Assembly: GCA_001799615.1 (NCBI GenBank)
Contig: MGTU01000009.1
Coordinates: 64,576-128,575, forward strand
Source: Elusimicrobia bacterium GWA2_61_42
Lineage (GTDB): Bacteria > Elusimicrobiota > Elusimicrobia > Elusimicrobiales > UBA9959
Reading direction: 5' to 3'
Length of the DNA stretch: 64,000 bases
How positions within the stretch are numbered: the first letter of the stretch is position 1; each line of letters opens with the position of its first letter. A model generated the notes under the pieces. It was not told the DNA's origin. It did not search any database and saw only the letters and a program-made list of their open reading frames with translations. A program made the position numbers and the translations under genes. This document shows, piece after piece, positions 1 through 64,000 of the stretch.

Positions 1-18
1 GCGGGGGCTCTCAATTTA
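1..18 (+). repeat. Copy of the ncRNA terminator end
   Basis: The first 18 bases (GCGGGGGCTCTCAATTTA) are identical to the 3' half of the terminator hairpin and tail of the candidate ncRNA on the minus strand at 34917-34900. They probably mark the 3' end of a second copy of that RNA gene, or of its terminator, lying just upstream of the window and read in the + direction. Confidence 0.55.
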
Positions 19-132
19 CAAGATAAAGCCTGGTTTCGTTCTGGCGCCTGGCCGCGAGGCTGCGGGGGGACGATAAAGGTCCCGCCGCGCAGAATAGAGG
101 CGATCGGGTTTGAACCGGCTAAGGAGAGCGAT

Positions 133-702
133 ATGAAATACTCAGGATTTTTTATTTTCGCGGCAATGGTGGGAGGGCTGGCCGGGGCGGCGCGGGGGGA
201 GGATGCGGCCGGGACGGCCTACCGGATCAACGCCATGACCGAGGCCAAGATCCAGGAACATGTGCTGGATCCGCTGCTGGGGGCCGGGAAAGCCCACGCC
301 TTCCTGGAGATGACGATCGAGGTTAAAAGCAGCGCGGAGAAGGCCAGCAAGGGCGGGATAGGCGAACTGCACAGGACTTCGTCCAAGGTGGAAGAAGAGA
401 AGGTGATCGTCATTAAGGAAGAGGGGAAGAAGGACGGCAAGGATAAAGCTAAAGAGCAGACCTCGGTGCAGATGCAGACGGCCAGCGACGAAAAGAGGAC
501 CACTGAAGAGAGCGAGGTCCTTAAATTTACCGCCGGCGGCATGAAGGCGCGCATACTGCATGACGCCGACCTGCCTAAAGAGAAGCTGAAGGCGGTTAAA
601 GAGGCGCTGGTGGAGCTGTATCCCGGGAAAATTAAGGCCGAGGACGTCGTGTTCGTGCCGGCGGCGTTCACGCCTCCGGCCGCGAAAGCTGAAAAGAAAT
701 AA
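133..702 (+). CDS. Secreted FliF/YscJ C-terminal-like protein
   Basis: 189 aa with a signal peptide (cleavage near AARG, about residues 20-22) and a good AAGGAG ribosome site at 121-126. The segment TEAKIQEHVLDPLLGAGKAH followed by a beta-type stretch resembles the conserved start of the FliF M-ring C-terminal region, where a family member reads roughly 'leaLLepvvGaGnvra.v.v'. The end, ARILHDADLP then KLKAVKEALVELYPGK, matches the closing part of that ring-building fold. A Lys/Glu-rich, low-complexity loop (about 85-125) sits between, as in FliF. No membrane anchor or flagellar neighbour is visible, so this is a stand-alone periplasmic version; its role is unknown. The fold assignment is by eye. 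Confidence 0.6.
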   Translation: MKYSGFFIFAAMVGGLAGAARGEDAAGTAYRINAMTEAKIQEHVLDPLLGAGKAHAFLEMTIEVKSSAEKASKGGIGELHRTSSKVEEEKVIVIKEEGKKDGKDKAKEQTSVQMQTASDEKRTTEESEVLKFTAGGMKARILHDADLPKEKLKAVKEALVELYPGKIKAEDVVFVPAAFTPPAAKAEKK

Positions 703-720
703 AGAAAGAACCGCGGCTTT

Positions 721-1050
721 TCAGCGGGGGCGGCCGGTGATGAGGGCGCCTTCGGCGATGTCGGTCGTCTCGAGGCCGCGCAGCAGCAGGCCGGCGTTCA
801 TGCCGGCGGAGGCCGTCTTCACTCCGGGATGGGTTTCCTCGTCCAGCTGCACGTCGGCGCGGCAGGACCGCGGCTTGCCCTGCGCGGTAATGAAATAGAT
901 GGTGTCGTTGTTGGAGACGGCCCCGGCTTCCACCTTGCCGGTCACTACGAGGCCGCGCCCGGTAATGGCGAATACCGTCTCGACTCTCATGGAGAAAGCC
1001 TCGGCTTCGGGGCCGTTGCTGGATCCGAAAAGGCTGTCGAATAATCCCAT
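721..1050 (-). CDS. Stand-alone EF-Tu domain 2-like protein
   Basis: 109 aa. Residues about 20-105 look like translation-factor domain 2 (beta barrel): FAITGRGLVVTGKVEAG near the start and LLLRGLETTDIAEGALIT near the end are the two most conserved stretches of EF-Tu/SelB domain 2. There is no GTP-binding domain and no room for one. The N-terminal MGLFDSLFG is an amphipathic start that could be a membrane or protein contact. The AGGAG ribosome site lies 6-8 nt before the ATG. It is convergent with the preceding gene, with 18 nt between them. Cytoplasmic; partner unknown. Confidence 0.75.
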   Translation of the reverse strand: MGLFDSLFGSSNGPEAEAFSMRVETVFAITGRGLVVTGKVEAGAVSNNDTIYFITAQGKPRSCRADVQLDEETHPGVKTASAGMNAGLLLRGLETTDIAEGALITGRPR

Positions 1051-1167
1051 ATTATCTCCTGTGCGGCGTAATGTGTTGGAACTATAGCAATTTTGCCCGG
1101 GCGGTCCCGGCGTTTTGTTTTGCTAGAATAATGAGCGCCGGCTCTCAGGCGGCGAAGGAGAAAAGCC

Positions 1168-1530
1168 ATGAAATTTTGCTGGGTAACTCTCGGGGTCAAG
1201 GACATGGAAGAGTCGGTGGCTTTCTACAGGGACGTGGTCGGTTTGCCCCTGGGGAAAAGGTTCACGACCGGCGACGGGATAGAGATCTGCTTCCTCGGGG
1301 AAGGCGAGACCAAAGTGGAACTGGTCTGCGGGGCGAACCACAAGGTGGCGGCCGACCCGGAAGGAATTTCGCTGGGGTTCGAGGTTAAGTCGGTAGACGA
1401 CATGCTCGACTTCGTAAACGAAAAAGAACTGGAAATTACCGGCGGGCCTTATCAGCCTACCCCCAATATTAAATTCTTCTATATCAAGGACCCTGACGGC
1501 GTGAGCGTGCAGTTCGTCGAGAACATATAG
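1168..1530 (+). CDS. VOC (glyoxalase/bleomycin resistance) family protein
   Basis: 120 aa, one vicinal-oxygen-chelate module pair. The start WVTLGVKDMEESVAFYRDVV and the end FYIKDPDGVSVQFVE are the classic first and last strands. The last metal ligand (Glu in QFVE) and a middle Glu (VELV) are present, but the usual N-terminal His is a Thr, so metal use is uncertain. A GAAGGAG ribosome site precedes the ATG, and a TAGAAT -10-like box lies at 1124-1129. A second VOC gene, which keeps the His, is at 35257. Substrate unknown. Confidence 0.85.
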   Translation: MKFCWVTLGVKDMEESVAFYRDVVGLPLGKRFTTGDGIEICFLGEGETKVELVCGANHKVAADPEGISLGFEVKSVDDMLDFVNEKELEITGGPYQPTPNIKFFYIKDPDGVSVQFVENI

Positions 1531-1560
1531 AAGGCGGCGGCCTCTTCCGGGGCCCGTGAA

Positions 1561-1588
1561 ACCGCCGGAAAGTCCGGCGGTTTTGCTT
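1561..1588 (+). terminator. Intrinsic terminator
   Basis: Perfect 9-bp stem ACCGCCGGA / TCCGGCGGT with a 3-nt loop followed by TTTG. It ends the VOC gene and lies immediately before the -10 box of the next gene. Confidence 0.8.
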
Positions 1589-1619
1589 TGGGTGGGCGCT
1601 GGTTTGGTAGAATTGAGGT

Positions 1620-2321
1620 ATGAGCAAAGAAGCGTGCGGGGATTCCTGCTGCGGCAAGCCTGTGAGCGGGAACACTCCCGCCTGCCCCGCTTGCGGGCAA
1701 GCGGGCGATATCGCGGGCGGGGATACGGTGCGGAAAATGCTGAAGCCCGGTCTTGCCGCCCCGTTCGACAGGTACCTGATCTGCAGGGCCGCAGATTGCG
1801 CGGTGGTTTATTTTCACCCCAAAGGCGCCGTTTTTAAACAGGAGGACGTCGCCGTGCCTGTTTACTTCAAGACCGGGGCGGAGCCCGTCTACGCCTGCTA
1901 CTGCGCCGGCGTTACCAGGGCACAGGTGCTGGAGGCCGTCAAAAAAACCAGGGCTACGCGCTGGTCCGCCATAATCAAAGAGATAACCGGCGCCGTCCCG
2001 AAGTGCAAATGCGAAGAGAAAAACCCGCTGGGCAAGTGCTGCTCGGAGAACGCTTACGCCGCGGCCATAGCCGAATGCGGCGTTAAACCCGCTCCCGCCA
2101 AAAGCTCCGGCGACCCGCTGCACGGCGTTACGCTCGAAGCCATCCTCATCCAGCTCGTCAAGCGGCACGGCTGGCGCAAGCTGGGACAGCGCATTCCGGT
2201 GCGGTGTTTCCTGTACGACCCCACCGTGAAATCCAGCCTGATTTTCCTGCGTAATACGCCCTGGGCCCGCAAAGAGGTGGAGGATTGGTACCTGCGCGAG
2301 CTGACGCAGTATAGGCCTTAA
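1620..2321 (+). CDS. CopZ-like Zn/2Fe-2S domain fused to VF530 (DUF2132)
   Basis: 233 aa, two modules. Residues 20-145 match the N-terminal domain of CopZ-type iron-sulfur metallochaperones: zinc cysteines C22/C25 and C55/C60, then CYC (93-95), CKC (129-131) and a CC pair at 140-141 for a 2Fe-2S cluster. Residues 165-227 ([16 protein letters not shown] ... [14 protein letters not shown]) are a complete VF530/DUF2132 domain, usually a free-standing small protein. The heavy-metal-associated domain that follows in archaeal CopZ is absent. The start is an ATG 6 nt after a TAGAAT box (1608-1613) with no ribosome site, so the mRNA is probably leaderless. The function of the fusion is unknown; redox or metal sensing is a guess. 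Confidence 0.85.
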
Positions 2322-2417
2322 GGGGCAATGCGCGCTGGGCCGATGTGCCCTTACGCGCGCCGGCCCGGCGGGGTATACTTTAGTTGTAAAGCTGTCGGTA
2401 TTTTTTTGAAGGAGCCT

Positions 2418-3446
2418 ATGAAAATAAAACCTTTCGTACTGCTGCTGGCTGTTCTTGCCCCGGTGTATTACGTCTTCGCGCCGAAAGCCGCGCATATCCC
2501 CGGCGACCTGCGCGACGCGGTTTCTGACGGCGCCCTGAGCGAACTGCTCGGTTCCGGTTCGGACGCGAACGTGCCGGCGGTGCCTGTCCCCGCGGGACAG
2601 CCGGAGAATTTCGCCGAGAAGTCCATTTACGGCTCCGACGATCGCCTGGACTATTACGCGGCCGGCGCCGCCATGAAGCAACTGTCCGATTCGGTGGTTT
2701 CGCTCTGGGAAGACAAGGACATCATCGTTGCCGGCGGTAAGGCCAAGCTGAAGGTCGTGCCCTTCGGGCTGGCCGCCGGCCTCTGCCCGGGCGAAAAATT
2801 CGCGGACCAGCCGATAGGCGCTTTCTGCTCCGGCACGCTGGTCGCCGAGGACGTGATCATGACGGCCGGCCACTGCGTGACCGACGCGTCCAAGTGCGCC
2901 ACCGCCAAATTCGTATTCGGCTACGCCCTTAAAAAAGAAGGCGAATATCCCCAGTCCGTGCCGGCCGAAGAGGTTTACGGCTGCAAGAGCATTATAAAGC
3001 AGGACCTGGACACGGACCCCGGCTTTTTCGCCAGCGTGTTCAACGGCGGGCCCGGGCCCGACTTTGCGCTGATCAAGCTGGACCGGAAGGTGACCGGTCA
3101 CAAGCCGCTGCCCATCCACAAGAAAGCCAAGCCGGCCAAAGGCGACAAACTGTTCGTGATAGGCCACCCGGTGGGCCTGCCGCTCAAGGTGGCGGGCAGC
3201 GCCAAAGTGCGGGACGCCTCGCCCAAGTATTTCTTCAAGGCCGACCTGGACACTTTCGGCGGCAACTCCGGCAGCGCGGTGTTCAACGCCGGCACCAACC
3301 TGATAGAGGGCATCCTGGTGCGCGGCGACACGGACTTCGTCATGTCCCCGGCCGGCTGCCGGGTGGCCTCGGTGGTGCCGCAGGACGGCGGCAGGGGGGA
3401 AGCGGTGACCAAGATCTCCGTGGTGGAGAAGTACCTGCCTAAATAG
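2418..3446 (+). CDS. Secreted trypsin-like serine protease
   Basis: 342 aa. Start chosen at 2418 because GAAGGAG (2408-2414) precedes it and a signal peptide follows directly; an in-frame ATG at 2328 has neither. After the signal comes a linker holding VPAVPVPAGQPE (52-63), then an S1/V8-like protease domain: catalytic His in TAGHCV, Asp in DFALIKLD, and Ser in GGNSGSAV. Several cysteines (LCPG, AFCSG, KCAT, YGCK) suggest disulfides and an extracytoplasmic location. A TATACT box lies at about 2373. Probably an exported glutamyl- or trypsin-like endopeptidase; specificity cannot be read. Confidence 0.9.
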   Translation: MKIKPFVLLLAVLAPVYYVFAPKAAHIPGDLRDAVSDGALSELLGSGSDANVPAVPVPAGQPENFAEKSIYGSDDRLDYYAAGAAMKQLSDSVVSLWEDKDIIVAGGKAKLKVVPFGLAAGLCPGEKFADQPIGAFCSGTLVAEDVIMTAGHCVTDASKCATAKFVFGYALKKEGEYPQSVPAEEVYGCKSIIKQDLDTDPGFFASVFNGGPGPDFALIKLDRKVTGHKPLPIHKKAKPAKGDKLFVIGHPVGLPLKVAGSAKVRDASPKYFFKADLDTFGGNSGSAVFNAGTNLIEGILVRGDTDFVMSPAGCRVASVVPQDGGRGEAVTKISVVEKYLPK

Positions 3447-3465
3447 GCGGCAAGCCTTAAACGAA

Positions 3466-3494
3466 GCCGCCGGGACCTTCCCCGGCGGTTTTGG
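3466..3494 (+). terminator. Intrinsic terminator of the serine protease gene
   Basis: GCCGCCGGG / CCCGGCGG stem followed by TTTT, 19 nt past the stop codon. Confidence 0.8.
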
Positions 3495-3668
3495 CTTTCA
3501 GGGGGGCGCTCCCGGGGCTAAATAGGCCGTTTTTTGCCGGAGCGTATTCCGGGGAGGCGGCGGCACGACGGGCCCGCTCTTTTTTATTTTTCAGGGTAAG
3601 CGGGATTTGTTAAGATATAGGCATAGCAGGCCCGAAACTCCCTTACATTCGACTGTCCGGGGTTTTAG

Positions 3669-3689
3669 AAAAGGTAGCAGGTACCTTTT
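3669..3689 (+). promoter_or_regulatory. Hairpin in the leader of the next gene
   Basis: AAAAGGTA - GCAGG - TACCTTTT, an 8-bp perfect stem in an unusually AT-rich leader about 45 nt before the ATG at 3736. It could be an attenuator or mRNA-stability element. No T-run follows directly and no known riboswitch core was recognised. Confidence 0.35.
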
Positions 3690-3735
3690 AGGCTTGGGTT
3701 TTGAAATTAGAACAGCGAAAAGAGGATCACCATAT

Positions 3736-3990
3736 ATGGCTAAGAAACCTTTGATAATTGCGACGGAAAAGTATAAGAACCTTGGCGGCAAATCCACGGT
3801 CGCGACTTATAAGCTCTTAAAAGATTCCGTAACCATCGGGTTCACCACGCACGCGAAATATATCTATTCCAACCAGAGCGCGGGCAGCGAGAACGTCAGC
3901 AAGATGAAAGAGCTGGCGCTCGCCGGCAAAGGCCTGGGCACGTTCATCGAGTCCAAGCTGAAAGATAAGTTCGCCAGAAAAGTCAGATAA
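3736..3990 (+). CDS. Small basic protein, possibly KTSC-like
   Basis: 84 aa starting MAKKPLIIATEKYKNL. An upstream in-frame extension to 3607 is rejected: that stretch is AT-rich and holds a hairpin. The central KYIYSNQSAG and the C-terminal MKELALAGKGLGTFIESKLK faintly resemble KTSC-type small proteins (aromatic turn, then a helix ending in a GLG..I turn), but this is weak. No signal peptide or membrane segment. It lies 19 nt before the RNase HI gene in the same direction. Function unknown. Confidence 0.65.
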   Translation: MAKKPLIIATEKYKNLGGKSTVATYKLLKDSVTIGFTTHAKYIYSNQSAGSENVSKMKELALAGKGLGTFIESKLKDKFARKVR

Positions 3991-4009
3991 CGATACCGGA
4001 GCCACCCCG

Positions 4010-4732
4010 ATGAAGGAGACCATCTTCATCTACAGCGACGGCGCCTGCTCGGGTAATCCCGGGCCGGGCGGCTGGGCTTCCGTCATCATCTTCCCGGAAG
4101 GCTCGGTGCGCGAACTGGGCGGCGGAGAACGCCCCACCACCAACAACCGCATGGAGATGCTGGGGGCCATAGCGGCCCTGGGCGCCGTGCGGGACCGGCC
4201 CGAGCCGGTAAAGCTCTATACGGATTCCGCCCTGCTCATCAACGGCGTTACCAAGTGGATGCGGGGCTGGAAGCGCAACGGCTGGCTGACGGCCGCCGGC
4301 AGCCCGGTAGTGAACCGGGACCTCTGGGAGCGCCTTGACGCGCTGGCGCAGGACCGCAAAAGGCGGCTGGCCTGGCACCACGTTAAAGGCCACGCCGGCC
4401 ACGAACTCAACGAGCGCTGCGACGTAATAGCGGTGGCCTTTTCCAAAGGCGAGCGGCTGGCGCTGTATGACGGCCCCGCGGTAGGCTGCGGTTATTCGCT
4501 GCTGGAACCCGGCCCCGAACATCTGCGGGACGCCTCGGCAGTTTCCAAATCCTCTTCTTCCAGATCAAAAAAAAAGGGCGGTTTCTACCTCAGCCTGGTA
4601 GGCGGGCAGGTGGAACGCCATATCACCTGGCCCCAATGCCAGGGGCGCGTTAACGGCGTTTCCGGCGCGCGCTTCAAAAAAGTGGCTTCCGCCGAAGAAG
4701 AGCGGGAAGTCCTTAAACTCTGGGGAGTCTGA
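4010..4732 (+). CDS. Ribonuclease HI with C-terminal viroplasmin-like domain
   Basis: 240 aa. Residues 5-145 are RNase HI, which cleaves RNA in RNA-DNA hybrids: acidic catalytic residues D10 (YSDGACSGNPG), E49 (NNRMEM), D72 (YTDSA) and D138 (ERCDVIA), plus the HHVKGHAG loop. Residues about 190-236 (FYLSLVGGQVERHITWPQC ... VNGVSGARFKKV) look like the viroplasmin-type hybrid-binding domain that normally lies at the N-terminus of such enzymes; here it is at the C-terminus after a Ser/Lys-rich linker. The next gene starts 2 nt after the stop, suggesting translational coupling with an exonuclease. Confidence 0.93.
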   Translation: MKETIFIYSDGACSGNPGPGGWASVIIFPEGSVRELGGGERPTTNNRMEMLGAIAALGAVRDRPEPVKLYTDSALLINGVTKWMRGWKRNGWLTAAGSPVVNRDLWERLDALAQDRKRRLAWHHVKGHAGHELNERCDVIAVAFSKGERLALYDGPAVGCGYSLLEPGPEHLRDASAVSKSSSSRSKKKGGFYLSLVGGQVERHITWPQCQGRVNGVSGARFKKVASAEEEREVLKLWGV

Positions 4733-4733
4733 C

Positions 4734-5309
4734 ATGTACCTATTTTTCGACACTGAAACTACCGGCCTGCCCAAAAACTGGAAAGCGCCCGTGACCGACC
4801 TGGCCAACTGGCCCAGGATGATACAGCTGGCCTGGCTGCTGGCCGACGCCGAAGGCAAGAAGCTGGCCGGCGGGGAGTTCATAATAAAGCCGGAAGGCTT
4901 CACCATCCCCGAAGAGGCCGCGCGCATCCACGGCATTACCACCGAGCGGGCGCTGAGGGAAGGCCGGGACCTCCTGCCCGTGCTTAAGGAATTCCATGAA
5001 GCCCTCGGCCGGGCAGACTGCGTGGTAGCGCACAATATCAGCTTCGACGAGAAGATCATGGGCGCGGAATTCCTGCGCAACGGCCTGCCGGACACCCTGC
5101 CGGCCAAAACCCGCGTCTGCACCATGCACAGCTCCACCCAGTATTGCGCCATTCCCGGCCCGTACGGGCTTAAGTGGCCCAAGCTGGAAGAGCTGCACCG
5201 CAAATTATTCCAGACGGGCTTCGAGGCGGCGCACAACGCGGCCGCCGACGTTGCCGCCACCATCAAATGTTTCTGGGAGCTGAAGCGCCTGGGCGTCATA
5301 AAGGCCTGA
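4734..5309 (+). CDS. DEDDh 3'-5' exonuclease (DnaQ/RNase T-like)
   Basis: 191 aa. FFDTETTG carries the first two metal ligands (D6, E8), HNISFDEKIM the third acid, and AAHNAAADVAAT the final His-x4-Asp of the DEDDh class. Proofreading-type nuclease domain with no polymerase-binding tail. Coupled to the RNase HI gene (start 2 nt after its stop), so the pair may process RNA-DNA or DNA ends together. Substrate is inferred only. Confidence 0.9.
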   Translation: MYLFFDTETTGLPKNWKAPVTDLANWPRMIQLAWLLADAEGKKLAGGEFIIKPEGFTIPEEAARIHGITTERALREGRDLLPVLKEFHEALGRADCVVAHNISFDEKIMGAEFLRNGLPDTLPAKTRVCTMHSSTQYCAIPGPYGLKWPKLEELHRKLFQTGFEAAHNAAADVAATIKCFWELKRLGVIKA

Positions 5310-5560
5310 GCCGGCGGAGAAAAATTCCCTGCCGGCGGTCCTGGCCCGGCAAACAAGGCGCCTGTAACATTTTGCTATTGAGTCGGGCGCTAAAAAGCTA
5401 TATAGTAAGTTTATCCGGTGCGGGGTAGGGCCCGCGGCCGGAGCAGCGGCAGTTCGGGGGGAAGTAAAAAACACAATGCGGTTCAAACGCGGCCTTGCGG
5501 GCCGGGTTATCTGCCGTTGCCGGTTTTTCTCCGGCATTCCGGGTATTTGGAGGGAAGTCC

Positions 5561-6184
5561 ATGGACGACGCCGCCAATAGCAGGATAATTAAGGACGCCA
5601 TCGAAAGCGACGGCGATGTCAGGGCTATTTTTGCCAGGCTTTCCGGCCTTATCGGGCTTCACCTGCTCGCCAAGGACGGCGGCAAGGCCGTTGAGGCCGT
5701 GGACCTGATCACCCGCGCCATAGAAATGGAGCCGCAGGACGGCGAGCTGTACCGCGAAAGGGGACTGGCCTATATAGCGGAAAAAGACTTTGAACGGGCG
5801 GTGCGGGACCTTTCACAGGCGATACGCCTGGCGCCGGATAACATAGAGTATTACGGCATAAGGGGCTCGGTCTATATACAAAAAGGCGAATACGACAATG
5901 CCATCGACGACTTGGCCCGGGTGCGCCGGGATGACGGCGGCGGGCCTGGCGGGAACAAAGCCGCCAGGGACGGGGAGAAGAACGCCTTATACCTTTCTAT
6001 CGCCTATGTGCTGCGCAGCCTGCGCAACGCGCACGGCGGCGACCTGGAAGCCGCCAGGCTGGATTTTGAAAATGCCGAAGCTATAGCCGGCAGTATAGAA
6101 GAAGTCAGCGGGAAATTCAGGGAAGCCCACGGGCTTTTCAGGGAGCTCAAGGGGCTGCTCGGCGGCCCCGCGCGCTTGCGCTGA
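5561..6184 (+). CDS. TPR repeat protein
   Basis: 207 aa from the ATG at 5561, which has a GGAGGGAAG ribosome site; the longer in-frame start at 5495 has none. Residues about 45-150 form at least three tetratricopeptide repeats (AVDLITRAIEMEP, GLAYIAEKDFERAVRDLSQA, IRGSVYIQKGEYDNAIDDLA). No signal peptide, so a cytoplasmic scaffold. The 250-nt upstream region has a plausible TATATAGTA promoter near 5400 and otherwise nothing recognised. Confidence 0.85.
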   Translation: MDDAANSRIIKDAIESDGDVRAIFARLSGLIGLHLLAKDGGKAVEAVDLITRAIEMEPQDGELYRERGLAYIAEKDFERAVRDLSQAIRLAPDNIEYYGIRGSVYIQKGEYDNAIDDLARVRRDDGGGPGGNKAARDGEKNALYLSIAYVLRSLRNAHGGDLEAARLDFENAEAIAGSIEEVSGKFREAHGLFRELKGLLGGPARLR

Positions 6185-6231
6185 AGTCCGCGGCACGGCT
6201 GGGGGGCCGGGTCGTTTAAAATGGGGGGAAC

Positions 6232-6651
6232 ATGAAAAATGAAGAACCGGGGTATTATAACGATAGCGAGCTGGAAAGAGGAGCCGCGCTGACGGCGGTA
6301 TCCTACGACCTGACCCAGCGGGCCATGGTGACGTCCAGGATGGCCACCGTGGGCGGCAAGGCGGTCACCGCGGAGATCTCGGGCGTGGCCACCGGCAAAG
6401 GCGAGGACGGCACGGTGAACATGTGGCTGTCGTCGTTCCGCTTCAAAGGGCGCGACGGCAGCATGAAGAAAGTGCCCGGCGTGAACGCCGTGGCCAGGCT
6501 GGCGCCGCGCCAGGGCGCCCTGGAAACGGCCAAAGCCATAGCCGCCTACGTGAACACTACGCGCAACGCCTACAAGGCCAAGGCCAGCGGCAGCCGCCGC
6601 AAAGCCAGGGTGGACATAGCCTTTACCGGCAAGAATTGCCTGCTGGCCTGA
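6232..6651 (+). CDS. Conserved-looking hypothetical protein
   Basis: 139 aa, not recognised. It starts with an acidic MKNEEPGYYNDSE, then a beta-rich middle (VTAEISGVATG, VNMWLSSFRFKGRDG) and a basic, Ala-rich helix (ETAKAIAAYVNTTRNAYKAK). No signal peptide or membrane segment. A GGGGGG run 4 nt before the ATG serves as ribosome site. Coding-type third-position GC supports it as real. Confidence 0.65.
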   Translation: MKNEEPGYYNDSELERGAALTAVSYDLTQRAMVTSRMATVGGKAVTAEISGVATGKGEDGTVNMWLSSFRFKGRDGSMKKVPGVNAVARLAPRQGALETAKAIAAYVNTTRNAYKAKASGSRRKARVDIAFTGKNCLLA

Positions 6652-6730
6652 AGCTGAAAAGCCGTTCTCCGGAGCCGGGCGGGGTGCAGCCGGCTTTACG
6701 CGCGGCTTCAGTTATACTTTAATTGTACTG

Positions 6731-9520
6731 ATGAAAGTCAGCGTCATCGGTACTGAAGAAAGCCTGGTGGAGAAAGCCGGAGAGATCCTGCTTTCCTCCG
6801 CTTCTTTGGCCGACAACCTGGTGATCTTCCCGGGCAAGCGGCCGGCGCATTTTTTGCGCAAGTACCTGGCGCAGCAGCGCGGCAGCGCCCTGCGCGCGCC
6901 GGTCATCACGTCCATGGACGGGTTCATGGACCTGGCCGCCGAAGAACTGGGGATCAAAGGCCGCGCCGCTTCCCCGCTGGACCTGGCCGAGGTGCTGTAC
7001 GGCCGGCTTAAAAAGGAACTGTGCCGCGTAATAGCCCGCGAGCCCGGTGATCTTACGCTGGAGTCCTTCCTGCCCTGGGCGCTTAAACTCACCGGGGACT
7101 TCGAAGAGCTTAAAATAGAACTGAAAACGCGCAAGGACCTGTCCGGCTACGACTCCCTCCTGCCCGAAGACCTGCGCTCGGCCGCCTTCATAAAAAAACT
7201 GGAAAGCTTCAGCCGCCTTTACGGCGAGTTCTACGAGGAGCTGGACAAGGAAGGCCTGCTGACCCGCTCGGTAAAATACGTCCGGGTGGCGGAAGAAATA
7301 GAAAAGCTGGACCGCGCCAAATACGAAAATATTATTTTCGCCGGCTTCTTCGCGCTGACCGGCGCCGAGAAAGCCGTGCTGAAGCATTTGGCGGGCCGCG
7401 GCGCGCATATCCTGCTGGAGCCCGGCCCCGGCCTGGAGGAACGGTTCGCCTTCCTGGGCGAAGTGCGCCAGCCGGCCGCCGGGCCCGGGCCAAAGCTGCG
7501 CTTCTACAAAGCCCCGGACGCGCACGGGGAGCTCTTCAAGCTGGCGGAGGTGCTGAAGGCCCCGGGGGCCGGCGACGTGATAGTCCTGCCCGAGGCGCAG
7601 TCCCTTTTTCCGCTTATAGAGAACGTGCTGCCCGGAGTGCCGGATTACAACGTCTCCATGGGCTACCCGCTGGCCGCCACGCCGGTCTACGCCCTGCTGG
7701 ACGCGCTGGGCGACCTGCTGGACAAGAAAGGCGAGGCTGGTTATTTCGCGCCTAATTATTTAAAGTTCGTCTTCCACCCTTATATCAAGAATATCTTCCT
7801 GGGCGGCGCCGCGGAGCCGGGCCGCGTCATCTTCCAGACCGTGGAGGAGCGCCTTTCCGGGCGCGTGAACAAGTACGTCAAGCTCAAAGAAATAGAGGAC
7901 GACGCGGAGCTGCTGCGCGAAGCGGCCGCCAAGCTGAAGGACTACGGCAGGAACCTGGGCCCGGCGGACGTCAAGGCTCATATAGCCGGCATACACAAGG
8001 CCCTGGTGACGCCTTTCGAGGAGATAAAGGACATCGCCGACTTCTCGGGCAAGCTGCTGGCCTTCCTCTCCCATCTCTCCGAGAACAGCACCGCGCCGCT
8101 GCACCCCTACTGGGCGCCTTTCGTGGAAAAGGCCATAGAGCATATCCTGGAACTGAAGAATTCCCGCCTGGCCGGGGAAAGTTTCGACGGCGCGGCCGGT
8201 TACTTTAAATTCTTCAAGACCTTCATCCAGGGCGCCACTTATCCTTTTCCGGGCACGCCGCTGAAGGGCCTCCAGGTGCTGGGCTTCCTGGAAACCCGCG
8301 GCCTGCGCTTCGACCGCGTCTATTTCCTGGACGCCAACGCCGACATCCTGCCCTCGGCGCGCAAAGAGGACACCATCCTGTCCCATTTCGTGCGGGAAAG
8401 CCTGGGGCTGTCCACCTACAAGACGCGCGAGACGCTCTCGCGCTATTATTTCAACGCCCTGGTCTCGGGCGCCAAAGAGGCGCATATCTTCTACAAGGAC
8501 GCCGCCGACAAAGAGCGCAGCCCCTTCGTGGAAAAGCTCATCTGGGACCTGGAGCGGCAGAAGAACCCCCCGGCGGTGAACGAGGTGCATTTGCGCGTCG
8601 ACTTCTCCCAGGCCGGGCCCAAAAAGATAAACAAGACCCCGCAGCTGATAGCCGCGCTGAAGGCCCGGGAATTCTCGCCTTCGGCCATAGATACCTACCT
8701 GAACTGCGGCCTGCGGTTCTATTACCATTATGCCCTGCGCCTGAGCGAGAAGGACGAGATCTCGGACGACATCGAGCAGCGCGACATCGGCACCATCGTG
8801 CACGAGGTGCTGGAGAATTTCTTCAAGGCCCGCCTGGGCCGCCCGCTGCACATAACGGAGAAGGATTACGGCCTGATCAAGGAAGAGTCCGAAAAAGTTT
8901 TCGACGCGCGGCTGAAAGGCCATAACGCCGGCTTCGAATACCTGATAAAGAAACAGGTGCAGCGGCGCCTGGGCGACATCCTGGACTATCACCGCGACCA
9001 CCTGGCCGGCGTCACCATCCTGGACTGCGAGACCAAACTAACCGCCGAGCTGCCGACCAGGCACGGCCTGATCAGGCTCAAGGGCAGGGCCGACCGCGTG
9101 GACGAGCGCGGCGGCGTCATCCACATCCTGGACTACAAGACCGGCGTGCGCGCCGCCGTGCCCAACTGGCAGAAGTTCGACCTGGGGCTGCGCGAAGACT
9201 GGTCCGCCACTTTGAAATCCACGCAATTGCCGTTTTATATTCTGGCCTACATGGCCGGGCATAATATCACAAGCGCCGCCGGCATGGACGCCTCGCTGAT
9301 GCTGCTGGGCGCCGAGAATATCGCCGAGGAAACCCTTTATAAAGAGCGCTATAAGAAAACCCCGGACAAGGCCGCCCTCTTCGGCACCTACAAGGAAGCC
9401 ATCACGGCCTTGCTTGAGGAAATACTGGATATCGACCTGCCTTTCAGCCCGCCGCCCGACGAAACCCCCTGCGCGGTCTGCCCGTTCAAGAACCTCTGCG
9501 GCCGGCAGTGGGTGGAATAG
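6731..9520 (+). CDS. AddB-like PD-(D/E)XK nuclease / inactivated helicase
   Basis: 929 aa. The N-terminal LVIFPGKRPAHFLRKYL resembles the UvrD-like fold of AddB, but no GxGKT Walker A is visible, as in AddB where helicase activity is lost. The C-terminal 280 residues are a RecB-type nuclease: Cys in YLNCGLRFYYHYALRL (about 658), RADRVDE and HILDYKTG (catalytic D and DYK near 800), and CAVCPFKNLC (about 915-924), whose three cysteines with the first make an iron-sulfur staple. A TATACT box at 6713-6718 leaves a leader of only a few bases. No AddA partner lies nearby. Likely a role in double-strand break end processing. Confidence 0.85.
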   Translation: MKVSVIGTEESLVEKAGEILLSSASLADNLVIFPGKRPAHFLRKYLAQQRGSALRAPVITSMDGFMDLAAEELGIKGRAASPLDLAEVLYGRLKKELCRVIAREPGDLTLESFLPWALKLTGDFEELKIELKTRKDLSGYDSLLPEDLRSAAFIKKLESFSRLYGEFYEELDKEGLLTRSVKYVRVAEEIEKLDRAKYENIIFAGFFALTGAEKAVLKHLAGRGAHILLEPGPGLEERFAFLGEVRQPAAGPGPKLRFYKAPDAHGELFKLAEVLKAPGAGDVIVLPEAQSLFPLIENVLPGVPDYNVSMGYPLAATPVYALLDALGDLLDKKGEAGYFAPNYLKFVFHPYIKNIFLGGAAEPGRVIFQTVEERLSGRVNKYVKLKEIEDDAELLREAAAKLKDYGRNLGPADVKAHIAGIHKALVTPFEEIKDIADFSGKLLAFLSHLSENSTAPLHPYWAPFVEKAIEHILELKNSRLAGESFDGAAGYFKFFKTFIQGATYPFPGTPLKGLQVLGFLETRGLRFDRVYFLDANADILPSARKEDTILSHFVRESLGLSTYKTRETLSRYYFNALVSGAKEAHIFYKDAADKERSPFVEKLIWDLERQKNPPAVNEVHLRVDFSQAGPKKINKTPQLIAALKAREFSPSAIDTYLNCGLRFYYHYALRLSEKDEISDDIEQRDIGTIVHEVLENFFKARLGRPLHITEKDYGLIKEESEKVFDARLKGHNAGFEYLIKKQVQRRLGDILDYHRDHLAGVTILDCETKLTAELPTRHGLIRLKGRADRVDERGGVIHILDYKTGVRAAVPNWQKFDLGLREDWSATLKSTQLPFYILAYMAGHNITSAAGMDASLMLLGAENIAEETLYKERYKKTPDKAALFGTYKEAITALLEEILDIDLPFSPPPDETPCAVCPFKNLCGRQWVE

Positions 9521-9530
9521 CCGTTAACTC

Positions 9531-9782
9531 ATGAAAAACCCTTTTCACTTCTTCGGGCTCGGGCTGGCGGGGCATACGCATGAGGGCCAGATCTTCCCTT
9601 TCGGCCCGCTGGAGCGGCATCTGTTTAAATATTTCTACGGCCTGTACCGGGCGGGCGGCTTCAGCATTTACGTAACTTCCGGCGCCGGCACCTGGGGCCC
9701 GCCCCTGCGCCTCTTCACCCGCTCCGAACTGCCCTTGTTCGTTCTGCGGCCTGCCGTTGACATCCCTCAAGCCAAGCGGTAG
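9531..9782 (+). pseudogene. C-terminal remnant of a metallophosphoesterase
   Basis: The 83 codons read GLAGHTHEGQIFPFG, then YGLYRAGGFSIYVTSGAGTWG and a short tail. This is exactly the last quarter of calcineurin-like phosphoesterases of the YkuE type (the GHTH metal-binding box to the end). The metal ligands of the first three quarters (DxH, GD, GNHD) are missing, and the fragment abuts the nuclease gene by 10 nt. It cannot be an active enzyme. It is most likely the leftover of a deletion or of replacement by the upstream gene. Confidence 0.75.
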
Positions 9783-9811
9783 AATTCTCCTTACAAGTCC
9801 GAGGTATAATA

Positions 9812-10804
9812 ATGAAAAACAAAGCTCTCGTCAGCGCGCTGGCGGCCCTTCTTTCGCTTCCTTTTATAGCCGCTTCCTCCTCCGCCCAGGCCTCGGGCGA
9901 GGTGAAAGAGCAGATAGCCAAGGTACAGAAAGCCATCACGGCAAAAGGCGCCCGGTGGGTAGCCGGCGAAACCGCCGTGTCCGGCCTCAGCCGCGAGGAC
10001 TGGCAGTACCTGGTGGGCTTCGATTTTCAGCCCATAGACGCCGACCCCGTACCCATGACGGAGCTGGCCGACCTGCCCGCCGCCCTGGACTGGCGCAGCG
10101 CCAACGGCAATTTCGTCACCGCGCCGCGCAACCAGAAAAAATGCGGCTCCTGCTGGGCCTTCGCCATGACCGGCGGACTTGAGTCCTATATACTGCGCCA
10201 GCAGAACACCCCCGGCGCGGACCTGGACCTTTCCGAGCAGGTGATGCTCTCCTGCAGCGGGGCCGGTTCCTGCAACGGCGGCCGCCTTACCGCCGCTTTC
10301 CTTAAAAAGACCGGCCTGCCGCCGGAGGCCGCTTATCCCTATACCGCCCTGGACGGCTCCTGCGCTTCGGCCGCCGCCGGGTGGCAGACTTCCGCCTACA
10401 AGGTTGGCAACTGGGGTTCGGTCTCCAAGAACGTGACCGCCCTTAAGACCGCCCTTGCGAATTACGGGCCCCTGCCCACGGCCTTCATGGTTTACGAGGA
10501 CTTCATGCATTACAAGTCCGGCGTCTATTCTTATACCACCGGCAAGAAGCTGGGCGGCCACGCCGTGCTGCTGGTGGGCTATAACGACGCGGAAAAATAT
10601 TTCATAGTGAAGAACAGCTGGGACACCGGCTGGGGCGAAGAAGGCTTCTTCAAGATCGCCTATTCCGAAATGAACAACGCGGTCAGCTTCGGCATGAGCA
10701 CCATCGCTTATTACGCCGCCAAAACAGATGCCCCGGGCCCTTCCGGCGAAGGCGCCGCCTGGCAGCGCGTGGCGCCCCTGTTCGAGAACCTGACCTGGAA
10801 CTGA
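9812..10804 (+). CDS. Secreted papain-like (C1) cysteine protease
   Basis: 330 aa. Signal peptide 1-26 (SSAQA). The short segment 28-85 may act as a pro-region. The mature domain begins at LPAALDWRSANG: Q108 and C114 in NQKKCGSCWAF, His in GHAVLLVGY and Asn in KNSWDTGWGEEG complete the active site, and SCNGG with GSC provide the usual disulfides. A TAGAAT box lies at 9779-9784 and GAGG just before the ATG. Exported protein degradation is the likely role. Confidence 0.95.
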   Translation: MKNKALVSALAALLSLPFIAASSSAQASGEVKEQIAKVQKAITAKGARWVAGETAVSGLSREDWQYLVGFDFQPIDADPVPMTELADLPAALDWRSANGNFVTAPRNQKKCGSCWAFAMTGGLESYILRQQNTPGADLDLSEQVMLSCSGAGSCNGGRLTAAFLKKTGLPPEAAYPYTALDGSCASAAAGWQTSAYKVGNWGSVSKNVTALKTALANYGPLPTAFMVYEDFMHYKSGVYSYTTGKKLGGHAVLLVGYNDAEKYFIVKNSWDTGWGEEGFFKIAYSEMNNAVSFGMSTIAYYAAKTDAPGPSGEGAAWQRVAPLFENLTWN

Positions 10805-10821
10805 CCGCTTACCGGCCCAAA

Positions 10822-10855
10822 GAAAGGCGGCGCCCTGCGCCGCCTTTTCTTTTTT
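10822..10855 (+). terminator. Intrinsic terminator
   Basis: GAAAGGCGGCGC - CCT - GCGCCGCCTTTTC stem followed by TTTTTT. Confidence 0.85.
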
Positions 10856-10950
10856 AAGGCGAGGTGAGCCTCGCGGGCTTCCCTTTTGCCTGGCGGCTTA
10901 TAGGTCCTTTGCCTCTTTAAATTTTCAGGCCGGCGCTTTATAATAGAGTT

Positions 10951-11751
10951 ATGCTTAAAAAGTATCCCTTTCGCTATTTACAGCTGCTCGCCCTTTTAAT
11001 ACTGCCTATAACCGTCAATGCCGCCGCCCCGGAAGATAATTCCGCCTCGGCCGCTTCGGTTTTTGTTTACGGCCTGCCGGCGCGTACAGAGCTGCCGGTT
11101 TCACTGCTGCCAATTTCGCCAGCCGTCACAGCCGAAAAGGCTGCTTCCGCCGGTCATTACCTTGCCATGGCCGGGCTGGACCTGCGGGCCGTGCCCGCGG
11201 CGCCGGCCGACGGCTCGGCGCAGGATAAAGAAGATTTCCGGATAATTTTCGACTGGCAGGCCCGGCGCACAACCGACCAGTGCGCCCGCGCCAAAGCCGA
11301 GATGAGCCATTCCTACGAGGTTTTCTTCGGCAAGCTGGGCCTTTTCGCCGCGCCCACGCCGGCTTCCGTTACCGGTTTTTTCAGGAACGTAGGCGAGGAT
11401 TCCGTGGCCGCCCACAAATACCTCAAAGACGTTTATAAACGCCCGCGGCCTTTTGTGCGCGACGCCGCCGTAAAGCCCTGCCTGCCCCAGGTGCAGGGTT
11501 TCGCCTATCCCAGCGGCCATTCCACCATGGCGCGGCTGTTCGCCCTTATCCTCGCCGACCTGGTCCCGGCCCGCCGGGCCGAACTGCTGGCGCGCGCGGA
11601 CGAAGCCGGGCTTTTCCGCGTTATAGGCGGCGTGCACCACCCCTCGGATATAGCCGCCGGCAAAGCCCTGGCAGAGGTTCTCTACAAGAACCTGCTTAAG
11701 GATCCCCAATTCGCCGCCGACCTGCGCGCCCTGCGCCCTTTATTGAAATAA
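10951..11751 (+). CDS. Secreted class A acid phosphatase (PAP2 family)
   Basis: 266 aa with an N-terminal signal (to about VNAAA). The phosphatase signature is present in order: KDVYKRPRPF, then YPSGHSTMARL with H190, then GGVHHPSDIAAG. It hydrolyses phosphomonoesters in the periplasm. It is next to an exported phospholipase D-like gene, which suggests phosphate or nucleotide scavenging. The ATG lies 6 nt after TATAAT (10939-10944) with no ribosome site, so the mRNA is likely leaderless. Confidence 0.93.
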   Translation: MLKKYPFRYLQLLALLILPITVNAAAPEDNSASAASVFVYGLPARTELPVSLLPISPAVTAEKAASAGHYLAMAGLDLRAVPAAPADGSAQDKEDFRIIFDWQARRTTDQCARAKAEMSHSYEVFFGKLGLFAAPTPASVTGFFRNVGEDSVAAHKYLKDVYKRPRPFVRDAAVKPCLPQVQGFAYPSGHSTMARLFALILADLVPARRAELLARADEAGLFRVIGGVHHPSDIAAGKALAEVLYKNLLKDPQFAADLRALRPLLK

Positions 11752-11760
11752 CGGGCTTTA

Positions 11761-11829
11761 GGACCCACCCCGGGTTGGGTCCAATGCCTTTTCTTTCCGG
11801 CCCTTTGGTCTCTATTGGGCCCTGCCGGC
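11761..11829 (+). terminator. Palindromic GC-rich intergenic element, probable terminator
   Basis: Two nested inverted repeats fill the gap: GGACCCA (11761-11767) with TGGGTCC (11776-11782), and CCGGCCC with GGGCC..CCGG (about 11797-11828). There is no good T-run, so termination is plausible but not certain. Similar GGCCTA/GGGCCC palindromes recur in other gaps of the window. Confidence 0.45.
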
Positions 11830-11848
11830 ATAAAGCGATAATAATGGC

Positions 11849-13459
11849 ATGATGAATAAGAACTCCCTCCGCAACCGCCTTTTCCTGATCTTCATCCTGA
11901 CCCCTTTGCTCACCCAGCGCCACGCCGCCGCGCAGGACGCCGCCTACGGCGCCCTGGCCGCCCAGGCGGGGGAGCTCGCCCTTGACCGCTCCGCCGCCGT
12001 GCCGCTGCCGGCGGTTCCCGCCGCCCTGCCGCCGCCCGCCGTCGACACCGATTCCGAAAGCGCCATAACCGCGCTGACCTCCGAAGAAATGGCCGCCTGC
12101 ACGCCCGGGCAGCGGCTGGCCATGCTTAAAACTTTGGTCAAGCGCTCGCGCCCCGGCCTGAATAATTCAGAAAGCCCCGATTACGCCCAGCAAGACCTGG
12201 AAGCTTCCATCTACCGGCTGCTGGAGTCGGCCCCCGACGCCGCCTCTTTCGACAGCATGTATTACCACGTCAGGCGCTATAACCTGCATAACGCCGTCCC
12301 CGCCACCAAACCCATAAAAGCCCTCGTCCAGAAGCACCTGGCCGGCACCGTAGCCGGGGACTGGGCCGCCCTGGGCGCGTATATCGACGCGGTCACGGGC
12401 TCGCGCAGTTCGGGGCTTAACCGCGTGGACTTCCTTATAGACGCCAGCGTGCTGCCGGCCGCCGTGGCGGCCCTCGACGCGGCCGAAAGATCCATCCACA
12501 TAGAGATCTACCAGCTGCAGGCGGACGAGATAGGCTGGGGCCTGGCCCGCAAACTGGCCGCCAAGGCCAAAGCCGGCGTGCAGGTGCGCCTGATAGTGGA
12601 TTATTACGGTTCCGGCCTGAAAAAGAACGAGGAGATCCAGAAGCTGCTGGCCTTCCTGCGCGAGAACGGCGCCGAGGCGCGGGCGCACGAGTCGGCGCGG
12701 TTTACCGGCGGGCGCGACCACCGCAAGGTGATGGTGATAGACGGCCGCACGGGTTTTACCGGCGGGATGAACATCGGCGGGCATTACCAGGTGGACTGGC
12801 ATGACCAGCAGACGCTGATAACCGGGCCCGCCGTGGCCAGGCTGCAGGATTCCTTCATGGAAAGATGGGCGGAGGTGGGCGGCACGACGCGGGCCGGGGA
12901 GGAACTCTACCCGCCGCTCAAGGAAGTACCCGGCGGGGTGGAGGCCAGGGTGGTTTACCACCGCGGCAACCAGGACCGCAATATAAAGGCCATGTACCTG
13001 CGCGCTTTTTATACGGCGCAGAAGTCCATAAGGGTGGCCGTGCCGTATTTCGCCGACCCTGAAATAGTGGACGCGCTTTGCGCCGCCGCCCGCCGCGGGG
13101 TGAACGTGCAGCTGGTTTTCCCCGGCGAGAATAATAAAAAAATAGCTTTGCAGGGCTCGCGCTCCTACTACCCGGCCCTGCTCGCCGCCGGCGCCGAGAT
13201 CTACGAATACCAGGGGCGCATGGCCCACCAGAAGGTGGCGGTGCTGGACGGCGTCTGGAGCAGCTTCGGCTCCTCCAACCTGGACAGCCGCAGCCTTAAG
13301 AACAACGACGAACTTAACGTGGTGGTGCTGGACCCCGCCCTGGCCGGCTATATCGGCCGCGAGCTGTTCGACGCGGACCTGCCGCAAAGCCGCCGCATCC
13401 TTGACTATAAACCCACCCTGATGGACAAGATCGCCGGGCGCCTGTCGCCCTGGCTGTAG
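11849..13459 (+). CDS. Secreted phospholipase D / cardiolipin synthase-like protein
   Basis: 536 aa. Signal peptide to about residue 29 (HAAAQ), a Pro/Ala-rich linker (VPLPAVPAALPPP), a helical region, then two PLD domains: DHRKVMVIDGRTGFTGG and AHQKVAVLDG...GSSNLDSRS. Both HxK(x)4D motifs are intact. Cardiolipin synthases usually carry two N-terminal membrane helices; this protein has an exported helical domain instead, so a secreted phospholipase or nuclease is equally likely. Two adjacent ATGs (11849, 11852); GATAAT at 11837-11842 gives another short 5' leader. Confidence 0.9.
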   Translation: MMNKNSLRNRLFLIFILTPLLTQRHAAAQDAAYGALAAQAGELALDRSAAVPLPAVPAALPPPAVDTDSESAITALTSEEMAACTPGQRLAMLKTLVKRSRPGLNNSESPDYAQQDLEASIYRLLESAPDAASFDSMYYHVRRYNLHNAVPATKPIKALVQKHLAGTVAGDWAALGAYIDAVTGSRSSGLNRVDFLIDASVLPAAVAALDAAERSIHIEIYQLQADEIGWGLARKLAAKAKAGVQVRLIVDYYGSGLKKNEEIQKLLAFLRENGAEARAHESARFTGGRDHRKVMVIDGRTGFTGGMNIGGHYQVDWHDQQTLITGPAVARLQDSFMERWAEVGGTTRAGEELYPPLKEVPGGVEARVVYHRGNQDRNIKAMYLRAFYTAQKSIRVAVPYFADPEIVDALCAAARRGVNVQLVFPGENNKKIALQGSRSYYPALLAAGAEIYEYQGRMAHQKVAVLDGVWSSFGSSNLDSRSLKNNDELNVVVLDPALAGYIGRELFDADLPQSRRILDYKPTLMDKIAGRLSPWL

Positions 13460-13571
13460 GCCCCGCCCGCGCAGGGCCGCCAAAGCCCGCGCGGAGGGCC
13501 GCCGCCGTGATTTTTGCCGTACGAAGCTAAAAAGTGTAGTATAAAAGAAATCTGAATTTCCCGGAGTTTAA

Positions 13572-14186
13572 ATGCCCCACTCGAAAAAGCGGCCTTACAA
13601 GATATCCCTGGTCTCGACCCACGGCACCGGCAAGACCACGCTGTGCTACGAGGTGGCCGCGGAGCTCAAGAAACGCGGGCTCAAAGTGAAGGTTTTCTCC
13701 GAGATCGCCGCTTCCGCCTTCGAGCAGGGCATCCCGATAAACGAAAGCACCACCCTGCCCGCCCAGATGTACATCATGATGCAGCATATCACCGAGGAGC
13801 TGCGCGCCATCATCCGCAACTACCAGGTGGTGGTGTGCGACCGCTCCGTGTTCGACAACCTGGCCTACATGGAGCGCCGCTGCGGCACCAACCCCTTCAT
13901 CCGCGAGTTCCTGCAGGGCTACTCCGAAAAATTCCCTTACGACGTCATCTACAAGCTGCCCATGGTGGGCGAGCTGATGGCCGACGGCATCCGCGACGCC
14001 GACAGCCTGGAATTCCAGGCCGACATCTACAACCGCCTCAACACCCTGCTGGCCGAACTGAAGGTGGAGCACCGCACCCTGCCCGCCCCCACTACCGAGC
14101 TGCGCAAAGAGTGGGCGGATTTGATAGTGCGCGAAACCCTGGAAGCCCTGGGCTGTACCGCCCCCAAAGAAAAAGCCGCCGCCTGA
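13572..14186 (+). CDS. AAA_28/NadR-type P-loop NTPase
   Basis: 204 aa. Walker A is STHGTGKTTLC at residues about 12-22; VVVCDRSVFDNLAYM is the Walker B/DRS motif seen in nucleoside and NMN kinases; the helical lid follows. Leader has TATAAA near 13541 and a GGAG ribosome site. Cytoplasmic; probably phosphorylates a small nucleoside-like substrate, which is not identified. Confidence 0.8.
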   Translation: MPHSKKRPYKISLVSTHGTGKTTLCYEVAAELKKRGLKVKVFSEIAASAFEQGIPINESTTLPAQMYIMMQHITEELRAIIRNYQVVVCDRSVFDNLAYMERRCGTNPFIREFLQGYSEKFPYDVIYKLPMVGELMADGIRDADSLEFQADIYNRLNTLLAELKVEHRTLPAPTTELRKEWADLIVRETLEALGCTAPKEKAAA

Positions 14187-14199
14187 CAGGACGACCGGC

Positions 14200-14517
14200 A
14201 TGGACAAGAAAACAGGCTATCTGCTGCTGCTGCTGGGCGCCGCTTTTATAGCGGGAGGCGCCGGCCTGGCGCTGGCCAGCTTCTACGGCGGGCTGCCGTT
14301 CCCCGAACCTTTCGCCCTGGCCGGCGACCTCAACGTCTCCTCGCCTAACGGCGCCGCCGTGACCATTCCCATGCCGCCCCAGATCAACAAGGCGGCCAAC
14401 CTGTCCTTCTTTTTCATGCTGGTGTTCGTGCTGATGGGCGCGGGGGCGCGCCTGGGCAACCTGGGCGTAAAGCTGATAAAAGAGCCCCCGGCTCCCAAGG
14501 ATAAGACCCCCAAGTAG
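14200..14517 (+). CDS. Small membrane protein with two TM helices
   Basis: 105 aa. Hydrophobic segments at about 7-27 (LLLLLGAAFIAGGAGLAL) and 68-83 (LSFFFMLVFVLMGAGAR), separated by a polar loop, and a Lys/Pro-rich tail. It starts 13 nt after the NTPase gene and is probably cotranscribed with it. Family not recognised. Confidence 0.7.
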   Translation: MDKKTGYLLLLLGAAFIAGGAGLALASFYGGLPFPEPFALAGDLNVSSPNGAAVTIPMPPQINKAANLSFFFMLVFVLMGAGARLGNLGVKLIKEPPAPKDKTPK

Positions 14518-14543
14518 CCCGCCGGGCCGCTCCGGCGGGATTT
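14518..14543 (+). terminator. Intrinsic terminator
   Basis: CCCGCCGG / CCGGCGGG stem followed by ATTT, starting at the stop codon of the small membrane protein. Confidence 0.65.
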
Positions 14544-14630
14544 AGACCGCGTCATTTAATTTTGGTATTATTAGTCTTGCTGGCCCGCGCGCGTCCGCGC
14601 CGCGAAACAAGGGAGCTGCTTTTACAACTT

Positions 14631-15542
14631 ATGAAGAATACAATTCTGGTAGTCGGTTCCGTGGCGCTAGACTCCGTTAAGACCATCCACGGCAGTACTA
14701 CAAAGGCCCTGGGCGGTTCGGCCGTGCACTTCTCCCTTTCAGCTTCGCAGTTCTCTCCCGTAAAGATGCTGGGCGTGGTAGGCGAGGACTTCCCCAAACC
14801 CTTCCGCAGTTTCCTCAGCCGCCGCAATATCTGCCTGGAGGGCATGGAAGTGCTGCCCGGCAAGACTTTTCATTGGAAGGGCAAGTACGACCAGGATTTC
14901 AAGAACGCCACCACCATAGCCACCCACCTCAACGTGTTCGAGCAGTTCAAGCCCAAACTCAACGCCGACCACGCCCGCTGCGGCGTGCTGTTCCTGGCCA
15001 ATATAGACCCGGACCTGCAGCGCGAGGTGCTCGAACAGATGGGCAAGCCCCGCCTGGTGGCCTGCGACACGATGAATTACTGGATAACCCTCAAGAAGAA
15101 GTCGCTGCTCAAGCTGCTCAAGAAAGTGGACATGCTCTTCGTCAACGAGGAGGAGGCCCGCCAGCTGACCGGCGAGTACAACCTGATAAGGGCGGCCCGG
15201 CTGATCATGAAGATGGGACCGCGCGGCATAGTGGTCAAGCGCGGCGACGCCGGCGCCATGCTGTTCTTCAAGGACAACGTGCTCTCCGTGCCCGCCCACC
15301 CGATAGAGAAGGTGGTGGACCCCACCGGCGCCGGCGACACTTTTGCCGGCGGCTTCATGGGCTACCTGGCCGCCGCCCCCGACTGGAAGAATTTTAACGT
15401 GATCCGCCGCGCCATGTCCTACGGCACCGTCATGTCCTCTTTCAGCGTGGAAGATTTCAGCGTTAACCGCGTGGGCCGGCTTTCCAAGGCCGAGATCTGT
15501 TCCCGCTTCAATAAATACGTGGGCGCCCTGCACGTGAAATAG
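14631..15542 (+). CDS. PfkB-family sugar kinase
   Basis: 303 aa from the ATG at 14631. The longer start at 14562 would add an Arg-rich stretch not seen in the family. ILVVGSVALDSV and LGGSAVHFSL at the N-terminus and DPTGAGDTFAGGFMG near residue 230 (anion hole and catalytic Asp) define the ribokinase/PfkB fold. The substrate-defining lid is not distinctive. Cytoplasmic sugar or nucleoside kinase. GGGAG lies about 19 nt before the ATG, farther than usual. Confidence 0.88.
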   Translation: MKNTILVVGSVALDSVKTIHGSTTKALGGSAVHFSLSASQFSPVKMLGVVGEDFPKPFRSFLSRRNICLEGMEVLPGKTFHWKGKYDQDFKNATTIATHLNVFEQFKPKLNADHARCGVLFLANIDPDLQREVLEQMGKPRLVACDTMNYWITLKKKSLLKLLKKVDMLFVNEEEARQLTGEYNLIRAARLIMKMGPRGIVVKRGDAGAMLFFKDNVLSVPAHPIEKVVDPTGAGDTFAGGFMGYLAAAPDWKNFNVIRRAMSYGTVMSSFSVEDFSVNRVGRLSKAEICSRFNKYVGALHVK

Positions 15543-15716
15543 CGCCCGCCTGCTTAAAAGAACCAGTCTTGGCGGCCCTGTCCGGGCCGTAGGGCCTATC
15601 GGGGCCTGGGCCCTAGGTCTCATGCGGCCTTTTAATTCAAAAGATACAATCTTTATAAGAACTATCGACTGCGGCTTATTTTTTAAAAGTCTGGGCTACT
15701 CATAAGGCGGATCTGA

Positions 15717-16952
15717 ATGAAAAAAATAAACGGCTTCCTCGCTCTGTCATTCTTAAGCATCCTTTCCACCGGGGCTTTCGCCCTGGACCTCGCTAAACCC
15801 CTTCCCAACTGGATAGACGCCGGCCGCGAAAAGGCCGACGGCAAAGCGCCCGTAATGGCGCCTTCCCGCAGGGGCCCCACTCCCGCGGATTTCCGCATCC
15901 CGGCCGAATACGAGCCGGTAGGCGCGGTGGTGCTGGGCTGGGCCGGCTATACCGGCATGCTCAACGGCATCGCCAAAGCCGTTACCGGCCCCGGCAAAGC
16001 GCAGATCTGGGCCGTCGCCGGCCCCGCCAGCATACAGGGCGTGCCTCCCGCCAGCTATACCAGGATCTCCGCTCCCGTAGACACCGTCTGGGTGCGCGAC
16101 TACGGCCCCTTCGGCCTGTCCGCGGGCCAGGGCCGCCCCGGCATCGTAGACTCCATCTACCGCCATTACCAGTACCGCCGCAACGACGACGCCGTCCCTG
16201 CCGTGCTGGGCAAGGTTAAAAAGATCGACGTTTTCGGCATTCCCATAATCCTGGACGGCGGCAACGTGATGGTGGACAGCAAGGGCAACCTGTTCATGAC
16301 CAAGCGCACCTACGTCTGGAATTCCAATATGAGCCAGTCCGCGGTGGACGCGGCCCTCAAGACCTATTTCAAGGTCAAGAACATCATCACCTTCGACTAT
16401 TCCGGCTACCCCGGCGAACCCGCCGACGGCACCGGCCACATCGACATGTTCATGAAGCTCCTCAACGACCACACCGTGCTGGTGTCCGTGGCCGCCACCG
16501 AGCCCTTTAAGTCCAATTCCGAGAAAGCCATCGCCTACTTCACCGGCCGCAAAGCCGCCGACGGCGAGCCCTACAAGATCATAACCGTGAAGGGCTGGGA
16601 GAATTACGGCACCTGGTACACCTATACCAACTCCCTGATCGTGAACAAGGTGGCCATAATTCCCTCTTACGGCGGGCACTCCGCCGAAGAAGCCGCCGCC
16701 AAGGCCGCTTACGAAGCCGGCATAGCGGGCGTTACCGTGGTGCCCGTGCCTTCCGACGACAGCATCACCTCGGGCGGCTCCATCCATTGCGTCACGCAGA
16801 CCATCCCCGTGCTGCCCGGCCGCCTTGCGAACGCCGGCGAAGTCTTCACCGACAAGCCGGAGTTCATCGACATGACGGTGGACGCGCCCGTGACCCCGCT
16901 GCGCAACAGCGGCAACTACACCGCGGTGGACCAGCTTATCATAGGTTTCTAA
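15717..16952 (+). CDS. Secreted agmatine deiminase / PPAD-family protein
   Basis: 411 aa. Signal peptide to about residue 22 (TGAFA). The deiminase (guanidino-group modifying) fold shows DTVWVRDYGPFG, ILDGGN, GTGHIDMFMKLL and the catalytic C358 in GGSIHCVTQTIP. Cytoplasmic agmatine deiminases end near this point; here export suggests either extracellular agmatine use or a peptidylarginine deiminase-like role. AAGGCGG precedes the ATG. It shares the secreted-hydrolase theme of the region. Confidence 0.9.
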   Translation: MKKINGFLALSFLSILSTGAFALDLAKPLPNWIDAGREKADGKAPVMAPSRRGPTPADFRIPAEYEPVGAVVLGWAGYTGMLNGIAKAVTGPGKAQIWAVAGPASIQGVPPASYTRISAPVDTVWVRDYGPFGLSAGQGRPGIVDSIYRHYQYRRNDDAVPAVLGKVKKIDVFGIPIILDGGNVMVDSKGNLFMTKRTYVWNSNMSQSAVDAALKTYFKVKNIITFDYSGYPGEPADGTGHIDMFMKLLNDHTVLVSVAATEPFKSNSEKAIAYFTGRKAADGEPYKIITVKGWENYGTWYTYTNSLIVNKVAIIPSYGGHSAEEAAAKAAYEAGIAGVTVVPVPSDDSITSGGSIHCVTQTIPVLPGRLANAGEVFTDKPEFIDMTVDAPVTPLRNSGNYTAVDQLIIGF

Positions 16953-16965
16953 GTCCCTTGGCGTA

Positions 16966-17000
16966 AGAAAGACCGCCGGCTGCCCGGCGGTCTTTTTTTT
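16966..17000 (+). terminator. Intrinsic terminator
   Basis: AAGACCGCCGG / CCGGCGGTCTT stem followed by eight Ts, directly after the deiminase gene. Confidence 0.92.
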
Positions 17001-17021
17001 GCGCCCTGAAGCGGCGGGGGG

Positions 17022-17055
17022 GTAAAAAAGAAGGCGACACCAGGGTGTCGCCTTC
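17022..17055 (-). terminator. Intrinsic terminator of the MBL-fold gene
   Basis: A 12-bp perfect stem GAAGGCGACACC / GGTGTCGCCTTC followed on the minus strand by TTTTTT. Confidence 0.92.
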
Positions 17056-17097
17056 GTCTGCTAAGCTATTTGCATGATAACGCCAAAACCCCGCGGC

Positions 17098-18084
17098 TTA
17101 TTCAGCCGGGAGTTCCACCAGTTCGGCGGAGCCGGCCACGGAAAAGGCCTGCGTGTCGTCGAGGTCGGTGCGGAAGATCTGCGCGCCCACGGCCCTGAGG
17201 CGCTCCAGCGCGCCCTGCGTGGGGTGGCCGTAATTGTTCTTGCCCACCTCTATGTAGGCCTTGGCGGGCCGTACGGCTTTCAGAAAAATATCGGTGGAGG
17301 AATACTTGCTGCCGTGGTGCCCGACCTTGAGCACGTCGGCCTTCAGCTCGGCCCCGTAGGCCGCCACCAGCCTGGCTTCGGCGTCGTCCTGGGTGTCGCC
17401 GGTGAAAAGCAGGGAGGCGCCGCGGTAGGAAAGCTTGAACGTTATGGAACAGTTGTTAAGCGCGTCGCTGTTGGAGCTGAGCCCGGGCGCGGAACAGGCG
17501 TTAAAGACCTTTACCTCCACCCCGGGGGCGCTCCAGTCCAGCCGGTCTCCGGCCGCGGGATAAACGGTGTTGACGCCCAGGGTTTTCACCTGCGCGCGCA
17601 GGGTATTGTCGCCGGTGGCCCCTTTGTTGTCCATGCGGGTGTCGTAAAAATTGCCGACGGTCATATTCGAGAAGACATATTCAAGGCCGTTGTAGTGGTC
17701 GCTATGGGGGTGGGTAAGCACTACCTGGTCGATCCTGGTCACTTTTTTATCGGCCAGGAACCTGGCCAGGGGGCCGTCGGCGGCTTTATAGGGGCCGCCG
17801 TCTATCAGCGCGTTGCCGCCGCCGGGCAGCTCTATATAGATAGAGTCGCCCTGGCCGACATTAAGGAAGTAAACGTTAAGCCCCGGGGCCGGGGTAAAGA
17901 GCGTGGCGTTCTGGGGGACGGGCGCGTAGGGAACCTCTACGGAGGGCGCGGCTTCTACAAGCTGCGTGAAGGCCTGCGCCTTTGCGGAGGGGACAAAATG
18001 GAATACGGATAGAATAAGGAATAAAAAGGAAATAACGGTTTTAAGGGCTGCGGGTGCTGGAGAGTTCTTGTTCACGTGATGCAT
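17098..18084 (-). CDS. Secreted ComEC/Rec2-type MBL-fold hydrolase
   Basis: 328 aa. Start at 18084 because AGGTGG lies 3-8 nt before it and a signal segment (TVISFLFLILSVFHFVPSAKA) follows. The metallo-beta-lactamase core matches the C-terminal domain of ComEC: YFLNVGQGDSIYIEL, LIDGG, THPHSDHYNG (zinc ligands), LLFTGD and LKVGHHGSKYSS. There are no ComEC channel helices, so this is a free periplasmic hydrolase, plausibly a nuclease or phosphodiesterase. Confidence 0.9.
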   Translation of the reverse strand: MHHVNKNSPAPAALKTVISFLFLILSVFHFVPSAKAQAFTQLVEAAPSVEVPYAPVPQNATLFTPAPGLNVYFLNVGQGDSIYIELPGGGNALIDGGPYKAADGPLARFLADKKVTRIDQVVLTHPHSDHYNGLEYVFSNMTVGNFYDTRMDNKGATGDNTLRAQVKTLGVNTVYPAAGDRLDWSAPGVEVKVFNACSAPGLSSNSDALNNCSITFKLSYRGASLLFTGDTQDDAEARLVAAYGAELKADVLKVGHHGSKYSSTDIFLKAVRPAKAYIEVGKNNYGHPTQGALERLRAVGAQIFRTDLDDTQAFSVAGSAELVELPAE

Positions 18085-18227
18085 ATCCACCTCCGCTAAA
18101 CGTCTGCGGTCCTGCCGTGGTGAATCCGGATTAAGGTCCGGAGGTGGATGCTCCCCGGCCAATTCCGGGGATTACACAGCAACTATATACACTCTACCGC
18201 CAACATTGATTTTGCTCAAGGGCCAAA

Positions 18228-18260
18228 AGGCCTATGCGCGTATAGGCCTAAAGGCCTATA
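18228..18260. repeat. AGGCCTAT palindrome cluster
   Basis: AGGCCTAT (18228-18235) and ATAGGCCT (18242-18249) form a perfect 8-bp inverted repeat with a 6-nt spacer; a third AGGCCTATA follows at 18252-18260. It lies between two divergently transcribed genes, about 60 nt before the -10 box of the helicase gene, so it could be an operator. Confidence 0.5.
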
Positions 18261-18337
18261 TGAAGCCTTTTTGACCGAATATGGCCGGAAGCGTCCGGGT
18301 CCCTGTCCGCGGGTAAATGTTAAAATAGCTGAACGCG

Positions 18338-19903
18338 ATGGAAGAAACAGAAATAGAATTTAACGAGCAATTCTCTAAAGCCCTGCACCTGCTGCAGCAC
18401 GGGACCCATAATGTGTTCGTAACCGGCAAGGCCGGCACGGGCAAAAGTACCCTGCTCAGGTATTTCCGCGCGCATACGTCCAGGAAAATAGTGGTGCTGG
18501 CCCCTACCGGGGTGGCCGCGCTGAACGTGGGCGGCGAGACCATTCATTCCTTTTTCCGCTTCAAGCCCGGCACCACGCCTGACAAGGTGAAAAGGGCGCG
18601 CAAAAAAGACGCCGAGGTTTACCAGGCGCTGGACGCCATAGTGATAGACGAAGCCTCCATGGTAAGGGCGGACCTGATGGACTGCGTGGACGCCTTCCTG
18701 CGCCTTAACGGGCGCGAGCCGGGGCGCCCCTTCGGCGGGGCCCAGCTTATACTGTTCGGGGACCTTTACCAGCTGCCGCCCGTGGTGACCGGCGCCGAGC
18801 GGGGGCTGTTCTCCTCTTATTATCCCGGCCCCTATTTTTTTAACGCCAAGGTGTTCGCCAATACGGGGCTGGAATACCTGGAGCTGGAAAAGATCTACCG
18901 CCAGAAAGACCAGGGTTTTATAGAGATCCTCAACGCCATCAGGAACAACCGGGTAAGCCCGGCCCAGCTGGAGCGGCTGAACCGCCGCGTAGGGGCCGAC
19001 GTGGAGACCGGCGGCCGCGGCCTGATAGTGCGCCTGCTCACCACCAACGCGGACGCCGCGGAAATAAACAACGAACGGCTGCGCGCCATAGACGGGCGCT
19101 CCCACGTTTACAAAGCGGAGATAACCGGGGCTTTTACCCGCGACTCCTACCCCGCCGACGACGAGCTGCACCTGAAGGCCGGCGCGCAGGTGATGCTGCT
19201 CAACAACGACCCGGACGGCCGCTGGGTGAACGGCACCATGGCCGCCGTGCAGGACATAATGCGCGGGCCGGCGGGCGAGCCGGACGTTATCCACGTGCGC
19301 CTGGCCGACGGCTCCGTGGAGCCGGTGGAGCCGCACGCGTGGGAACTTTTTCATTTCACCTTCGACCCGGAAGCGAAGAAGATAAAGTCGGAGACCGCCG
19401 GCACCTTCAGACAGTACCCGCTGAAGCTGGCCTGGGGCGTAACCATCCATAAAAGCCAGGGCAAGACTTTCCAGCGGGTGATCATAGACCTGGGCCGGCG
19501 GGCTTTCGCCTCCGGCCAGACCTACGTGGCGCTCAGCCGCTGCACGGCGCTGGAGGGGCTGTCGCTGGCCCGCGCGGTGCGGCCTTCGGACGTGATGACC
19601 GACTGGCGCATAGTGCGCTACGTGACGGGGCATCAGTACGGCGCCAGCGAACAGGCCATGCCGCTGCCCGAGAAGATCAAGCTGATAGAGCGGGCGATAA
19701 AGGACGGGCTTTGCCTGGAGATAACCTACCTGAAAGCGGCCGACGAAAAAAGCCGGCGCAAAATAAAGCCGCTGGCCGTGGGCGACCGCAGCTATATGAA
19801 TAAGAAATTTACGGGCCTGGACGCTGAGTGCCTGATGCGCGGCGGGCGCCGCATGTTCCGCGTGGACAGGATCCTGGAACTGAAGACCGTAGCCGCGCAG
19901 TAA
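18338..19903 (+). CDS. PIF1-like helicase with C-terminal WYL domain
   Basis: 521 aa. Residues 18-60 hold Walker A (VFVTGKAGTGKSTLL) and motif Ia (LAPTGVAALNVGGETIHSFF). VIDEASMVRADLMD is Walker B, and TIHKSQGKTFQRVIID with YVALSRCTALEGL are the superfamily 1B motifs V/VI. About residue 445 on, LCLEITYLKAADEKSRRKIKP and MFRVDRILEL form a WYL module, which in other proteins senses nucleic-acid or nucleotide ligands. TAAAAT at 18321-18326 gives a leader of about 5 nt. A 5'-3' DNA helicase is expected. Confidence 0.9.
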   Translation: MEETEIEFNEQFSKALHLLQHGTHNVFVTGKAGTGKSTLLRYFRAHTSRKIVVLAPTGVAALNVGGETIHSFFRFKPGTTPDKVKRARKKDAEVYQALDAIVIDEASMVRADLMDCVDAFLRLNGREPGRPFGGAQLILFGDLYQLPPVVTGAERGLFSSYYPGPYFFNAKVFANTGLEYLELEKIYRQKDQGFIEILNAIRNNRVSPAQLERLNRRVGADVETGGRGLIVRLLTTNADAAEINNERLRAIDGRSHVYKAEITGAFTRDSYPADDELHLKAGAQVMLLNNDPDGRWVNGTMAAVQDIMRGPAGEPDVIHVRLADGSVEPVEPHAWELFHFTFDPEAKKIKSETAGTFRQYPLKLAWGVTIHKSQGKTFQRVIIDLGRRAFASGQTYVALSRCTALEGLSLARAVRPSDVMTDWRIVRYVTGHQYGASEQAMPLPEKIKLIERAIKDGLCLEITYLKAADEKSRRKIKPLAVGDRSYMNKKFTGLDAECLMRGGRRMFRVDRILELKTVAAQ

Positions 19904-19923
19904 GGCCGCCGCCCCGGGCAAAT

Positions 19924-19952
19924 AAAAATAGCGCGGCCGCCCGCGCTATTTT
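19924..19952. terminator. Bidirectional intrinsic terminator
   Basis: AAAAATAGCGCGG - CCGC - CCGCGCTATTTT, lying between two convergent genes and T-rich on both strands. Confidence 0.88.
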
Positions 19953-19970
19953 CATTGCGTCCCCCGTCCC

Positions 19971-20204
19971 TTAGATCTTGCCTTTGAAGTTCAGCACCAC
20001 TATAACGATGAACAGCAGCCCGGCTATGCCGCACCAGAGCAGCAGGTTGCCTACGAGGCGCCCGGCCTTCTGCCCCGGGGTAGGAGGCGGCGCGCCTTCG
20101 GCCGCCGCCGGGAACTTGCGGCGCAGGATAACCCCGGCCGCCACCGGCACAAAGGGCGCGGCCACCAGCAGTATGGTTTCAAGTATATAGTACAGATCGG
20201 TCAT
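19971..20204 (-). CDS. Small two-TM membrane protein
   Basis: 77 aa. TM segments at about 4-26 (LYYILETILLVAAPFVPVAAGVI) and 51-72 (LLLWCGIAGLLFIVIVVL), with a Pro-rich cytoplasmic or periplasmic loop between. Its ATG overlaps the stop of the upstream caspase-like gene (ATGA, 20204-20201), so the two are translationally coupled. No family recognised; by context it may anchor or regulate the secreted protein. Confidence 0.75.
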   Translation of the reverse strand: MTDLYYILETILLVAAPFVPVAAGVILRRKFPAAAEGAPPPTPGQKAGRLVGNLLLWCGIAGLLFIVIVVLNFKGKI

Positions 20205-21577
20205 GGTACAGGTACCTCTTTGCCGTCCTGGTAACAGGCTTTTTTACCGGCCACATAGCCGGGCGTGGTGGCTTCCTGGTTGCCCAGCAGCGCGGTAACT
20301 CCGGGCAGGCGGCCGGGCACCAGGCCGAAAGTGCGGTAGCCGCAGACTATGGCGCCTTTAACGCCCATGCTGGTTTCCTGCGCCAGGTCCGCGTTCCACC
20401 CTTTCTCCCACTGTTCCTTGGCCTGGGCTGCGGGGACGCCGTCGGCCCTGTCCTGGAAATAGGGCAGGCTGAAATAGAGCAGTCGCCGCGCCACCATGGA
20501 GATGCCGACCGCGGGGTTGAGCGTGGCCCCGCCTATGGAGGCCGTGTTGCAGCCCGCGAACTGGATCACCCCGCCCTTGGCCATTTTTCCTTTAAGCAGT
20601 TCGGCCGCCGAGCCTGAGTCGTAGGAGCCCTCTCCCACCATCTGCATGCCAGGCGAGCCGTGGCCGTAGAAAGTGATCTTTTTCACTGAACCGGGCGGCA
20701 GTTTCTTGATGGCCGCGTCGGCGTCGGCGGTCTTGCGGAAGGTCTTTGTGCCTTCAGTCGTCTCCAGGGTGACCCCGTAGGCGTCGGAGGTAAGCGCGGT
20801 GGACTTGGCCTTATTGGCCTCGTCCAGGGCGGCCGGGGGGATATATTTCACGGTCTTGGCGGCCGTGGCGTTGGGCGCGGCCGACCCGGGCAGCTTGCCC
20901 CCGGCTTTCAGCGCGCCGGCGGACAGTTCCACCGCCGCATCACCAGAAGCCTTTGAACCGGTGTATAAATTGGAGAGTTTCCCGGCGTCCATTTTCGAGG
21001 CGGCGCCGGCGGCGAATTTATCCAGCTTGGCCGTAGACTGGCTGCCCGGGCCTTTGGCCTTTATTCCCGCCTTCTGCTTCTGCGCCAGGTCGGCGGCGAA
21101 TTTCATGGAGCGCAGCTGGGTTATGGCTTCGGGCGTGAGGTAAGGAGCCAGCGCCTGGGCGTCGCTGTCTTTAATGCCTTCCGCGGCGGCCTTGTCCAGC
21201 ATGGAGCGCACCACCGTGGCTTTGTGCGCCAGTTCATGGCCCTCGGCGCTGCCTACCCAGAGGTAGACGGCTTTGAGTTCCCTGTTGTTGAGGGCGTCCG
21301 CGTAATAGCGGGCCTGCTGCGCGTCCCACTTGCGGCTGGCGGCGGCGTAATCTTTGCGCACGGCGGCCTGCCGCTCCAGCGCCGCTTCTTTTACGGTCTT
21401 AAGGGCGTTATCCTGTTCTTCAGCCGGCAGCTTGTCCCAGGCCTCTTCGTCATAATGGCCTTTCTCCTGGAAAAACTTGAACTCGGGCCGGTCTTCGTCC
21501 CAAGGGACGGCCGCTGCGGCGCTGACCGCGCCTGCCGCCGCCATGAACAGCGTTAAGAATATCTTTATGGTTCTCAT
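20201..21577 (-). CDS. Secreted protein with caspase-like fold domain
   Basis: 458 aa from 21577, where a clear signal peptide starts (MRTIKIFLTLFMAAAGAVSA); the longer start at 21646 lies inside the promoter. The N-terminal half is a long Ala/Lys-rich helical region. Residues about 300-370 give VKKITFYGHGSPGMQMVGEG and GGVIQFAGCNTASIGG, a His (GHG) and Cys (GCN) dyad spaced as in C80/DUF4347/caspase-like domains. The end has four conserved-looking Cys or aromatic turns. A promoter of the TTGACA-TAGACT type precedes it (21646-21619). Whether it is an active peptidase is unproven. Confidence 0.7.
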   Translation of the reverse strand: MRTIKIFLTLFMAAAGAVSAAAAVPWDEDRPEFKFFQEKGHYDEEAWDKLPAEEQDNALKTVKEAALERQAAVRKDYAAASRKWDAQQARYYADALNNRELKAVYLWVGSAEGHELAHKATVVRSMLDKAAAEGIKDSDAQALAPYLTPEAITQLRSMKFAADLAQKQKAGIKAKGPGSQSTAKLDKFAAGAASKMDAGKLSNLYTGSKASGDAAVELSAGALKAGGKLPGSAAPNATAAKTVKYIPPAALDEANKAKSTALTSDAYGVTLETTEGTKTFRKTADADAAIKKLPPGSVKKITFYGHGSPGMQMVGEGSYDSGSAAELLKGKMAKGGVIQFAGCNTASIGGATLNPAVGISMVARRLLYFSLPYFQDRADGVPAAQAKEQWEKGWNADLAQETSMGVKGAIVCGYRTFGLVPGRLPGVTALLGNQEATTPGYVAGKKACYQDGKEVPVP

Positions 21578-21618
21578 ATTATATAGCCCGGAGCGGACAG
21601 CGTCCTGGGGCGTATTAT

Positions 21619-21646
21619 AGTCTACAACATGGTATTTGATTGTCAA
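21619..21646 (-). promoter_or_regulatory. Promoter TTGACA-N16-TAGACT
   Basis: Minus strand: TTGACA at 21646-21641, 16-nt spacer, TAGACT at 21624-21619 running into ATAAT. It serves the caspase-like gene, with a leader of about 35 nt. The same box pair occurs at 35196-35168 and 38698-38670. Confidence 0.8.
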
Positions 21647-21680
21647 GGCTTTGCCTGTGCCAAGGCGGCCGGGGGTAACT

Positions 21681-22361
21681 TTAACCGGGGGTTTCGGGTT
21701 TCTGCACCGCGGCGTAGATGGCTCTTACGCAGTCCGCGTAAGGTTTGCGTTTTTCGGGGGTGAAATCCCGGTAGATCAGCTCCACGGCGCGGCCCGCGCC
21801 GAACATGGCGTGGTCTATGGGAAAAAGGTGCTCCATTCCCGGCGGCAGGAATTCTTTTTTAATTTCCATCCGCAGCCCCCAGCCGGCCAGCAGCGTAAGG
21901 CAGTACACCCATTTCTGTGTGGCCTGGTTGAAGATCTTGAGCACGGGTCCCGGGGTTTTGGCGGTGTTGGGCTTCATCTCCCAGGTCTGCCCGGGCAGGT
22001 CGCCGGCGGCGGCCATCAATTCGGCCCAGAATTCCCGGAAGGTCCCCGCGGACTTGGGGTAGCGCACCTCTATGTGGCGTACGAATTTTTCGAACTCCTC
22101 GCGTATCAGGGCGGGGTCCGCTTTCATGGTCTTGGCTTTGGCGCGGTTCTCCTCTTCTGCCTTCAGGCGGGTGATCAGGTCCAGCAGGGAGGCGGTCTCG
22201 GCTTCGCTGGCGGGGGCCAGGTACTGGGCGCGGAAGGTCATGCGGTCGCCGGCCGGCGGCTGCACCGTTATGTTCTCTCCCGCCACTTTGACGACCACGC
22301 CGAGGGCCTTGTTTATGGTGTTGCGCACCGGCGCGTAAATTTCGAAAGGTTTAATTTCCAT
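21681..22361 (-). CDS. Hypothetical protein
   Basis: 226 aa, not recognised. It has a beta-rich start (EIYAPVRNTINKALGVVVKVAGENITVQPP), a charged helix around 75-110 and a C-terminal helical domain with Trp and Cys (WVYCLTLLAGWGLRMEIKKE). No signal peptide or membrane span, so probably cytoplasmic. The first 60 residues could be a small ligand- or RNA-binding barrel; that is only an impression. Confidence 0.65.
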   Translation of the reverse strand: MEIKPFEIYAPVRNTINKALGVVVKVAGENITVQPPAGDRMTFRAQYLAPASEAETASLLDLITRLKAEEENRAKAKTMKADPALIREEFEKFVRHIEVRYPKSAGTFREFWAELMAAAGDLPGQTWEMKPNTAKTPGPVLKIFNQATQKWVYCLTLLAGWGLRMEIKKEFLPPGMEHLFPIDHAMFGAGRAVELIYRDFTPEKRKPYADCVRAIYAAVQKPETPG

Positions 22362-22474
22362 GTCAGTGTCCCCTGATAGGTCAATAATACAATTTTCAAA
22401 ATGCCTGCTGCTGTCTTTTCCGCTTCAGGCCCGGCTTTTTCTCCGTGCCAGGCCTATTTTGTATATTAGTTCGT

Positions 22475-23476
22475 ATGAATAGAAAATATTTACTGGCGGC
22501 GGGCCTTCTGCTGGCGGCCGGGCCGGCTTACTGCGCGGAGCCGGCGCCCGGCGCTTTTGTGACCGGCCAAAACCGGCCCCTGCTGGACGAATTTGAAAGC
22601 CGCCGGCGCGCCCTTTTCAGCGACAGGGAGGAGCTTGCCGCGGTAATGGCCAAAGCCGCGGAGTTCCTCCGGACCCTGCCAGCCTCCGGGCCGGCGGAGG
22701 CGGTCGGCAACGTGCTGGTTTTCATGAACAGCGCGCTAAGATACGCCCCGGACCAGCCCATAGAGCGCGGGCCGCACGAATGGACGGCGGCCCAGGCGCT
22801 GGGCTACGGCACTTTCAACGGCTGCGTGGAGGCAGAGCGGGTGTTCTTCCGCCTGTTCAGAACCGCCTATCCCGGCTTCAAGGCCCGGGCCATAGGTTCT
22901 TTCAACGCCTCCGCTCCCTCCAGCGGGCACGCGCTGGTAGAGGTGGAGAACGCGGACGGTTCCGCTTTTCTCGTGGATACGGCCTCTTTCGGGAAACTGC
23001 CCAGGAGTCTTTTGAAAGTAACGGGCTTCACAAAGCTTGCGGATACCGACCTGGCCGCTCCCATCGCTTTCGCCCCCGAACACCGCGGCGTGATAATTCA
23101 ATTCGAGCAGGACAGCGATATTTTCGTGGAGAAGACGAAAGAGGGGTACCGCGCCGCCCGGTACGCTTACGGCAGGGTCTTCGACGGCAAACCGCTGGGC
23201 GAAGAGCTGTTCTCCTCGCTGGCCGCCGTTAACGCCTACCTGGCCGGTTACGGCCGGGCCGACCTTTCTTTGGGCGCGCTGCGCAAGCTGGGCATAATCC
23301 TGGATTACTCCGCCCCCGATAAAAGTTCCTTCCTGTTCGGCAAGGACAAGGCCCGGCACGTCGTTTTCGCCTGCGACTCCGGAGTTTCCGAAGACAAGGA
23401 CAGCGCCGCGCTCGAGGCGAAGGCGAGGCAGGAATACGCCGCGGGCGGAAAAGTGACCACCTGCGTAAGGCGTTGA
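22475..23476 (+). CDS. Secreted transglutaminase-like protein
   Basis: 333 aa from the ATG at 22475, seven nt after TATATT (22462-22467) and without a ribosome site, so probably leaderless. Signal peptide 1-20. Residues 110-170 carry a transglutaminase-type triad: C117 in FNGCVEAERVFFRL, H152 in SSGHALVEVEN and D168 in FLVDTASFG. The C-terminal 120 residues have no recognised domain. Likely a periplasmic peptidase-like or cross-linking enzyme. Confidence 0.8.
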   Translation: MNRKYLLAAGLLLAAGPAYCAEPAPGAFVTGQNRPLLDEFESRRRALFSDREELAAVMAKAAEFLRTLPASGPAEAVGNVLVFMNSALRYAPDQPIERGPHEWTAAQALGYGTFNGCVEAERVFFRLFRTAYPGFKARAIGSFNASAPSSGHALVEVENADGSAFLVDTASFGKLPRSLLKVTGFTKLADTDLAAPIAFAPEHRGVIIQFEQDSDIFVEKTKEGYRAARYAYGRVFDGKPLGEELFSSLAAVNAYLAGYGRADLSLGALRKLGIILDYSAPDKSSFLFGKDKARHVVFACDSGVSEDKDSAALEAKARQEYAAGGKVTTCVRR

Positions 23477-23486
23477 GCCGCCTTCG

Positions 23487-25580
23487 TCAATCCATAAGCT
23501 TGCGGGAAAGGAACACGTATTCCAGCGCGGACTTCCTGGCGGACTCCGTCAGGTTGGCCGCGCCGCTGTGTCCGCCGTCCGTATTCTCGTAGTAGTAGAT
23601 CTTGTTGCCGAATTCCTTGAGCCTGGCAGCGGCTTTGCGCGCGTGCCCCGGGTGAACGCGGTCGTCCTTGGTGGACGTGAAGAAAAAGATCTCCGGGTAC
23701 TTTACCCCTGCCCTGATGTTCTGGTACGGCGAGTAGGCGGCCAGCACCGGTCCCAGCTCGGGGGAGGCCGGGTCGCCGTATTCTCCCACCCATTGCGGGC
23801 CGGGCGGCAGCTTGGTGTAGCGCAGCATGTCCAGCAGCGGCGCCGCGCACAGCACCGCCCGGAACAGGTCCGGCCTTTGCGTGGCCATCACGCCTACCAG
23901 CAGGCCGCCGTTGCTGGTGCCTTTTATCCCCAGGCGCGCCGGCGAAGTTACGCCGGTCTTCACCAGGTCTTCCGCCACGGCTATGAAGTCGTCGAAAGCC
24001 GTCTGCCGTTTGCCCTGCAGCGCGGCCTTGTGCCACTCGGGGCCGAACTCGCCGCCGCCGCGGATATTGGCCACCACGTGCACGCCGCCGCGCTCCAGCC
24101 ACAGCCGCCCTATCGCGGACGAATAGAGGGGGCCGAGCGGGACTTTGAACCCGCCGTAGCCGGTCAGCAGCGTCGGGTTCTTCCCGTCATGCTTCATGCC
24201 TTTCGGGTAAAGGATGAAATAAGGGATCCTGGTCCCGTCCTTGCTGACCGCCTCCCGCTGCGCGCTTTCAAGGCCGGCGGCTTCGAACTGGCGCGGGCCC
24301 TGCTTTATGGCCCTGCCGGCGTCCGCCGAATAAAAAATGGATTCGGGAACGAGGAAGCTCTGGTAGCTCAGCAGGAAATCGTCCCTGAAATTGTCCGAGG
24401 AATCCACCAAAGCCGTGCCGTTGGGCGGCAGGGGGATCTCCTGCGTTTTCCAGCCGCGGCCGGCGGGGGTCAGTTTTATCACGCGCCCTTTTACGTTGTC
24501 CTGCAGCGTAAGCAGCACGGCGTTCCTGGTGAAGGAAACGTACCTGATGGAAACGCGCGGACCCGGTTCAAAGACCAGCTCGGGGTCCGCCTGCGCGGCC
24601 GGCAGCCCGGCTTTTGACAGGCTTACGGCCACCAAAGAACTCTGCCTGAAGGTGCGGCCTGGCAGCTCCCAGCTGCTGCGCAGGGTCACGAGCAGCCTGC
24701 CTTTGAAGAGCCCCTTGACCTCCGCGTCAGGCGGCAGCGGCAGCTTTTGTGTTTTGTCGCCTGAAAGCAGGAACTGCTCGCTCTCGTAAAAAGAGGTTTT
24801 TCTGTTAACGATGCAGGCTTTGCCTTCCGGCCGGAAGTGACATCTGACGCCGGTCTCGATGTCCTCTTTTTTAGCCTCGAGCAGCACGGGCGCGGTTTGG
24901 GGGGCCGTGCCGCGCCGCCATTTGCGCACTACCCGGGGATACCCGGAGGCGGTAAGGGACTCCGGCCCGAGCGCCTCGGCCAGCAGCAGGGTGTTCTTGT
25001 CCAACCAGGCTATCCCGCTGTTGCTTTCCTCCAGGCGGAAACCGTCCGCCACGAAAGCTTTTTTTACGGTGTCTAATTCCCGCAGCACCAGCGCGTCCTT
25101 GCCGCCGCGCGACAGCCGTACAATGCAGAACCTGTTTTTAGGCGGCAGGCAGACGCCGCCCCTGAAAACCCAGTTCTCCTTTTCATCTTTTGAAAGCAGG
25201 TCCAAGTCCAGCAGGGTGTCCCAGGCTGGGTCCGTTTTCAGGTACTCGGCGAGTGGCGCCCTTCTCCAGACGCCTCTGACGTGCTGCGCGTCCTGCCATA
25301 AATTAACCACCTGGTCCCCCTGCATGTGCGCGGAGGGGATGCTGGCCGGGGAGTTGCCGGCTGCGAGGGCCTTTTCATACAGGTCTTTATAAAGGGGGTC
25401 GGCCTGCAGCTCATCCAGGGTTTCCTTATTAAGGGCCTTTACCCAGTCCAGCTGTTGCTGCCCGTCTTTCTCTTCCAGCCAGAGATAAGGGTCCGCCGCT
25501 GCCTGGTCGGCGGCCTGCGGCGGCGTCTCGGCGGCCAATAAAGGCTGCGCCGCCATAAGGATGAAGATCAGTCTTTTCAT
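23487..25580 (-). CDS. Secreted prolyl oligopeptidase (S9)
   Basis: 697 aa, typical length. Signal peptide to about residue 16. DPYLWLEEKDGQQQLDWVKA is the hallmark N-terminus, followed by a seven-bladed propeller. The catalytic alpha/beta domain shows the nucleophile in GTSNGGLLVGV (usually GGSNGG), Asp in TSTKDDRVHPGHARK and His in DGGHSGAANL. An AGGAG ribosome site lies at the correct distance. Cleaves short Pro-containing peptides. It is convergent with the transglutaminase-like gene, 10 nt apart. Confidence 0.95.
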   Translation of the reverse strand: MKRLIFILMAAQPLLAAETPPQAADQAAADPYLWLEEKDGQQQLDWVKALNKETLDELQADPLYKDLYEKALAAGNSPASIPSAHMQGDQVVNLWQDAQHVRGVWRRAPLAEYLKTDPAWDTLLDLDLLSKDEKENWVFRGGVCLPPKNRFCIVRLSRGGKDALVLRELDTVKKAFVADGFRLEESNSGIAWLDKNTLLLAEALGPESLTASGYPRVVRKWRRGTAPQTAPVLLEAKKEDIETGVRCHFRPEGKACIVNRKTSFYESEQFLLSGDKTQKLPLPPDAEVKGLFKGRLLVTLRSSWELPGRTFRQSSLVAVSLSKAGLPAAQADPELVFEPGPRVSIRYVSFTRNAVLLTLQDNVKGRVIKLTPAGRGWKTQEIPLPPNGTALVDSSDNFRDDFLLSYQSFLVPESIFYSADAGRAIKQGPRQFEAAGLESAQREAVSKDGTRIPYFILYPKGMKHDGKNPTLLTGYGGFKVPLGPLYSSAIGRLWLERGGVHVVANIRGGGEFGPEWHKAALQGKRQTAFDDFIAVAEDLVKTGVTSPARLGIKGTSNGGLLVGVMATQRPDLFRAVLCAAPLLDMLRYTKLPPGPQWVGEYGDPASPELGPVLAAYSPYQNIRAGVKYPEIFFFTSTKDDRVHPGHARKAAARLKEFGNKIYYYENTDGGHSGAANLTESARKSALEYVFLSRKLMD

Positions 25581-25845
25581 AAGATTTCTCCTGCCTGGTT
25601 TTGCCGCAATATTAATAAAGCAATTTTAATGCCAAAGGGCCAGGCGGCGGCCGCTCATCACTGCTCCGTGACGACCGGCGGCCATGATGCTGCCTGCGGC
25701 CGCGAAAAGCGGGAAAGTTCTTTTCACGCGCAACGAATGTTTTCAAATGAAAGCAAAAAAACTAAATACCTCGCGCGCCATCCCGACACTACGCTGACGC
25801 CATGGCCTGCTATGCTATTTTAACGCTTGGGAGAAAGGGGGCCTT

Positions 25846-26520
25846 ATGAAAGGAGCCGGAGCCATACAGGACATGCCGCGGGTGGAGCGCCCGCGCGAAA
25901 AGATCATGCGCTACGGGCCGGAGAAACTGGCCGACGAGGAACTGCTGGCCGTAATACTGCGCACCGGAGCGCGCGGCAAGAACGTGCTGGACCTGGCGGG
26001 CGAGCTTTTAAAGAAGTTCGGCGGGATGGATATCGCCAAAGCCGGGTTCGGTGAACTGCGCGGCGCGCCGGGCCTCGGGCCGGTCCGCGCCTGCGAGATC
26101 CTCGCCGCGTTCGAACTGGGGCGCCGTTTCCTTAACGGCAAAAAAGCCGGCATCTACCTTAAGCCGCGCGACATCTGGGAGGAGCTGCGCGACGTGCGCG
26201 ACCAGAAGAAGGAGCACTTCATCGTCTTCTACCTGGACACGCGCAACCAGGAGATAAAGCGCGACATCGTCTCCATAGGTACGCTCAACTACAACCTGGT
26301 GCACCCGCGCGAGGTGTTCGAGCCGGCGGTGAAGAACCTGGCCGCCAGCGTCATCGTGGCGCATAACCACCCGTCGGGCTGCCTGGAGCCTTCGGACGAG
26401 GACCTCTCGCTGACCAAGCGCCTGGTCCAGGCCGGCAAACTCCTGGGCATAGAGGTGCTGGACCACGTAATAGTCACGCGGGAGGCCTTCATGAGTTTCA
26501 AGCAGAAAGGGCTGATGTAG
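25846..26520 (+). CDS. radC: RadC-family JAMM-domain protein
   Basis: 224 aa, full length. N-terminal UPF0758 part (PREKIMRYGPEKLADEELLAVILRTG style) with helix-hairpin-helix LRGAPGLGPVRACEI at about 68-82. C-terminal JAMM metal site: E in KEHFIVFYLD, then HNHPSG and S/D in EPSDEDLSLTKRL. GGGGG ribosome site 5 nt before the ATG and a TATGCTATTTT -10 region at about 25811. Role in DNA repair is traditional but not firmly established. The 265-nt gap upstream has nothing else recognised. Confidence 0.95.
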   Translation: MKGAGAIQDMPRVERPREKIMRYGPEKLADEELLAVILRTGARGKNVLDLAGELLKKFGGMDIAKAGFGELRGAPGLGPVRACEILAAFELGRRFLNGKKAGIYLKPRDIWEELRDVRDQKKEHFIVFYLDTRNQEIKRDIVSIGTLNYNLVHPREVFEPAVKNLAASVIVAHNHPSGCLEPSDEDLSLTKRLVQAGKLLGIEVLDHVIVTREAFMSFKQKGLM

Positions 26521-26609
26521 TGCCGGGCCATTAGACCTATGGACAACAGGGTCTTTGGGCGCTTACCAAAACCAGGGGCGGGGGGTATGCTATTGATGAG
26601 GAACGATAT

Positions 26610-27278
26610 ATGAAAAAAATACTTCTCATCACGACTTTAGCGGCCCTGGCCGCCCCGGTCCTTAACCTTGCCGCCGAACAGAACTGCGCCGGCGATCCTT
26701 TCGCCTGCATGGTAAACTCCGTCATGGGCAGCATGCGCGAGCTTAAAGCCGTGGAGATGCCTGAGCCGTCGGCTCCGCTTCTCCTGGCCGAAGCCGTTCC
26801 CGGGATCCCCGCCAGGACCGGGCTTGCCGCTCCGGAGTTCGATCCTGAAAGGGCCGCGCTGCTGGCGCAGGCCGCCGCCGCCGGCAACCTCGGTTATTTC
26901 GACAGGAAGTGCTATGAGTATGTTTCCTACCACATGGAGAAAGCCGGCGTGATAAGGCCGGAGCAGTGGGCGCAGCTTAAGATAGGCCCGGACCACGCGG
27001 CCGATTTCGCCGAATGGGCCGGCCTCAACAAGGAGCTGATGCTCAGCGAGCTTAAGCTTTACCGCATCCCTACCCCGGAAGACAAAATGGCCGTGCCGGT
27101 GGGCAGCATCCTGGTTTACGAAAGAGGCGTCTGCGATTTCAGCGCGAAGAGCGGCCACATAGAAGTGGTGACGCAGCCCAACTGGGCATGCTCGGACGGC
27201 TGCGAGAACCTGGACCAGGCCTGCTTCGCCGACCCCGAGACCCGCAAAGGCATTTACGTCATAGTGCCCGTGAAGTAA
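26610..27278 (+). CDS. Secreted CHAP/NlpC-like Cys-His protein
   Basis: 222 aa with signal peptide 1-22. A Pro-rich linker is followed by DRKCYEYVSYHMEKAGVI, PVGSILVYERG and KSGHIEVVTQ, the order of Cys, turn and His seen in CHAP or NlpC/P60 amidases. Extra cysteines (ACSDGCENLDQACF) probably form disulfides. It may cut peptidoglycan or peptides; the match is by motif order only. A TATGCT box at 26585-26590 and GAGGAA before the ATG. Confidence 0.65.
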   Translation: MKKILLITTLAALAAPVLNLAAEQNCAGDPFACMVNSVMGSMRELKAVEMPEPSAPLLLAEAVPGIPARTGLAAPEFDPERAALLAQAAAAGNLGYFDRKCYEYVSYHMEKAGVIRPEQWAQLKIGPDHAADFAEWAGLNKELMLSELKLYRIPTPEDKMAVPVGSILVYERGVCDFSAKSGHIEVVTQPNWACSDGCENLDQACFADPETRKGIYVIVPVK

Positions 27279-27295
27279 CCTATCGTCCGTCGATA

Positions 27296-27321
27296 AAAGC
27301 CGGGGCCTTCCCCGGCTTTTT
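27296..27321 (+). terminator. Intrinsic terminator
   Basis: AAAAGCCGGGG - CCTT - CCCCGGCTTTTT. Confidence 0.92.
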
Positions 27322-27422
27322 CGCGTCTCTGAATGATAGCTTCACTCCGTTTATTGGCCCTTAATGCCGGCTTTTTTATATCCTATACGTATTAACCGGC
27401 GTAATAAATTTCGGAGGACTAA

Positions 27423-29726
27423 ATGAGCGATATGTATGTTTCCAAGATTGCGGTAGAACTCGGCCTTAACGGCGCCGGCGTGGCCGCGGCCATAGCCCTC
27501 TTTAAAGAGGACGCCACCATCCCTTTTATCTCCCGCTACCGCAAAGAAGCCACGGGCAACCTGGACGAAGTGGCCCTGGGCAAGATCCAGGACCGCCTGG
27601 CCCAGCTGAAAGAACTGGACGAGCGCCGCGCCGCCATCCTGAAATCGCTGGCCGAGAGGAACCTGCTGACGCCCGAACTGAAAGCCAAAGTGGAAGGAGC
27701 CGAAGTCCTCTCCAAACTGGAAGACATTTACCTGCCTTTCCGCCCCAAGCGCCGCACCCGCGCCACCATAGCCAAGGAGAAAGGCCTGGAACCGCTGGCC
27801 GACCAGGTTTACCTGCAGGGCGCCGAGGACCCCGCCGCCCTGGCCGCCGCTTTTATCAGCGAGGAGAAGGCCGTGAAGACCGCTGAGGAAGCCCTGGCCG
27901 GGGCCCGCGACATCATAGCCGAGCGCGTCAGCGAGGACGAGACCTCCCGCGCCCGCCTGCGCCAGCTTTTCTCCGCAAAGGGCGTGTTCCATTCCAAAGT
28001 ACTGGAAGGCAAGCAGGAGGAGGGGGCCAAGTTCAAAGATTATTTCGACTGGAAAGAGCCGGCCGCCAAGGCCCCGTCACACAGGATCCTGGCCATGCGC
28101 CGCGGCGAGTCCGAGGGCTTCCTGACCATGCGCATAGAAGTGGAGGCCGAAGAAGCCATTGCCCTGCTGGAGCCGCTGTTCGTTAAGAACGGCGGGGCCT
28201 GCGGCAAACAGGTTAAAGAGGCCGTGACGGATTCCTACAACCGCCTGCTGGCGCTGTCCATGGAGGGCGAAGCCCGCCTGGAGACCAAGAAGCGCGCCGA
28301 CGCCGACGCCATAGCCGTTTTCGCCCGCAACCTGCGCGAGATCCTCATGTCCTCCCCGCTGGGCCACAAGAACATCCTGGCGCTGGACCCGGGGTTCCGC
28401 ACCGGCTGCAAGCTGGTCTGCCTGGATGCCAACGGCAAGCTGCTGCACGACGACGTGGTCTACCCGCACAACGGGGACGGCGCCGCGGCCTCCGCCGCCG
28501 CGAAAGTGAAAGAGCTGGCGGCTAAATTCAAGACCGAAGTTATCGCCATAGGCAACGGCACCGCCGGCCGCGAGACCGAGGAGTTCGCCCGCGGGCTCAA
28601 GCTGGAAGGCGTGATCATAGTGATGGTCAACGAGAGCGGCGCTTCCGTCTATTCCGCTTCCCCGGTGGCGCGCGAAGAATTCCCGGACAAGGACGTGACC
28701 GTGCGCGGTTCCGTCTCCATAGGCCGCCGCCTGATGGACCCGCTGGCCGAGCTGGTCAAGATCGACCCCAAGTCCATAGGCGTGGGGCAGTACCAGCACG
28801 ACGTGGACCAGGGCGGTCTGAAGAAAAGCCTGGACGCCACCGTGGAAAGCTGCGTGAACAGCGTGGGCGTGGAAGTGAACACCGCCAGCCGCGAACTGCT
28901 TTCCTACGTTTCGGGCCTGAACGCCGCGCTGGCCAAGAACATAGTGGAATACCGCAACGCCAACGGGGCTTTCCCGTCCCGCGCGGCGCTTAAGAAAGTG
29001 CCCCGCCTGGGTCCCAAGGCTTTCGAGCAGGCCGCCGGCTTCCTGCGCCTCTCAGGCGGCAAGAATCCCCTGGACTCCAGCGCCGTGCACCCGGAGCGCT
29101 ACGAGATAGTGGAAAAGATGGCCGCTGACCTGGGCTGCGAGGTCAAAGACCTGATAACCGACGCCGCCCTGCGGGCGAAAATAGATATTTCGAAATACAT
29201 TTCCGAAGGGGTGGGCGAGCCCACGCTGAAGGATATAGTGGCCGAACTGGCCAAGCCCGGCCGCGATCCCCGCAAGCAGTTCGAGGCCTTCGTTTTCGGC
29301 GAGGCCCAGAAGATAGGGGACCTGAAGCCCGGCCAGAAGCTCCCCGGCATCGTCACCAACGTGGCCGCATTCGGGGCTTTCGTGGACATCGGCGTGCACC
29401 AGGACGGCCTGATCCACATCAGCGAGCTGTCCGATACTTTCGTAAAGGACGCCGCCGCGGTGCTGAAGGTGGGGCAGCGCGTGAACGTGACCGTGCTGGA
29501 CGTGGACCTGCCGCGCAACCGCATAGCTCTTTCCATGAAGTCCAACCCCATGGTCGGGCCCCGCGAGTCCCGCGGCCCCCGGCAGGAACCCGCCCAGGCC
29601 GCCGCCGGCCCGCGCCCCGGTTTCAACCGGGACCGCCGCCCCGACAACCGCCCCCGCCGCGACGAAGCCCCGGCCGGCTCCATGGCCGAAGCCCTCAAAG
29701 CCTTCATGGACAAACGCCGCAGCTAA
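27423..29726 (+). CDS. tex: Transcription accessory protein Tex
   Basis: 767 aa, full length for Tex. N-terminal helical domain (IPFISRYRKEATGNLDE), YqgF/RNase H-like domain (ILALDPGFRTGCKLVCLD and IGNGTAGRETEEFA), tandem helix-hairpin-helix (GAFPSRAALKKVPRLGPKAF) and C-terminal S1 RNA-binding domain (GIVTNVAAFGAFVDIGVHQD). The last 60 residues are an Arg/Pro-rich tail that may bind RNA. GGAGG ribosome site. Cytoplasmic nucleic-acid binding factor associated with transcription elongation. Confidence 0.97.
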   Translation: MSDMYVSKIAVELGLNGAGVAAAIALFKEDATIPFISRYRKEATGNLDEVALGKIQDRLAQLKELDERRAAILKSLAERNLLTPELKAKVEGAEVLSKLEDIYLPFRPKRRTRATIAKEKGLEPLADQVYLQGAEDPAALAAAFISEEKAVKTAEEALAGARDIIAERVSEDETSRARLRQLFSAKGVFHSKVLEGKQEEGAKFKDYFDWKEPAAKAPSHRILAMRRGESEGFLTMRIEVEAEEAIALLEPLFVKNGGACGKQVKEAVTDSYNRLLALSMEGEARLETKKRADADAIAVFARNLREILMSSPLGHKNILALDPGFRTGCKLVCLDANGKLLHDDVVYPHNGDGAAASAAAKVKELAAKFKTEVIAIGNGTAGRETEEFARGLKLEGVIIVMVNESGASVYSASPVAREEFPDKDVTVRGSVSIGRRLMDPLAELVKIDPKSIGVGQYQHDVDQGGLKKSLDATVESCVNSVGVEVNTASRELLSYVSGLNAALAKNIVEYRNANGAFPSRAALKKVPRLGPKAFEQAAGFLRLSGGKNPLDSSAVHPERYEIVEKMAADLGCEVKDLITDAALRAKIDISKYISEGVGEPTLKDIVAELAKPGRDPRKQFEAFVFGEAQKIGDLKPGQKLPGIVTNVAAFGAFVDIGVHQDGLIHISELSDTFVKDAAAVLKVGQRVNVTVLDVDLPRNRIALSMKSNPMVGPRESRGPRQEPAQAAAGPRPGFNRDRRPDNRPRRDEAPAGSMAEALKAFMDKRRS

Positions 29727-29731
29727 AAGTC

Positions 29732-29770
29732 TATCGAGGTCTCGCCTCCTATCGAGGCTTCGCCTCGATA
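29732..29770. repeat. Tandem imperfect hairpins after tex
   Basis: TATCGAGGtctCGCCTCC (29732-29749), then TATCGAGGC-TTC-GCCTCGATA (29750-29770). The second is a perfect 9-bp hairpin; the first is a decayed copy. Lying between the stop and the terminator, they look like a short duplication and may protect the mRNA end. Confidence 0.6.
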
Positions 29771-29773
29771 AAG

Positions 29774-29802
29774 AAAAACCCCGGGGGAGCCCGGGGTTTT
29801 TA
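29774..29802. terminator. Bidirectional intrinsic terminator
   Basis: AAAAACCCCGGG - GGAG - CCCGGGGTTTTT between tex and the convergent TPR gene. Confidence 0.92.
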
Positions 29803-29827
29803 ATTGGGGGGGGCGGGATCAATCCGG

Positions 29828-30190
29828 TTATGGTTTGTTCAGGAGGGCGTCTATGCGCTTAAGGCCTTTGCGGGCTTCTATGTTGTTGGGGTCCAGCCTG
29901 GCGGCGGCTTCCCATTCCTCGCGGGCTTTTTCGTAATCTTCTTCTTTGAAATATTTCAGGCCTTCCAGGTAGCGCTCTTTGGCGGCTTCGGCGTCCTCCT
30001 CCGGTACCGCTTTAGCCGCGGTCACTGCGCCTGCCGGGGCGCCGCCGATGTCTTTCAGCTCTACCGGGGCCGGGTCTTTATCGCTGAGTTTGCCGGTTAC
30101 CGCGTTGAACAGCCTGCTGCCCGCGGCCGGCAGCATTACCAATATCCCTATGGCCGCTATCCAAAGCAAAACCTTTCCGAGTGTTTTCAT
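29828..30190 (-). CDS. Membrane-anchored single-TPR protein
   Basis: 120 aa. One N-terminal TM/signal-anchor segment (LGKVLLWIAAIGILVMLPAAG), a Pro/Ala linker and a C-terminal TPR unit (AAKERYLEGLKYFKEEDYEK then AREEWEAAARLDPNN). Probably a periplasmic-facing adaptor. No further function can be read. Confidence 0.8.
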   Translation of the reverse strand: MKTLGKVLLWIAAIGILVMLPAAGSRLFNAVTGKLSDKDPAPVELKDIGGAPAGAVTAAKAVPEEDAEAAKERYLEGLKYFKEEDYEKAREEWEAAARLDPNNIEARKGLKRIDALLNKP

Positions 30191-30253
30191 GTTTATAGCC
30201 CCTTTAACCTGTGAATAAATTATAAAGCCCGGATATTTCGTATTTATTTCGCG

Positions 30254-30289
30254 CCTGGGCCCCGCTAGGGGGGGCCACTTGGGCCCAGG
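30254..30289. repeat. CCTGGGCCC / GGGCCCAGG inverted repeat
   Basis: A perfect 9-bp inverted repeat (30254-30262 and 30281-30289) with an 18-nt spacer, between divergent genes and 20 nt before the -35 box of the next gene. The same GGGCCCAG word forms the terminator stem after msrA (62711-62731). It may be an operator or a mobile palindromic repeat. Confidence 0.5.
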
Positions 30290-30308
30290 GGCCTAGGCCC
30301 TTAGACAC

Positions 30309-30337
30309 TTACGGTTTTTGCCTGCGGCTGTTAGACT
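30309..30337 (+). promoter_or_regulatory. Promoter TTACGG-N17-TAGACT
   Basis: TTACGG (30309-30314), 17-nt spacer, TAGACT (30332-30337). The -10 box matches those of the other TAGACT promoters. The predicted transcription start coincides with the ATG at 30344. Confidence 0.65.
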
Positions 30338-30343
30338 ATGAAT

Positions 30344-31627
30344 ATGACCAAGGCAAATATGAAAAAGATCATCCTTGCGGTAATAGCGGCGGGCGGGCTC
30401 TCCACGGCGGTTTTCGCCGGAGACTTCAATCTCAATTCTCTCAGCGCCTCGGACCTGAAGGCTTCGCAGGATAACCTGCAGGCCGTTCCCGTCCCGGTGC
30501 GGCCCGAGCTGCTCGGCATGGACAAGTCCCCCAATCTGCCCTCCCCGGTGCTGGACCTGACCATAAAGCTCCCTTTCAGCTCCCTTAGCTCCCGCCTCAA
30601 GGAACTGCCCGGCATAAAGATGCGGCCCATCAACCCCGGCGCCCCCATCCTCTTCAAGCAGGGCGAAAACATCGCCTTCAGCAACGTGGCCGTGGACTAT
30701 AACGGCATAGAGGTGGAGCCCACCCTGCTCATCAGGCCCGCTTTCGAAGGCGAGAACAAGCTCTCCATAAAGGTGGTAAAGGTAGAGGCCGACATAGCCT
30801 TCGGCCCCAACAAGGCCCTGCCCCAGCAGCTGGACAAGGACGGCCTGATGGAAATGGTGATGACAAACCTCACCACCGGCATGCTGGAGAGCATGGACGC
30901 GGCTTTCGCCAAGAACAAAGTGCCGCTGAAGGCCAAGGACGTGCTGACCTTCTCCTACGACCGCCGCAGCTGGACCCTGCGCGCCTCGGTCAATCCCAAT
31001 TTCATCGCCCCGCTGATGCCCAACCTGATCACCAACATCAGCCTGCGCAACTTCACCTTCGACGCCGAGGGTTTCGCCCTCAGCGTGAAGAGCGGCTCGG
31101 CCAGCGCGGCCCAGCTGCCCGGCTACAACCTGGCCGTTTCGGACGGCCTGCTGGACAACTTCATCTTCCAGTTCACCAAGCAGGGCGATTTCGAGTTCCA
31201 CCCCCAGGGCCACGAGGGCGGGCTTAAGTTCCGCGCCGACGGCCGCCTGGAAGTGGCCGGCAAGATCTACGCCCGCGACGTGTTCGGCAAGCCCAACGTC
31301 TACTTCAAGGCTGTCATCCTCCCCGAGCTCACCGCCGCCAACACTATCAAGGTCCGTGTGGAGCGCGTGGAAGTGGACAAAGCCTACGGTATAGGCATCC
31401 CCGGCTTCATCAACAACTGGATACAGGGCAAGGTCATCCGCTCCATTACCGACACCCTGACCACCAACGCCGAGCTGGCCAAGGTGATGACCGCCACCAA
31501 GCTGGACGATAAGACCGTGAGCATCGTCCTGAAGAACAGCGCTTTCATGCCCTCCTTCGCCAAGGGCGCCGTGATACAGAAGCTCAAGATAAACAACGGG
31601 ATGATGTACCTGGGCTTCGAGCTGTGA
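30344..31627 (+). CDS. Secreted protein of unknown function (paralogue A)
   Basis: 427 aa from the ATG at 30344, six nt after the TAGACT box, i.e. apparently leaderless. An internal ATG at 30359 with AAGG before it is the alternative. Signal peptide ends at AVFAG. AVPVP linker at 47-51, then a beta-rich domain (PILFKQGENIAFSNVAVDYN, VEPTLLIRPAFEGENKLSIK) and a second one that repeats the pattern. Residues 30-230 align by eye with the next gene. No known domain; barrel- or BPI-like lipid-binding architecture is one possibility. Confidence 0.8.
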   Translation: MTKANMKKIILAVIAAGGLSTAVFAGDFNLNSLSASDLKASQDNLQAVPVPVRPELLGMDKSPNLPSPVLDLTIKLPFSSLSSRLKELPGIKMRPINPGAPILFKQGENIAFSNVAVDYNGIEVEPTLLIRPAFEGENKLSIKVVKVEADIAFGPNKALPQQLDKDGLMEMVMTNLTTGMLESMDAAFAKNKVPLKAKDVLTFSYDRRSWTLRASVNPNFIAPLMPNLITNISLRNFTFDAEGFALSVKSGSASAAQLPGYNLAVSDGLLDNFIFQFTKQGDFEFHPQGHEGGLKFRADGRLEVAGKIYARDVFGKPNVYFKAVILPELTAANTIKVRVERVEVDKAYGIGIPGFINNWIQGKVIRSITDTLTTNAELAKVMTATKLDDKTVSIVLKNSAFMPSFAKGAVIQKLKINNGMMYLGFEL

Positions 31628-31650
31628 TCGCGGTACAAAGGAGAAAATTT

Positions 31651-32376
31651 ATGAAAAAACTCACTCTTAACCTGATAGCCCTGGTCCTGCTGGCCGGCAA
31701 CGCGGCGGCCTTCGACCTGGCGGGCATGGGCGCCGACGACATCCGCGCGGCGCAGACGGATTTCCGGGCGCCGGCCCCGCAGGCCCAGCGCGTCGACGAC
31801 CTCATCGGCATCGACATGAACATCCGCATCCCCTACGCCACTATCAAGAACGGCGTGGAAAAAGTGGCCGCTTCCGACAGACGCCTGACCATCATGGACA
31901 AGAACGCTCCCGTGGCCTTCAAGTACGGCGAGTTCCTGCGCGTCAGCAATATCAAGATCGACCAGGGCGGCATCATAGTGATCCCCACGCTGACCCTGAA
32001 GCCCTCCTTCGCGGGCACCGATAAACTGGCCATCCGCGTACAGCGCATACAGCTGCACGCCTCCATGGAGCCCTCCCTGAAAGCCGCCCCCATGCCGGCC
32101 ATCAACGAAGAAGAGATCATGGTGCAGGTGATGGACGTGCTGATAAAGGGCACCTACTCCGCTGTGGGCGATTTTCTGAAGAAGAAGCAGATCCCGATGA
32201 AGGCCGAGGACGTCATCAAACTGCGCTACGACAAGGCGGCCTGGACCCTGCACGCGCAGATCTCCTCCAAGGTGATGAACCACTTCATCCCCGGCGGCCT
32301 GGTGGGCGAGCTGCACCTGACCGGCTTCAGCTTCAACGAGAAGGGCCTGGTGCTGAACATACAGACCCCGCAGTAA
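31651..32376 (+). CDS. Secreted protein of unknown function (paralogue B)
   Basis: 241 aa from 31651, where AAAGGAG and a signal peptide (to NAAAF) agree. It corresponds to the first half of the preceding protein: FDLAGMGADDIRAAQTDFR parallels FNLNSLSASDLKASQDN, and APVAFKYGEFLRVSNIKID parallels APILFKQGENIAFSNVAVD. The second half of paralogue A is missing here. The two form an operon (24 nt apart) and probably act together in the envelope. Confidence 0.82.
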   Translation: MKKLTLNLIALVLLAGNAAAFDLAGMGADDIRAAQTDFRAPAPQAQRVDDLIGIDMNIRIPYATIKNGVEKVAASDRRLTIMDKNAPVAFKYGEFLRVSNIKIDQGGIIVIPTLTLKPSFAGTDKLAIRVQRIQLHASMEPSLKAAPMPAINEEEIMVQVMDVLIKGTYSAVGDFLKKKQIPMKAEDVIKLRYDKAAWTLHAQISSKVMNHFIPGGLVGELHLTGFSFNEKGLVLNIQTPQ

Positions 32377-32386
32377 ACTGCCCTAT

Positions 32387-32423
32387 AAAAAAAGCCCCGC
32401 TCAAGAGAGCGGGGCTTTTTTTT
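32387..32423. terminator. Bidirectional intrinsic terminator
   Basis: AAAAAAAGCCCCGCTC - AAGA - GAGCGGGGCTTTTTTTT between convergent genes. Confidence 0.95.
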
Positions 32424-32435
32424 GTCCGTAAAGGC

Positions 32436-33248
32436 CTACTTCGCCGGTTGCGCCGGGAAATAGTAATAATGCGTCAGCCCTAATTCCTGCCACCCCAGCT
32501 TGCGCAGCAGCGGGGCGTTGGTCTCTTCCCTGACCTGCGAGAGCAGCACGGGGATGCTGCGCTCTTTCAGCAGCTCGGCGAAACGCGCCAGGATGGCGGT
32601 AAAAACGCCGCGTTTCCTGAAATCCTTCCTGACGCCGAAAGCGCCTATATAGCCGGCCGAGACCCCGTCGGCGTTTATTACCCGCAGGCGCCCGAAACCC
32701 GCCGCTTGGCCGTTAAGCCGGACGAGAAAATGGATCAAATCAGGGTTCGGATTTTTAAGCGCTTCCCTGCTCAGCAAATTCAGGGCGTTCGCCATCCGCC
32801 GTTCGGAGGCTTCGTAAGATTCAGAGGCCGCCAGGATGAACTCTTCGAGATTGGCCGCGGAAAGCTCCTCTGTCGTGATGCCGCCAGGGGCGGGCTTTAT
32901 GTCAGCGCAGGAAACGGCGAAGCCGCGGGCATGCGTTATCTCCACGGGGCCCTCTGCCTGCAGCAGTTCGGCCAGGTTTTCCGGACGGCTGTCGGGTTTG
33001 ACCGCCCAGCGGAAAGGCAGGCCGAGCTTACTGAAGCTGGCTATTACCTCCTTTATCCGGGCGCTCGCCTGCTCTTTGCTGAAATTTGTCCTTAAAACCG
33101 TGTTGTGGGATTCGGTCGGCAGGCCGGGGTTTATTACCTGGAATATTTCAGGCGTATCTATAGTGGTCTGCTGCGGCTGCTGTTTCGCCAGCAGGATATC
33201 GTATTTGGCCATGCAGTTGGCGGCTAGGTCGAGTTCATTTTTATTCAT
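32436..33248 (-). CDS. GNAT-family acetyltransferase
   Basis: 270 aa from the ATG at 33248. The upstream in-frame extension is an antisense shadow of the PAS gene. The N-terminal half is a less conserved GNAT-like domain; the C-terminal half is a classic one: IHFLVRLNGQAAGFGRLRV, AGYIGAFGVRKDFRKRGVFT (acetyl-CoA P-loop) and NAPLLRKLGWQELG. The start lies six nt after a TATCAT box with a TTGTTC -35 at 17 nt, so it is probably leaderless. Substrate unknown. Confidence 0.85.
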   Translation of the reverse strand: MNKNELDLAANCMAKYDILLAKQQPQQTTIDTPEIFQVINPGLPTESHNTVLRTNFSKEQASARIKEVIASFSKLGLPFRWAVKPDSRPENLAELLQAEGPVEITHARGFAVSCADIKPAPGGITTEELSAANLEEFILAASESYEASERRMANALNLLSREALKNPNPDLIHFLVRLNGQAAGFGRLRVINADGVSAGYIGAFGVRKDFRKRGVFTAILARFAELLKERSIPVLLSQVREETNAPLLRKLGWQELGLTHYYYFPAQPAK

Positions 33249-33254
33249 GGGTCT

Positions 33255-33283
33255 ATGATATGAATAATTCAGCGGTTGAACAA
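33255..33283 (-). promoter_or_regulatory. Promoter TTGTTC-N17-TATCAT of a leaderless gene
   Basis: Minus strand: TTGTTC at 33283-33278, 17-nt spacer, TATCAT at 33260-33255, then 6 nt to the acetyltransferase ATG at 33248. Confidence 0.65.
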
Positions 33284-33336
33284 ATGCGGCGCGGCATTTC
33301 CTATAATTTAAGGACGTTTTAAGAACAGGAGGGACC

Positions 33337-33744
33337 ATGCTTTTTGACAGGATGAACGCGGAGATGGTGAAAGCGATGATAGAGGCCATTCCGGCCGAGC
33401 TGACGGTGATAGATGCCAAAGACGAGGTGGTCGGCTGGAACAAGCATGAGACCCGCCTGTTCAGGCGCCCCATGACCGCCATCGGCATGAACTTCCGCCA
33501 GTGCCACCCCGAGAAGAGCCTGGCCATGGTGGAGCGCCTTATCGGCGAAATGAAGGCCGGCACCAGGGATAAAGCCTCCTTCTGGATAGACATGGAAGTG
33601 GTGAAGGGCGAGCCCAAGCACAAGATGCTTATAGAATTCTTCGCTCTGCGCGACGAGCAGAAGAACTACCTGGGCTGCATGGAGTTTACCCAGGACGTGC
33701 AGGAGATACGGGAGCTGCAGGGGCAGAAGCGCCTGATGGATTAG
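33337..33744 (+). CDS. Single PAS-domain protein
   Basis: 135 aa. One PAS domain of the type found at the end of DUF438 proteins: MIEAIPAELTVIDAKDEVVG at the start and NFRQCHPEKSLAMVERLIGE with a downstream FWID in the middle. The CHPEKS motif is diagnostic for this subtype. No output domain, so a stand-alone sensor or adaptor. AGGAGG ribosome site 4-9 nt before the ATG and TATAAT near 33300. Confidence 0.88.
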   Translation: MLFDRMNAEMVKAMIEAIPAELTVIDAKDEVVGWNKHETRLFRRPMTAIGMNFRQCHPEKSLAMVERLIGEMKAGTRDKASFWIDMEVVKGEPKHKMLIEFFALRDEQKNYLGCMEFTQDVQEIRELQGQKRLMD

Positions 33745-33763
33745 CGGTCCGCGCGTCTAAAAT

Positions 33764-33794
33764 AAAAAAAGCCGGGCAGGGGCCCGGCTTTTTC
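33764..33794. terminator. Bidirectional intrinsic terminator
   Basis: AAAAAAAGCCGGGC - AGG - GGCCCGGCTTTTT between convergent genes. Confidence 0.92.
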
Positions 33795-33805
33795 ACGCCT
33801 CGCGG

Positions 33806-34438
33806 CTATTTCGGCTTATAAAGCCCGGGCCAGATGGGGGAAAGGGAGCGGATGAACGCGTCCGTTATGCCCGACATGGCCGAAGAGACGTCGAACCCTT
33901 CATAGGTCATGGACGCCGACCACATGATGGAGCCGGTCTGCACGTCCACCATGCGCGACAGCAGCGAAACGTTGGCGGTGGTGCTGAGCAGCTGTGAATT
34001 CGGCATGCCCATCACCGAGCCTTCCGAGTAAACCGTGCCGCCGCCTACCTGCGTTACGCTGGTGATCAGCGGGTCTTTCGACTGGCTGACTATGTAGGAG
34101 CTTTGCGGCGTGCTCTCCGCCACCGTGCCCACAAAAAGCGCGTCCACTCCCAGAAGTTTCCCCAGCTGTTTGGCCGTGGCCGGGTCGAAAGAACCCGAGT
34201 TGGAGAGGGACTGCTCCCGCATCACGGCGTCCAGGCGCTGACGCTCTATCACGTCGGCGCCGTGCTCGAGCAGGCTTTGCGTCATCAGGTCCGCGGCCAG
34301 GTCGCCTTTGGGGCCGTTGAAGGGCAGCACCGCCACGCGCTTGACCCCTGAGAAATCAGCGCGCGGGTTGAACGCCACTTTGGGGGTGACGCAGGCGGAC
34401 AGCAGCAGGAGGGCCGGCAGGAAAAAATATTTATTCAT
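33806..34438 (-). CDS. CsgG-like lipoprotein
   Basis: 210 aa with a lipobox (LLLLSAC, Cys16). The core VAVLPFNGPKGDLAADLMTQ, VIERQRLDAVMREQ and GKLLGVDALFVGTVAE is the CsgG/TolB-N-like fold of curli-type secretion lipoproteins. A Ser/Thr-rich strand (QVGGGTVYSEGSVMG) corresponds to the channel-forming region, but whether it forms a pore is unclear. It follows the TPR gene by 2 nt and is co-translated. A second CsgG-like gene is at 38767. Confidence 0.85.
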   Translation of the reverse strand: MNKYFFLPALLLLSACVTPKVAFNPRADFSGVKRVAVLPFNGPKGDLAADLMTQSLLEHGADVIERQRLDAVMREQSLSNSGSFDPATAKQLGKLLGVDALFVGTVAESTPQSSYIVSQSKDPLITSVTQVGGGTVYSEGSVMGMPNSQLLSTTANVSLLSRMVDVQTGSIMWSASMTYEGFDVSSAMSGITDAFIRSLSPIWPGLYKPK

Positions 34439-34440
34439 GT

Positions 34441-34860
34441 TCAGCGGGCCGTCAGGTTGTTAAGATGCTTCAAAGCCGTTTCCCGCAGGCGCGGCTCGGC
34501 GGCGCTCGCCAGGCAGGCTTTCCAGGCCGCTACAGCCTTGTCTTTGAGTTCTTTCTTCTCGTAGATCAGTCCCAGCATGTAATGGGCTATGGCTTTTTTG
34601 GGGTCCAGCGCCGCGGCGCTTTCGAAAGCCTTCTGCGCTTCGTCAGCCTTGCCGAGCCGGGTGTAGGTGAACCCCAGCTTCACTTGCAGGTCCACGTCCG
34701 CGGGCTTCAGCCTGACGGCCTCTTCGAGCGAAGCCGCCGTGCGGGTAAGTTCCTCCGGGGTCTGCAGCCTGATGTCTTTATCGGCGACGGGGGGCGGGGT
34801 GTTCTGCGCCCTGACCGGGGCGGCGAAGGCCGCTAAAAGCAGTATCAGGAAATATCTCAT
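34441..34860 (-). CDS. Secreted TPR protein
   Basis: 139 aa with signal peptide to VRAQ (about 19). Two to three TPRs (DLQVKLGFTYTRLGKADEAQ, YMLGLIYEKKELKDKAVAAW). First gene of a two-gene operon with the CsgG-like lipoprotein, suggesting a periplasmic assembly partner for it. Confidence 0.85.
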   Translation of the reverse strand: MRYFLILLLAAFAAPVRAQNTPPPVADKDIRLQTPEELTRTAASLEEAVRLKPADVDLQVKLGFTYTRLGKADEAQKAFESAAALDPKKAIAHYMLGLIYEKKELKDKAVAAWKACLASAAEPRLRETALKHLNNLTAR

Positions 34861-34899
34861 GATTTACCTCTCCGCTATAAGCATATAAAATAAAAGGGT

Positions 34900-35162
34900 C
34901 TAAATTGAGAGCCCCCGCAGTTGCGGGGGCTGTCATCCGGCGCGGAGGCCGGAACTTCGGGGACGGAAGGCCCGAGAACGCACAGGGGCCGTACCGCCCG
35001 CCCGGAGAACGCGCCGCCACAGGCGGGACCGCGAACCGGGCGCCCGGAAACCGCCCCGCCAAAAGCGGGCCGCGGACCGGGAGAGCGCCGGGGCCGGGCA
35101 ACTCACCGGGACCCACACCAACCGAACTGCAACTGCGGCGCACCGAAAAGAACAGGACTACC
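34900..35162 (-). ncRNA. Candidate structured non-coding RNA, unknown family
   Basis: A 396-nt gap without a plausible gene. Minus strand: a strong promoter (35196-35168) is followed by about 260 nt of very GC-rich sequence and a perfect 9-bp terminal hairpin, GCCCCCGCA-AC-TGCGGGGGC (34930-34911), with a TCTCAATTTA tail. Inside are three imperfect repeats of about 38 nt (about 35075-34960), each able to fold (GCCCGC-TTTT-GGCGGGGC; GTCCCGCC-TGT-GGCGGCGC) and two containing GCGTTCTC(C)GGGC. It lacks the cores I know for RNase P, SRP, tmRNA and 6S. Part of the tail is duplicated at 1-18. Small Arg/Pro-rich plus-strand frames here have no ribosome site. Confidence 0.65.
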
Positions 35163-35167
35163 TTAGT

Positions 35168-35196
35168 AGTCTAACAGGCGTTCCTTGACTTGTCAA
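35168..35196 (-). promoter_or_regulatory. Promoter TTGACA-N17-TAGACT of the ncRNA
   Basis: Minus strand: consensus TTGACA at 35196-35191, 17-nt spacer, TAGACT at 35173-35168. There is no open frame with a ribosome site downstream on this strand, which argues for an RNA gene. TTGACA lies inside a CCTTGAC-TT-GTCAAGG palindrome. Confidence 0.85.
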
Positions 35197-35222
35197 GGCC
35201 CAATCTGAAATCAGAGGTAGTT

Positions 35223-35250
35223 TTGGCCGGCAGGCGGGATTTTGTAATAT
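35223..35250 (+). promoter_or_regulatory. Promoter TTGGCC-N16-TAATAT of a leaderless gene
   Basis: TTGGCC (35223-35228), 16-nt spacer, TAATAT (35245-35250), then 6 nt to the ATG at 35257. No ribosome site. Confidence 0.6.
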
Positions 35251-35256
35251 TTACGC

Positions 35257-35628
35257 ATGAAATTTATTTTCTCGCACAATAATCTGAACGTCCTGGACCT
35301 GGAAAAAAGCCTGGCTTTCTATAAGGAAGCCCTGGGCCTCGCCGAAACCCGCCGCAAGAACGCGGCCGACGGCAGCTTTGTCCTGGTTTTCCTGGGCGAC
35401 GGTGTTACGCCGCACGGCCTGGAGCTGACCTGGCTGCGCGGCAGGAAGGAAAAATACGACCTTGGGGATAACGAGATCCACCTGGCTTTTACCGTCGCCG
35501 ACTTCAAGGCGGCGCATGAGCTGCATAAAAAAATGGGCTGCATCTGCTATGAGAACGAGGCGATGGGCATCTATTTCATAGAGGACCCTGACGGTTACTG
35601 GCTGGAAATCCTGCCGGAGAAACGCTGA
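35257..35628 (+). CDS. Glyoxalase I-like VOC protein
   Basis: 123 aa. All four metal ligands of glyoxalase I can be placed: H7 in FSHNNLNVLDLEKSLAFYKE, Glu in HGLELTW, His in NEIHLAFTVADF and Glu in WLEILPEKR. Length is close to bacterial GloA. It may detoxify methylglyoxal, but specificity is not proven by sequence. Leaderless by promoter position. Its stop overlaps the ATG of the next gene. Confidence 0.87.
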   Translation: MKFIFSHNNLNVLDLEKSLAFYKEALGLAETRRKNAADGSFVLVFLGDGVTPHGLELTWLRGRKEKYDLGDNEIHLAFTVADFKAAHELHKKMGCICYENEAMGIYFIEDPDGYWLEILPEKR

Positions 35629-35852
35629 TGCGCTGTCCTAAATGCGGAGCGGAGATAGAGGGCGGGAAAGCCTACTGTTCCAACCCGGCCTGCGGGGCCG
35701 TGCCCGGTCAGGCCAAACCGGCCTCCAGGTACGTGGTGGTCAAGAACCTGAGCTTTAACCTGTCGTTCGATTTTGTGAAGCTGGCGCGCCTGGGCGCGCT
35801 GCTGATAGCGATACTCGCGGCCGCTTACCTTTATTTTTTCGCCAAACGCTGA
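35628..35852 (+). CDS. Zinc-ribbon protein with C-terminal TM helix
   Basis: 74 aa. MRCPKCGAEIEGGKAYCSNPAC is a four-Cys zinc ribbon; residues 50-71 (LARLGALLIAILAAAYLYFF) are a TM anchor. The ATG shares its A with the stop of the glyoxalase gene (TGATG), so it is coupled. The last 22 nt overlap the 3' end of the convergent peptidase gene. Confidence 0.85.
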   Translation: MRCPKCGAEIEGGKAYCSNPACGAVPGQAKPASRYVVVKNLSFNLSFDFVKLARLGALLIAILAAAYLYFFAKR

Positions 35853-36841
35853 TCGCTGACCGCCAGCTCGTCCAGGACGGCCTTCATGCCGTCCTGGAAA
35901 GCCGCCATATATTCGTAGTTAAGCGTCTCCGGCAGGTCTGAAGGCTTGTGGTAATGGGGCGTCCGGTAAAACGAGGTGTCGGTGAACATCACCGCCGGGT
36001 AACCGGCCCGCCAGAAGCTGCGGTGGTCGGAATAGTCCGCGCCCGGCACGAAAGCAGGCAGCACAGCCGTGCGCAGCGGCAGGGTGGAGGCACCCCTGAA
36101 AGCTTTGCCGGCCTGCGCGGCCAGGGCCCGCGATCTCAAGTCGGAGATCTGCGCCATGAAGTTGCCCCTGCTGGGGAAGAAAGGCCCGATGAAAGGCGGG
36201 TAGCGCTGAGAGATGCGTTTTTCGGTGAAATAACCGATCATTTCCAGCACCAGCGCCGCCTTTATGTCGTCGCCGCGTTTCGCCGCGGCCGAGGCGTAGA
36301 CCGCGCTGCCCATCCCTTCGTTCTTGAAGAAAGGCGGCTCCTCGTTCACGAAAGCCACGAACGTGACCGTGCGCGCGAAGCCGCGTTTTGCGGCGTATTC
36401 GGCCAGGTCCAGCAGGCCGGCCACGCCGCTGGCGTTGTCGTCGGCGCCCGGGTTATTAAAGGTGTCGTAATGCGCGCCCACCAGTATTATTTCTCCCGGG
36501 GCCGACCGCCCGGGCTTGGAGGCTATGATGTTCTTGACCTTCACGCCCGCCGAGTAATATTCCTGGAATTCCACTTTGTAGCCAGCGGCGCGCAGGCGCA
36601 GGGTTATATAATCCTCCGCCAGGCGCAGCCGGGCCTTATTGTTGTTGAAAAGGTCCCTGGGGCCTATCTCCTCCGCCAGGACCGTCACGGTCTTTTTAAG
36701 TTTGGCGGCGTCGGTGAGCCCGGCTTTGCGGCCGGAGTAGGCCGGCGCCAGAAAATACCAGCCGACGGTGCTGAGCTTCAGCGAGAGCGCGGCCGCCAGC
36801 GTGAAAGCCAGCAGGTGGATGACGGTCTTTTTTGAGATCAT
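35831..36841 (-). CDS. M28 aminopeptidase, membrane-anchored
   Basis: 336 aa. N-terminal signal-anchor (VIHLLAFTLAAALSLKL). Two-zinc peptidase motifs in order: ILVGAHYDTFNNPGADDNAS (His and bridging Asp), FVNEEPPFF (catalytic Glu pair), Asp or Glu in LVLEMIGYF and YSDHRSFW near the end with PHYHKPSD. Releases N-terminal amino acids outside the membrane. Its 3' end overlaps the zinc-ribbon gene. Confidence 0.93.
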   Translation of the reverse strand: MISKKTVIHLLAFTLAAALSLKLSTVGWYFLAPAYSGRKAGLTDAAKLKKTVTVLAEEIGPRDLFNNNKARLRLAEDYITLRLRAAGYKVEFQEYYSAGVKVKNIIASKPGRSAPGEIILVGAHYDTFNNPGADDNASGVAGLLDLAEYAAKRGFARTVTFVAFVNEEPPFFKNEGMGSAVYASAAAKRGDDIKAALVLEMIGYFTEKRISQRYPPFIGPFFPSRGNFMAQISDLRSRALAAQAGKAFRGASTLPLRTAVLPAFVPGADYSDHRSFWRAGYPAVMFTDTSFYRTPHYHKPSDLPETLNYEYMAAFQDGMKAVLDELAVSDQRLAKK

Positions 36842-36922
36842 TCGGGAATACTACCATAAATGCGCGGAGTGACAAAAAACCCGGCCCGGGGCCGGCAAAA
36901 TCAATATATAGTAAAATAGGGT

Positions 36923-37351
36923 ATGGCTATATCAAAAGTGATGGAATACGAACACGCGGTGACGCCCGAAGAGATAGACGGGCTGGGCCATGTGAACAAC
37001 CAGGTCTACCTGGACTGGCTGATGGCGGCCGCCACCAGGCATTCCGCCGCGGTTGGCTGGGCTATTGAGCGCCTCATCGCCATGGGCGAGGGCTGGGTGG
37101 TGCGCCGGCACGAGATAGATTACCTGCTGCCGGTATTGCCCGGCGAGACGGTGCGGATGCGCACCTGGGTGGAGACGGCCGAGCGCGCCTCCTCCGAGCG
37201 CCATTACGAGATTTTCAGGAAATCGGACGGCAAGCTGGTCTGCCAGGGCCGCACGATGTGGGTGTGGATAAACTACAAGACCGGCCGCCCCAGCCGGATC
37301 CCGCAGCAGCTGATAAAAGATTTTACCGACTGGACGCCGCCGGCCGCTTAA
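36923..37351 (+). CDS. Acyl-CoA thioesterase, hotdog fold (YbgC/4HBT-like)
   Basis: 142 aa. VTPEEIDGLGHVNNQVYLDW contains the active-site region (Asp and HVNN) of 4-hydroxybenzoyl-CoA thioesterase-like enzymes; the remaining strands (VRRHEIDYLLPVLPGETVRM) fit. TAAAAT at 36912-36917 lies 5 nt before the ATG, so probably leaderless. The stop codon overlaps that of the convergent exonuclease gene. Confidence 0.9.
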   Translation: MAISKVMEYEHAVTPEEIDGLGHVNNQVYLDWLMAAATRHSAAVGWAIERLIAMGEGWVVRRHEIDYLLPVLPGETVRMRTWVETAERASSERHYEIFRKSDGKLVCQGRTMWVWINYKTGRPSRIPQQLIKDFTDWTPPAA

Positions 37352-37857
37352 GCCGCGGCTTTTTCGGCCCGCACCTGTTCCACCGTTATCATTATTTTCG
37401 CGCAGGCTTCCGCGTCCGAGAGGGCGTTGTGGTGCTTTAGCGGTATGCTGAGGTGGTGGCAGACGTGGGAAAGCGTGGCGGGCTTCATGCCGAGCTCTGT
37501 CTTTGAAAGCTTTACCGTGCAGACGAAGGGCTGCGCGGGGGCTTCCAGGCCGGCGGCCGCGCAGCAGGCGTAAAGCACGCCCTTGTCGAAAGGCGCGTTG
37601 TGCGCGGTGATGAAGTCTATCCCGTCGAAAAACTCCTTTAATTCCGGCCACACTTCTCCGAAAACCGGCTCGTTCTCCACGTCTTCCCAGGTTATCCCGT
37701 GGATGTCGGTGAACCGCATGTCCTGGCGCGGCGGCCGTATCAGGCGGTAGGCGGTCTTTGTCAGGCGGCCGTTCTCCACGCGCGCCAAACCCACGGCGCA
37801 GGCGGAGTCGCGCCCGTAGTCGGCTGTCTCGAAGTCTATGGCGGTGAATTTTGACAT
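37348..37857 (-). CDS. DEDDh exonuclease (DnaQ-like)
   Basis: 169 aa. FTAIDFETADYGRDSACAVG has the first acid pair in the FETA form typical of the stand-alone DNA polymerase III epsilon-like exonucleases, TAHNAPFDKGVL the third, and HHNALSDAEACAKI the last His and Asp. Full DEDDh set. No BRCT or polymerase-binding tail. It lies 20 nt downstream of the lytic transglycosylase gene. Confidence 0.92.
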   Translation of the reverse strand: MSKFTAIDFETADYGRDSACAVGLARVENGRLTKTAYRLIRPPRQDMRFTDIHGITWEDVENEPVFGEVWPELKEFFDGIDFITAHNAPFDKGVLYACCAAAGLEAPAQPFVCTVKLSKTELGMKPATLSHVCHHLSIPLKHHNALSDAEACAKIMITVEQVRAEKAAA

Positions 37858-37877
37858 TGGCGCGGGGGAGCGGGCAG

Positions 37878-38654
37878 TTACTCTAAAAGGCTTTCCAGCA
37901 GCCCTTCGTAGTAGCTGAAGTATTCCGTGACTTTCTTCACGTAATACCGGGTTTCCTTGAACGGGGGCACGCCGTCGTACTTCCTGACGTTGCCCTGCCC
38001 GGCGTTGTAAGCCGCTATGGCCATCTGCGAGGTCCTGGTCTTCATTTCCTCGGCCGAGATATCAGCGGGCGCCGCTTCGGAGAATTTCTCCCACAAAAAT
38101 TTCAGGTATTTCACCCCGTATTTTATGTTGACCGCCGGCTTGGTCAGCTGGCTGGTATCCTTGAGCCCCAGCCACCTGGCGGTGTCCGGCATCAGCTGCA
38201 TAAGGCCTACCGCGCCCACGGCGCTGCGCGCCTTCGGGTCGAAAGAAGATTCTTTCTGGATGACGGCCAGCACCAGCGCCAGGTCCAGGCCCTGGGCCGC
38301 CGCTTCGGCCCTGGCTTCTTTAAGATAGGGGATGTCTTCGGCCTCCTGCCCGGCTTTGGCTTTCTCAAGATAAGGGCTGTTTTCTTCTTCGGCCTTCCTG
38401 CCGGCGGATTTGAGGCGGCCGTCTACGGGATTGAATAGCTTGGCGCCGGGGGCATGCTCCGCGGGCGGCCTTACCAGGAAATCTATATACTGGCCGGCTG
38501 CCTGGCTCTCGTCCGCGGCCGCCGCCGAGGCTGGCTCCGGTATTTGGGTGTCGCCCGCGCCCGGGGACTGGGAAAGCTGTGAGAAAGACTGGGCGAACGC
38601 CTTTGAGGGCGCCGCCAGGAGCAATACGGGAAGCAGCAGCAAAAGTCTTTTCAT
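37878..38654 (-). CDS. Secreted lytic transglycosylase (SLT domain)
   Basis: 258 aa. Signal peptide to KAFAQ (about 22). After a disordered linker, the SLT domain spans about 105-250: VIQKESSFDPKARSAVGAVG (catalytic Glu in QKESS), GLMQLMPDTA, AIAAYNAGQGNVRKYDG and ETRYYVKKV. A short internal repeat (SPYLEKAKAGQEAED, IPYLKEARAEA) precedes it. Cuts peptidoglycan glycan strands. Promoter at 38698-38670; no ribosome site is visible in the short leader. Confidence 0.95.
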   Translation of the reverse strand: MKRLLLLLPVLLLAAPSKAFAQSFSQLSQSPGAGDTQIPEPASAAAADESQAAGQYIDFLVRPPAEHAPGAKLFNPVDGRLKSAGRKAEEENSPYLEKAKAGQEAEDIPYLKEARAEAAAQGLDLALVLAVIQKESSFDPKARSAVGAVGLMQLMPDTARWLGLKDTSQLTKPAVNIKYGVKYLKFLWEKFSEAAPADISAEEMKTRTSQMAIAAYNAGQGNVRKYDGVPPFKETRYYVKKVTEYFSYYEGLLESLLE

Positions 38655-38669
38655 AGCGATCTTGTTTAT

Positions 38670-38698
38670 AGTCTAGTTGACATGTCAAGGGTTGTCAA
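38670..38698 (-). promoter_or_regulatory. Promoter TTGACA-N17-TAGACT
   Basis: Minus strand: TTGACA at 38698-38693, 17-nt spacer holding a TTGACATGTCAA palindrome, TAGACT at 38675-38670 followed by ATAAA. It serves the transglycosylase gene (ATG at 38654). Confidence 0.85.
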
Positions 38699-38717
38699 GG
38701 GCATCGGCTGCGCGCAA

Positions 38718-38750
38718 TAAAAAAACCCGGGGAGGAGGCTCCCCGGGTTT
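38718..38750 (-). terminator. Intrinsic terminator of the CsgG/FlgT-like gene
   Basis: AAACCCGGGG / CCCCGGGTTT stem; on the minus strand a TTTTTT run follows. Confidence 0.9.
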
Positions 38751-38766
38751 CAGGCCTGCGCGGCGC

Positions 38767-39681
38767 TTATTTGTCGTCTTTGAGGATGTCGGTTTTCTGC
38801 ACGCCGGCGGTCTTGGTTTCGGCTATGGAGAATTTGGGGCTGACCTTCACTACTTTGGCCGTGCCGATCTTCTCGTCCTCGGCGCCCAGGGACTCCCCGG
38901 TGTCGGGGTCTACCATGTCCTCGCCTATGCGGTAGATGCCGTAGACATGGCCTGTCTTCTCGCCGTCGGAGCCGCCGGAGTTGATATAGAGCTGGTTGCC
39001 GGTTATTTTGATGATCTTGACCGAGCCGCCGCCGGCCTCTTCGAACTTCTTGGAGAGCTCGGCCGCCACGGTGTCCACGGCTTTGCGGGCCGCCTTGCCC
39101 AGGATGGTCTCGTCGAAGCCCTCTTTGCCGAAGTCGAAGCTGGGGGCTATGCTGACGTCGCCGGAGAATTCGGCGCTGGATTTCTCGCCCTCGCCTTTGG
39201 CCGCGGCCGTGATCTGGGCCGAGGTGGTGTCTATGGCGCGCACGTCTATGACCACGCGCGCCTTGGTCTTGGAGAGCTTGGCCCCGCCGCCGAACGGCAG
39301 CACTTTTTCAAGCCCGCCCACGCCTATCTTGGAATCCTTGATGCCGAACTCCGTCACCGCGCCGGTTATGATGTACTGGGCGCCCAGCAGGCGTCCTATC
39401 TTGGCGGCGGTCTGGGCCGTTATCGCCCCGGAGGCGCCCAGCTTCTGCTCTTCCATAACGGCTTCCAGCTTGTTGCGCTCTATCAAAGTGTATTTTTTTG
39501 TTTCGGAGAGGGCCGTCACCATCATTTCGGCCACCCCCGTGCCTATGTTCTGCCAGTTCCCGTGGTGGTTGGATTTATCCTCCAGGTCCAGCACGCAGAC
39601 GATCTTTTTGCCGGCGCCCCAGCCGTTTACGGTCCCGGCGAGCAGCAGCGCGGCGGAAATAAGCTTTATATTGATTTTCAT
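38767..39681 (-). CDS. Secreted CsgG/FlgT-like protein
   Basis: 304 aa from the ATG at 39681, preceded by GGAGGAGG. Signal peptide to about residue 23. VLDLEDKSNHHGNWQNIGTG, TLIERNKLEAVMEEQKLGAS and GRLLGAQYIITGAVTE are the CsgG fold, here without a lipobox. The C-terminal third (ITGNQLYINSGGSDGEKTG, VYGIYRIGEDMVDPDTGESL) resembles the FlgT C-terminal beta domain. Probably a periplasmic ring or scaffold subunit; no curli or flagellar gene is in view. Confidence 0.83.
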   Translation of the reverse strand: MKINIKLISAALLLAGTVNGWGAGKKIVCVLDLEDKSNHHGNWQNIGTGVAEMMVTALSETKKYTLIERNKLEAVMEEQKLGASGAITAQTAAKIGRLLGAQYIITGAVTEFGIKDSKIGVGGLEKVLPFGGGAKLSKTKARVVIDVRAIDTTSAQITAAAKGEGEKSSAEFSGDVSIAPSFDFGKEGFDETILGKAARKAVDTVAAELSKKFEEAGGGSVKIIKITGNQLYINSGGSDGEKTGHVYGIYRIGEDMVDPDTGESLGAEDEKIGTAKVVKVSPKFSIAETKTAGVQKTDILKDDK

Positions 39682-39784
39682 GTATCCTCCTCCCCGATGC
39701 CTAAATAATAGCAAAAAGCGCGCGGGCTTTTAACCCGCCCCGTTTTGCTAAAATATAGGCGCAGCCCGGTCTTAAGGAGGCCTT

Positions 39785-40681
39785 ATGTTCAGAATGGGTA
39801 AAAGAATTTTCCTCTTCCTCGCGGTAAATATCCTCATCCTGGCGACCTTGTCCATTACCATGCGCATCCTGGGCGTGGGCGCCTATTTCGGCGCGCGCGG
39901 CATAGATTACCAGAACCTCATGCTGTTCTGCCTGGTGTGGGGCATGGGCGGCGCTTTTATCTCCCTGGGGCTGTCCCGCGTGATGGCCAAGTGGATGATG
40001 GGCGTGGTGGTGATAGACCCGGACACGCGCGACCCCGGCTTGGGCGAACTGGTGCGCACCGTGCATAAACTGGCCCGGGCCGCCAACCTGCCTGCGATGC
40101 CCGAGGTCGGCTATTATCCCAGCCCCGAGGTCAACGCTTTCGCCACCGGGCCCACCAAAAGCCGCGCGCTGGTGGCCGTTTCCGCCGGCCTGCTGGAGCG
40201 CATGGACCGCGCCGAGTTGGAAGGCGTGCTGGCCCACGAAATAGCCCACGTGGCCAACGGCGACATGGTCACCATGACGCTGATACAGGGCATCATAAAC
40301 GCTTTTGTCATGTTCCTGGCCCGCGTGATAGCTTTCTTCATCGCCAACCGGGGCAGGGATTCCGAGAGCAGCTCCGGCCCCAGCTACCTGGTCATTTTCC
40401 TGCTGGAGATGGCGCTGAGCGTGCTGGGGATGATAGTGGTGTCCGCTTTCTCGCGCCGCCGCGAATACCGCGCCGACGAGGGCGGCGCGCAGCTGGCCGG
40501 CCGCACCAATATGATAAAGGCGCTGGAAGCCCTGCAGAGCACGGTGGCTTACGCGGACCTCACCAATAAAGAGGCTCTGGCCACGCTGAAGATCTCCGGC
40601 AAGCCCAAAGGTTTCTTCTCGCTGTTCGCCACGCACCCGCCGCTGGAAGAGCGCATCGCCAGGCTTAAAGCCGCGGTTTAA
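39785..40681 (+). CDS. htpX: HtpX-family zinc metalloprotease (M48)
   Basis: 298 aa, typical length. Two N-terminal TM helices (FLFLAVNILILATL; MLFCLVWGMGGAFISLGL), zinc motif AELEGVLAHEIAHVANGDMV, further TM segments, and YRADEGGAQLAG with the third ligand Glu. Inner-membrane quality-control protease facing the cytoplasm. GGAGG ribosome site; TAAAAT near 39750. Confidence 0.95.
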   Translation: MFRMGKRIFLFLAVNILILATLSITMRILGVGAYFGARGIDYQNLMLFCLVWGMGGAFISLGLSRVMAKWMMGVVVIDPDTRDPGLGELVRTVHKLARAANLPAMPEVGYYPSPEVNAFATGPTKSRALVAVSAGLLERMDRAELEGVLAHEIAHVANGDMVTMTLIQGIINAFVMFLARVIAFFIANRGRDSESSSGPSYLVIFLLEMALSVLGMIVVSAFSRRREYRADEGGAQLAGRTNMIKALEALQSTVAYADLTNKEALATLKISGKPKGFFSLFATHPPLEERIARLKAAV

Positions 40682-40702
40682 AAGCCCCGCCTTTATTAAG
40701 AA

Positions 40703-40735
40703 CGCCTCCTGTAACTAACAGGAGGTGTTTTTTTT
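40703..40735 (+). terminator. Intrinsic terminator
   Basis: CCTCCTGT - AACTA - ACAGGAGG, then TGTTTTTTTT. Confidence 0.9.
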
Positions 40736-40785
40736 GGCGTTTATTTGGGATAATTGCCGTATATGGGGAAGACGGGGTTAAAACT

Positions 40786-43278
40786 TTGAAAAAGATCCGG
40801 ATCGCCAAAGGCGGCTTGAAAAGAGATAAGGCCGCGCGCGACCTTGACGAGGCCCGCGAGCGCTACCGGCGCCTGGTCGAGGGCCTGCGCGGCGAGTATT
40901 TTTTCTACCAGCACGGCCTGGACGGGGTCTTTACCTACATAAGCCCTTCCATAAAAGACGTGCTGGGCTACAGCCAGCGCCAGTTCCTCAAGCATTACCT
41001 GCGTTATGTGACGGATAATCCGCTGAACAAGACCGTCGTAAAGCATACCAGCCAGAGCATAAAGGGCCGGCAGCAGCCGGCCTACCAGGTAGAGCTGCGT
41101 CACGCCGACGGCGGCAGGCGGACCATAGAGGTGCTGGAGGTGCCTTTACGCGACGAGCGCGGCCGGGTAATTTCCGTGGAGGGCATAGCCCACGACATCA
41201 CCGCCAAGCTCAAGCAGCAGTCCGAGCTTGAGGTTTACCGCGCCGGCCTCGAGCGGCTGGTGGAGGAGCGCACGGCCGAGCTGAAGGCCATCTTCGACAG
41301 GACGCCGGTGCTGATAGTGCTGCTGGACAAAGACCTGAAAGTTATACGCACCAACGCCGCGTCCCACCCGGGCCGGCTGATAGGCGACGTGCTGCGCTGC
41401 GTGAACGCGAAAGGCGGCCGCTGCGGCCGCGGTAAATTCTGCGGCAGCTGCTCCGTGCGCCGGGCCATTTCCGGCACCATGCGCGGCGGCAGGCCGGTCC
41501 TGCGACGGCCGGCGGAGCTGAATAACAGCGCCGGGGGCCGCACTTATTTCCTGCTTTCCACCGCCATCCTGAAAGCCGGGGGCCAAAGGCAGCTGCTGCT
41601 CTGCCTGGACGACATAACCCCGCAGAAGACCGCGGAGGAGTCCCTGCGCAAATCCGAGGAATTCCGCAGGCTCATACTGGGCTCGGTCGGCGACGGGATA
41701 ATCGGCGTGGACGGCCGCGGCAGGATCCTTTTTATGAACGAAGCGGCGGAGGGCATGCTGGGCTGGGAACTGCGGGAGCTGGAAGGTAAGAACCTGCACT
41801 CGCTTATCCATTACAAGCGCCCCGACGGCAGCCCTTATCCCCTGGCCGACTGCCCCATGTACGGCGCCTATACCGAGAAAAAAGAAAGCGTAGTTCAGGA
41901 CGAAATGCTGTGGCGCCGCGACGGCACCGGCTTTTACGTGCGCTATTCCGCCCGGCCCATGTACGCCAGGGGCGAGGTTTCCGGCGCGGTGATAACTTTC
42001 AGCGACATGACCGAGCGCCGCCGCATAGAGAACGAACTGCGCGCCACCAAGGAGCGGCTGCAGACGCAGAACGCCGCGCTGGCCGAGCTGGGCCGCGGGC
42101 GGGGCGCCGCGGCGGCCGACGTGAACGGGGCTTTCCGCGAGGCCGCGGAGACGGCGGCTTCCGCGCTGGGCGCCGACAGGGTGGGGGTCTGGCTGTTCAA
42201 CGAGGACCACAGCGCCCTGGCCTGCACCGCCGCGTACGAGCGGGCTTCCCGCGCCCATTCCTCCGGCGCCGCGCTGGAGGCTTCCGCCTACCCGTCTTTC
42301 TTCCGGCTGCTGGACCGGGAGCGCGTGCTGGTAATAGACGACGCGCGCGCCGACTTCCGCGTGCGCGAACTGCGCGAGGGCTATATAAAGCCGAAAAACG
42401 TAGCCTCGATGCTGTGCGTCGCCATTTCCAACGGGCAGAAGATCGCCGGAGTGATCTCCGCCGAACGCTTCGGCAGGGCCGCGCCCTGGGGCCCGGACGA
42501 GCAGAACCTGCTGGGGGCGGTGGCCGATTTCGCGGCGCTGGCTATTTCGGCGTCCGAGCGCGAAAAGCTGGCCGGCATGAAGGACTTTTTGACCCACACC
42601 ATCGTGCACGACCTGAAGAACCCGCTGTCCTCGATAATACTCGCCGGGCAGCTGCTCAGCGAAAGCCTCAAAGGCAGGCTGTCGGGGGAGCAGCGCGAAA
42701 GCTTCGCCATCCTTAACACCCTGGCCGAAGAGATGAACCGCATGGTGTCCAATATCCTGGACATAAACCGCCTGGAGGACGGCAAGGTGCCGTTAAGGTC
42801 GGGTTTCTTCCGCCACGACAAACTCCTGCGCGAGGCCGCCGGCGCGCTTAAGATGGCCGGCGCGCACGAGGGCAAACGGATAAGGGTGCGGGCGCCGGCC
42901 CTGCCGGCGGAGGTTTACGGCGACCGGGAGCTGCTGCGCCGCGTGCTGGAGAACCTGCTGGTGAACGCGCTGAAGTTCGCCCCGCCCAGGACCGCTATCG
43001 AGATCGGCGCGGAACAGGGACCCGGCGGGAAAAGCATGGAGTTCTTCGTGAAGAACCGGGGCCCCGCCATACCGGAAGAGTACCACGCGAGGATCTTCGA
43101 GAAATTCGTGCAGATAGAGGACCCGGCGCCCAGGAAATGGGCGGGCAAAGGCCTGGGGCTCGCCTTCTGCAAGCTGGCGGTAGAGGCCCACGGTGGGCGC
43201 ATCTGGGTGGAATCGGGGCCCGGGCCCGGCAGCGTTTTCCGCTTCTCGGTGCCGCTCGGGGGAGCCAAGCCTAAGTAG
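40786..43278 (+). CDS. PAS/GAF hybrid sensor histidine kinase
   Basis: 830 aa starting at TTG (40786); the ATG at 40763 is out of frame. PAS 1 at about 20-150, PAS 2 at about 165-280 carrying a Cys cluster (CGRGKFCGSC) of the kind seen in some redox-type PAS domains, PAS 3 at about 290-425, GAF at about 440-590, HisKA with THTIVHDLKNPLSSIILA (His in IVHDLKN), and HATPase (NLLVNALKFAPP, AGKGLGLAFCKLAVEAHGG). No TM segment, so cytoplasmic. No receiver domain; the nearest CheY is at 59871. Confidence 0.95.
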   Translation: MKKIRIAKGGLKRDKAARDLDEARERYRRLVEGLRGEYFFYQHGLDGVFTYISPSIKDVLGYSQRQFLKHYLRYVTDNPLNKTVVKHTSQSIKGRQQPAYQVELRHADGGRRTIEVLEVPLRDERGRVISVEGIAHDITAKLKQQSELEVYRAGLERLVEERTAELKAIFDRTPVLIVLLDKDLKVIRTNAASHPGRLIGDVLRCVNAKGGRCGRGKFCGSCSVRRAISGTMRGGRPVLRRPAELNNSAGGRTYFLLSTAILKAGGQRQLLLCLDDITPQKTAEESLRKSEEFRRLILGSVGDGIIGVDGRGRILFMNEAAEGMLGWELRELEGKNLHSLIHYKRPDGSPYPLADCPMYGAYTEKKESVVQDEMLWRRDGTGFYVRYSARPMYARGEVSGAVITFSDMTERRRIENELRATKERLQTQNAALAELGRGRGAAAADVNGAFREAAETAASALGADRVGVWLFNEDHSALACTAAYERASRAHSSGAALEASAYPSFFRLLDRERVLVIDDARADFRVRELREGYIKPKNVASMLCVAISNGQKIAGVISAERFGRAAPWGPDEQNLLGAVADFAALAISASEREKLAGMKDFLTHTIVHDLKNPLSSIILAGQLLSESLKGRLSGEQRESFAILNTLAEEMNRMVSNILDINRLEDGKVPLRSGFFRHDKLLREAAGALKMAGAHEGKRIRVRAPALPAEVYGDRELLRRVLENLLVNALKFAPPRTAIEIGAEQGPGGKSMEFFVKNRGPAIPEEYHARIFEKFVQIEDPAPRKWAGKGLGLAFCKLAVEAHGGRIWVESGPGPGSVFRFSVPLGGAKPK

Positions 43279-43310
43279 TATAATTTCCGGGGGAGCTTAA
43301 AAGGAAAATT

Positions 43311-44036
43311 ATGTGCGGCAGATATTCACAGACACTTGAACTGGCCGAGGCGGTCAAACGTTTCGGCGTAAAGCCGCCGCCTTTCAACTGCAAGCCCAGC
43401 TACAATATCGCCCCCGGCGCGCAGGCGCCCGTGGTCTGTCACGGCGGGCTGAAGCTGATGAAGTGGGGCTTTATCCCCGCCTGGTCCTACGGGGCCGCCG
43501 GCCCGGGGGCCTCCACGCCGCTTTTTTCGGCCGGAAATACCCTGGAGCAGAAGTTTTCGGAGGAGACGCGGCCGGTTCCCGCGGCGCCCCAGGAAAGGGA
43601 AGGTTTTATAAACGCGCGGGCCGAGGGCATCGCTTCGCGCCCGGCTTTCCGGGCCGCTTTCTACCGCACCCGCTGCCTTATCCCGGCCGACGGCTTCTAC
43701 GAATGGCAGAGCTCCGCCGGGACCAAGGTCCCCTACCGCTTCGAGCTCAGGGATAAAGCCCTGTTCGGGATGGCCGGAGTTTACGAGGAGAAGACCGGAA
43801 CTTACGCGATAATCACCGCCGCCGCCAGCGCGCTGGTGCGCACGGTGCATAACCGCATGCCGGTGATCCTGGAGAAGCGCCATGAAGCGCTCTGGCTGGA
43901 CCCGAAGTTCAAAGACAGCGAAACCCTGCTGCCGCTGCTGCGCGCCTACGATTCCGCCCTCATGCACGGCTACCGGGTTTCCGACGTGGTCAACGACCCC
44001 GCGCACGATTCCCCGGACTGCCTCAAGCCGTTCTGA
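43311..44036 (+). CDS. SRAP-domain (HMCES/YedK) protein
   Basis: 241 aa. MCGRYSQTLE gives the essential Cys2 exposed after Met removal, PSYNIAPG the DNA-binding Asn, GFYEWQ the catalytic Glu and TVHNRMPVIL the His. Forms protective thiazolidine crosslinks with abasic sites in single-stranded DNA. AAGGA ribosome site; TATAAT near 43281. Confidence 0.95.
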   Translation: MCGRYSQTLELAEAVKRFGVKPPPFNCKPSYNIAPGAQAPVVCHGGLKLMKWGFIPAWSYGAAGPGASTPLFSAGNTLEQKFSEETRPVPAAPQEREGFINARAEGIASRPAFRAAFYRTRCLIPADGFYEWQSSAGTKVPYRFELRDKALFGMAGVYEEKTGTYAIITAAASALVRTVHNRMPVILEKRHEALWLDPKFKDSETLLPLLRAYDSALMHGYRVSDVVNDPAHDSPDCLKPF

Positions 44037-44051
44037 TCTTCCTGAATCCCG

Positions 44052-45434
44052 TCAAAGCGTCCGCGCCGGGCGCTGCTCGTCGAGCAGCGCGTAGACGGTC
44101 ACGGGCTTTTCCCAGCCGCGCACCGGGTGGTCGCCCAGTTCCTTGAAGATGAATTCCGGTCCCAGGTTCTCCCGCACTTCGCGCGAGACTATGATGGTGG
44201 TGCCCAGGCGCTTGTTCAGCCCTTCCAGCCGCGCCGCCAGGTTCACGGGGGGGCCTATGGCCGTGTACTCCGCCCTGTCCTCGCTGCCCACGGTGCCCAC
44301 TACGGCCGGGCCGAAAGTGACGCAGAGCCCGACCTGTATCTGCGGCAGGCCCTTGAGCTTGCGCTCGGCGTTGAAGACTTCCACGGAATCCCTCATGCGC
44401 ACCGCGGCCCGCAGCGCTTTTGCGGCGGCGCCTTCCAGGCGCACCGGCGCCCCGAAAAGCGCCAGCAGCCCGTCGCCGATGAACTTGTCCACGCTGCCGC
44501 CGAAGGTCTGCACTACCTGCGTCATCCTGGAAAAATAGTCGTTGAGCATGGAAACCGTCTGCTCGGGGCTCATCTCCAGGCTCAGCTTGGAGAAATCCCT
44601 GATATCGGCGAAGAGGACGGCTATCTCGCGTCTTTCCCCGGCCAGCTCCACGGTGTCCTTCAGCAGCGTGTCCGCCACGTCGCGCGAAACATAGCGCCCG
44701 AACACTTGCCTGATGCGGTCCCGCTCCCTGAGACCTTTGGCCATGTCGTCGAAAGCCGAGGCCAGCAGGCCTATCTCGTCGGAGCCGTGCCAGCCCACCT
44801 CCGCGTCCAGTTTGCCTTCGCCGATGGCCTTGGCGGCGCGCGAAAGCAGCGGGATGGGGCGGGTGAACCAGTTAACGATCAGCACCGTGCCCAGCAGCGC
44901 TATGAGCAGGGCCGCGGCGGAGAGCAGCAGCAGCCTGTTCCTGGCGCCTTTCAGCGCGGCCGACAGGGATTGATGGGTTACCAGCACGGCGGCGGTACCC
45001 AGGCGCGCCTTGCCCATGTTGATTGGCGCTGAAATGTAATAGGACTTGCCGTCCCTGGCGGGCAGCTCCTGCGTTAAAGCGGAGCCCGCGGCCAGCGCGC
45101 GGGCCGCTTCCGCGGAAAGGTCCTGCTCGCCTATCTTTTCGGGGTCGGAGTGGGAAAGCGCCTTGCCGTAGGCGTCAAAAACGAGCGCGGAGCTTATCGC
45201 CTTTTCCTTGGCCATCTCGCTTACCCGCTGGTGCAGGGTAAAGATGTCCAGCGCCGGGGTAAAGGCTTCCCGGGAGGTCTGCGCGAAGGCTTCCGTCCTG
45301 ACCCCGAGTTCCAGCAGCAGCGAATTGCGGGCCTCGTCCATGATCCTTTGGGACATGGCCCCTATGACGGCCAGGATCAGGGCGGAGGAGAAAATGCAGA
45401 GTTTTACCGACAGCTTGCTGAAGAATTTTTTCAT
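44052..45434 (-). CDS. Membrane class III adenylate/guanylate cyclase
   Basis: 460 aa. TM at about 11-28, an extracytoplasmic sensor of about 140 residues, TM at about 188-207, HAMP (TRPIPLLSRAAKAIGEGKLD), then the cyclase domain: IAVLFADIRDFSKLS (first metal Asp), DKFIGDGLLALFG (purine Lys and second Asp) and EYTAIGPPVNLAARLEGL (transition-state Asn). The usual Asp of the last motif (IGDxVN) is Pro here. Product (cAMP or cGMP) cannot be decided. It ends 15 nt from the convergent SRAP gene and lies downstream of the surface-protein gene. Confidence 0.93.
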   Translation of the reverse strand: MKKFFSKLSVKLCIFSSALILAVIGAMSQRIMDEARNSLLLELGVRTEAFAQTSREAFTPALDIFTLHQRVSEMAKEKAISSALVFDAYGKALSHSDPEKIGEQDLSAEAARALAAGSALTQELPARDGKSYYISAPINMGKARLGTAAVLVTHQSLSAALKGARNRLLLLSAAALLIALLGTVLIVNWFTRPIPLLSRAAKAIGEGKLDAEVGWHGSDEIGLLASAFDDMAKGLRERDRIRQVFGRYVSRDVADTLLKDTVELAGERREIAVLFADIRDFSKLSLEMSPEQTVSMLNDYFSRMTQVVQTFGGSVDKFIGDGLLALFGAPVRLEGAAAKALRAAVRMRDSVEVFNAERKLKGLPQIQVGLCVTFGPAVVGTVGSEDRAEYTAIGPPVNLAARLEGLNKRLGTTIIVSREVRENLGPEFIFKELGDHPVRGWEKPVTVYALLDEQRPARTL

Positions 45435-45441
45435 TGGCTTC

Positions 45442-47937
45442 TCAGTAGAGTACCGCGATCTTAAAGCGCTGGGTATCGGAACCGGCGGCGTAATCTTTTT
45501 TAATCACTGCCAGGTAGCCGCCCGGCTCCACCACCCGGCCTTCGCCGTTCCTGCCGTCCCAGGTCCATACCTTGTTGCCCGCTGACCCCTCTGAGCCGGA
45601 GAGCTCGCGTACCCTGCGGCCCTGCAGCGTGTAGATGGTCAGCGTTACCCTGGCCGGGGCGGCCAGGCTGAAGCCGATGCTGGTGGACGCCTGTCGGGGG
45701 TTGAAGGGGTTGGGCCAGTTATAGGGTTTGGCCACGGCGGGCTGCGCCTGCGGCGCCCAGGCGGCCACGCCGGAGCCGGGCAGCGAGAACTCTCCCAGCA
45801 CGCCGGCGCTGCTGCTGGCGCGTACCCTGGCGTAATAAGTCTTCCCCGAAACCAGCGCGGCGGCGGCATAGGACAGGGGGCCGGAAGCCAGCACCTGCTG
45901 CCCGGCAAGGAAATCGTTGCCGCCGGGAGTTGTGCCGATATCGAGCAGGTATTTATAGATGGGCACAGTGCCCGCCGGAGGGGCCCAGGTGAAGACGGTG
46001 GTGCCGTCGTAAGTGTAAGCGGAGGCCGGCTGGGGCGGCTCGGGGCGGGCCGGGGCTTCCAGGGTGGTGAACTGGCCGGCGGTGGTGGAAATTATCGCCG
46101 TGAAGGCCGTCTGGCGGCGCGCGTGGTTAACGGCGCACACCCGCAGCGCGTAAATGCTGCCGGGATCCAGACCTTCGAAAGCCGCGCTGTATGATAGCGT
46201 TTCGCTGGAGGTTTTAACGCTGAGAAAACCGTCCTGCGAAACTTGCGCCAGGAACAAGGTGCCCGGCGGGTTCTGCGCGCCGCTCCAGGAGAAGAGCACG
46301 CTGCTGATGAAAACGCCGGTAAAGGCCGGCGACACGGGGTCCATGGCCAGCGTGGGCGTGGAGAATTCCTGCGTGTAGTCGGTATAAGCCGCGTTCAGCC
46401 CCAGCGCGCGTGCGCGGAAATAATAAGTGGTGTTAGGCATCAACCCCGCGGGCGCGGAGGAGATGCCCGTAGTAAAAGCGGTATGTGCCGCGGCGGCGAA
46501 AGCGGGCACGCTGGAGCGGGTAATTTCATATGAAGTGTAAGCCGGGTTAAAGCCGTCCGCCACGGTGCCGGAGGACCAGTAAAAAGTTACCGACCCGGCG
46601 GCAGCGGACAGGAAGCCCGCTCCCTGCGGATCTGCGGCCCGCGTTATGAACGAAACCGAAGCTGAAGGCGCGCTGTCGCCGTAATCCGTATAGGCGGAGA
46701 GCATCCTGCCTATGGCGGAGTTCGGCTGCAGGCCTGTTTCTGTCTTGGTGTTCTCTGTATCGGCGGCGGAGAAGCCCGTGTAATAGGCCGTGAAGGGAAT
46801 TGCCGTGGTGGAAGAGTAAAGCCTGAATTCCTTGACGGTTTGCGCCGCTGGCAGATAGCCGGAAATATAGCCGCCCCAGGCCGCGCCGGCTTTGCCGGTC
46901 CAGGCATAGGCCGCAGAGGTCTTGAAAATATCGGTTACCGTGAAAGCAGCGGGGGAGGAAGGGAACAGGCCGAAACCCGCTGTGCCGTAGGAGCCGGGCA
47001 TGGCCGGGGTACCCGCGCCGAACTGCGATATGCCGCCGGTCCCTCCGGTTGTAGAAATTCTTACGCCGGAAAAATCAGCGCTGTTATACATAAGGCGTAT
47101 GCGCCCGGCGGCGCCGCCGCCGCCTGGGTTCGGGATGCCGGCGCCGTCGTCAATGGCCGAGCCGCCAGTTCCGCCCGAAGCGGAGAGGCTGCCGTTTAAC
47201 AGTTTAAGGGCGCCGGCGGACTTAATAATTATGCCGCCGCCCGAACCGCCGCCGCCGGCGCCGGCTAAAGCGCCGCCGGAAGTGGTTATGCCTACGCCGC
47301 CGGGCAAACCGTTGGCGCTTACGGTGCCTGAAATTATTGCGTAGCCGGCCTCTATATAAATAGCGCCGCCGCCGGCCCCGCCGCCGCCGCTCTGGTCTTC
47401 GGCCGCGCCGCCGCCGCCGCCACCGCCGCCGCCGGAACCCAGGTAGGCGTCCGCTACGGAAAAGGGAATGCCCAAAGAAGGGTTAAAACCGTATACCGTG
47501 CCGCCCAGGCCGCCGCCTGCCGGTCGCCCCTGGCCGCCGCTGATGCCGTCCAGGTCCGCGTCCGCGTGGCCGCCGCCGCCGCCGCCGTAGGTGGCCAGGG
47601 CGCCCTTGCCGGCCCCGTTGACTACAGGGCTGAAGCCGTCGGAACCTGGCAGACCGGGGCCGCCAGCCGCGCCGCCGGGCAGACCGCTGCCGCTGGCGTT
47701 CAGATGGCCGGCTATGGTGACCGTGGCCGCGTAGACCGCCAGCCGCTCACCGGAGGCTACCAATACCGTGGTACTGGCCGCTACGTTGAAATTGCCGACA
47801 TTGGTGAAAGTCCCGCGCAGGATGTCGTAATTGGCCGGGTTCAGGTCCGCGCCGTGCCAGTCGCCGCCGTTTATTTCGGCCGCGTTCGCGGGCCCGCACA
47901 GGGCGGACAATAAAAGTATCAGGGCAGTTTTTCTCAT
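45442..47937 (-). CDS. Large secreted glycine-rich, FN3-containing surface protein with FlgD/T9SS-like tail
   Basis: 831 aa. Signal peptide 1-19. Residues 30-300 are beta-helical with long Gly runs (SGGGGGGGGGAAEDQSGGGG and similar), typical of extracellular surface proteins. Three FN3-type modules follow (about 440-730). The end (YNWPNPFNPRQASTSIGFSL, VTLTIYTLQGRRVRELSG, WDGRNGEGRVVEPGGYL) is the FlgD-Ig/type IX-sorting-like domain. It follows the PorV-like gene with ATGA overlap. Likely exported across the outer membrane. Long GCC-type codon runs at 47100-47700 are coding. Confidence 0.88.
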   Translation of the reverse strand: MRKTALILLLSALCGPANAAEINGGDWHGADLNPANYDILRGTFTNVGNFNVAASTTVLVASGERLAVYAATVTIAGHLNASGSGLPGGAAGGPGLPGSDGFSPVVNGAGKGALATYGGGGGGHADADLDGISGGQGRPAGGGLGGTVYGFNPSLGIPFSVADAYLGSGGGGGGGGGAAEDQSGGGGAGGGAIYIEAGYAIISGTVSANGLPGGVGITTSGGALAGAGGGGSGGGIIIKSAGALKLLNGSLSASGGTGGSAIDDGAGIPNPGGGGAAGRIRLMYNSADFSGVRISTTGGTGGISQFGAGTPAMPGSYGTAGFGLFPSSPAAFTVTDIFKTSAAYAWTGKAGAAWGGYISGYLPAAQTVKEFRLYSSTTAIPFTAYYTGFSAADTENTKTETGLQPNSAIGRMLSAYTDYGDSAPSASVSFITRAADPQGAGFLSAAAGSVTFYWSSGTVADGFNPAYTSYEITRSSVPAFAAAAHTAFTTGISSAPAGLMPNTTYYFRARALGLNAAYTDYTQEFSTPTLAMDPVSPAFTGVFISSVLFSWSGAQNPPGTLFLAQVSQDGFLSVKTSSETLSYSAAFEGLDPGSIYALRVCAVNHARRQTAFTAIISTTAGQFTTLEAPARPEPPQPASAYTYDGTTVFTWAPPAGTVPIYKYLLDIGTTPGGNDFLAGQQVLASGPLSYAAAALVSGKTYYARVRASSSAGVLGEFSLPGSGVAAWAPQAQPAVAKPYNWPNPFNPRQASTSIGFSLAAPARVTLTIYTLQGRRVRELSGSEGSAGNKVWTWDGRNGEGRVVEPGGYLAVIKKDYAAGSDTQRFKIAVLY

Positions 47938-49769
47938 TTGCCGCCACCGCCTTCGGCCCAGAGGATCTTGCCTTCCAGCTTGCGCGCGGCTTCGTTGCCC
48001 GGGTCCAGGGTCAGGATCTCTTTTACCTGGGCCGAAGCCGCCGGGAGCTTGTTCTTCAGGTAGGCGTCCACGGCCATGTAATAAAGCTTTTCTATTTTCT
48101 TCTGCTCGTCCGCCCCGGGTTTATGCGTATCGGCCGGTACGCAGACCCTGCCCTTCTGTTCGGCTTCTTTGTTGGCGGGGTCGTCGCGCAGTACGGAGGC
48201 GCGGATCTTCATGGCTTTGGCGTAGTCGCCGGTCTCGCAAAGCCTGTCAATTTCTTTCAGGCGCGTGCGCAGCGAAATGTCCAGCCCCTGCCGGGCTATG
48301 CGCATAAGGGAATTGGCGGCGGCCGCGTCCTCGGGGTTAAGCGCCGCGGCTTTCTGGGCGGCCGCTATGGCCGCGGTATATTCTTCCCTGCGCAGGTGGT
48401 TGGAAGCTTTTTTCAGCAGCGCTGCTGACCTTTCGGCGGCTTCGCGCAGTTTGGCGTCTGCCAGGCTGCGCTGCTCCCTTTCGCCCAGCCTCTTGTCTAT
48501 CTCGGCTATGCGCGCGGGCACGCCGGCGTTGGCGGGGTCCAGGTCCAGCACGCTGGCCAGGTATTCCCTGGCGGCCAGCAGGTCTTCTTTGGCAAGGTAG
48601 CGGTCGGCCATGGCCAGGTTGCGCTCCACCGCCTGCCGGGTCAGGGCCGCGTCCATCTCGGCGCGGTAAGCGGTTATCTTGTTCTCTATTTCGGCATTGG
48701 ACGGGTCCCAGAGATTGGCCGTTTCCAGGGTCTTTATCGCCTGCACCAGGTTGCCGTCCTTGCGCATCAGCTCCGCCTGCTGGGCGTAGGCGGCTGCCAG
48801 CTTGGCCGCGTCTTCACGGTTGTAGCGGCCTATGCCGCGGGTGATATATTCTTCCAGCTCGTCGGATGAAATGCCGAACTTAACGGCCAGGCTCAGCGTG
48901 TGTACCGGGGCCACCTCGTGCATCAGCACGGCGTAATCCAGCGAATAGTTGCCAGCGCGCAGGCCCATACCGGTGGAGAAACCCGTGCCGGAGACCCCCA
49001 GACGCAGCGCCGCGCTGCGCCCGTAAAGCACTTCCGCGCCCAGAGACAGCTTGGCGGTCTGCCTTTCGTATTTTACCAGCCCGGCGCCCAGCGTGGCGGA
49101 GAAGATCTCTCCCAGGCGCCTTTCGCCCGAAATAGAAAGGTCCAGCGCCGAGGGAAAAGTGATGCCGTCCGAAACGAGTTTAAGGGACGGCCTGACCAGG
49201 TTCCTGATCACGGCCCCGGCGCGCAGGCCGCGCGGCAGCTCGGCCAGCAGCCCGGCGTCCGCCCCGGTGCCCCAGGCCGAAACGTCGCCCACGGCGTAAC
49301 GCACGGCCTTCACGGACAGGCCGCCGCGCAGGCCGTAGCGGGCGGGGGGGAGAAGGGCTGAAAAAGAGGCGAAGAAAGCGTCGTTGGTTATGTCGAAGGA
49401 AGAAGGCGCGTCGAAAGGGCTGTTCCGGCGTTCGAAACCGCCGCTGGCCTGCCGTATATAGCCGATCCCGGCTGCCCGTTCTTTTTTATGCGGCCAGGCA
49501 AAGCTTACGGAAGTGTTGGAAGTGTCCTCGAAAAGGGCGGTCCTGGAGAAGCCCAGCTCCGGCTTTACGGTATTGCTCAACTGGGCGGGGTTCCAGAAGA
49601 TGGACGAGTAGTCTCCCGGCCAGGAAGAATACGGCGCGCCTATGGCCGCGCCCCTGGCCCCGGCCGGCAGCGTCAGGAAAGCCCCGGGCATGCCGCCGTC
49701 TTCTCCGGCCTGTAGCGGGCAGCCGCCGGCCATGAGGAGGCTCACGATGAAGCAATACCGGATTTTCAC
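47934..49769 (-). CDS. PorV/PorQ-like barrel with C-terminal TPR domain
   Basis: 611 aa. Signal peptide to about 21. Residues 30-300 (AFLTLPAGARGAAIGAPYSS, SIFWNPAQLSN and many aromatic beta strands) match the PorV/PorQ (UPF0164) outer-membrane family. Residues 320-600 are helical with at least four TPRs (AIKTLETANLWDPSNAEIE, AREYLASVLDLDPANAG). The barrel-TPR fusion suggests a periplasmic docking domain. Overlaps the start of the surface-protein gene; the two form a cargo-plus-shuttle pair. Confidence 0.88.
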   Translation of the reverse strand: MKIRYCFIVSLLMAGGCPLQAGEDGGMPGAFLTLPAGARGAAIGAPYSSWPGDYSSIFWNPAQLSNTVKPELGFSRTALFEDTSNTSVSFAWPHKKERAAGIGYIRQASGGFERRNSPFDAPSSFDITNDAFFASFSALLPPARYGLRGGLSVKAVRYAVGDVSAWGTGADAGLLAELPRGLRAGAVIRNLVRPSLKLVSDGITFPSALDLSISGERRLGEIFSATLGAGLVKYERQTAKLSLGAEVLYGRSAALRLGVSGTGFSTGMGLRAGNYSLDYAVLMHEVAPVHTLSLAVKFGISSDELEEYITRGIGRYNREDAAKLAAAYAQQAELMRKDGNLVQAIKTLETANLWDPSNAEIENKITAYRAEMDAALTRQAVERNLAMADRYLAKEDLLAAREYLASVLDLDPANAGVPARIAEIDKRLGEREQRSLADAKLREAAERSAALLKKASNHLRREEYTAAIAAAQKAAALNPEDAAAANSLMRIARQGLDISLRTRLKEIDRLCETGDYAKAMKIRASVLRDDPANKEAEQKGRVCVPADTHKPGADEQKKIEKLYYMAVDAYLKNKLPAASAQVKEILTLDPGNEAARKLEGKILWAEGGGGK

Positions 49770-49899
49770 CTATATAATATACAATAACTTGCGCGCGCGG
49801 ACCACTACCTCGCCGGCGTTATCTCAACCCCTTTAAAGCTAGAAATCGATGTGTACAAAATAGCCCTTGAAATATCGGGTTTTGTCTGCTATACCATAG

Positions 49900-50031
49900 T
49901 AACGATAATAGCAACCCCGGAACGAAAGGCCGGGGGCGCAAAGCCGCGGGGCTAAAGAGACCAAGTGTCTATACGCCAGACGGGCTGCCGAACGATCAGT
50001 GTTGGTCTCTTGCCGGCTAGGCTACCGAATA
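49900..50031 (+). promoter_or_regulatory. GEMM-I (cyclic dinucleotide) riboswitch aptamer
   Basis: The first stem CCCCGG (49915-49920) / CCGGGG (49930-49935) is capped by a C-GAAA-G tetraloop; GCAAAGCC (49938-49945) is the most conserved GEMM word. The second stem starts GC-TAA-AGAGACCAA (49951-49964) and closes with TTGGTCTCT-T-GC (50002-50012), a tetraloop-receptor-like arrangement, and ends with GGCTACCGA (50020-50028). The 37-nt insert at the tip contains GGGCTGCCGAACGAT, which resembles the 3' motif again. The base aligned with Vc2 position 20 reads A, which would favour cGAMP over c-di-GMP, but a 1-nt ambiguity leaves this open. The rest of the 49770-50094 gap carries promoters for both divergent genes. 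Confidence 0.9.
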
Positions 50032-50080
50032 AGTGAGTCTATTGTATATATAGGCTTTCACTATTCGGTATTTTTATTCT
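50023..50080 (+). terminator. Riboswitch expression-platform terminator
   Basis: TACCGAATAAGTGA (50023-50036) pairs with TCACTATTCGGTA (50058-50070) with one bulged A, followed by TTTTTATT. The left arm reuses the last aptamer bases (TACCGA), so aptamer and terminator should exclude each other: ligand binding would turn the downstream gene ON. Confidence 0.88.
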
Positions 50081-50094
50081 AAAAAGGGGACCTT

Positions 50095-52266
50095 ATGATC
50101 GGCGCAGCGGCGAAAAACTTCCTGGTGGCGGCAGCGATGCTGCTGGCCCCCCGCGCCTACGCCCAGTTCCAGGCCACCACCCCGCTGCCCCAGGCCCTGC
50201 TCTCCCACACCGCGGTAACCCTTAACGGCCGCATCTACGTGGCCGGCGGCATAAGCGATGCCGGCAGCGTTACCGGCGGCTCCGGTTATATCAACAACAT
50301 CTATTACTGCGCCGACATGAATCCCGACGGCACCCTGGGCGCCTGGAAGGCCGCCAGCCCCATGCCCGAGTTCCTGGGCCTGGGCATGCACGCGGCGGCC
50401 TCTTATAACGGCCGGCTCTATGTTCTGGGCGGCACCAACCTTTTAGGCCCGCGCAACGTGGCGTATTTCTCCGCGGTCAACGCGGACGGCACCCTCACCG
50501 GCTGGCAGCCGACCACCCCCATGCCGCAGAAAGTGGCGGCCCACGCCGCGGCGATCTACGGCGGCAGGCTGTATGTGACCGGCGGCAGCGTGCGCAATAC
50601 CGGGGCTACCGCCCTGACCTATTCCGCCCCTATCAACGCCGACGGCGCCCTGGGCGAGTGGCGTTACGAGACGCCTCTGCCTTCCACGCTGTTCGGCCAT
50701 AAGTCCTTTACCCGCGCGGGCAAGCTTTTTGTGCTGGGCGGCTCGGCCGCGCCCAGGATGTACGGCGAGGAAGGCCTTCCCGCCGGCGCTATCTCCTCCA
50801 TGGTTTACGGAGCGGCTATCAACGCCGACGGCACGCTGGGCGCCTGGGCGGCGCAGCCGGCCATGCCGGCGCAGCTGGCCCTGTTCGCGCTGGTGGACAC
50901 GGAGAAGAGCGTCTACCTGCTGGGCGGTTTCGACGGGGGCGTGGTGAACTCGGTTTACTTCTCGCCTATTTCCGCCGACGGCGCCCTGGGCGACTGGCAG
51001 GCGCTGCAGGCCCTGCCGCAGAACCTGCTTTCGCTGGCGGCCGTGGCTACCCCGGACTACCTCTATTCCCTGGGCGGCGGGCTGGCCTACATCGAAACCC
51101 CCGTCAACTCCATCTACTTCGCCAAGCTCAAGGCCGAGCCCCGGGCTTTCGTTAAGCTGAATCCTTCTTCTATTAATAAGGGGGCCAACGGCAAATGGGT
51201 GACCGTCATTATAGGCCTGCCGGAAGCCGACGCCGCCGCGGTGGTTCCGGCCAGCGTTAAGATCTCGGCTATTAACGGCCAGGCCATCGCCCCCATACTG
51301 CCGGACCCGAAATGGACCGCCAGCCTGCATAGCGGGGACAGCGCGGATTTCTCCGGCATGGCCGGCGTCAGCTACTTAATGCTGAAGTTCGGCCGGCAGG
51401 AAGTGGCGCAGGTGATCCCCGAAGGCGAGTTCTCCGTTAAAGTGGAGGGCCTGCTGGCGGACGGCAGGGCCTTCAGCGGCGAGAGCATGAACCGCGGCCT
51501 CTCCAGCAAGAAACTGTTCTCCGCGCTGATGGAAGCGCGCGCCGGCGAACGCAAAGGCGCCGGCGGCGTTAAAGTGAATATCCCCAAAGGCGCTTTCAAA
51601 GGCAACGCGGACCTGCTGCTTACGGCGGCCCCCGAGGATACCGACGCCGTAGCGGCGCCGGAGAAAGAGAAGCGCTCGAAGGGCATGAAGACCCGCGGCC
51701 TGGCGGCGGCTTCGGAGTCTTTCGAATTCGGCCCGCACGGCGAAGCGTTCGCCAAGCCGGTCACGATCTCCCTGCCTTATAACGCGGCCGGCCTGCCCGC
51801 CGGCGCGGACGAGAACAACCTGAAGGTGGCGTACTGGAACCAGGCGGCCGGCGAGTGGGAGGTCCTGCCCTCCGTGGTTTCCAAGGCCGACAAACTGGTC
51901 AGCGCCGACGTAGCGCATTTCTCGGTTTACCAGGTGGTGTCCGAAGCCGTCCCGACGGCGGCGCCGCAGGCCTTCGCCCTGGGCGAGGTTTACGTGTTCC
52001 CCAACCCGGCCCTGGCCGGCGCCAGGCCCAAACTGCACATAGCGGCTTCCGCCGGTGATAAGGCCGCGGTTAAGGTTTACTCGGTTTCCGGCAGACTGGT
52101 CTATGAAACCAATTACGCGGGCGCGCCCGCGCCGGTGGCAGGCGCGCAGGCCTACGAGCTCGAGCTGGCCGGGGAATTTACCAGCGGGATCTATTATTAC
52201 CTGGCGGAGGTCAGCAGCGGGGCGGCCAAGCTTAAAAAATCCGGCAAGTTCGCGGTGGTAAGGTAA
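50095..52266 (+). CDS. Secreted kelch-repeat surface protein with sorting-like tail
   Basis: 723 aa. Signal peptide to about 24 (RAYAQ). Residues 25-345 hold six kelch-like blades, each with a variant of NADGTLGAW followed by a Pro-rich turn and a GGRLYVLGG-type strand. A ZU5/Ig-like stretch follows (VKVNIPKGAFKGNADLLLTA, about 485-600). The last 90 residues (VYVFPNPALAGARPKLHIAA, VKVYSVSGRLVYE, GIYYYLAEVSSG) resemble a type IX-type sorting domain. It is controlled by the riboswitch just upstream; AAAGGGG ribosome site. Probable adhesin or glycan-binding protein. Confidence 0.88.
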   Translation: MIGAAAKNFLVAAAMLLAPRAYAQFQATTPLPQALLSHTAVTLNGRIYVAGGISDAGSVTGGSGYINNIYYCADMNPDGTLGAWKAASPMPEFLGLGMHAAASYNGRLYVLGGTNLLGPRNVAYFSAVNADGTLTGWQPTTPMPQKVAAHAAAIYGGRLYVTGGSVRNTGATALTYSAPINADGALGEWRYETPLPSTLFGHKSFTRAGKLFVLGGSAAPRMYGEEGLPAGAISSMVYGAAINADGTLGAWAAQPAMPAQLALFALVDTEKSVYLLGGFDGGVVNSVYFSPISADGALGDWQALQALPQNLLSLAAVATPDYLYSLGGGLAYIETPVNSIYFAKLKAEPRAFVKLNPSSINKGANGKWVTVIIGLPEADAAAVVPASVKISAINGQAIAPILPDPKWTASLHSGDSADFSGMAGVSYLMLKFGRQEVAQVIPEGEFSVKVEGLLADGRAFSGESMNRGLSSKKLFSALMEARAGERKGAGGVKVNIPKGAFKGNADLLLTAAPEDTDAVAAPEKEKRSKGMKTRGLAAASESFEFGPHGEAFAKPVTISLPYNAAGLPAGADENNLKVAYWNQAAGEWEVLPSVVSKADKLVSADVAHFSVYQVVSEAVPTAAPQAFALGEVYVFPNPALAGARPKLHIAASAGDKAAVKVYSVSGRLVYETNYAGAPAPVAGAQAYELELAGEFTSGIYYYLAEVSSGAAKLKKSGKFAVVR

Positions 52267-52273
52267 AGGCATT

Positions 52274-53221
52274 ATGAAATTCCTGGACGGAGGGGCGAAA
52301 AAGGACGCGTTCAACAGCCTGATCTACTGGCTGTGCCGTCCTTACGTGCTGCTGCTCGCGGCGGCCTTCCTGCTTATGCCTTCCGTAAAACTGGTGCAGG
52401 CGCTGGAGAGCGGCGCCGATTTCCTTAACATAGGCGTCAGCGCCAGGGCCTCGGCGCTGGGCTCGGCCTATACGGCGCTGGCCGCCGGTTCCAACGCCAT
52501 CTATTACAACCCCGGGGGCCTGGGCCTGGCCAAGCGCGAGGTTTCCCTTATGCACTCGGCCTGGGCGCTGGACGGCAGCTACGATTTCGCCGCGGCGGCT
52601 TTCCCGGTGGCCGGCTTTACCGGCGCGGTGTCCTTCACCCGCCTGGACCACGGCGGCCTGGACGGCAGAGGGCCGGGGCGCGAAAGTTCGGGGGGTTTCT
52701 CCGCGGCCGACAAGGCGGTGGGGTTCGGCCTGGCGCGTACGGCCGGCGGCTTCAGCCTGGGCGTCGGGGCCAAATATCTTTCCAGCAGCATAGCCGGCTA
52801 CGAAGCTTCCTCCATGGCTTTCGACGTGGGCGCCGTGCAGAAACTGAACAACGCGCCGGTCACGCTGGGCCTCTCCGTGCGCAATATGGGGCGCGGCCTC
52901 AAATTCATAGATAAGCGCGAGTCGCTGCCCCTCACGGTAAGCGCGGGCGCCGCCGTGGCGGTGCTTTCTTCTATAAGCCTGGCGGCCGAGGTCAGCCGCC
53001 TGATGTACGACCGCCGCACCTCTTTTGCCGTCGGCACGGAGTACGGCCTTACCGGCAACCTGGCGCTGCGCGGCGGCTACGCGGCCGGCAGCGATGGCGC
53101 GCCCGGGGCTATGACCGGCGGCGTCGGCTTCAGCGCCGGCTCCATGAAGATCGACTACTCCTTCAGCCCCTTCGGTGAAATGGATACCACCAAGAAATTC
53201 AGTCTTTCCATGTCCTTCTAA
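52274..53221 (+). CDS. PorV/PorQ-family outer membrane protein
   Basis: 315 aa. N-terminal signal-like segment (about 22-42), then GADFLNIGVSARASALGSAY, AIYYNPGGLG and alternating barrel strands ending in KFSLSMSF, the UPF0164/PorV signature. Seven nt after the kelch gene, so cotranscribed and under the same riboswitch. Expected to shuttle or assemble the surface protein at the outer membrane. Confidence 0.9.
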   Translation: MKFLDGGAKKDAFNSLIYWLCRPYVLLLAAAFLLMPSVKLVQALESGADFLNIGVSARASALGSAYTALAAGSNAIYYNPGGLGLAKREVSLMHSAWALDGSYDFAAAAFPVAGFTGAVSFTRLDHGGLDGRGPGRESSGGFSAADKAVGFGLARTAGGFSLGVGAKYLSSSIAGYEASSMAFDVGAVQKLNNAPVTLGLSVRNMGRGLKFIDKRESLPLTVSAGAAVAVLSSISLAAEVSRLMYDRRTSFAVGTEYGLTGNLALRGGYAAGSDGAPGAMTGGVGFSAGSMKIDYSFSPFGEMDTTKKFSLSMSF

Positions 53222-53234
53222 ATAAACGACTGCG

Positions 53235-53257
53235 CCGTCCCTGGGGACGGTATTTTT
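53235..53257 (+). terminator. Intrinsic terminator of the kelch/PorV operon
   Basis: CCGTCCC - TG - GGGACGG followed by TATTTTTA. Confidence 0.85.
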
Positions 53258-53286
53258 ATGCCTTGGCGCGGCGCGCGGGCCGGGGG

Positions 53287-53310
53287 CCCGTATTTAGTAA
53301 AATATACGGG
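53287..53310. promoter_or_regulatory. Palindrome over a -10 box, possible operator
   Basis: CCCGTAT (53287-53293) and ATACGGG (53304-53310) frame a TAAAAT box (53298-53303) in front of the exporter-type gene at 53356. A symmetric site on the core promoter is what a repressor would use; no regulator gene is adjacent. Confidence 0.5.
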
Positions 53311-53355
53311 ATAAACAAATACGGCGGCGAGGCCGCCTGAAGCTTGATTTTCCTT

Positions 53356-54942
53356 ATGCCAAAGATCCTGTTAACCGTAACTCTGTGCTTTTTTTGCGCT
53401 CTTCCCGCGTTTTCCGCGGATAAAGCCGCCGAGCCGCCGGTAAAAATCTCATCAGGCGCGGTTAAGTCTCCCGCCGCGCCCGGCACTTACGATTACGGCA
53501 TGGAGCAGCGCCGGAGCGGCGACTACGCCGGGGCGAAAGAGACTTTCCTGCGGCTGCTGGCGCAGAACCCGGGCGGCGCCGGCGCGCTGGAGGGGCTGGG
53601 GCTGGCCTGCCTGTCGCTGGGCCAATACGAAGAAGCCGCCGTTTACCTGGACCAGTGGAACGCCAAAAGCCCCGGCAGCCAGTATGTCCTTGGCCTGCTG
53701 GCCCGCGCCCGCAACGGCATGAACGACTATAAGGGCGCCCTGAGCGCCTACGCGGAGCTGGCGGCGCTGGACCCGCGCAACTGCGCCGCCCGGCAGCGCG
53801 TCGATTCCCTGGCCGAGCGCGCCGGGGCGGCCGTCTTCCCCAAGGCGCGCGCCTACCGCTCCGTCTCGCTTGAAAGCCTGGCCACCGCCAACCCGCAGCG
53901 CATCATCTACGAGGGCTCCTCGGCCGGGGCCCGCTTCCGGACGCCGCTGAAGGGCGGGCTGGATATTTTCGGCGGCGCCGAGTTGCGCACCGACGCGCAG
54001 CGCAACGCCGGGCGCAACTTCACCTATTTCGAGATCCAGGAGCAGGCCTACGCCGCCGGCCTCTCGGGCCGCTACGGCGGGGAACTGCTCTGGGAAGGCG
54101 AGTACGGGCAGTCCTTGTTCTCGGACATTTCTTCCGCGGGCGGCGGTCAGCTCTCTATGGGGCGCGTCAGGGCGGCCCTGCGCAGGCGCTCTACCACGCT
54201 GGAACTGGCCAGCCAGCCCCGGCTGGTCCGCACCTCCGGCGGCACGCACCTTTACCGCATCCCGCGGGAGAGCTCGGTGCGCGCCGAAACCGCCGGGCCG
54301 CTGCTCGGCTGGGATTGGACGGCCAGGGGCGGGCTCAGCGCCCTGGCGGGCGGGACCGCGCTGGGGACTTTCGGCCTGCGCGGCCTGAAGGATCACGGGG
54401 TTTACGGCTTTTCTGCCGGCTATTCCCACGGCCAGCAGGAGTTCTACAGCGCGGCCGCCTCGGGCCGACTGCGCTACGTGCATGCCGACCGCTTCAGCGC
54501 CGGCGTCAGCAGGGGAGAGCAGGAAGTATATCGGGCCGGGGCTTCGCTGGGGCGCTCCTTTTTCTCGGACGGCAACCGCCTTTCCGAGGCGGACGGCTAC
54601 CTGACGGCCTGGCTGCCCTGGCAGAAAGAGTTCTGGGGCGGCTACAGGTTCGCCCACCTGAATTTTACCAGGGGGCTGGACGGCTACGACACCCTGGACG
54701 AGACCGGCCATTGGCTTAGCGCCGGATGGCGCCGCTGCGCCGGCTACAACTGGTCGGCGGACGCCGGCTACGAACACGGCTACGTTACCGACAAGCTGAT
54801 GTCCTACCACGCCGACATCTATACCGCCGGAGCGGAGTGGTATTCCGGCCGCGGTTCGGTGCGGCTGCAGGGCCGCCGCCGCACGACAGGCGGCCGCGGC
54901 CATTCCTGGTCGGCCGGCCTGCAGGCCCGGATAAACTTCTGA
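53356..54942 (+). CDS. TPR plus outer-membrane beta-barrel protein (YaiO/PgaA-like)
   Basis: 528 aa from the ATG at 53356; a TTG at 53344 is less likely. Signal peptide to AFSAD. TPRs at about 45-160 (YDYGMEQRRSGDYAGAKETF, AAVYLDQWNAKSPGSQYVLG), then about 330 residues of aromatic amphipathic strands ending RINF, as in outer-membrane barrels. The architecture, periplasmic TPR then barrel, is that of PgaA or PelB export porins and of YaiO proteins. Next gene overlaps by one base. Likely exports or modifies a polysaccharide. Confidence 0.8.
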   Translation: MPKILLTVTLCFFCALPAFSADKAAEPPVKISSGAVKSPAAPGTYDYGMEQRRSGDYAGAKETFLRLLAQNPGGAGALEGLGLACLSLGQYEEAAVYLDQWNAKSPGSQYVLGLLARARNGMNDYKGALSAYAELAALDPRNCAARQRVDSLAERAGAAVFPKARAYRSVSLESLATANPQRIIYEGSSAGARFRTPLKGGLDIFGGAELRTDAQRNAGRNFTYFEIQEQAYAAGLSGRYGGELLWEGEYGQSLFSDISSAGGGQLSMGRVRAALRRRSTTLELASQPRLVRTSGGTHLYRIPRESSVRAETAGPLLGWDWTARGGLSALAGGTALGTFGLRGLKDHGVYGFSAGYSHGQQEFYSAAASGRLRYVHADRFSAGVSRGEQEVYRAGASLGRSFFSDGNRLSEADGYLTAWLPWQKEFWGGYRFAHLNFTRGLDGYDTLDETGHWLSAGWRRCAGYNWSADAGYEHGYVTDKLMSYHADIYTAGAEWYSGRGSVRLQGRRRTTGGRGHSWSAGLQARINF

Positions 54943-55880
54943 TGAAACGCCTTGCCGCGGCGCTGCTGCTGGCATTGGCCCTGCGCGCCGCCGCTTCCGC
55001 CGCTCCCCGGGCCGTCTGGGTCTGGGAACCTGAGTCCTACGCCATGCTGAAGTCCGGGCGAGAGGCGGGCAAAGCTATAAAGCTGCTGGAAGAAAAGAAG
55101 ATAACCACCGTCTACCTTTACGCTGACGCCTATAAAGGCAGCAACCTCATAACCGCCAAGCCCAAACTGTACAGGAAACTGATACGCCGGCTGCGCAACC
55201 ACGGCATTCAAACCTACGCCTTGCTCGGCTCCTGGCACCTGAGCACGCAGGAATATGTGCTGCCTGAGCGCCGGGGTGAGGCCCTGGCCATGTTCCGGCG
55301 GGTCTTGGACTATAACGCAAAGGCCGAACCGGAGGCGCGTTTCGGGGGCGTGAATCTGGACATAGAACCGCACATGCTGGATGCCTGGAAAGACGGCAAG
55401 GACGGCCTGATGCTGAACTTCCTGGACCTGGGGCGCGAGTTGATGTCCCTGAAGGAAAAGGCCGGCGCGGACCTGAAAGTGGGCCCCGCCATCCCGTTCT
55501 GGCTGGACCGTATGGAGTTGGAGTGGAACGGCGTCAGCAAGCCCGTCAGCGAGCACGTGCTCGATATTTACGATTACGCCGCCCTTATGGATTACCGCAA
55601 CCGGGCCGAAGGCACGGACGGTATGATAGTACACGCAGCGTCCGAGCTGGATTATGCCTCGGCGCACGGCAAAGGTCTTGTTGTAGGGGTTGAGGTCACG
55701 CCGAACGAGCTAGGGAAGGTGACTTTTAGCGGCCTGTCGGAAGCCGCGATGGAAAGCGAGCTGGCCCTGGCCGAGGCGGAGTTCTCACGCAAACCTGCCT
55801 TTTCCGGTTTTGTCATACATCATTTCGAAAGCTACTTGGAGTGGCTGAAGAGGCAGGGGGAGAAGGCGGTGGAAAAATGA
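54942..55880 (+). CDS. Secreted TIM-barrel glycosidase-like protein
   Basis: 312 aa with signal peptide to ASAAP. Barrel-type strands: AVWVWEPESYAM, ITTVYLYADAYKGSN, IQTYALLGSWHLS, FGGVNLDIEPHMLDAW (an Asp and Glu at a strand end, as in GH18/GH114-type catalysis) and GLVVGVEVTPNE. No exact family is recognised. Overlaps the porin gene upstream and dgkA downstream. By position it resembles the hydrolase partner found in PNAG and Pel systems. Confidence 0.65.
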   Translation: MKRLAAALLLALALRAAASAAPRAVWVWEPESYAMLKSGREAGKAIKLLEEKKITTVYLYADAYKGSNLITAKPKLYRKLIRRLRNHGIQTYALLGSWHLSTQEYVLPERRGEALAMFRRVLDYNAKAEPEARFGGVNLDIEPHMLDAWKDGKDGLMLNFLDLGRELMSLKEKAGADLKVGPAIPFWLDRMELEWNGVSKPVSEHVLDIYDYAALMDYRNRAEGTDGMIVHAASELDYASAHGKGLVVGVEVTPNELGKVTFSGLSEAAMESELALAEAEFSRKPAFSGFVIHHFESYLEWLKRQGEKAVEK

Positions 55881-56230
55881 AAAAAAGAATGCTCAGTTTT
55901 AAATATGCGGGCCGCGGCGTCTGGTGGGCCTGCTCGGAACCCAACTTCCGCATCCATTTGGCGGCCGCCTCGGCGGCGGTCTTCCTCGGGTTCTGGCTGG
56001 GGCTCTCCGCCATGGAATGGTGCGCCGTCCTGCTGTGCTTTTCGGCAGTGATGTCGGCCGAGGCGCTCAACAGCGCCGTGGAGAAACTGACAGACCTCGT
56101 CTCCCCCGGGCATCATGTCCTGGCCGGAAAGGCCAAGGACCTCGCGGCCGGCGCGGTGCTGATCTCGGCGGTGATGGCCGCCGTTGTCGGCTGTATTATT
56201 TTCCTTCCGAAGCTGGCTGCGCGGCTGTAG
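55877..56230 (+). CDS. dgkA: DgkA-type diacylglycerol/undecaprenol kinase
   Basis: 117 aa from 55877, where ATGA overlaps the previous stop. FKYAGRGVWWACSEPNFRIH, then AEALNSAVEKLTDLV with the catalytic Glu and GKAKDLAAGAVLI with the ATP-site Asp, and three TM helices. Phosphorylates a membrane lipid alcohol; in a polysaccharide locus, undecaprenol recycling is a sensible role. Its 3' end overlaps that of the convergent phosphatase gene by 35 nt. Confidence 0.93.
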   Translation: MKKRMLSFKYAGRGVWWACSEPNFRIHLAAASAAVFLGFWLGLSAMEWCAVLLCFSAVMSAEALNSAVEKLTDLVSPGHHVLAGKAKDLAAGAVLISAVMAAVVGCIIFLPKLAARL

Positions 56231-57341
56231 CGGCGGCCGGGCCGCCCCTGTAGGCGGCTATGAAACCTAGTGAATCCGCGGTGTGCGCCAGGAAGGCGTG
56301 TATGACCACCGGTTTTTCCAGCGCGCGGATCTCCCGCAGCGCCTTCGCCCTGCCTGTCGCGTCCAGTTTCTTCCACGGATAGTTGACTATCTTGAGGCCG
56401 TATTTGCCGGCTATGGCTTCCTCTTTCTTTATCCAGGGGAGGTCGTCCGGATTGTCCGGGTTCAGCAGCGAGGCCACGGATTTTACCGTGCCGTTGAGAA
56501 TGTAGGCGAAGTATTCCTCGTCGGTGGGATATGGCGTGAAGAAGACGTCTTTGCGCAGTACGGTTATCGCTCCCCGCTCTAATTTCTTAATATCGTTGAG
56601 CGTCCTGACATCGGCCGGGCCCAGTGATTTTAGGCGTGCGCCGCCCGATACCGAGGAGAGCATCGTCTTGAACACGTTTACCCTGTCTTTGCCGAGGTAG
56701 CAGTGCACGTAGTATTTGCCCGGGCCCCTGCGCTCTATCTCCTTGAGGCGCGCCTTTACGTGGTCGTTGGAAGAGACCCACGGCAGCATGGGAATGTGTA
56801 TTATCTCCATGCCGATTTCTTTTGCCGCACCCTTTTCCCTGGCAAGCAGCACCGGTTCAAAAGGCATTACCGCCGGGCTTAACAGCGATATCACCGCCGT
56901 GTATCCCTCCGCTTTGAGTCCCGCCAGGCGGTCTTCCTCGGGGTAAGGACCGAAGACGAACTCCGACCAGGAAAAAACCTCTGCCGCGCTCTGCGGGGTA
57001 GAGTTCGTCATCAGCTTGGGGTTCAGCCACAAAGCCAGCGCCGTCAGGAACAGCGCCAGCGAGGCGGCCGGCAGGCCCCAACGCCCGGCCGGCCCGGAGG
57101 CGGATTCCGTTTTCCGGGTAAGGGCCGCGGCGAGCAGCAGGGAAACGGCGGCCAGCGCGCCGATCAAAGAGAAGACGGCCAGCTTTTCGGCGCTTTCGCT
57201 CCACCCGGCCGACCTGGCGTAGCCCGTAGCCCAGCGCACCGGGCCCGTCAGCGTCAGCGTGCCCAGGAAGAAGCCGCCGAGCAGCCAGTGCCAGAGGAAA
57301 AGGGCTATACGGCGGGGGGAAAGAAATAATTCTTTTATCAT
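56196..57341 (-). CDS. Membrane protein with tandem dual-specificity phosphatase-like domains
   Basis: 381 aa. Three TM helices at about 12-32, 55-74 and 92-106. Phosphatase domain 1 (125-255) has the complete HCX5R loop: H213 C214 YLGKD R220. Domain 2 (265-370) repeats the layout (FFTPYPTDEEYF parallels FVFGPYPEEDRL; SLLNP parallels SLLSP), but the loop reads HAFLAHT with Ala349 in place of the Cys, so it is a pseudophosphatase. Start overlaps the GT2 stop (ATGA). Last gene of the CheY operon. Confidence 0.85.
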   Translation of the reverse strand: MIKELFLSPRRIALFLWHWLLGGFFLGTLTLTGPVRWATGYARSAGWSESAEKLAVFSLIGALAAVSLLLAAALTRKTESASGPAGRWGLPAASLALFLTALALWLNPKLMTNSTPQSAAEVFSWSEFVFGPYPEEDRLAGLKAEGYTAVISLLSPAVMPFEPVLLAREKGAAKEIGMEIIHIPMLPWVSSNDHVKARLKEIERRGPGKYYVHCYLGKDRVNVFKTMLSSVSGGARLKSLGPADVRTLNDIKKLERGAITVLRKDVFFTPYPTDEEYFAYILNGTVKSVASLLNPDNPDDLPWIKKEEAIAGKYGLKIVNYPWKKLDATGRAKALREIRALEKPVVIHAFLAHTADSLGFIAAYRGGPAAATAAQPASEGK

Positions 57342-58756
57342 AAAGCGCTGCCTTTATTCCCGAAGCCCCGGCGGTCCTGCGTGCCCCAGCCCTTCTTCCT
57401 GAACTCCAGCGTGGCCCTGAGACGCTCCAGCAGCATGATCTGCCGGTAGCCGAAGAATTCCATGGCGGACATAACGCAGAGGCGCAGGATATCGGAGGTC
57501 TTCTTGTAGCGGCGGAAATTGTAGATGTCCAGGAAGACGGCGCCGATGTTGATGGAGATGCCCCAGAAAACGGCCAGCAGCACCAGCATGATGAAGAACT
57601 GCGTGTTGAGCATTTTAAAATACCACAGTATCGGTATGGCGATGTACCCGAAAAGTTCGATCAGCGGCCCCAGGAACTCGACGAACACGAAGTAGGAGAT
57701 GCCTATCAGGCTGGTGGCGCCGTACTTGCGGTTGAGGATCATCACCCTGTTGGCCAGCAGCGCGTCTATCATGCCGCGGTGCCAGCGGTTGCGCTGTTTG
57801 AGCAGCATTTTCATGCTGTACGGGGCCTGCGTCCAGCAGACCGGGTCCGGCACGAACAGGATCTTGTAGGCGATCTTGTTGTCGCGGCAGTGGCGGTGCA
57901 GGCGCATCACCAGGTCCATATCCTCGCCCACCGTCTTGCGGTAGCCGTTGACCGCCACCACCACATCCTTGCGGAACACGCCGAAGGCGCCGGAGATGAT
58001 CAGCAGGCTTTTAAGCGCGTTCCAGCCCGTCCGGCCGGAGAGAAAAGCCCGCGTGTATTCCAGTACCTGCAGCGTTTCCAGCGTGGAGGCGGGCAGGCCT
58101 ATTTCCGTTACCGCCCCGTCCTTCACGGTGCAGCCGTTCATGATGCGGATGATGCCGCCCGTGGCTATGAGCTCGTCGTCTTCCAGGAACAGCTTGGAGG
58201 ATTTAAGCAGGGCGTCCGGCTCAAGCAGCGAGTCCGCGTCTATCGAGCAGAAAATGGGGTAGACGGAGACGTTTATCCCGGCGTTTATGGCGTCTGCTTT
58301 GCCGCCGTTCTCCTTGTCCACCACGACAAGGTTGGGGTAAACGGCGGACCTGTAGACTCCCCGGATGGCTTCGTTGGGAACCTGCAGCCGTACGGGCTTA
58401 TTGGAGGGAACGAGCTTGAATTCGCGGTCCAGCGTCGCCAGCGTGTCGTCGGTCGAGCCGTCGTTGACCACTATTATCTCGAACTCGGGGTAATGCAGGT
58501 TCAGGAGGGCTTTTACGCTTTGCGCTATGACGGCAGCTTCGTTGCGGGCCGGGACTATTACCGAGACCGGCTTGTAGTAGAACTCGCTGGCCAGCTGGCG
58601 GCGGGCTACCCGCGCGGTGGTGAGATAGGCGTGCCGCACTATGTCGCGCAGCGCGAAAAGAATAAGCAGCGTGTAGGTGCTGTTCACCACCAGGAAATAC
58701 AGGAAAACCAGGTATTGGGAGGCGTGCACGGCCAGCCAGATGAGGAAGACCGTCAT
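57338..58756 (-). CDS. Processive family 2 glycosyltransferase (membrane)
   Basis: 472 aa. N-terminal TM pair (about 5-40). The GT-A domain has SVIVPARNEAAVIAQS, IIVVNDGSTDDT, FCSIDADSLLEPDALL, GEDMDLVMRLHRH and QRNRWHRGMIDALL: the D, DxD, ED and Q(R)xRW set of cellulose-, hyaluronan- and PNAG-type synthases. Four C-terminal TM helices form the channel. No PilZ domain. Start overlaps the HEAT gene stop. It should make a linear exopolysaccharide at the inner membrane. Confidence 0.93.
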   Translation of the reverse strand: MTVFLIWLAVHASQYLVFLYFLVVNSTYTLLILFALRDIVRHAYLTTARVARRQLASEFYYKPVSVIVPARNEAAVIAQSVKALLNLHYPEFEIIVVNDGSTDDTLATLDREFKLVPSNKPVRLQVPNEAIRGVYRSAVYPNLVVVDKENGGKADAINAGINVSVYPIFCSIDADSLLEPDALLKSSKLFLEDDELIATGGIIRIMNGCTVKDGAVTEIGLPASTLETLQVLEYTRAFLSGRTGWNALKSLLIISGAFGVFRKDVVVAVNGYRKTVGEDMDLVMRLHRHCRDNKIAYKILFVPDPVCWTQAPYSMKMLLKQRNRWHRGMIDALLANRVMILNRKYGATSLIGISYFVFVEFLGPLIELFGYIAIPILWYFKMLNTQFFIMLVLLAVFWGISINIGAVFLDIYNFRRYKKTSDILRLCVMSAMEFFGYRQIMLLERLRATLEFRKKGWGTQDRRGFGNKGSAL

Positions 58757-59841
58757 GCCGGCTCCTGTGTCAGCGCGTAGGCGGCCGCGGCCGAGGCGAA
58801 TTTGTCTTCCGACGCCGCCTCGGCCTGCAGCGCGGCGCGCCCGGCGCCGCCGGCTTTAGCCAGGGCCAGGGCGGCGTTGATGCGCACATGGTAACTGTTG
58901 TCGCGCAGCATCGCCCTGATCTCCGGCAGCAGGTCGGCGCAGCAGAGATGCGCGTATTTGAGGGCCGCCAGGCGCACGCGCCAATCCGGGTTCTTCATGG
59001 CTTCCGGCATCTTGGAAAAATCCCCGATCCTGGCCAGGGCCTTTATGGAGGCTATAAGGATCTCCGGTTCGTGCGGGTAGGCGGCGTAGTATTCTTTCAG
59101 CAGGCCGCGGCCTTTCTCGCAGGTAGCGGCGAAACAGGCGTTTATGCAGTCGCGCTTGACCAGGTTCTGCACGCTTTGGTCGTTCAGGGTCTCCTTCATG
59201 AAGAGACCGAATTCACCCTCCTTGCCTTCGGCCTTAAGCGCGGAGATGATGTTGTAGAAAATGTCCTCGGTGTATTTCGGGGTGAGGTAAGGCAGCGCGG
59301 AAAGCATTTGCGCCAGGGCGCGGATGTCGGCATGCTCGCGCGTAAGGCGGCTGAGCCCGTAGATTATGCGGTACTTCACGTCGTGAACCGGTTCGCTGCG
59401 GTAGACGGCCAGGAAGAATTCCCTGCTGGCTTTGAGGCGGAAGGACGCCATGATGTCTATGGCGTTGCCGCGCTTGTACCAGGTCCGGTGACGGGCCAGG
59501 CGGCGGTAATGGTCGTCTATGCCAAGCTGGCCGATAAGGGCCCTGGCGCGGTCCGCTATCTCCCCTTCGAAGCTGTCCAGGACGCTGGCGATGGCTTCGC
59601 TGTAGGCCGCGAACTCGTATTCGGCGGCCGGCCCGGGCAGCAGTTCGGCAGGGGCGGTGGAGGTTATCAGCGCGGTGGAAGCCAGGCGCTTAAGGGCCAG
59701 CTTTTCCCGCTCTATCCGTTCCACCATGTTCTTGTTATAGAGCAGGAACAGGATCTCGAAGACGTTGAAAAGTCCCAGCAGCAGCACCGCGACGGTGACG
59801 TAATCGTAAAAGTGAGGCGACTGCGTTAGCAGGTCTAGCAA
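58753..59841 (-). CDS. Membrane-anchored HEAT-repeat protein
   Basis: 362 aa with a TTG start at 59841; AAGG lies at the right distance before it. TM at about 15-37 (VTVAVLLLGLFNVFEILFLL), then an all-helical region with HEAT units (SIKALARIGDFSKMPEAMKN, WRVRLAALKYAHLCCADLLP, YHVRINAALALAKAGGAG). It is fused in an overlapping reading order with the GT2 synthase and likely assists it. Confidence 0.88.
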   Translation of the reverse strand: MLDLLTQSPHFYDYVTVAVLLLGLFNVFEILFLLYNKNMVERIEREKLALKRLASTALITSTAPAELLPGPAAEYEFAAYSEAIASVLDSFEGEIADRARALIGQLGIDDHYRRLARHRTWYKRGNAIDIMASFRLKASREFFLAVYRSEPVHDVKYRIIYGLSRLTREHADIRALAQMLSALPYLTPKYTEDIFYNIISALKAEGKEGEFGLFMKETLNDQSVQNLVKRDCINACFAATCEKGRGLLKEYYAAYPHEPEILIASIKALARIGDFSKMPEAMKNPDWRVRLAALKYAHLCCADLLPEIRAMLRDNSYHVRINAALALAKAGGAGRAALQAEAASEDKFASAAAAYALTQEPA

Positions 59842-59870
59842 GCTTTACCTTCAGGCGGGCTGTGACGCCC

Positions 59871-60242
59871 TTATTTTTTGTTTTCCAGGAACTTCTCTAT
59901 GCGGAGCTTCAGGTGAGCGATATTGGTCGGTTTCGTTATATATTCCGCTATCCCCAGGTCGTAGCCGCGCTGTATGTTCGATTCCTGCTTCAGCGACGTC
60001 ATCATGAAGATAGGGATCTCTTTTGTCGCCGGGTTCTCTTTCATTTTTTTAGCCACTTCGAACCCGGACATGCGCGGCATGTTTATATCCAGCAGCAGCA
60101 GGTCGGGCTTGAAGGATTCCGCCAGGGCAAGGCCTTCGGGACCGTCAAAGGCGGTCGCTATCGTGTGGCCGGATTTAGACAGGTAGGCCTTACAGATCAG
60201 GTGGATAGTCTCGTCGTCGTCTATGATCAGGATCTTTGCCAT
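59871..60242 (-). CDS. CheY-like response regulator
   Basis: 123 aa, receiver only. IIDDDETIH acid cluster, phosphorylatable D52 in LLLLDINMPRMSG, conserved Thr in FMMTSLKQ and Lys in YITKPTN. No output domain. It is the first gene of the operon that continues with HEAT, GT2 and phosphatase genes, 29 nt before the HEAT start, so it probably controls the synthase by protein contact. Confidence 0.93.
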   Translation of the reverse strand: MAKILIIDDDETIHLICKAYLSKSGHTIATAFDGPEGLALAESFKPDLLLLDINMPRMSGFEVAKKMKENPATKEIPIFMMTSLKQESNIQRGYDLGIAEYITKPTNIAHLKLRIEKFLENKK

Positions 60243-60248
60243 TTTAGG

Positions 60249-60280
60249 AATATCCCGGCCCCTCCGAGGGGGCCGGGATA
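60249..60280 (-). terminator. Hairpin between the cyclophilin and response-regulator genes
   Basis: ATCCCGGCCCC / GGGGCCGGGAT, an 11-bp stem. It lacks a strong T-run on the minus strand (ATTCCTAAA), so termination may be partial and some transcripts may read into the CheY operon. Confidence 0.6.
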
Positions 60281-60291
60281 AGTAAACCTCT

Positions 60292-60996
60292 TTAGTTAAG
60301 CAGCTGCGCGCTCTTGATGTAGTCCATCTTGGGGAAGTCTTTCTTCAGGTAGGCGTTGCCCTGCATCTGCACGCGGCCCTGGTCGGGGCCCATGCCGGAG
60401 GGGGCGCCTTCGCCGTAGCCGGAGTAGATGTTCTCTACTATTTCCATGCCGTCGATAACTTTGCCGAAGGGGGAGAAGCCCATGCCGTCCAGGCGCTCGT
60501 TGTCGCCGAAGTTGATGAACATCTGGGTGGTGCGGGTGTCGGGGCCGGCCATTGCGTAGGAGACGTAGCCCTTGGTGTTGGACTGCTTCACGGGGTCGTC
60601 CTTGATGCGGGCGCCGCGCCAGGCCGAGGCAACGGCGGGGTCGCCGTGGATGCCGAACTGCACCATGAAGCCTTCTATCACGCGGAAGAAAGCCAGGTCG
60701 GTGAAGAAGCCGGCTTTGACCAGGTTGTAGAACCTGTCGGCGCCGAGCGGGGACCACGAGCGGTTGATCTCAAGGGTGAAATCCCCCTTGGTGGTATTGA
60801 ATTTTACTTTGAAGGTTTCGGGGGCTTTTTCGGTGGCGTTAGCCGGGTTCTTAAGCGTTTCCATGTCTGTTTTGATCTCCTGTGCCTGGGTTACGGCGGC
60901 CTGGGTAGGCTGCGCGGTGGCCGTTTCCTGCGCCTTATTGGCGCAAGACGACGCAAAAACAGCTGCTGAGATAAGTGCGAGGGTACGGATGTTCAT
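60292..60996 (-). CDS. Cyclophilin-type peptidyl-prolyl isomerase, probable lipoprotein
   Basis: 234 aa from 60996, preceded by GGAGG. N-terminal SAAVFASSC is a weak lipobox (Cys18). A Gln/Thr/Ala-rich tether follows, then the cyclophilin domain: FFRVIEGFMVQFGIHGD (active-site Arg and Gln), SYAMAGPDTRTTQMFINFG and FGKVIDGMEIVENI. Folding helper for exported proteins, which fits the many secreted products here. Confidence 0.92.
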   Translation of the reverse strand: MNIRTLALISAAVFASSCANKAQETATAQPTQAAVTQAQEIKTDMETLKNPANATEKAPETFKVKFNTTKGDFTLEINRSWSPLGADRFYNLVKAGFFTDLAFFRVIEGFMVQFGIHGDPAVASAWRGARIKDDPVKQSNTKGYVSYAMAGPDTRTTQMFINFGDNERLDGMGFSPFGKVIDGMEIVENIYSGYGEGAPSGMGPDQGRVQMQGNAYLKKDFPKMDYIKSAQLLN

Positions 60997-61068
60997 TTTG
61001 GGGAACCTCCTGGAACAGCGATGAGAGATAAATATTATAATAAATCCAGAGCCTTTTAAGGAGGGCCT

Positions 61069-61470
61069 ATGTCGTTTAAAATTAACGCGGTTTATGCGGG
61101 AGATGACCAGGTGCGGCTTACGCACGGCCTGAGCGGCAGCGAGCTGCTGACCGACCTGCCCCCGGATAACGGCGGCAGGGGACGGACCTTTTCTCCTACC
61201 GACCTGGCCGCCGCTTCGGTGGCTTCCTGCGTGCTCAGCATTATGGCCAAATTGGCGGCGCGCGACGGGATCAAGTTCGAAGGCGCTTCCTTCGAAATAG
61301 AAAAACACATGCAGGAGCACCCGCGCCGCATCGCCAAACTGACCGGCGTAATAACCCTGCCGCCCGGCCTGGAGCCCGCGCAGCGGGAGAAACTGCTGGC
61401 CTGCGTGAAGGCCTGCCCGGTCAGCCGGAGCCTGCACCCGGACATAAAAATGGAGTTTACCGTACTGTAG
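61069..61470 (+). CDS. OsmC/Ohr-family peroxide-type protein
   Basis: 133 aa. C54 in SPTDLAAASVASCVLSIMA and C116 in CVKACPVSRSLHPDIKM are the two conserved cysteines of the OsmC family, which reduces organic hydroperoxides with thiols. GGAGG ribosome site. It shares an AT-rich divergent promoter region (AAATATTATAATAAAT, about 61031-61046) with the cyclophilin gene and lies 9 nt before the heme-membrane gene. Confidence 0.92.
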   Translation: MSFKINAVYAGDDQVRLTHGLSGSELLTDLPPDNGGRGRTFSPTDLAAASVASCVLSIMAKLAARDGIKFEGASFEIEKHMQEHPRRIAKLTGVITLPPGLEPAQREKLLACVKACPVSRSLHPDIKMEFTVL

Positions 61471-61479
61471 CGCCCCCCT

Positions 61480-62124
61480 ATGAAAAAAGCCCTTCTGTTC
61501 TTATTCCCGCTGCTGGCGGCCGCGGCGCTCGTTTTGTGGTACTACAACAACAGCTCCGCGCCGATGGGTAGTTCCTCCGCGGACGGCGCCGGCTGGGTAA
61601 TGGCGCTGGGCCGCCTGGCCGGCATAGCCGGGGCCCTGGGCGTCATGGGGCAGCTGCTGCTGATGTCGCGGGCGGACTGGCTGCAGCCCCTGCGGGGAGC
61701 CGGCCTGCCGGCCTGGCATCACCGGGCCGGCCTGGCGATACCGCTGTTCCTGCTGGCCCATCCGGCGCTGGTCGCCTGGCATCACGCGCTGCAGGCCGAG
61801 AATTCTTTTCTGGAGCAGTACCTGGCCATGCTGCGCTGGGACGACGTGCCGCAGGCGGCGGCGGGGGAAGTCCTTATAATAGCCGCAGTGCTGCTGTCCC
61901 TTCCCTTTATTAAGCGGCGGCTTAGCTACGCGGCCTGGAAATGGGCGCATTTGGGCGTATACGCCGGGCTGGCCCTCGCCATAGGGCATCAGTTCGAACT
62001 GGGCGGGGACCTGACGGCCGAAAAGCCGTACTTCGCCTGGGTCTGGCGCGTCCTGCTGGCCTTTACGGCGGCCAACGCGCTTTGGTGGCGCCTGCTCAAG
62101 CCGCGCCTGGGCGGCAGGCCGTGA
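61480..62124 (+). CDS. Ferric reductase-like heme-b membrane protein (MsrQ-like)
   Basis: 214 aa. About six TM helices. His pairs for heme: WHHRAGLAIPLFLLAHPALV with AWHH, and KWAHLGVYAGLALAIGHQFE. This is the layout of the ferric-reductase-like/MsrQ family, which passes electrons through the membrane. Overlaps the start of msrA (GTGA). The context suggests it could supply electrons to methionine sulfoxide repair, but MsrQ normally works with MsrP, which is not here. Confidence 0.8.
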   Translation: MKKALLFLFPLLAAAALVLWYYNNSSAPMGSSSADGAGWVMALGRLAGIAGALGVMGQLLLMSRADWLQPLRGAGLPAWHHRAGLAIPLFLLAHPALVAWHHALQAENSFLEQYLAMLRWDDVPQAAAGEVLIIAAVLLSLPFIKRRLSYAAWKWAHLGVYAGLALAIGHQFELGGDLTAEKPYFAWVWRVLLAFTAANALWWRLLKPRLGGRP

Positions 62125-62702
62125 GCAAACTGATCTTAATTCTGGCCGCCTGCCTGGCGGCGCAGCCGCAAGCCGGGGGAGCCCCGGCAAGGAGCAAAAA
62201 AATGGACGTTAAAGCTAAAACGGAAACGGCGCTGCTGGCCGGCGGCTGCTTCTGGGGCATGCAGGAGATACTGCGCGCCCTGCCCGGGGTGACGGCCACC
62301 ACCGTCGGCTACACCGGCGGCAAGACCGAAAATCCCAAATACCAGGACGTGAAGACGGGGACCACCGGCCACGCCGAGAGCATAGAGATAAAGTTCGACC
62401 CGGCCAAACTCTCCTACGGCGCCATCCTGGACCTGTTCTTCAAGATGCACGACCCTACCACGCCCAACCGCCAGGGCAACGATACCGGCAGCCAGTACCG
62501 CTCCGCCATTTTTTACCTGACCCCAGCCCAGAAGGCCGAGGCGGAGGCGGCGGTAAAACGGGCGCAGGCCTCCGGGCTCTGGAAGCGGCCCATCACCACC
62601 GGGATCGTCCCGGCGGGGAAATTCTGGACGGCGGAAGACTATCACCAGGACTATTTAAAGAAACATCCGGGCGGCTATACCTGCCATTACATCAGGGAAT
62701 AA
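62121..62702 (+). CDS. msrA: Exported peptide methionine sulfoxide reductase A
   Basis: 193 aa with a GTG start at 62121 overlapping the previous stop. A signal-like N-terminus (KLILILAACLAAQPQAG) precedes the MsrA domain: LAGGCFWGMQEI (catalytic Cys), VGYTGGKTENPKYQDV, NDTGSQYRSAIFY and EDYHQDYLKKHPGGYTCHY with a resolving Cys. Exported MsrA repairs oxidised Met in envelope proteins. The GTG frame is required to include the signal. Confidence 0.93.
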   Translation: MSKLILILAACLAAQPQAGGAPARSKKMDVKAKTETALLAGGCFWGMQEILRALPGVTATTVGYTGGKTENPKYQDVKTGTTGHAESIEIKFDPAKLSYGAILDLFFKMHDPTTPNRQGNDTGSQYRSAIFYLTPAQKAEAEAAVKRAQASGLWKRPITTGIVPAGKFWTAEDYHQDYLKKHPGGYTCHYIRE

Positions 62703-62710
62703 CTGCTCCC

Positions 62711-62735
62711 GGGCCCAGGCGCTCTGGGCCCTTTT
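62711..62735 (+). terminator. Intrinsic terminator of the msrA operon
   Basis: GGGCCCAG - GCGCT - CTGGGCCC followed by TTTTAT. Confidence 0.85.
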
Positions 62736-62783
62736 ATCCCGAAAAAGGGGCCTAAAGGCTCTTAAAAACCGCGCCTTTACTAT

Positions 62784-62800
62784 CTATACTTTAAGTATAG
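62784..62800. promoter_or_regulatory. 17-nt perfect palindrome over a -10 box
   Basis: CTATACTT-T-AAGTATAG. It contains TATACT (62785-62790) and ends at the base before the ATG of the clostripain gene, so a bound regulator would cover the promoter and the start codon. Confidence 0.55.
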
Positions 62801-64000
62801 ATGGCCCATGTCATTAAATCCCTGCTTTTTGCCGCGCTGATCTTCCCGCTCAATGCCGCCTTTGCCGCCGGTTTCAATTTTGAAACCGACCCGGTTTCCT
62901 ATTTTAAGACGGCGCTCGATGAGGCGGCCGTTCCCGCGGTTCCCGTCCCCGCCGGCCAGCCGGAGCAGGCCGGCCCGAAAGAATGGACCGTGATGCTTTA
63001 CGCCGAGGGCAAGAGCAGCGCGGAAGGCCTGTCGCTCGACGCGGTGAACATGCTGGAGGAGAACGGCGGGTCCACGGACAGGGTGGATTACGTAGCCGAG
63101 CTCAGCCGCATGCGCGGGCAGTTCTTCGACACGCCCGAGGACGGGGACTGGACCGGCGCGCGCCGCTACCATATACAAAAAGACGATAATTTCGCGTTGA
63201 TCAGGTCTCCCGTGCTGCAGTCCTTCACCGGAGTGAACACGGGCGACTGGCGGCACCTGGCCGACTTTATAAAGTGGAGCAAGGCCAATTTCCCGGCCAA
63301 GCGCTACGCGCTGGTGATACTGGGGCATGGCAGCGGCTGGCGTGACATCGCCCGCTCCGATAAAGGCCTGGCTTTCGACGAAGAGACCGGCCGCGGCATA
63401 GAGAACCCCGAACTGGCCCGCGCCATAGAGGAGTCCGGCGGGAAGCTGGATCTGCTGGTGCTCAACGCCTGCCTGATGCAGACCGCCGAGGCCCTTTACG
63501 ACCTGAAGGACAGCGCCGGCTATATAGTCGGCTCGGAGAACGTCATGCGCGGCATCCCGTACGAGAGAATAGTGCCCGTCCTCAACGCCCGGCCTGGCAT
63601 GGACGCCAGGGAGGCGGCAAAGCTTTTTGTGGAAAAACACGCCGAGGCTTACGGCGGTTACCCGCACCAGAACCCGACCCTGTCGGCGGTAGACGCGGGC
63701 GCGCTGAACGATTTCTTCGCGCTGCTCGAGGGCTGGAGCCGGGCGGCCATAAAATACGGCAAGAAAAAAATCTTCCGTGCCCAACTGGACGCGGCCTTCG
63801 GCTTCGACAACGGCCAGAAAGACGCTAAAGACCTCGGTGATCTTATGCGGCTGGTGGGGGCGAACGCCCAGGACCCGGCCCTGGCGGCACAAAGCGCGGC
63901 TTTATCGGAATTTATAAGGACAAAACTGACGGCGGCTTCTTTCGGGACGGACAACAGGGTAAGCGGCGTCGCGGCTTATATGCCCGCCGGCAAATACAGC
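62801..64000 (+). CDS. Clostripain-like (C11) cysteine protease, cut by the window end
   Basis: 400 codons visible, open to the last base, so the C-terminus is missing. Signal peptide to AAFAAG, linker VPAVPVPAGQPE at 44-55 (identical to the serine protease at 2418), then EWTVMLYAEGKSS, ALVILGHGSGW (catalytic His) and LDLLVLNACLMQTAEALYDL (catalytic Cys), followed by SENVMRGIPYERI. C11 enzymes cut after Arg or Lys and often self-process. No ribosome site; the ATG follows the palindromic -10 region. Confidence 0.93.
   Translation, partial: MAHVIKSLLFAALIFPLNAAFAAGFNFETDPVSYFKTALDEAAVPAVPVPAGQPEQAGPKEWTVMLYAEGKSSAEGLSLDAVNMLEENGGSTDRVDYVAELSRMRGQFFDTPEDGDWTGARRYHIQKDDNFALIRSPVLQSFTGVNTGDWRHLADFIKWSKANFPAKRYALVILGHGSGWRDIARSDKGLAFDEETGRGIENPELARAIEESGGKLDLLVLNACLMQTAEALYDLKDSAGYIVGSENVMRGIPYERIVPVLNARPGMDAREAAKLFVEKHAEAYGGYPHQNPTLSAVDAGALNDFFALLEGWSRAAIKYGKKKIFRAQLDAAFGFDNGQKDAKDLGDLMRLVGANAQDPALAAQSAALSEFIRTKLTAASFGTDNRVSGVAAYMPAGKYS

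Follow-up and report, generated by a model that had tools for sequence, protein, structure and literature searches.

A GEMM-I riboswitch leader with two alternative aptamer 3' halves upstream of a kelch-repeat protein gene in Elusimicrobiota

Introduction

In the pilM GEMM-I riboswitch of Geobacter metallireducens the 3' region of the aptamer overlaps the terminator, with ON logic, and in the Cd1 c-di-GMP-I riboswitch of Clostridioides difficile, which has little or no P1 helix, the aptamer is compatible with the terminator; for both, PMC9262584 reports half-lives of 25-190 s for the ligand-bound state, where the decision takes a few seconds. A leader may also offer two binding arrangements, as in the tandem c-di-GMP-I riboswitches described in PMC9481103 and PMC12452182.

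The stretch of DNA analyzed here, 64,000 nucleotides of an Elusimicrobia bacterium and hereafter called the window, holds a GEMM-I element ahead of a gene for a kelch-repeat protein, as an earlier note on the same DNA had proposed. On the evidence of sequence, its single 5' half is able to pair alternatively with either of two 3' halves, for which the name tail is coined here, and this layout is real and conserved.

Results and discussion

The leader is preceded by a sigma-70-like promoter at 49867..49895 on the + strand (-35 TTGAAA at 49867-49872, a 17-nt spacer and an extended -10 TG-C-TATACC at 49887-49895), from whose position transcription is expected to start near 49901. Because the promoter ends at 49895, the 5' end of the RNA is expected at the edge of the aptamer, with scant space for a P1 helix. 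A pattern search found a TTGNNN, 16-18 nt, TANRVY arrangement just upstream in 19/19 family members. A cmscan search against Rfam RF01051 (c-di-GMP-I, GEMM-I), as suggested in the earlier note, returned a significant covariance-model match at 49900-49992 that scores 56.9 bits (gathering score 35; E-value 1.8e-8 when the whole window is searched, 6e-11 when only the local stretch is), and so upholds the GEMM-I aptamer. RF01051 is also the best Rfam family for this element, and the same genome (G000, 2.95 Mb) carries two further GEMM-I elements elsewhere.

The shared 5' half (49903..49952, +), as delimited by the cmscan match and an alignment of 15 relatives (A1), comprises the position-20 region, the P2 (P1b) hairpin with its GAAA loop, GCGCAAAGCC and the P3 5' strand at 49942-49952, AGCCGCGGGGC, which can pair with either tail. 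Tail 1 (49975..49992, +) reads GCCAGACGGGCTGCCGAA and ends with GGGCTGCCGAA at the end of the cmscan match. It is followed by a spacer (49993..50011, +) in which TTGGTCTCT (50002-50010) matches AGAGACCAA (49956-49964) by complementarity, so that P3 becomes longer when the tail-2 fold is adopted, and by tail 2 (50012..50029, +), GCCGGCTAGGCTACCGAA, ending with AGGCTACCGAA, whose ACCGAA doubles in the 5' arm of the intrinsic terminator. The latter, located by folding at 50023..50075 on the + strand (stem 50023-50070, T-run 50071-50075), has a fold of -20.3 kcal/mol and a stem that ends 1 nt from the T-run. The overlap between terminator and aptamer end claimed in the earlier note is confirmed in this form, and the repeat that it had reported, GGGCTGCCGAA / GGCTACCGAA, is real, but the aptamer end recognized by Rfam is the first copy (49992) and not the second. 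Likewise, its 37-nt insert in the second stem does exist, but holds a complete conserved 3' half that forms part of one of two alternative completions. The receptor-like second stem fared less well, as a canonical tetraloop receptor, read by eye against what we take to be its motif, was not seen in the window with either tail. Two full tandem aptamers were considered and rejected, since the leader has one 5' half and a single RF01051 match, which covers the tail-1 aptamer only.

Fifteen family relatives served to build a covariance model (R1), which was run on 340 Elusimicrobiota genomes and gave 20 places of at least 88 bits, all in one family, the next score being 66 bits. Upon reading of the sequences the two-tailed form was recognized in 19/340 genomes, from 7 genera of one family; as a GEMM-I match is present in 139/340, this form is a minority, and GEMM-I as such is by no means rare in Elusimicrobiota. 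One of the 20 places, L152 (G150), carries tail 1 only, without tail 2 or terminator, and runs directly into an apparent ribosome-binding site and ATG, its same-genus counterparts L147, L149 and L150 being two-tailed; both parts have apparently been lost naturally here. Remoter two-tailed forms in the phylum are L155, L158 and L160, together with L112, in which the second tail is degenerate (by eye).

In alignment A1, nine P3 pairs per fold were chosen by hand, a G-A pair in fold 1 and a C-A pair in fold 2 being left out of the counts. The tail-1 pairs were kept in 97.8% of cells and the tail-2 pairs in 99.3%, against at most 44.4% of cells paired in slid controls of either tail, and the observed percentage paired was matched by 1/500 and 0/500 shuffles. 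In the same alignment, further pair types were not above shuffles in either fold, and neither was the count of tail-2 pairs changed on both sides (303/500 shuffles reach it). P3 position 45 is C in 9/19 relatives, always with G in both tails, and U in the other 10/19, where tail 1 has 6 A and 4 G and tail 2 has 9 A and 1 G; it covaries with both tails (Fisher 0.008 for tail 1 and 0.0001 for tail 2, among 19 relatives that are related and therefore non-independent), and the covariation support comes mainly from this one column of related sequences. Conservation follows the same division of the leader, with 11/18 invariant columns in tail 1, 12/18 in tail 2 and 0/18 in the spacer (alignment positions 93-110 of A1), and tail 1 keeps the exact single-stranded end RCCGAA in 17/19 relatives, the exceptions being L041 and L148. 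A second strict tail at most 70 nt from the first occurs in 20/152 fetched elements, where shuffles lead one to expect 1.02, in a set biased by the use of the two-tail pattern to fetch 7 of the 20, among which L080 and L090 resemble chance matches. That tail 1 is a recent duplicate was rejected on account of the distinct signatures that the alignments display in most of genus g1, GCCGGACGGGC vs GCCGGCCAGGC. No covariation was seen by eye that would make tail 1 a partner of the right arm of the terminator.

The tail preferred by Rfam was assigned here from match ends and spans in 20 two-tailed loci: the best match ends at tail 2 in 11/20 and at tail 1 in 9/20, the best family being RF03167 in 12 and RF01051 in 8, and in L306, L312 and L158 RF03167 is the best match but stays under its gathering score. 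These figures bear on the view of the earlier note, an ordinary single-aptamer ON switch, in which tail 1 would be a passive insert. The overlap of the terminator with tail 2 favors such a switch, and GEMM-I platforms of this type are established, pilM (PMC9262584) among them; nevertheless, a passive tail 1 is hardly credible, given that Rfam prefers it in nine loci, that it is conserved across 7 genera and that it pairs with the same strand as tail 2.

Folding was used to follow the order of events. In RNA ending at tail 1, the lowest-energy fold contains the tail-1 P3 in 16/19 family members (exceptions L041, L042 and L148), and tail 2 is transcribed about 37 nt later. When three pairs of a chosen tail were imposed on RNA extending to the end of tail 2, the forced tail-2 fold lay below the forced tail-1 fold in energy in 16/19, with a margin of 5.0 kcal/mol in the window; tail 1 was ahead by 0.5-1.2 kcal/mol in L034, L082 and L097, and by 2.6-2.8 kcal/mol in both Omnitrophota loci tried, L075 and L089. 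The unforced lowest-energy fold at the same point has tail 2 in 8/19, tail 1 in 1/19 and neither in 10/19, a mixture that renders exchange between the tails plausible without compelling it. Complementarity between the spacer and the P3 apical strand is above shuffles (duplex p <= 0.05) in 15/22 cases, including the window, where a 10-nt complementary run has p 0.002 vs shuffles. Not every relative has the extended tail-2 helix: the spacer of L033, L035, L039 and L040 seemingly pairs instead with the strand immediately ahead of tail 1 (by eye).

In a survey in which the best T-run within 110 nt was chosen, the terminator hairpin takes 5-6 of the 6 end bases of tail 2 in 19/19 family members (all 6 in the window; in L042 there are 12 nt between stem and T-run), and just 2-3 of the 6 in the distant loci L155, L075 and L089. 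The conserved C of the tail end is, to judge from solved structures, presumably the base that pairs with the ligand, so that within the family the terminator would remove ligand-contacting bases of tail 2 and leave tail 1 free. When tail 1 was imposed on the full RNA, 5-6 of these 6 bases remained paired in the terminator in 15/19 members, and all 6/6 in the window; for the remaining four (L042, L043, L095 and L097) the sequence folded stopped at the first T-run and was shorter than in the survey. With the three pairs of tail 2 forced, the terminator persists in most folds, and mutual exclusion therefore depends on the end bases of tail 2. Tail 2 has the trait of an ON platform, a terminator arm overlapping the 3' end of the aptamer, and the tail-1 aptamer that of an OFF platform, coexistence with the terminator in the forced fold.

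From these folds we infer a direction of control and a role for tail 1, giving an even chance to a ligand-dependent ON switch that would operate through tail 2 and be restrained by a rival, earlier tail-1 aptamer. Tail 1, being transcribed first, could complete a canonical aptamer, and tail 2 would afterwards compete for the same P3 strand. Ligand on the tail-2 aptamer would block the terminator and allow the kelch operon to be read, as in Geobacter pilM. If tail 1 occupied the 5' half, tail 2 would be free and the terminator would form even with ligand bound, as in Clostridioides Cd1. Since the terminator forms with tail 1 in place, tail 1 may be an early rival that limits the output and sets a threshold or a ceiling, and, by analogy with the half-lives of the ligand-bound state in those two riboswitches, a ligand caught by tail 1 could outlast the decision. 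The ON switch proposed earlier thus keeps its basis, a terminator that shares the end of tail 2, but a plain ON switch is an incomplete account because tail 1 can complete the aptamer with the terminator still formed (forced fold).

The same folds may be read with the opposite sign, as an OFF switch in which tail 1 senses, bound ligand excludes tail 2 and lets the terminator form, and the ligand-free tail-2 helix is the antiterminator. This would agree with tail 1 forming first (16/19) and coexisting with the terminator (15/19), as well as with the lower energy of forced tail 2 in 16/19, yet it appears decidedly improbable: what the terminator sequesters is the single-stranded end of tail 2 and not most of the P3 helix, and as it forms in most folds despite forced tail 2, it should not be stopped by a tail-2 helix that lacks ligand.

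An unlikely extension is a band-pass switch, in which a single ligand and a single 5' half serve two 3' halves of opposite sign. The terminator would form at low ligand, at intermediate ligand the tail-2 aptamer would be caught and the gene turned on, and at high ligand the earlier tail-1 aptamer would be caught and the terminator would form again. A kinetic toy model with assumed rates, which separates the predictions and proves nothing, gave a bell-shaped response when bound tail 1 was non-exchangeable, a plain rise when it was exchangeable, and a rise followed by a late fall when tail-1 binding was weak. If true, the band-pass switch would amount to a natural riboswitch with a non-monotonic response and no tandem aptamers.

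Outside Elusimicrobiota, a contig scan with a strict pattern gave 25 stretches, of which 12 were of Elusimicrobia type, 2 from Omnitrophota, 1 from Chloroflexi and 1 from Poribacteria, the other 9 being judged chance; in the Poribacteria locus (L074) only the second tail passed the strict pairing test. R1 was also run on 285 Omnitrophota genomes, and 50 places were selected, namely 29 of the 30 returned loci, L075 (the thirtieth) and 20 long-span places. By eye, 16/50 of them are two-tailed, a figure that is no prevalence because the places were picked for score or length. A variant tail 1, about GRGCGYACCGAYAAC, accompanies a canonical tail 2 in 8/16 of these two-tailed loci (by eye). The loci L276, L281, L288, L295, L296, L303, L304 and L308 have this common variant, about CGCCGRGCGYACCGAYAACG, with a canonical tail 2. 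In all eight the best Rfam match ends at tail 2, and their variant tail 1 may be non-binding.

It is somewhat unlikely, though a real possibility, that in practice tail 1 binds no ligand and is instead a structural competitor (an anti-antiterminator) that stabilizes the OFF state, the tail-2 aptamer being the sole sensor. The eight Omnitrophota loci, with their variant tail 1, canonical tail 2 and Rfam matches ending at the latter, point in this direction, as do several Omnitrophota loci in which a canonical-looking UAUG receptor strand is found in the tail-2 fold only (by eye). Against it, RCCGAA, which is unneeded for P3 pairing, is kept by tail 1 in 17/19 Elusimicrobiota, and Rfam gives the window tail-1 aptamer 56.9 bits.

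The putatively regulated gene is an ORF at 50095..52266 (+) encoding a kelch-repeat protein of 723 aa (Pfam kelch PF24681, 56.5 bits, cut-off 50), as the earlier note had read it. Its N-terminus is signal-peptide-like by eye and its C-terminus weakly resembles a type IX sorting domain (TIGR04183, 19.5 bits, below the cut-off of 23); the orthologue at L097 passes the same model with 24.0 bits (cut-off 23). The next gene, at 52274..53221 (+), encodes a PorV/PorQ family protein of type IX secretion (NF033709, 141.2 bits, cut-off 90). The frame following the leader seems to encode the same kelch protein in 14/15 relatives (N-terminus by eye; L042 from the leader), and the next long frame of L041, without a Pfam match, resembles by eye the PorV/PorQ protein of the window. 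In the Omnitrophota loci L075 and L089 the element lies ahead of the gene for an HD-domain protein (HD_5 in L075, by resemblance in L089), plausibly a c-di-GMP phosphodiesterase. Elsewhere in the window, a 2dG-II riboswitch (RF03165, 79.6 bits, gathering 60) was matched at 18112-18182 (-), at the start of a frame at 17098-18162 (-) that apparently encodes a secreted protein with a metallo-beta-lactamase fold, or ComEC-like (by eye).

Regarding the ligand, A at Vc2 position 20 is taken here to be a trait of GEMM-Ib (3',3'-cGAMP). The cmscan alignment places A in the window opposite the consensus G of this position, in agreement with the earlier reading. The orthologues L041, L042, L082, L095, L097 and L148, from other genera, have G, and with this alternation among orthologous elements the preferred ligand may have changed while the architecture was conserved. 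A G or A alternative in the binding pocket is described in PMC9481103, and PMC9262584 treats position 20 as a selectivity factor and not as a hard filter. In Hypr GGDEF cyclases a Ser replaces the canonical Asp (PMC6456294). No Hypr GGDEF was seen in the genome itself (94.8% complete), where Asp is present in each of the 5 domains read out of 6 (all but L130), and no Hypr Ser was seen in the genus, where 35/35 distinct motifs have Asp (30 best-match loci of 32 genomes plus the genome's own loci), with a motif pattern that would miss divergent domains. A supply of cGAMP through Hypr GGDEF is not supported, as every GGDEF motif read has Asp. The all-Asp motifs make c-di-GMP likelier than cGAMP, so that the ligand is probably c-di-GMP and 3',3'-cGAMP is less likely. 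Near the riboswitch-controlled operon, the window also contains a frame at 44052-45434 (-) that by eye shows a HAMP-like region and a likeness to class III adenylate/guanylate cyclases.

Conclusions

The two-tailed element is a variant within GEMM-I and not a new riboswitch class. No description of its layout was found in the open-licence papers searched; according to PMC9481103, a survey set overlapping matches aside as single riboswitches, and the two-tailed design may have been overlooked in this way. If the proposed mechanism is true, a riboswitch can hold two competing versions of its aptamer by doubling one half only, a compact means to tune a threshold or to make a dose window, and in an uncultured member of Elusimicrobiota a cyclic dinucleotide would be tied to the display of a kelch protein that is possibly secreted by the type IX system. 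Two-tailed relatives occur in two little-studied phyla, Elusimicrobiota and Omnitrophota.

Compared with known systems, c-di-GMP-I-GGC (RF03167) is the best match of many Omnitrophota two-tailed loci, whereas the window element best matches RF01051. As portrayed in PMC9262584, pilM has a single 3' half, in contrast to the second complete 3' half found upstream in the window, and Cd1 differs from the window element in being an OFF switch that has one 3' half and a distinct antiterminator. The tandems (PMC9481103 and PMC12452182) consist of two complete aptamers, whereas the window element doubles its 3' half alone and has two arrangements that exclude each other.
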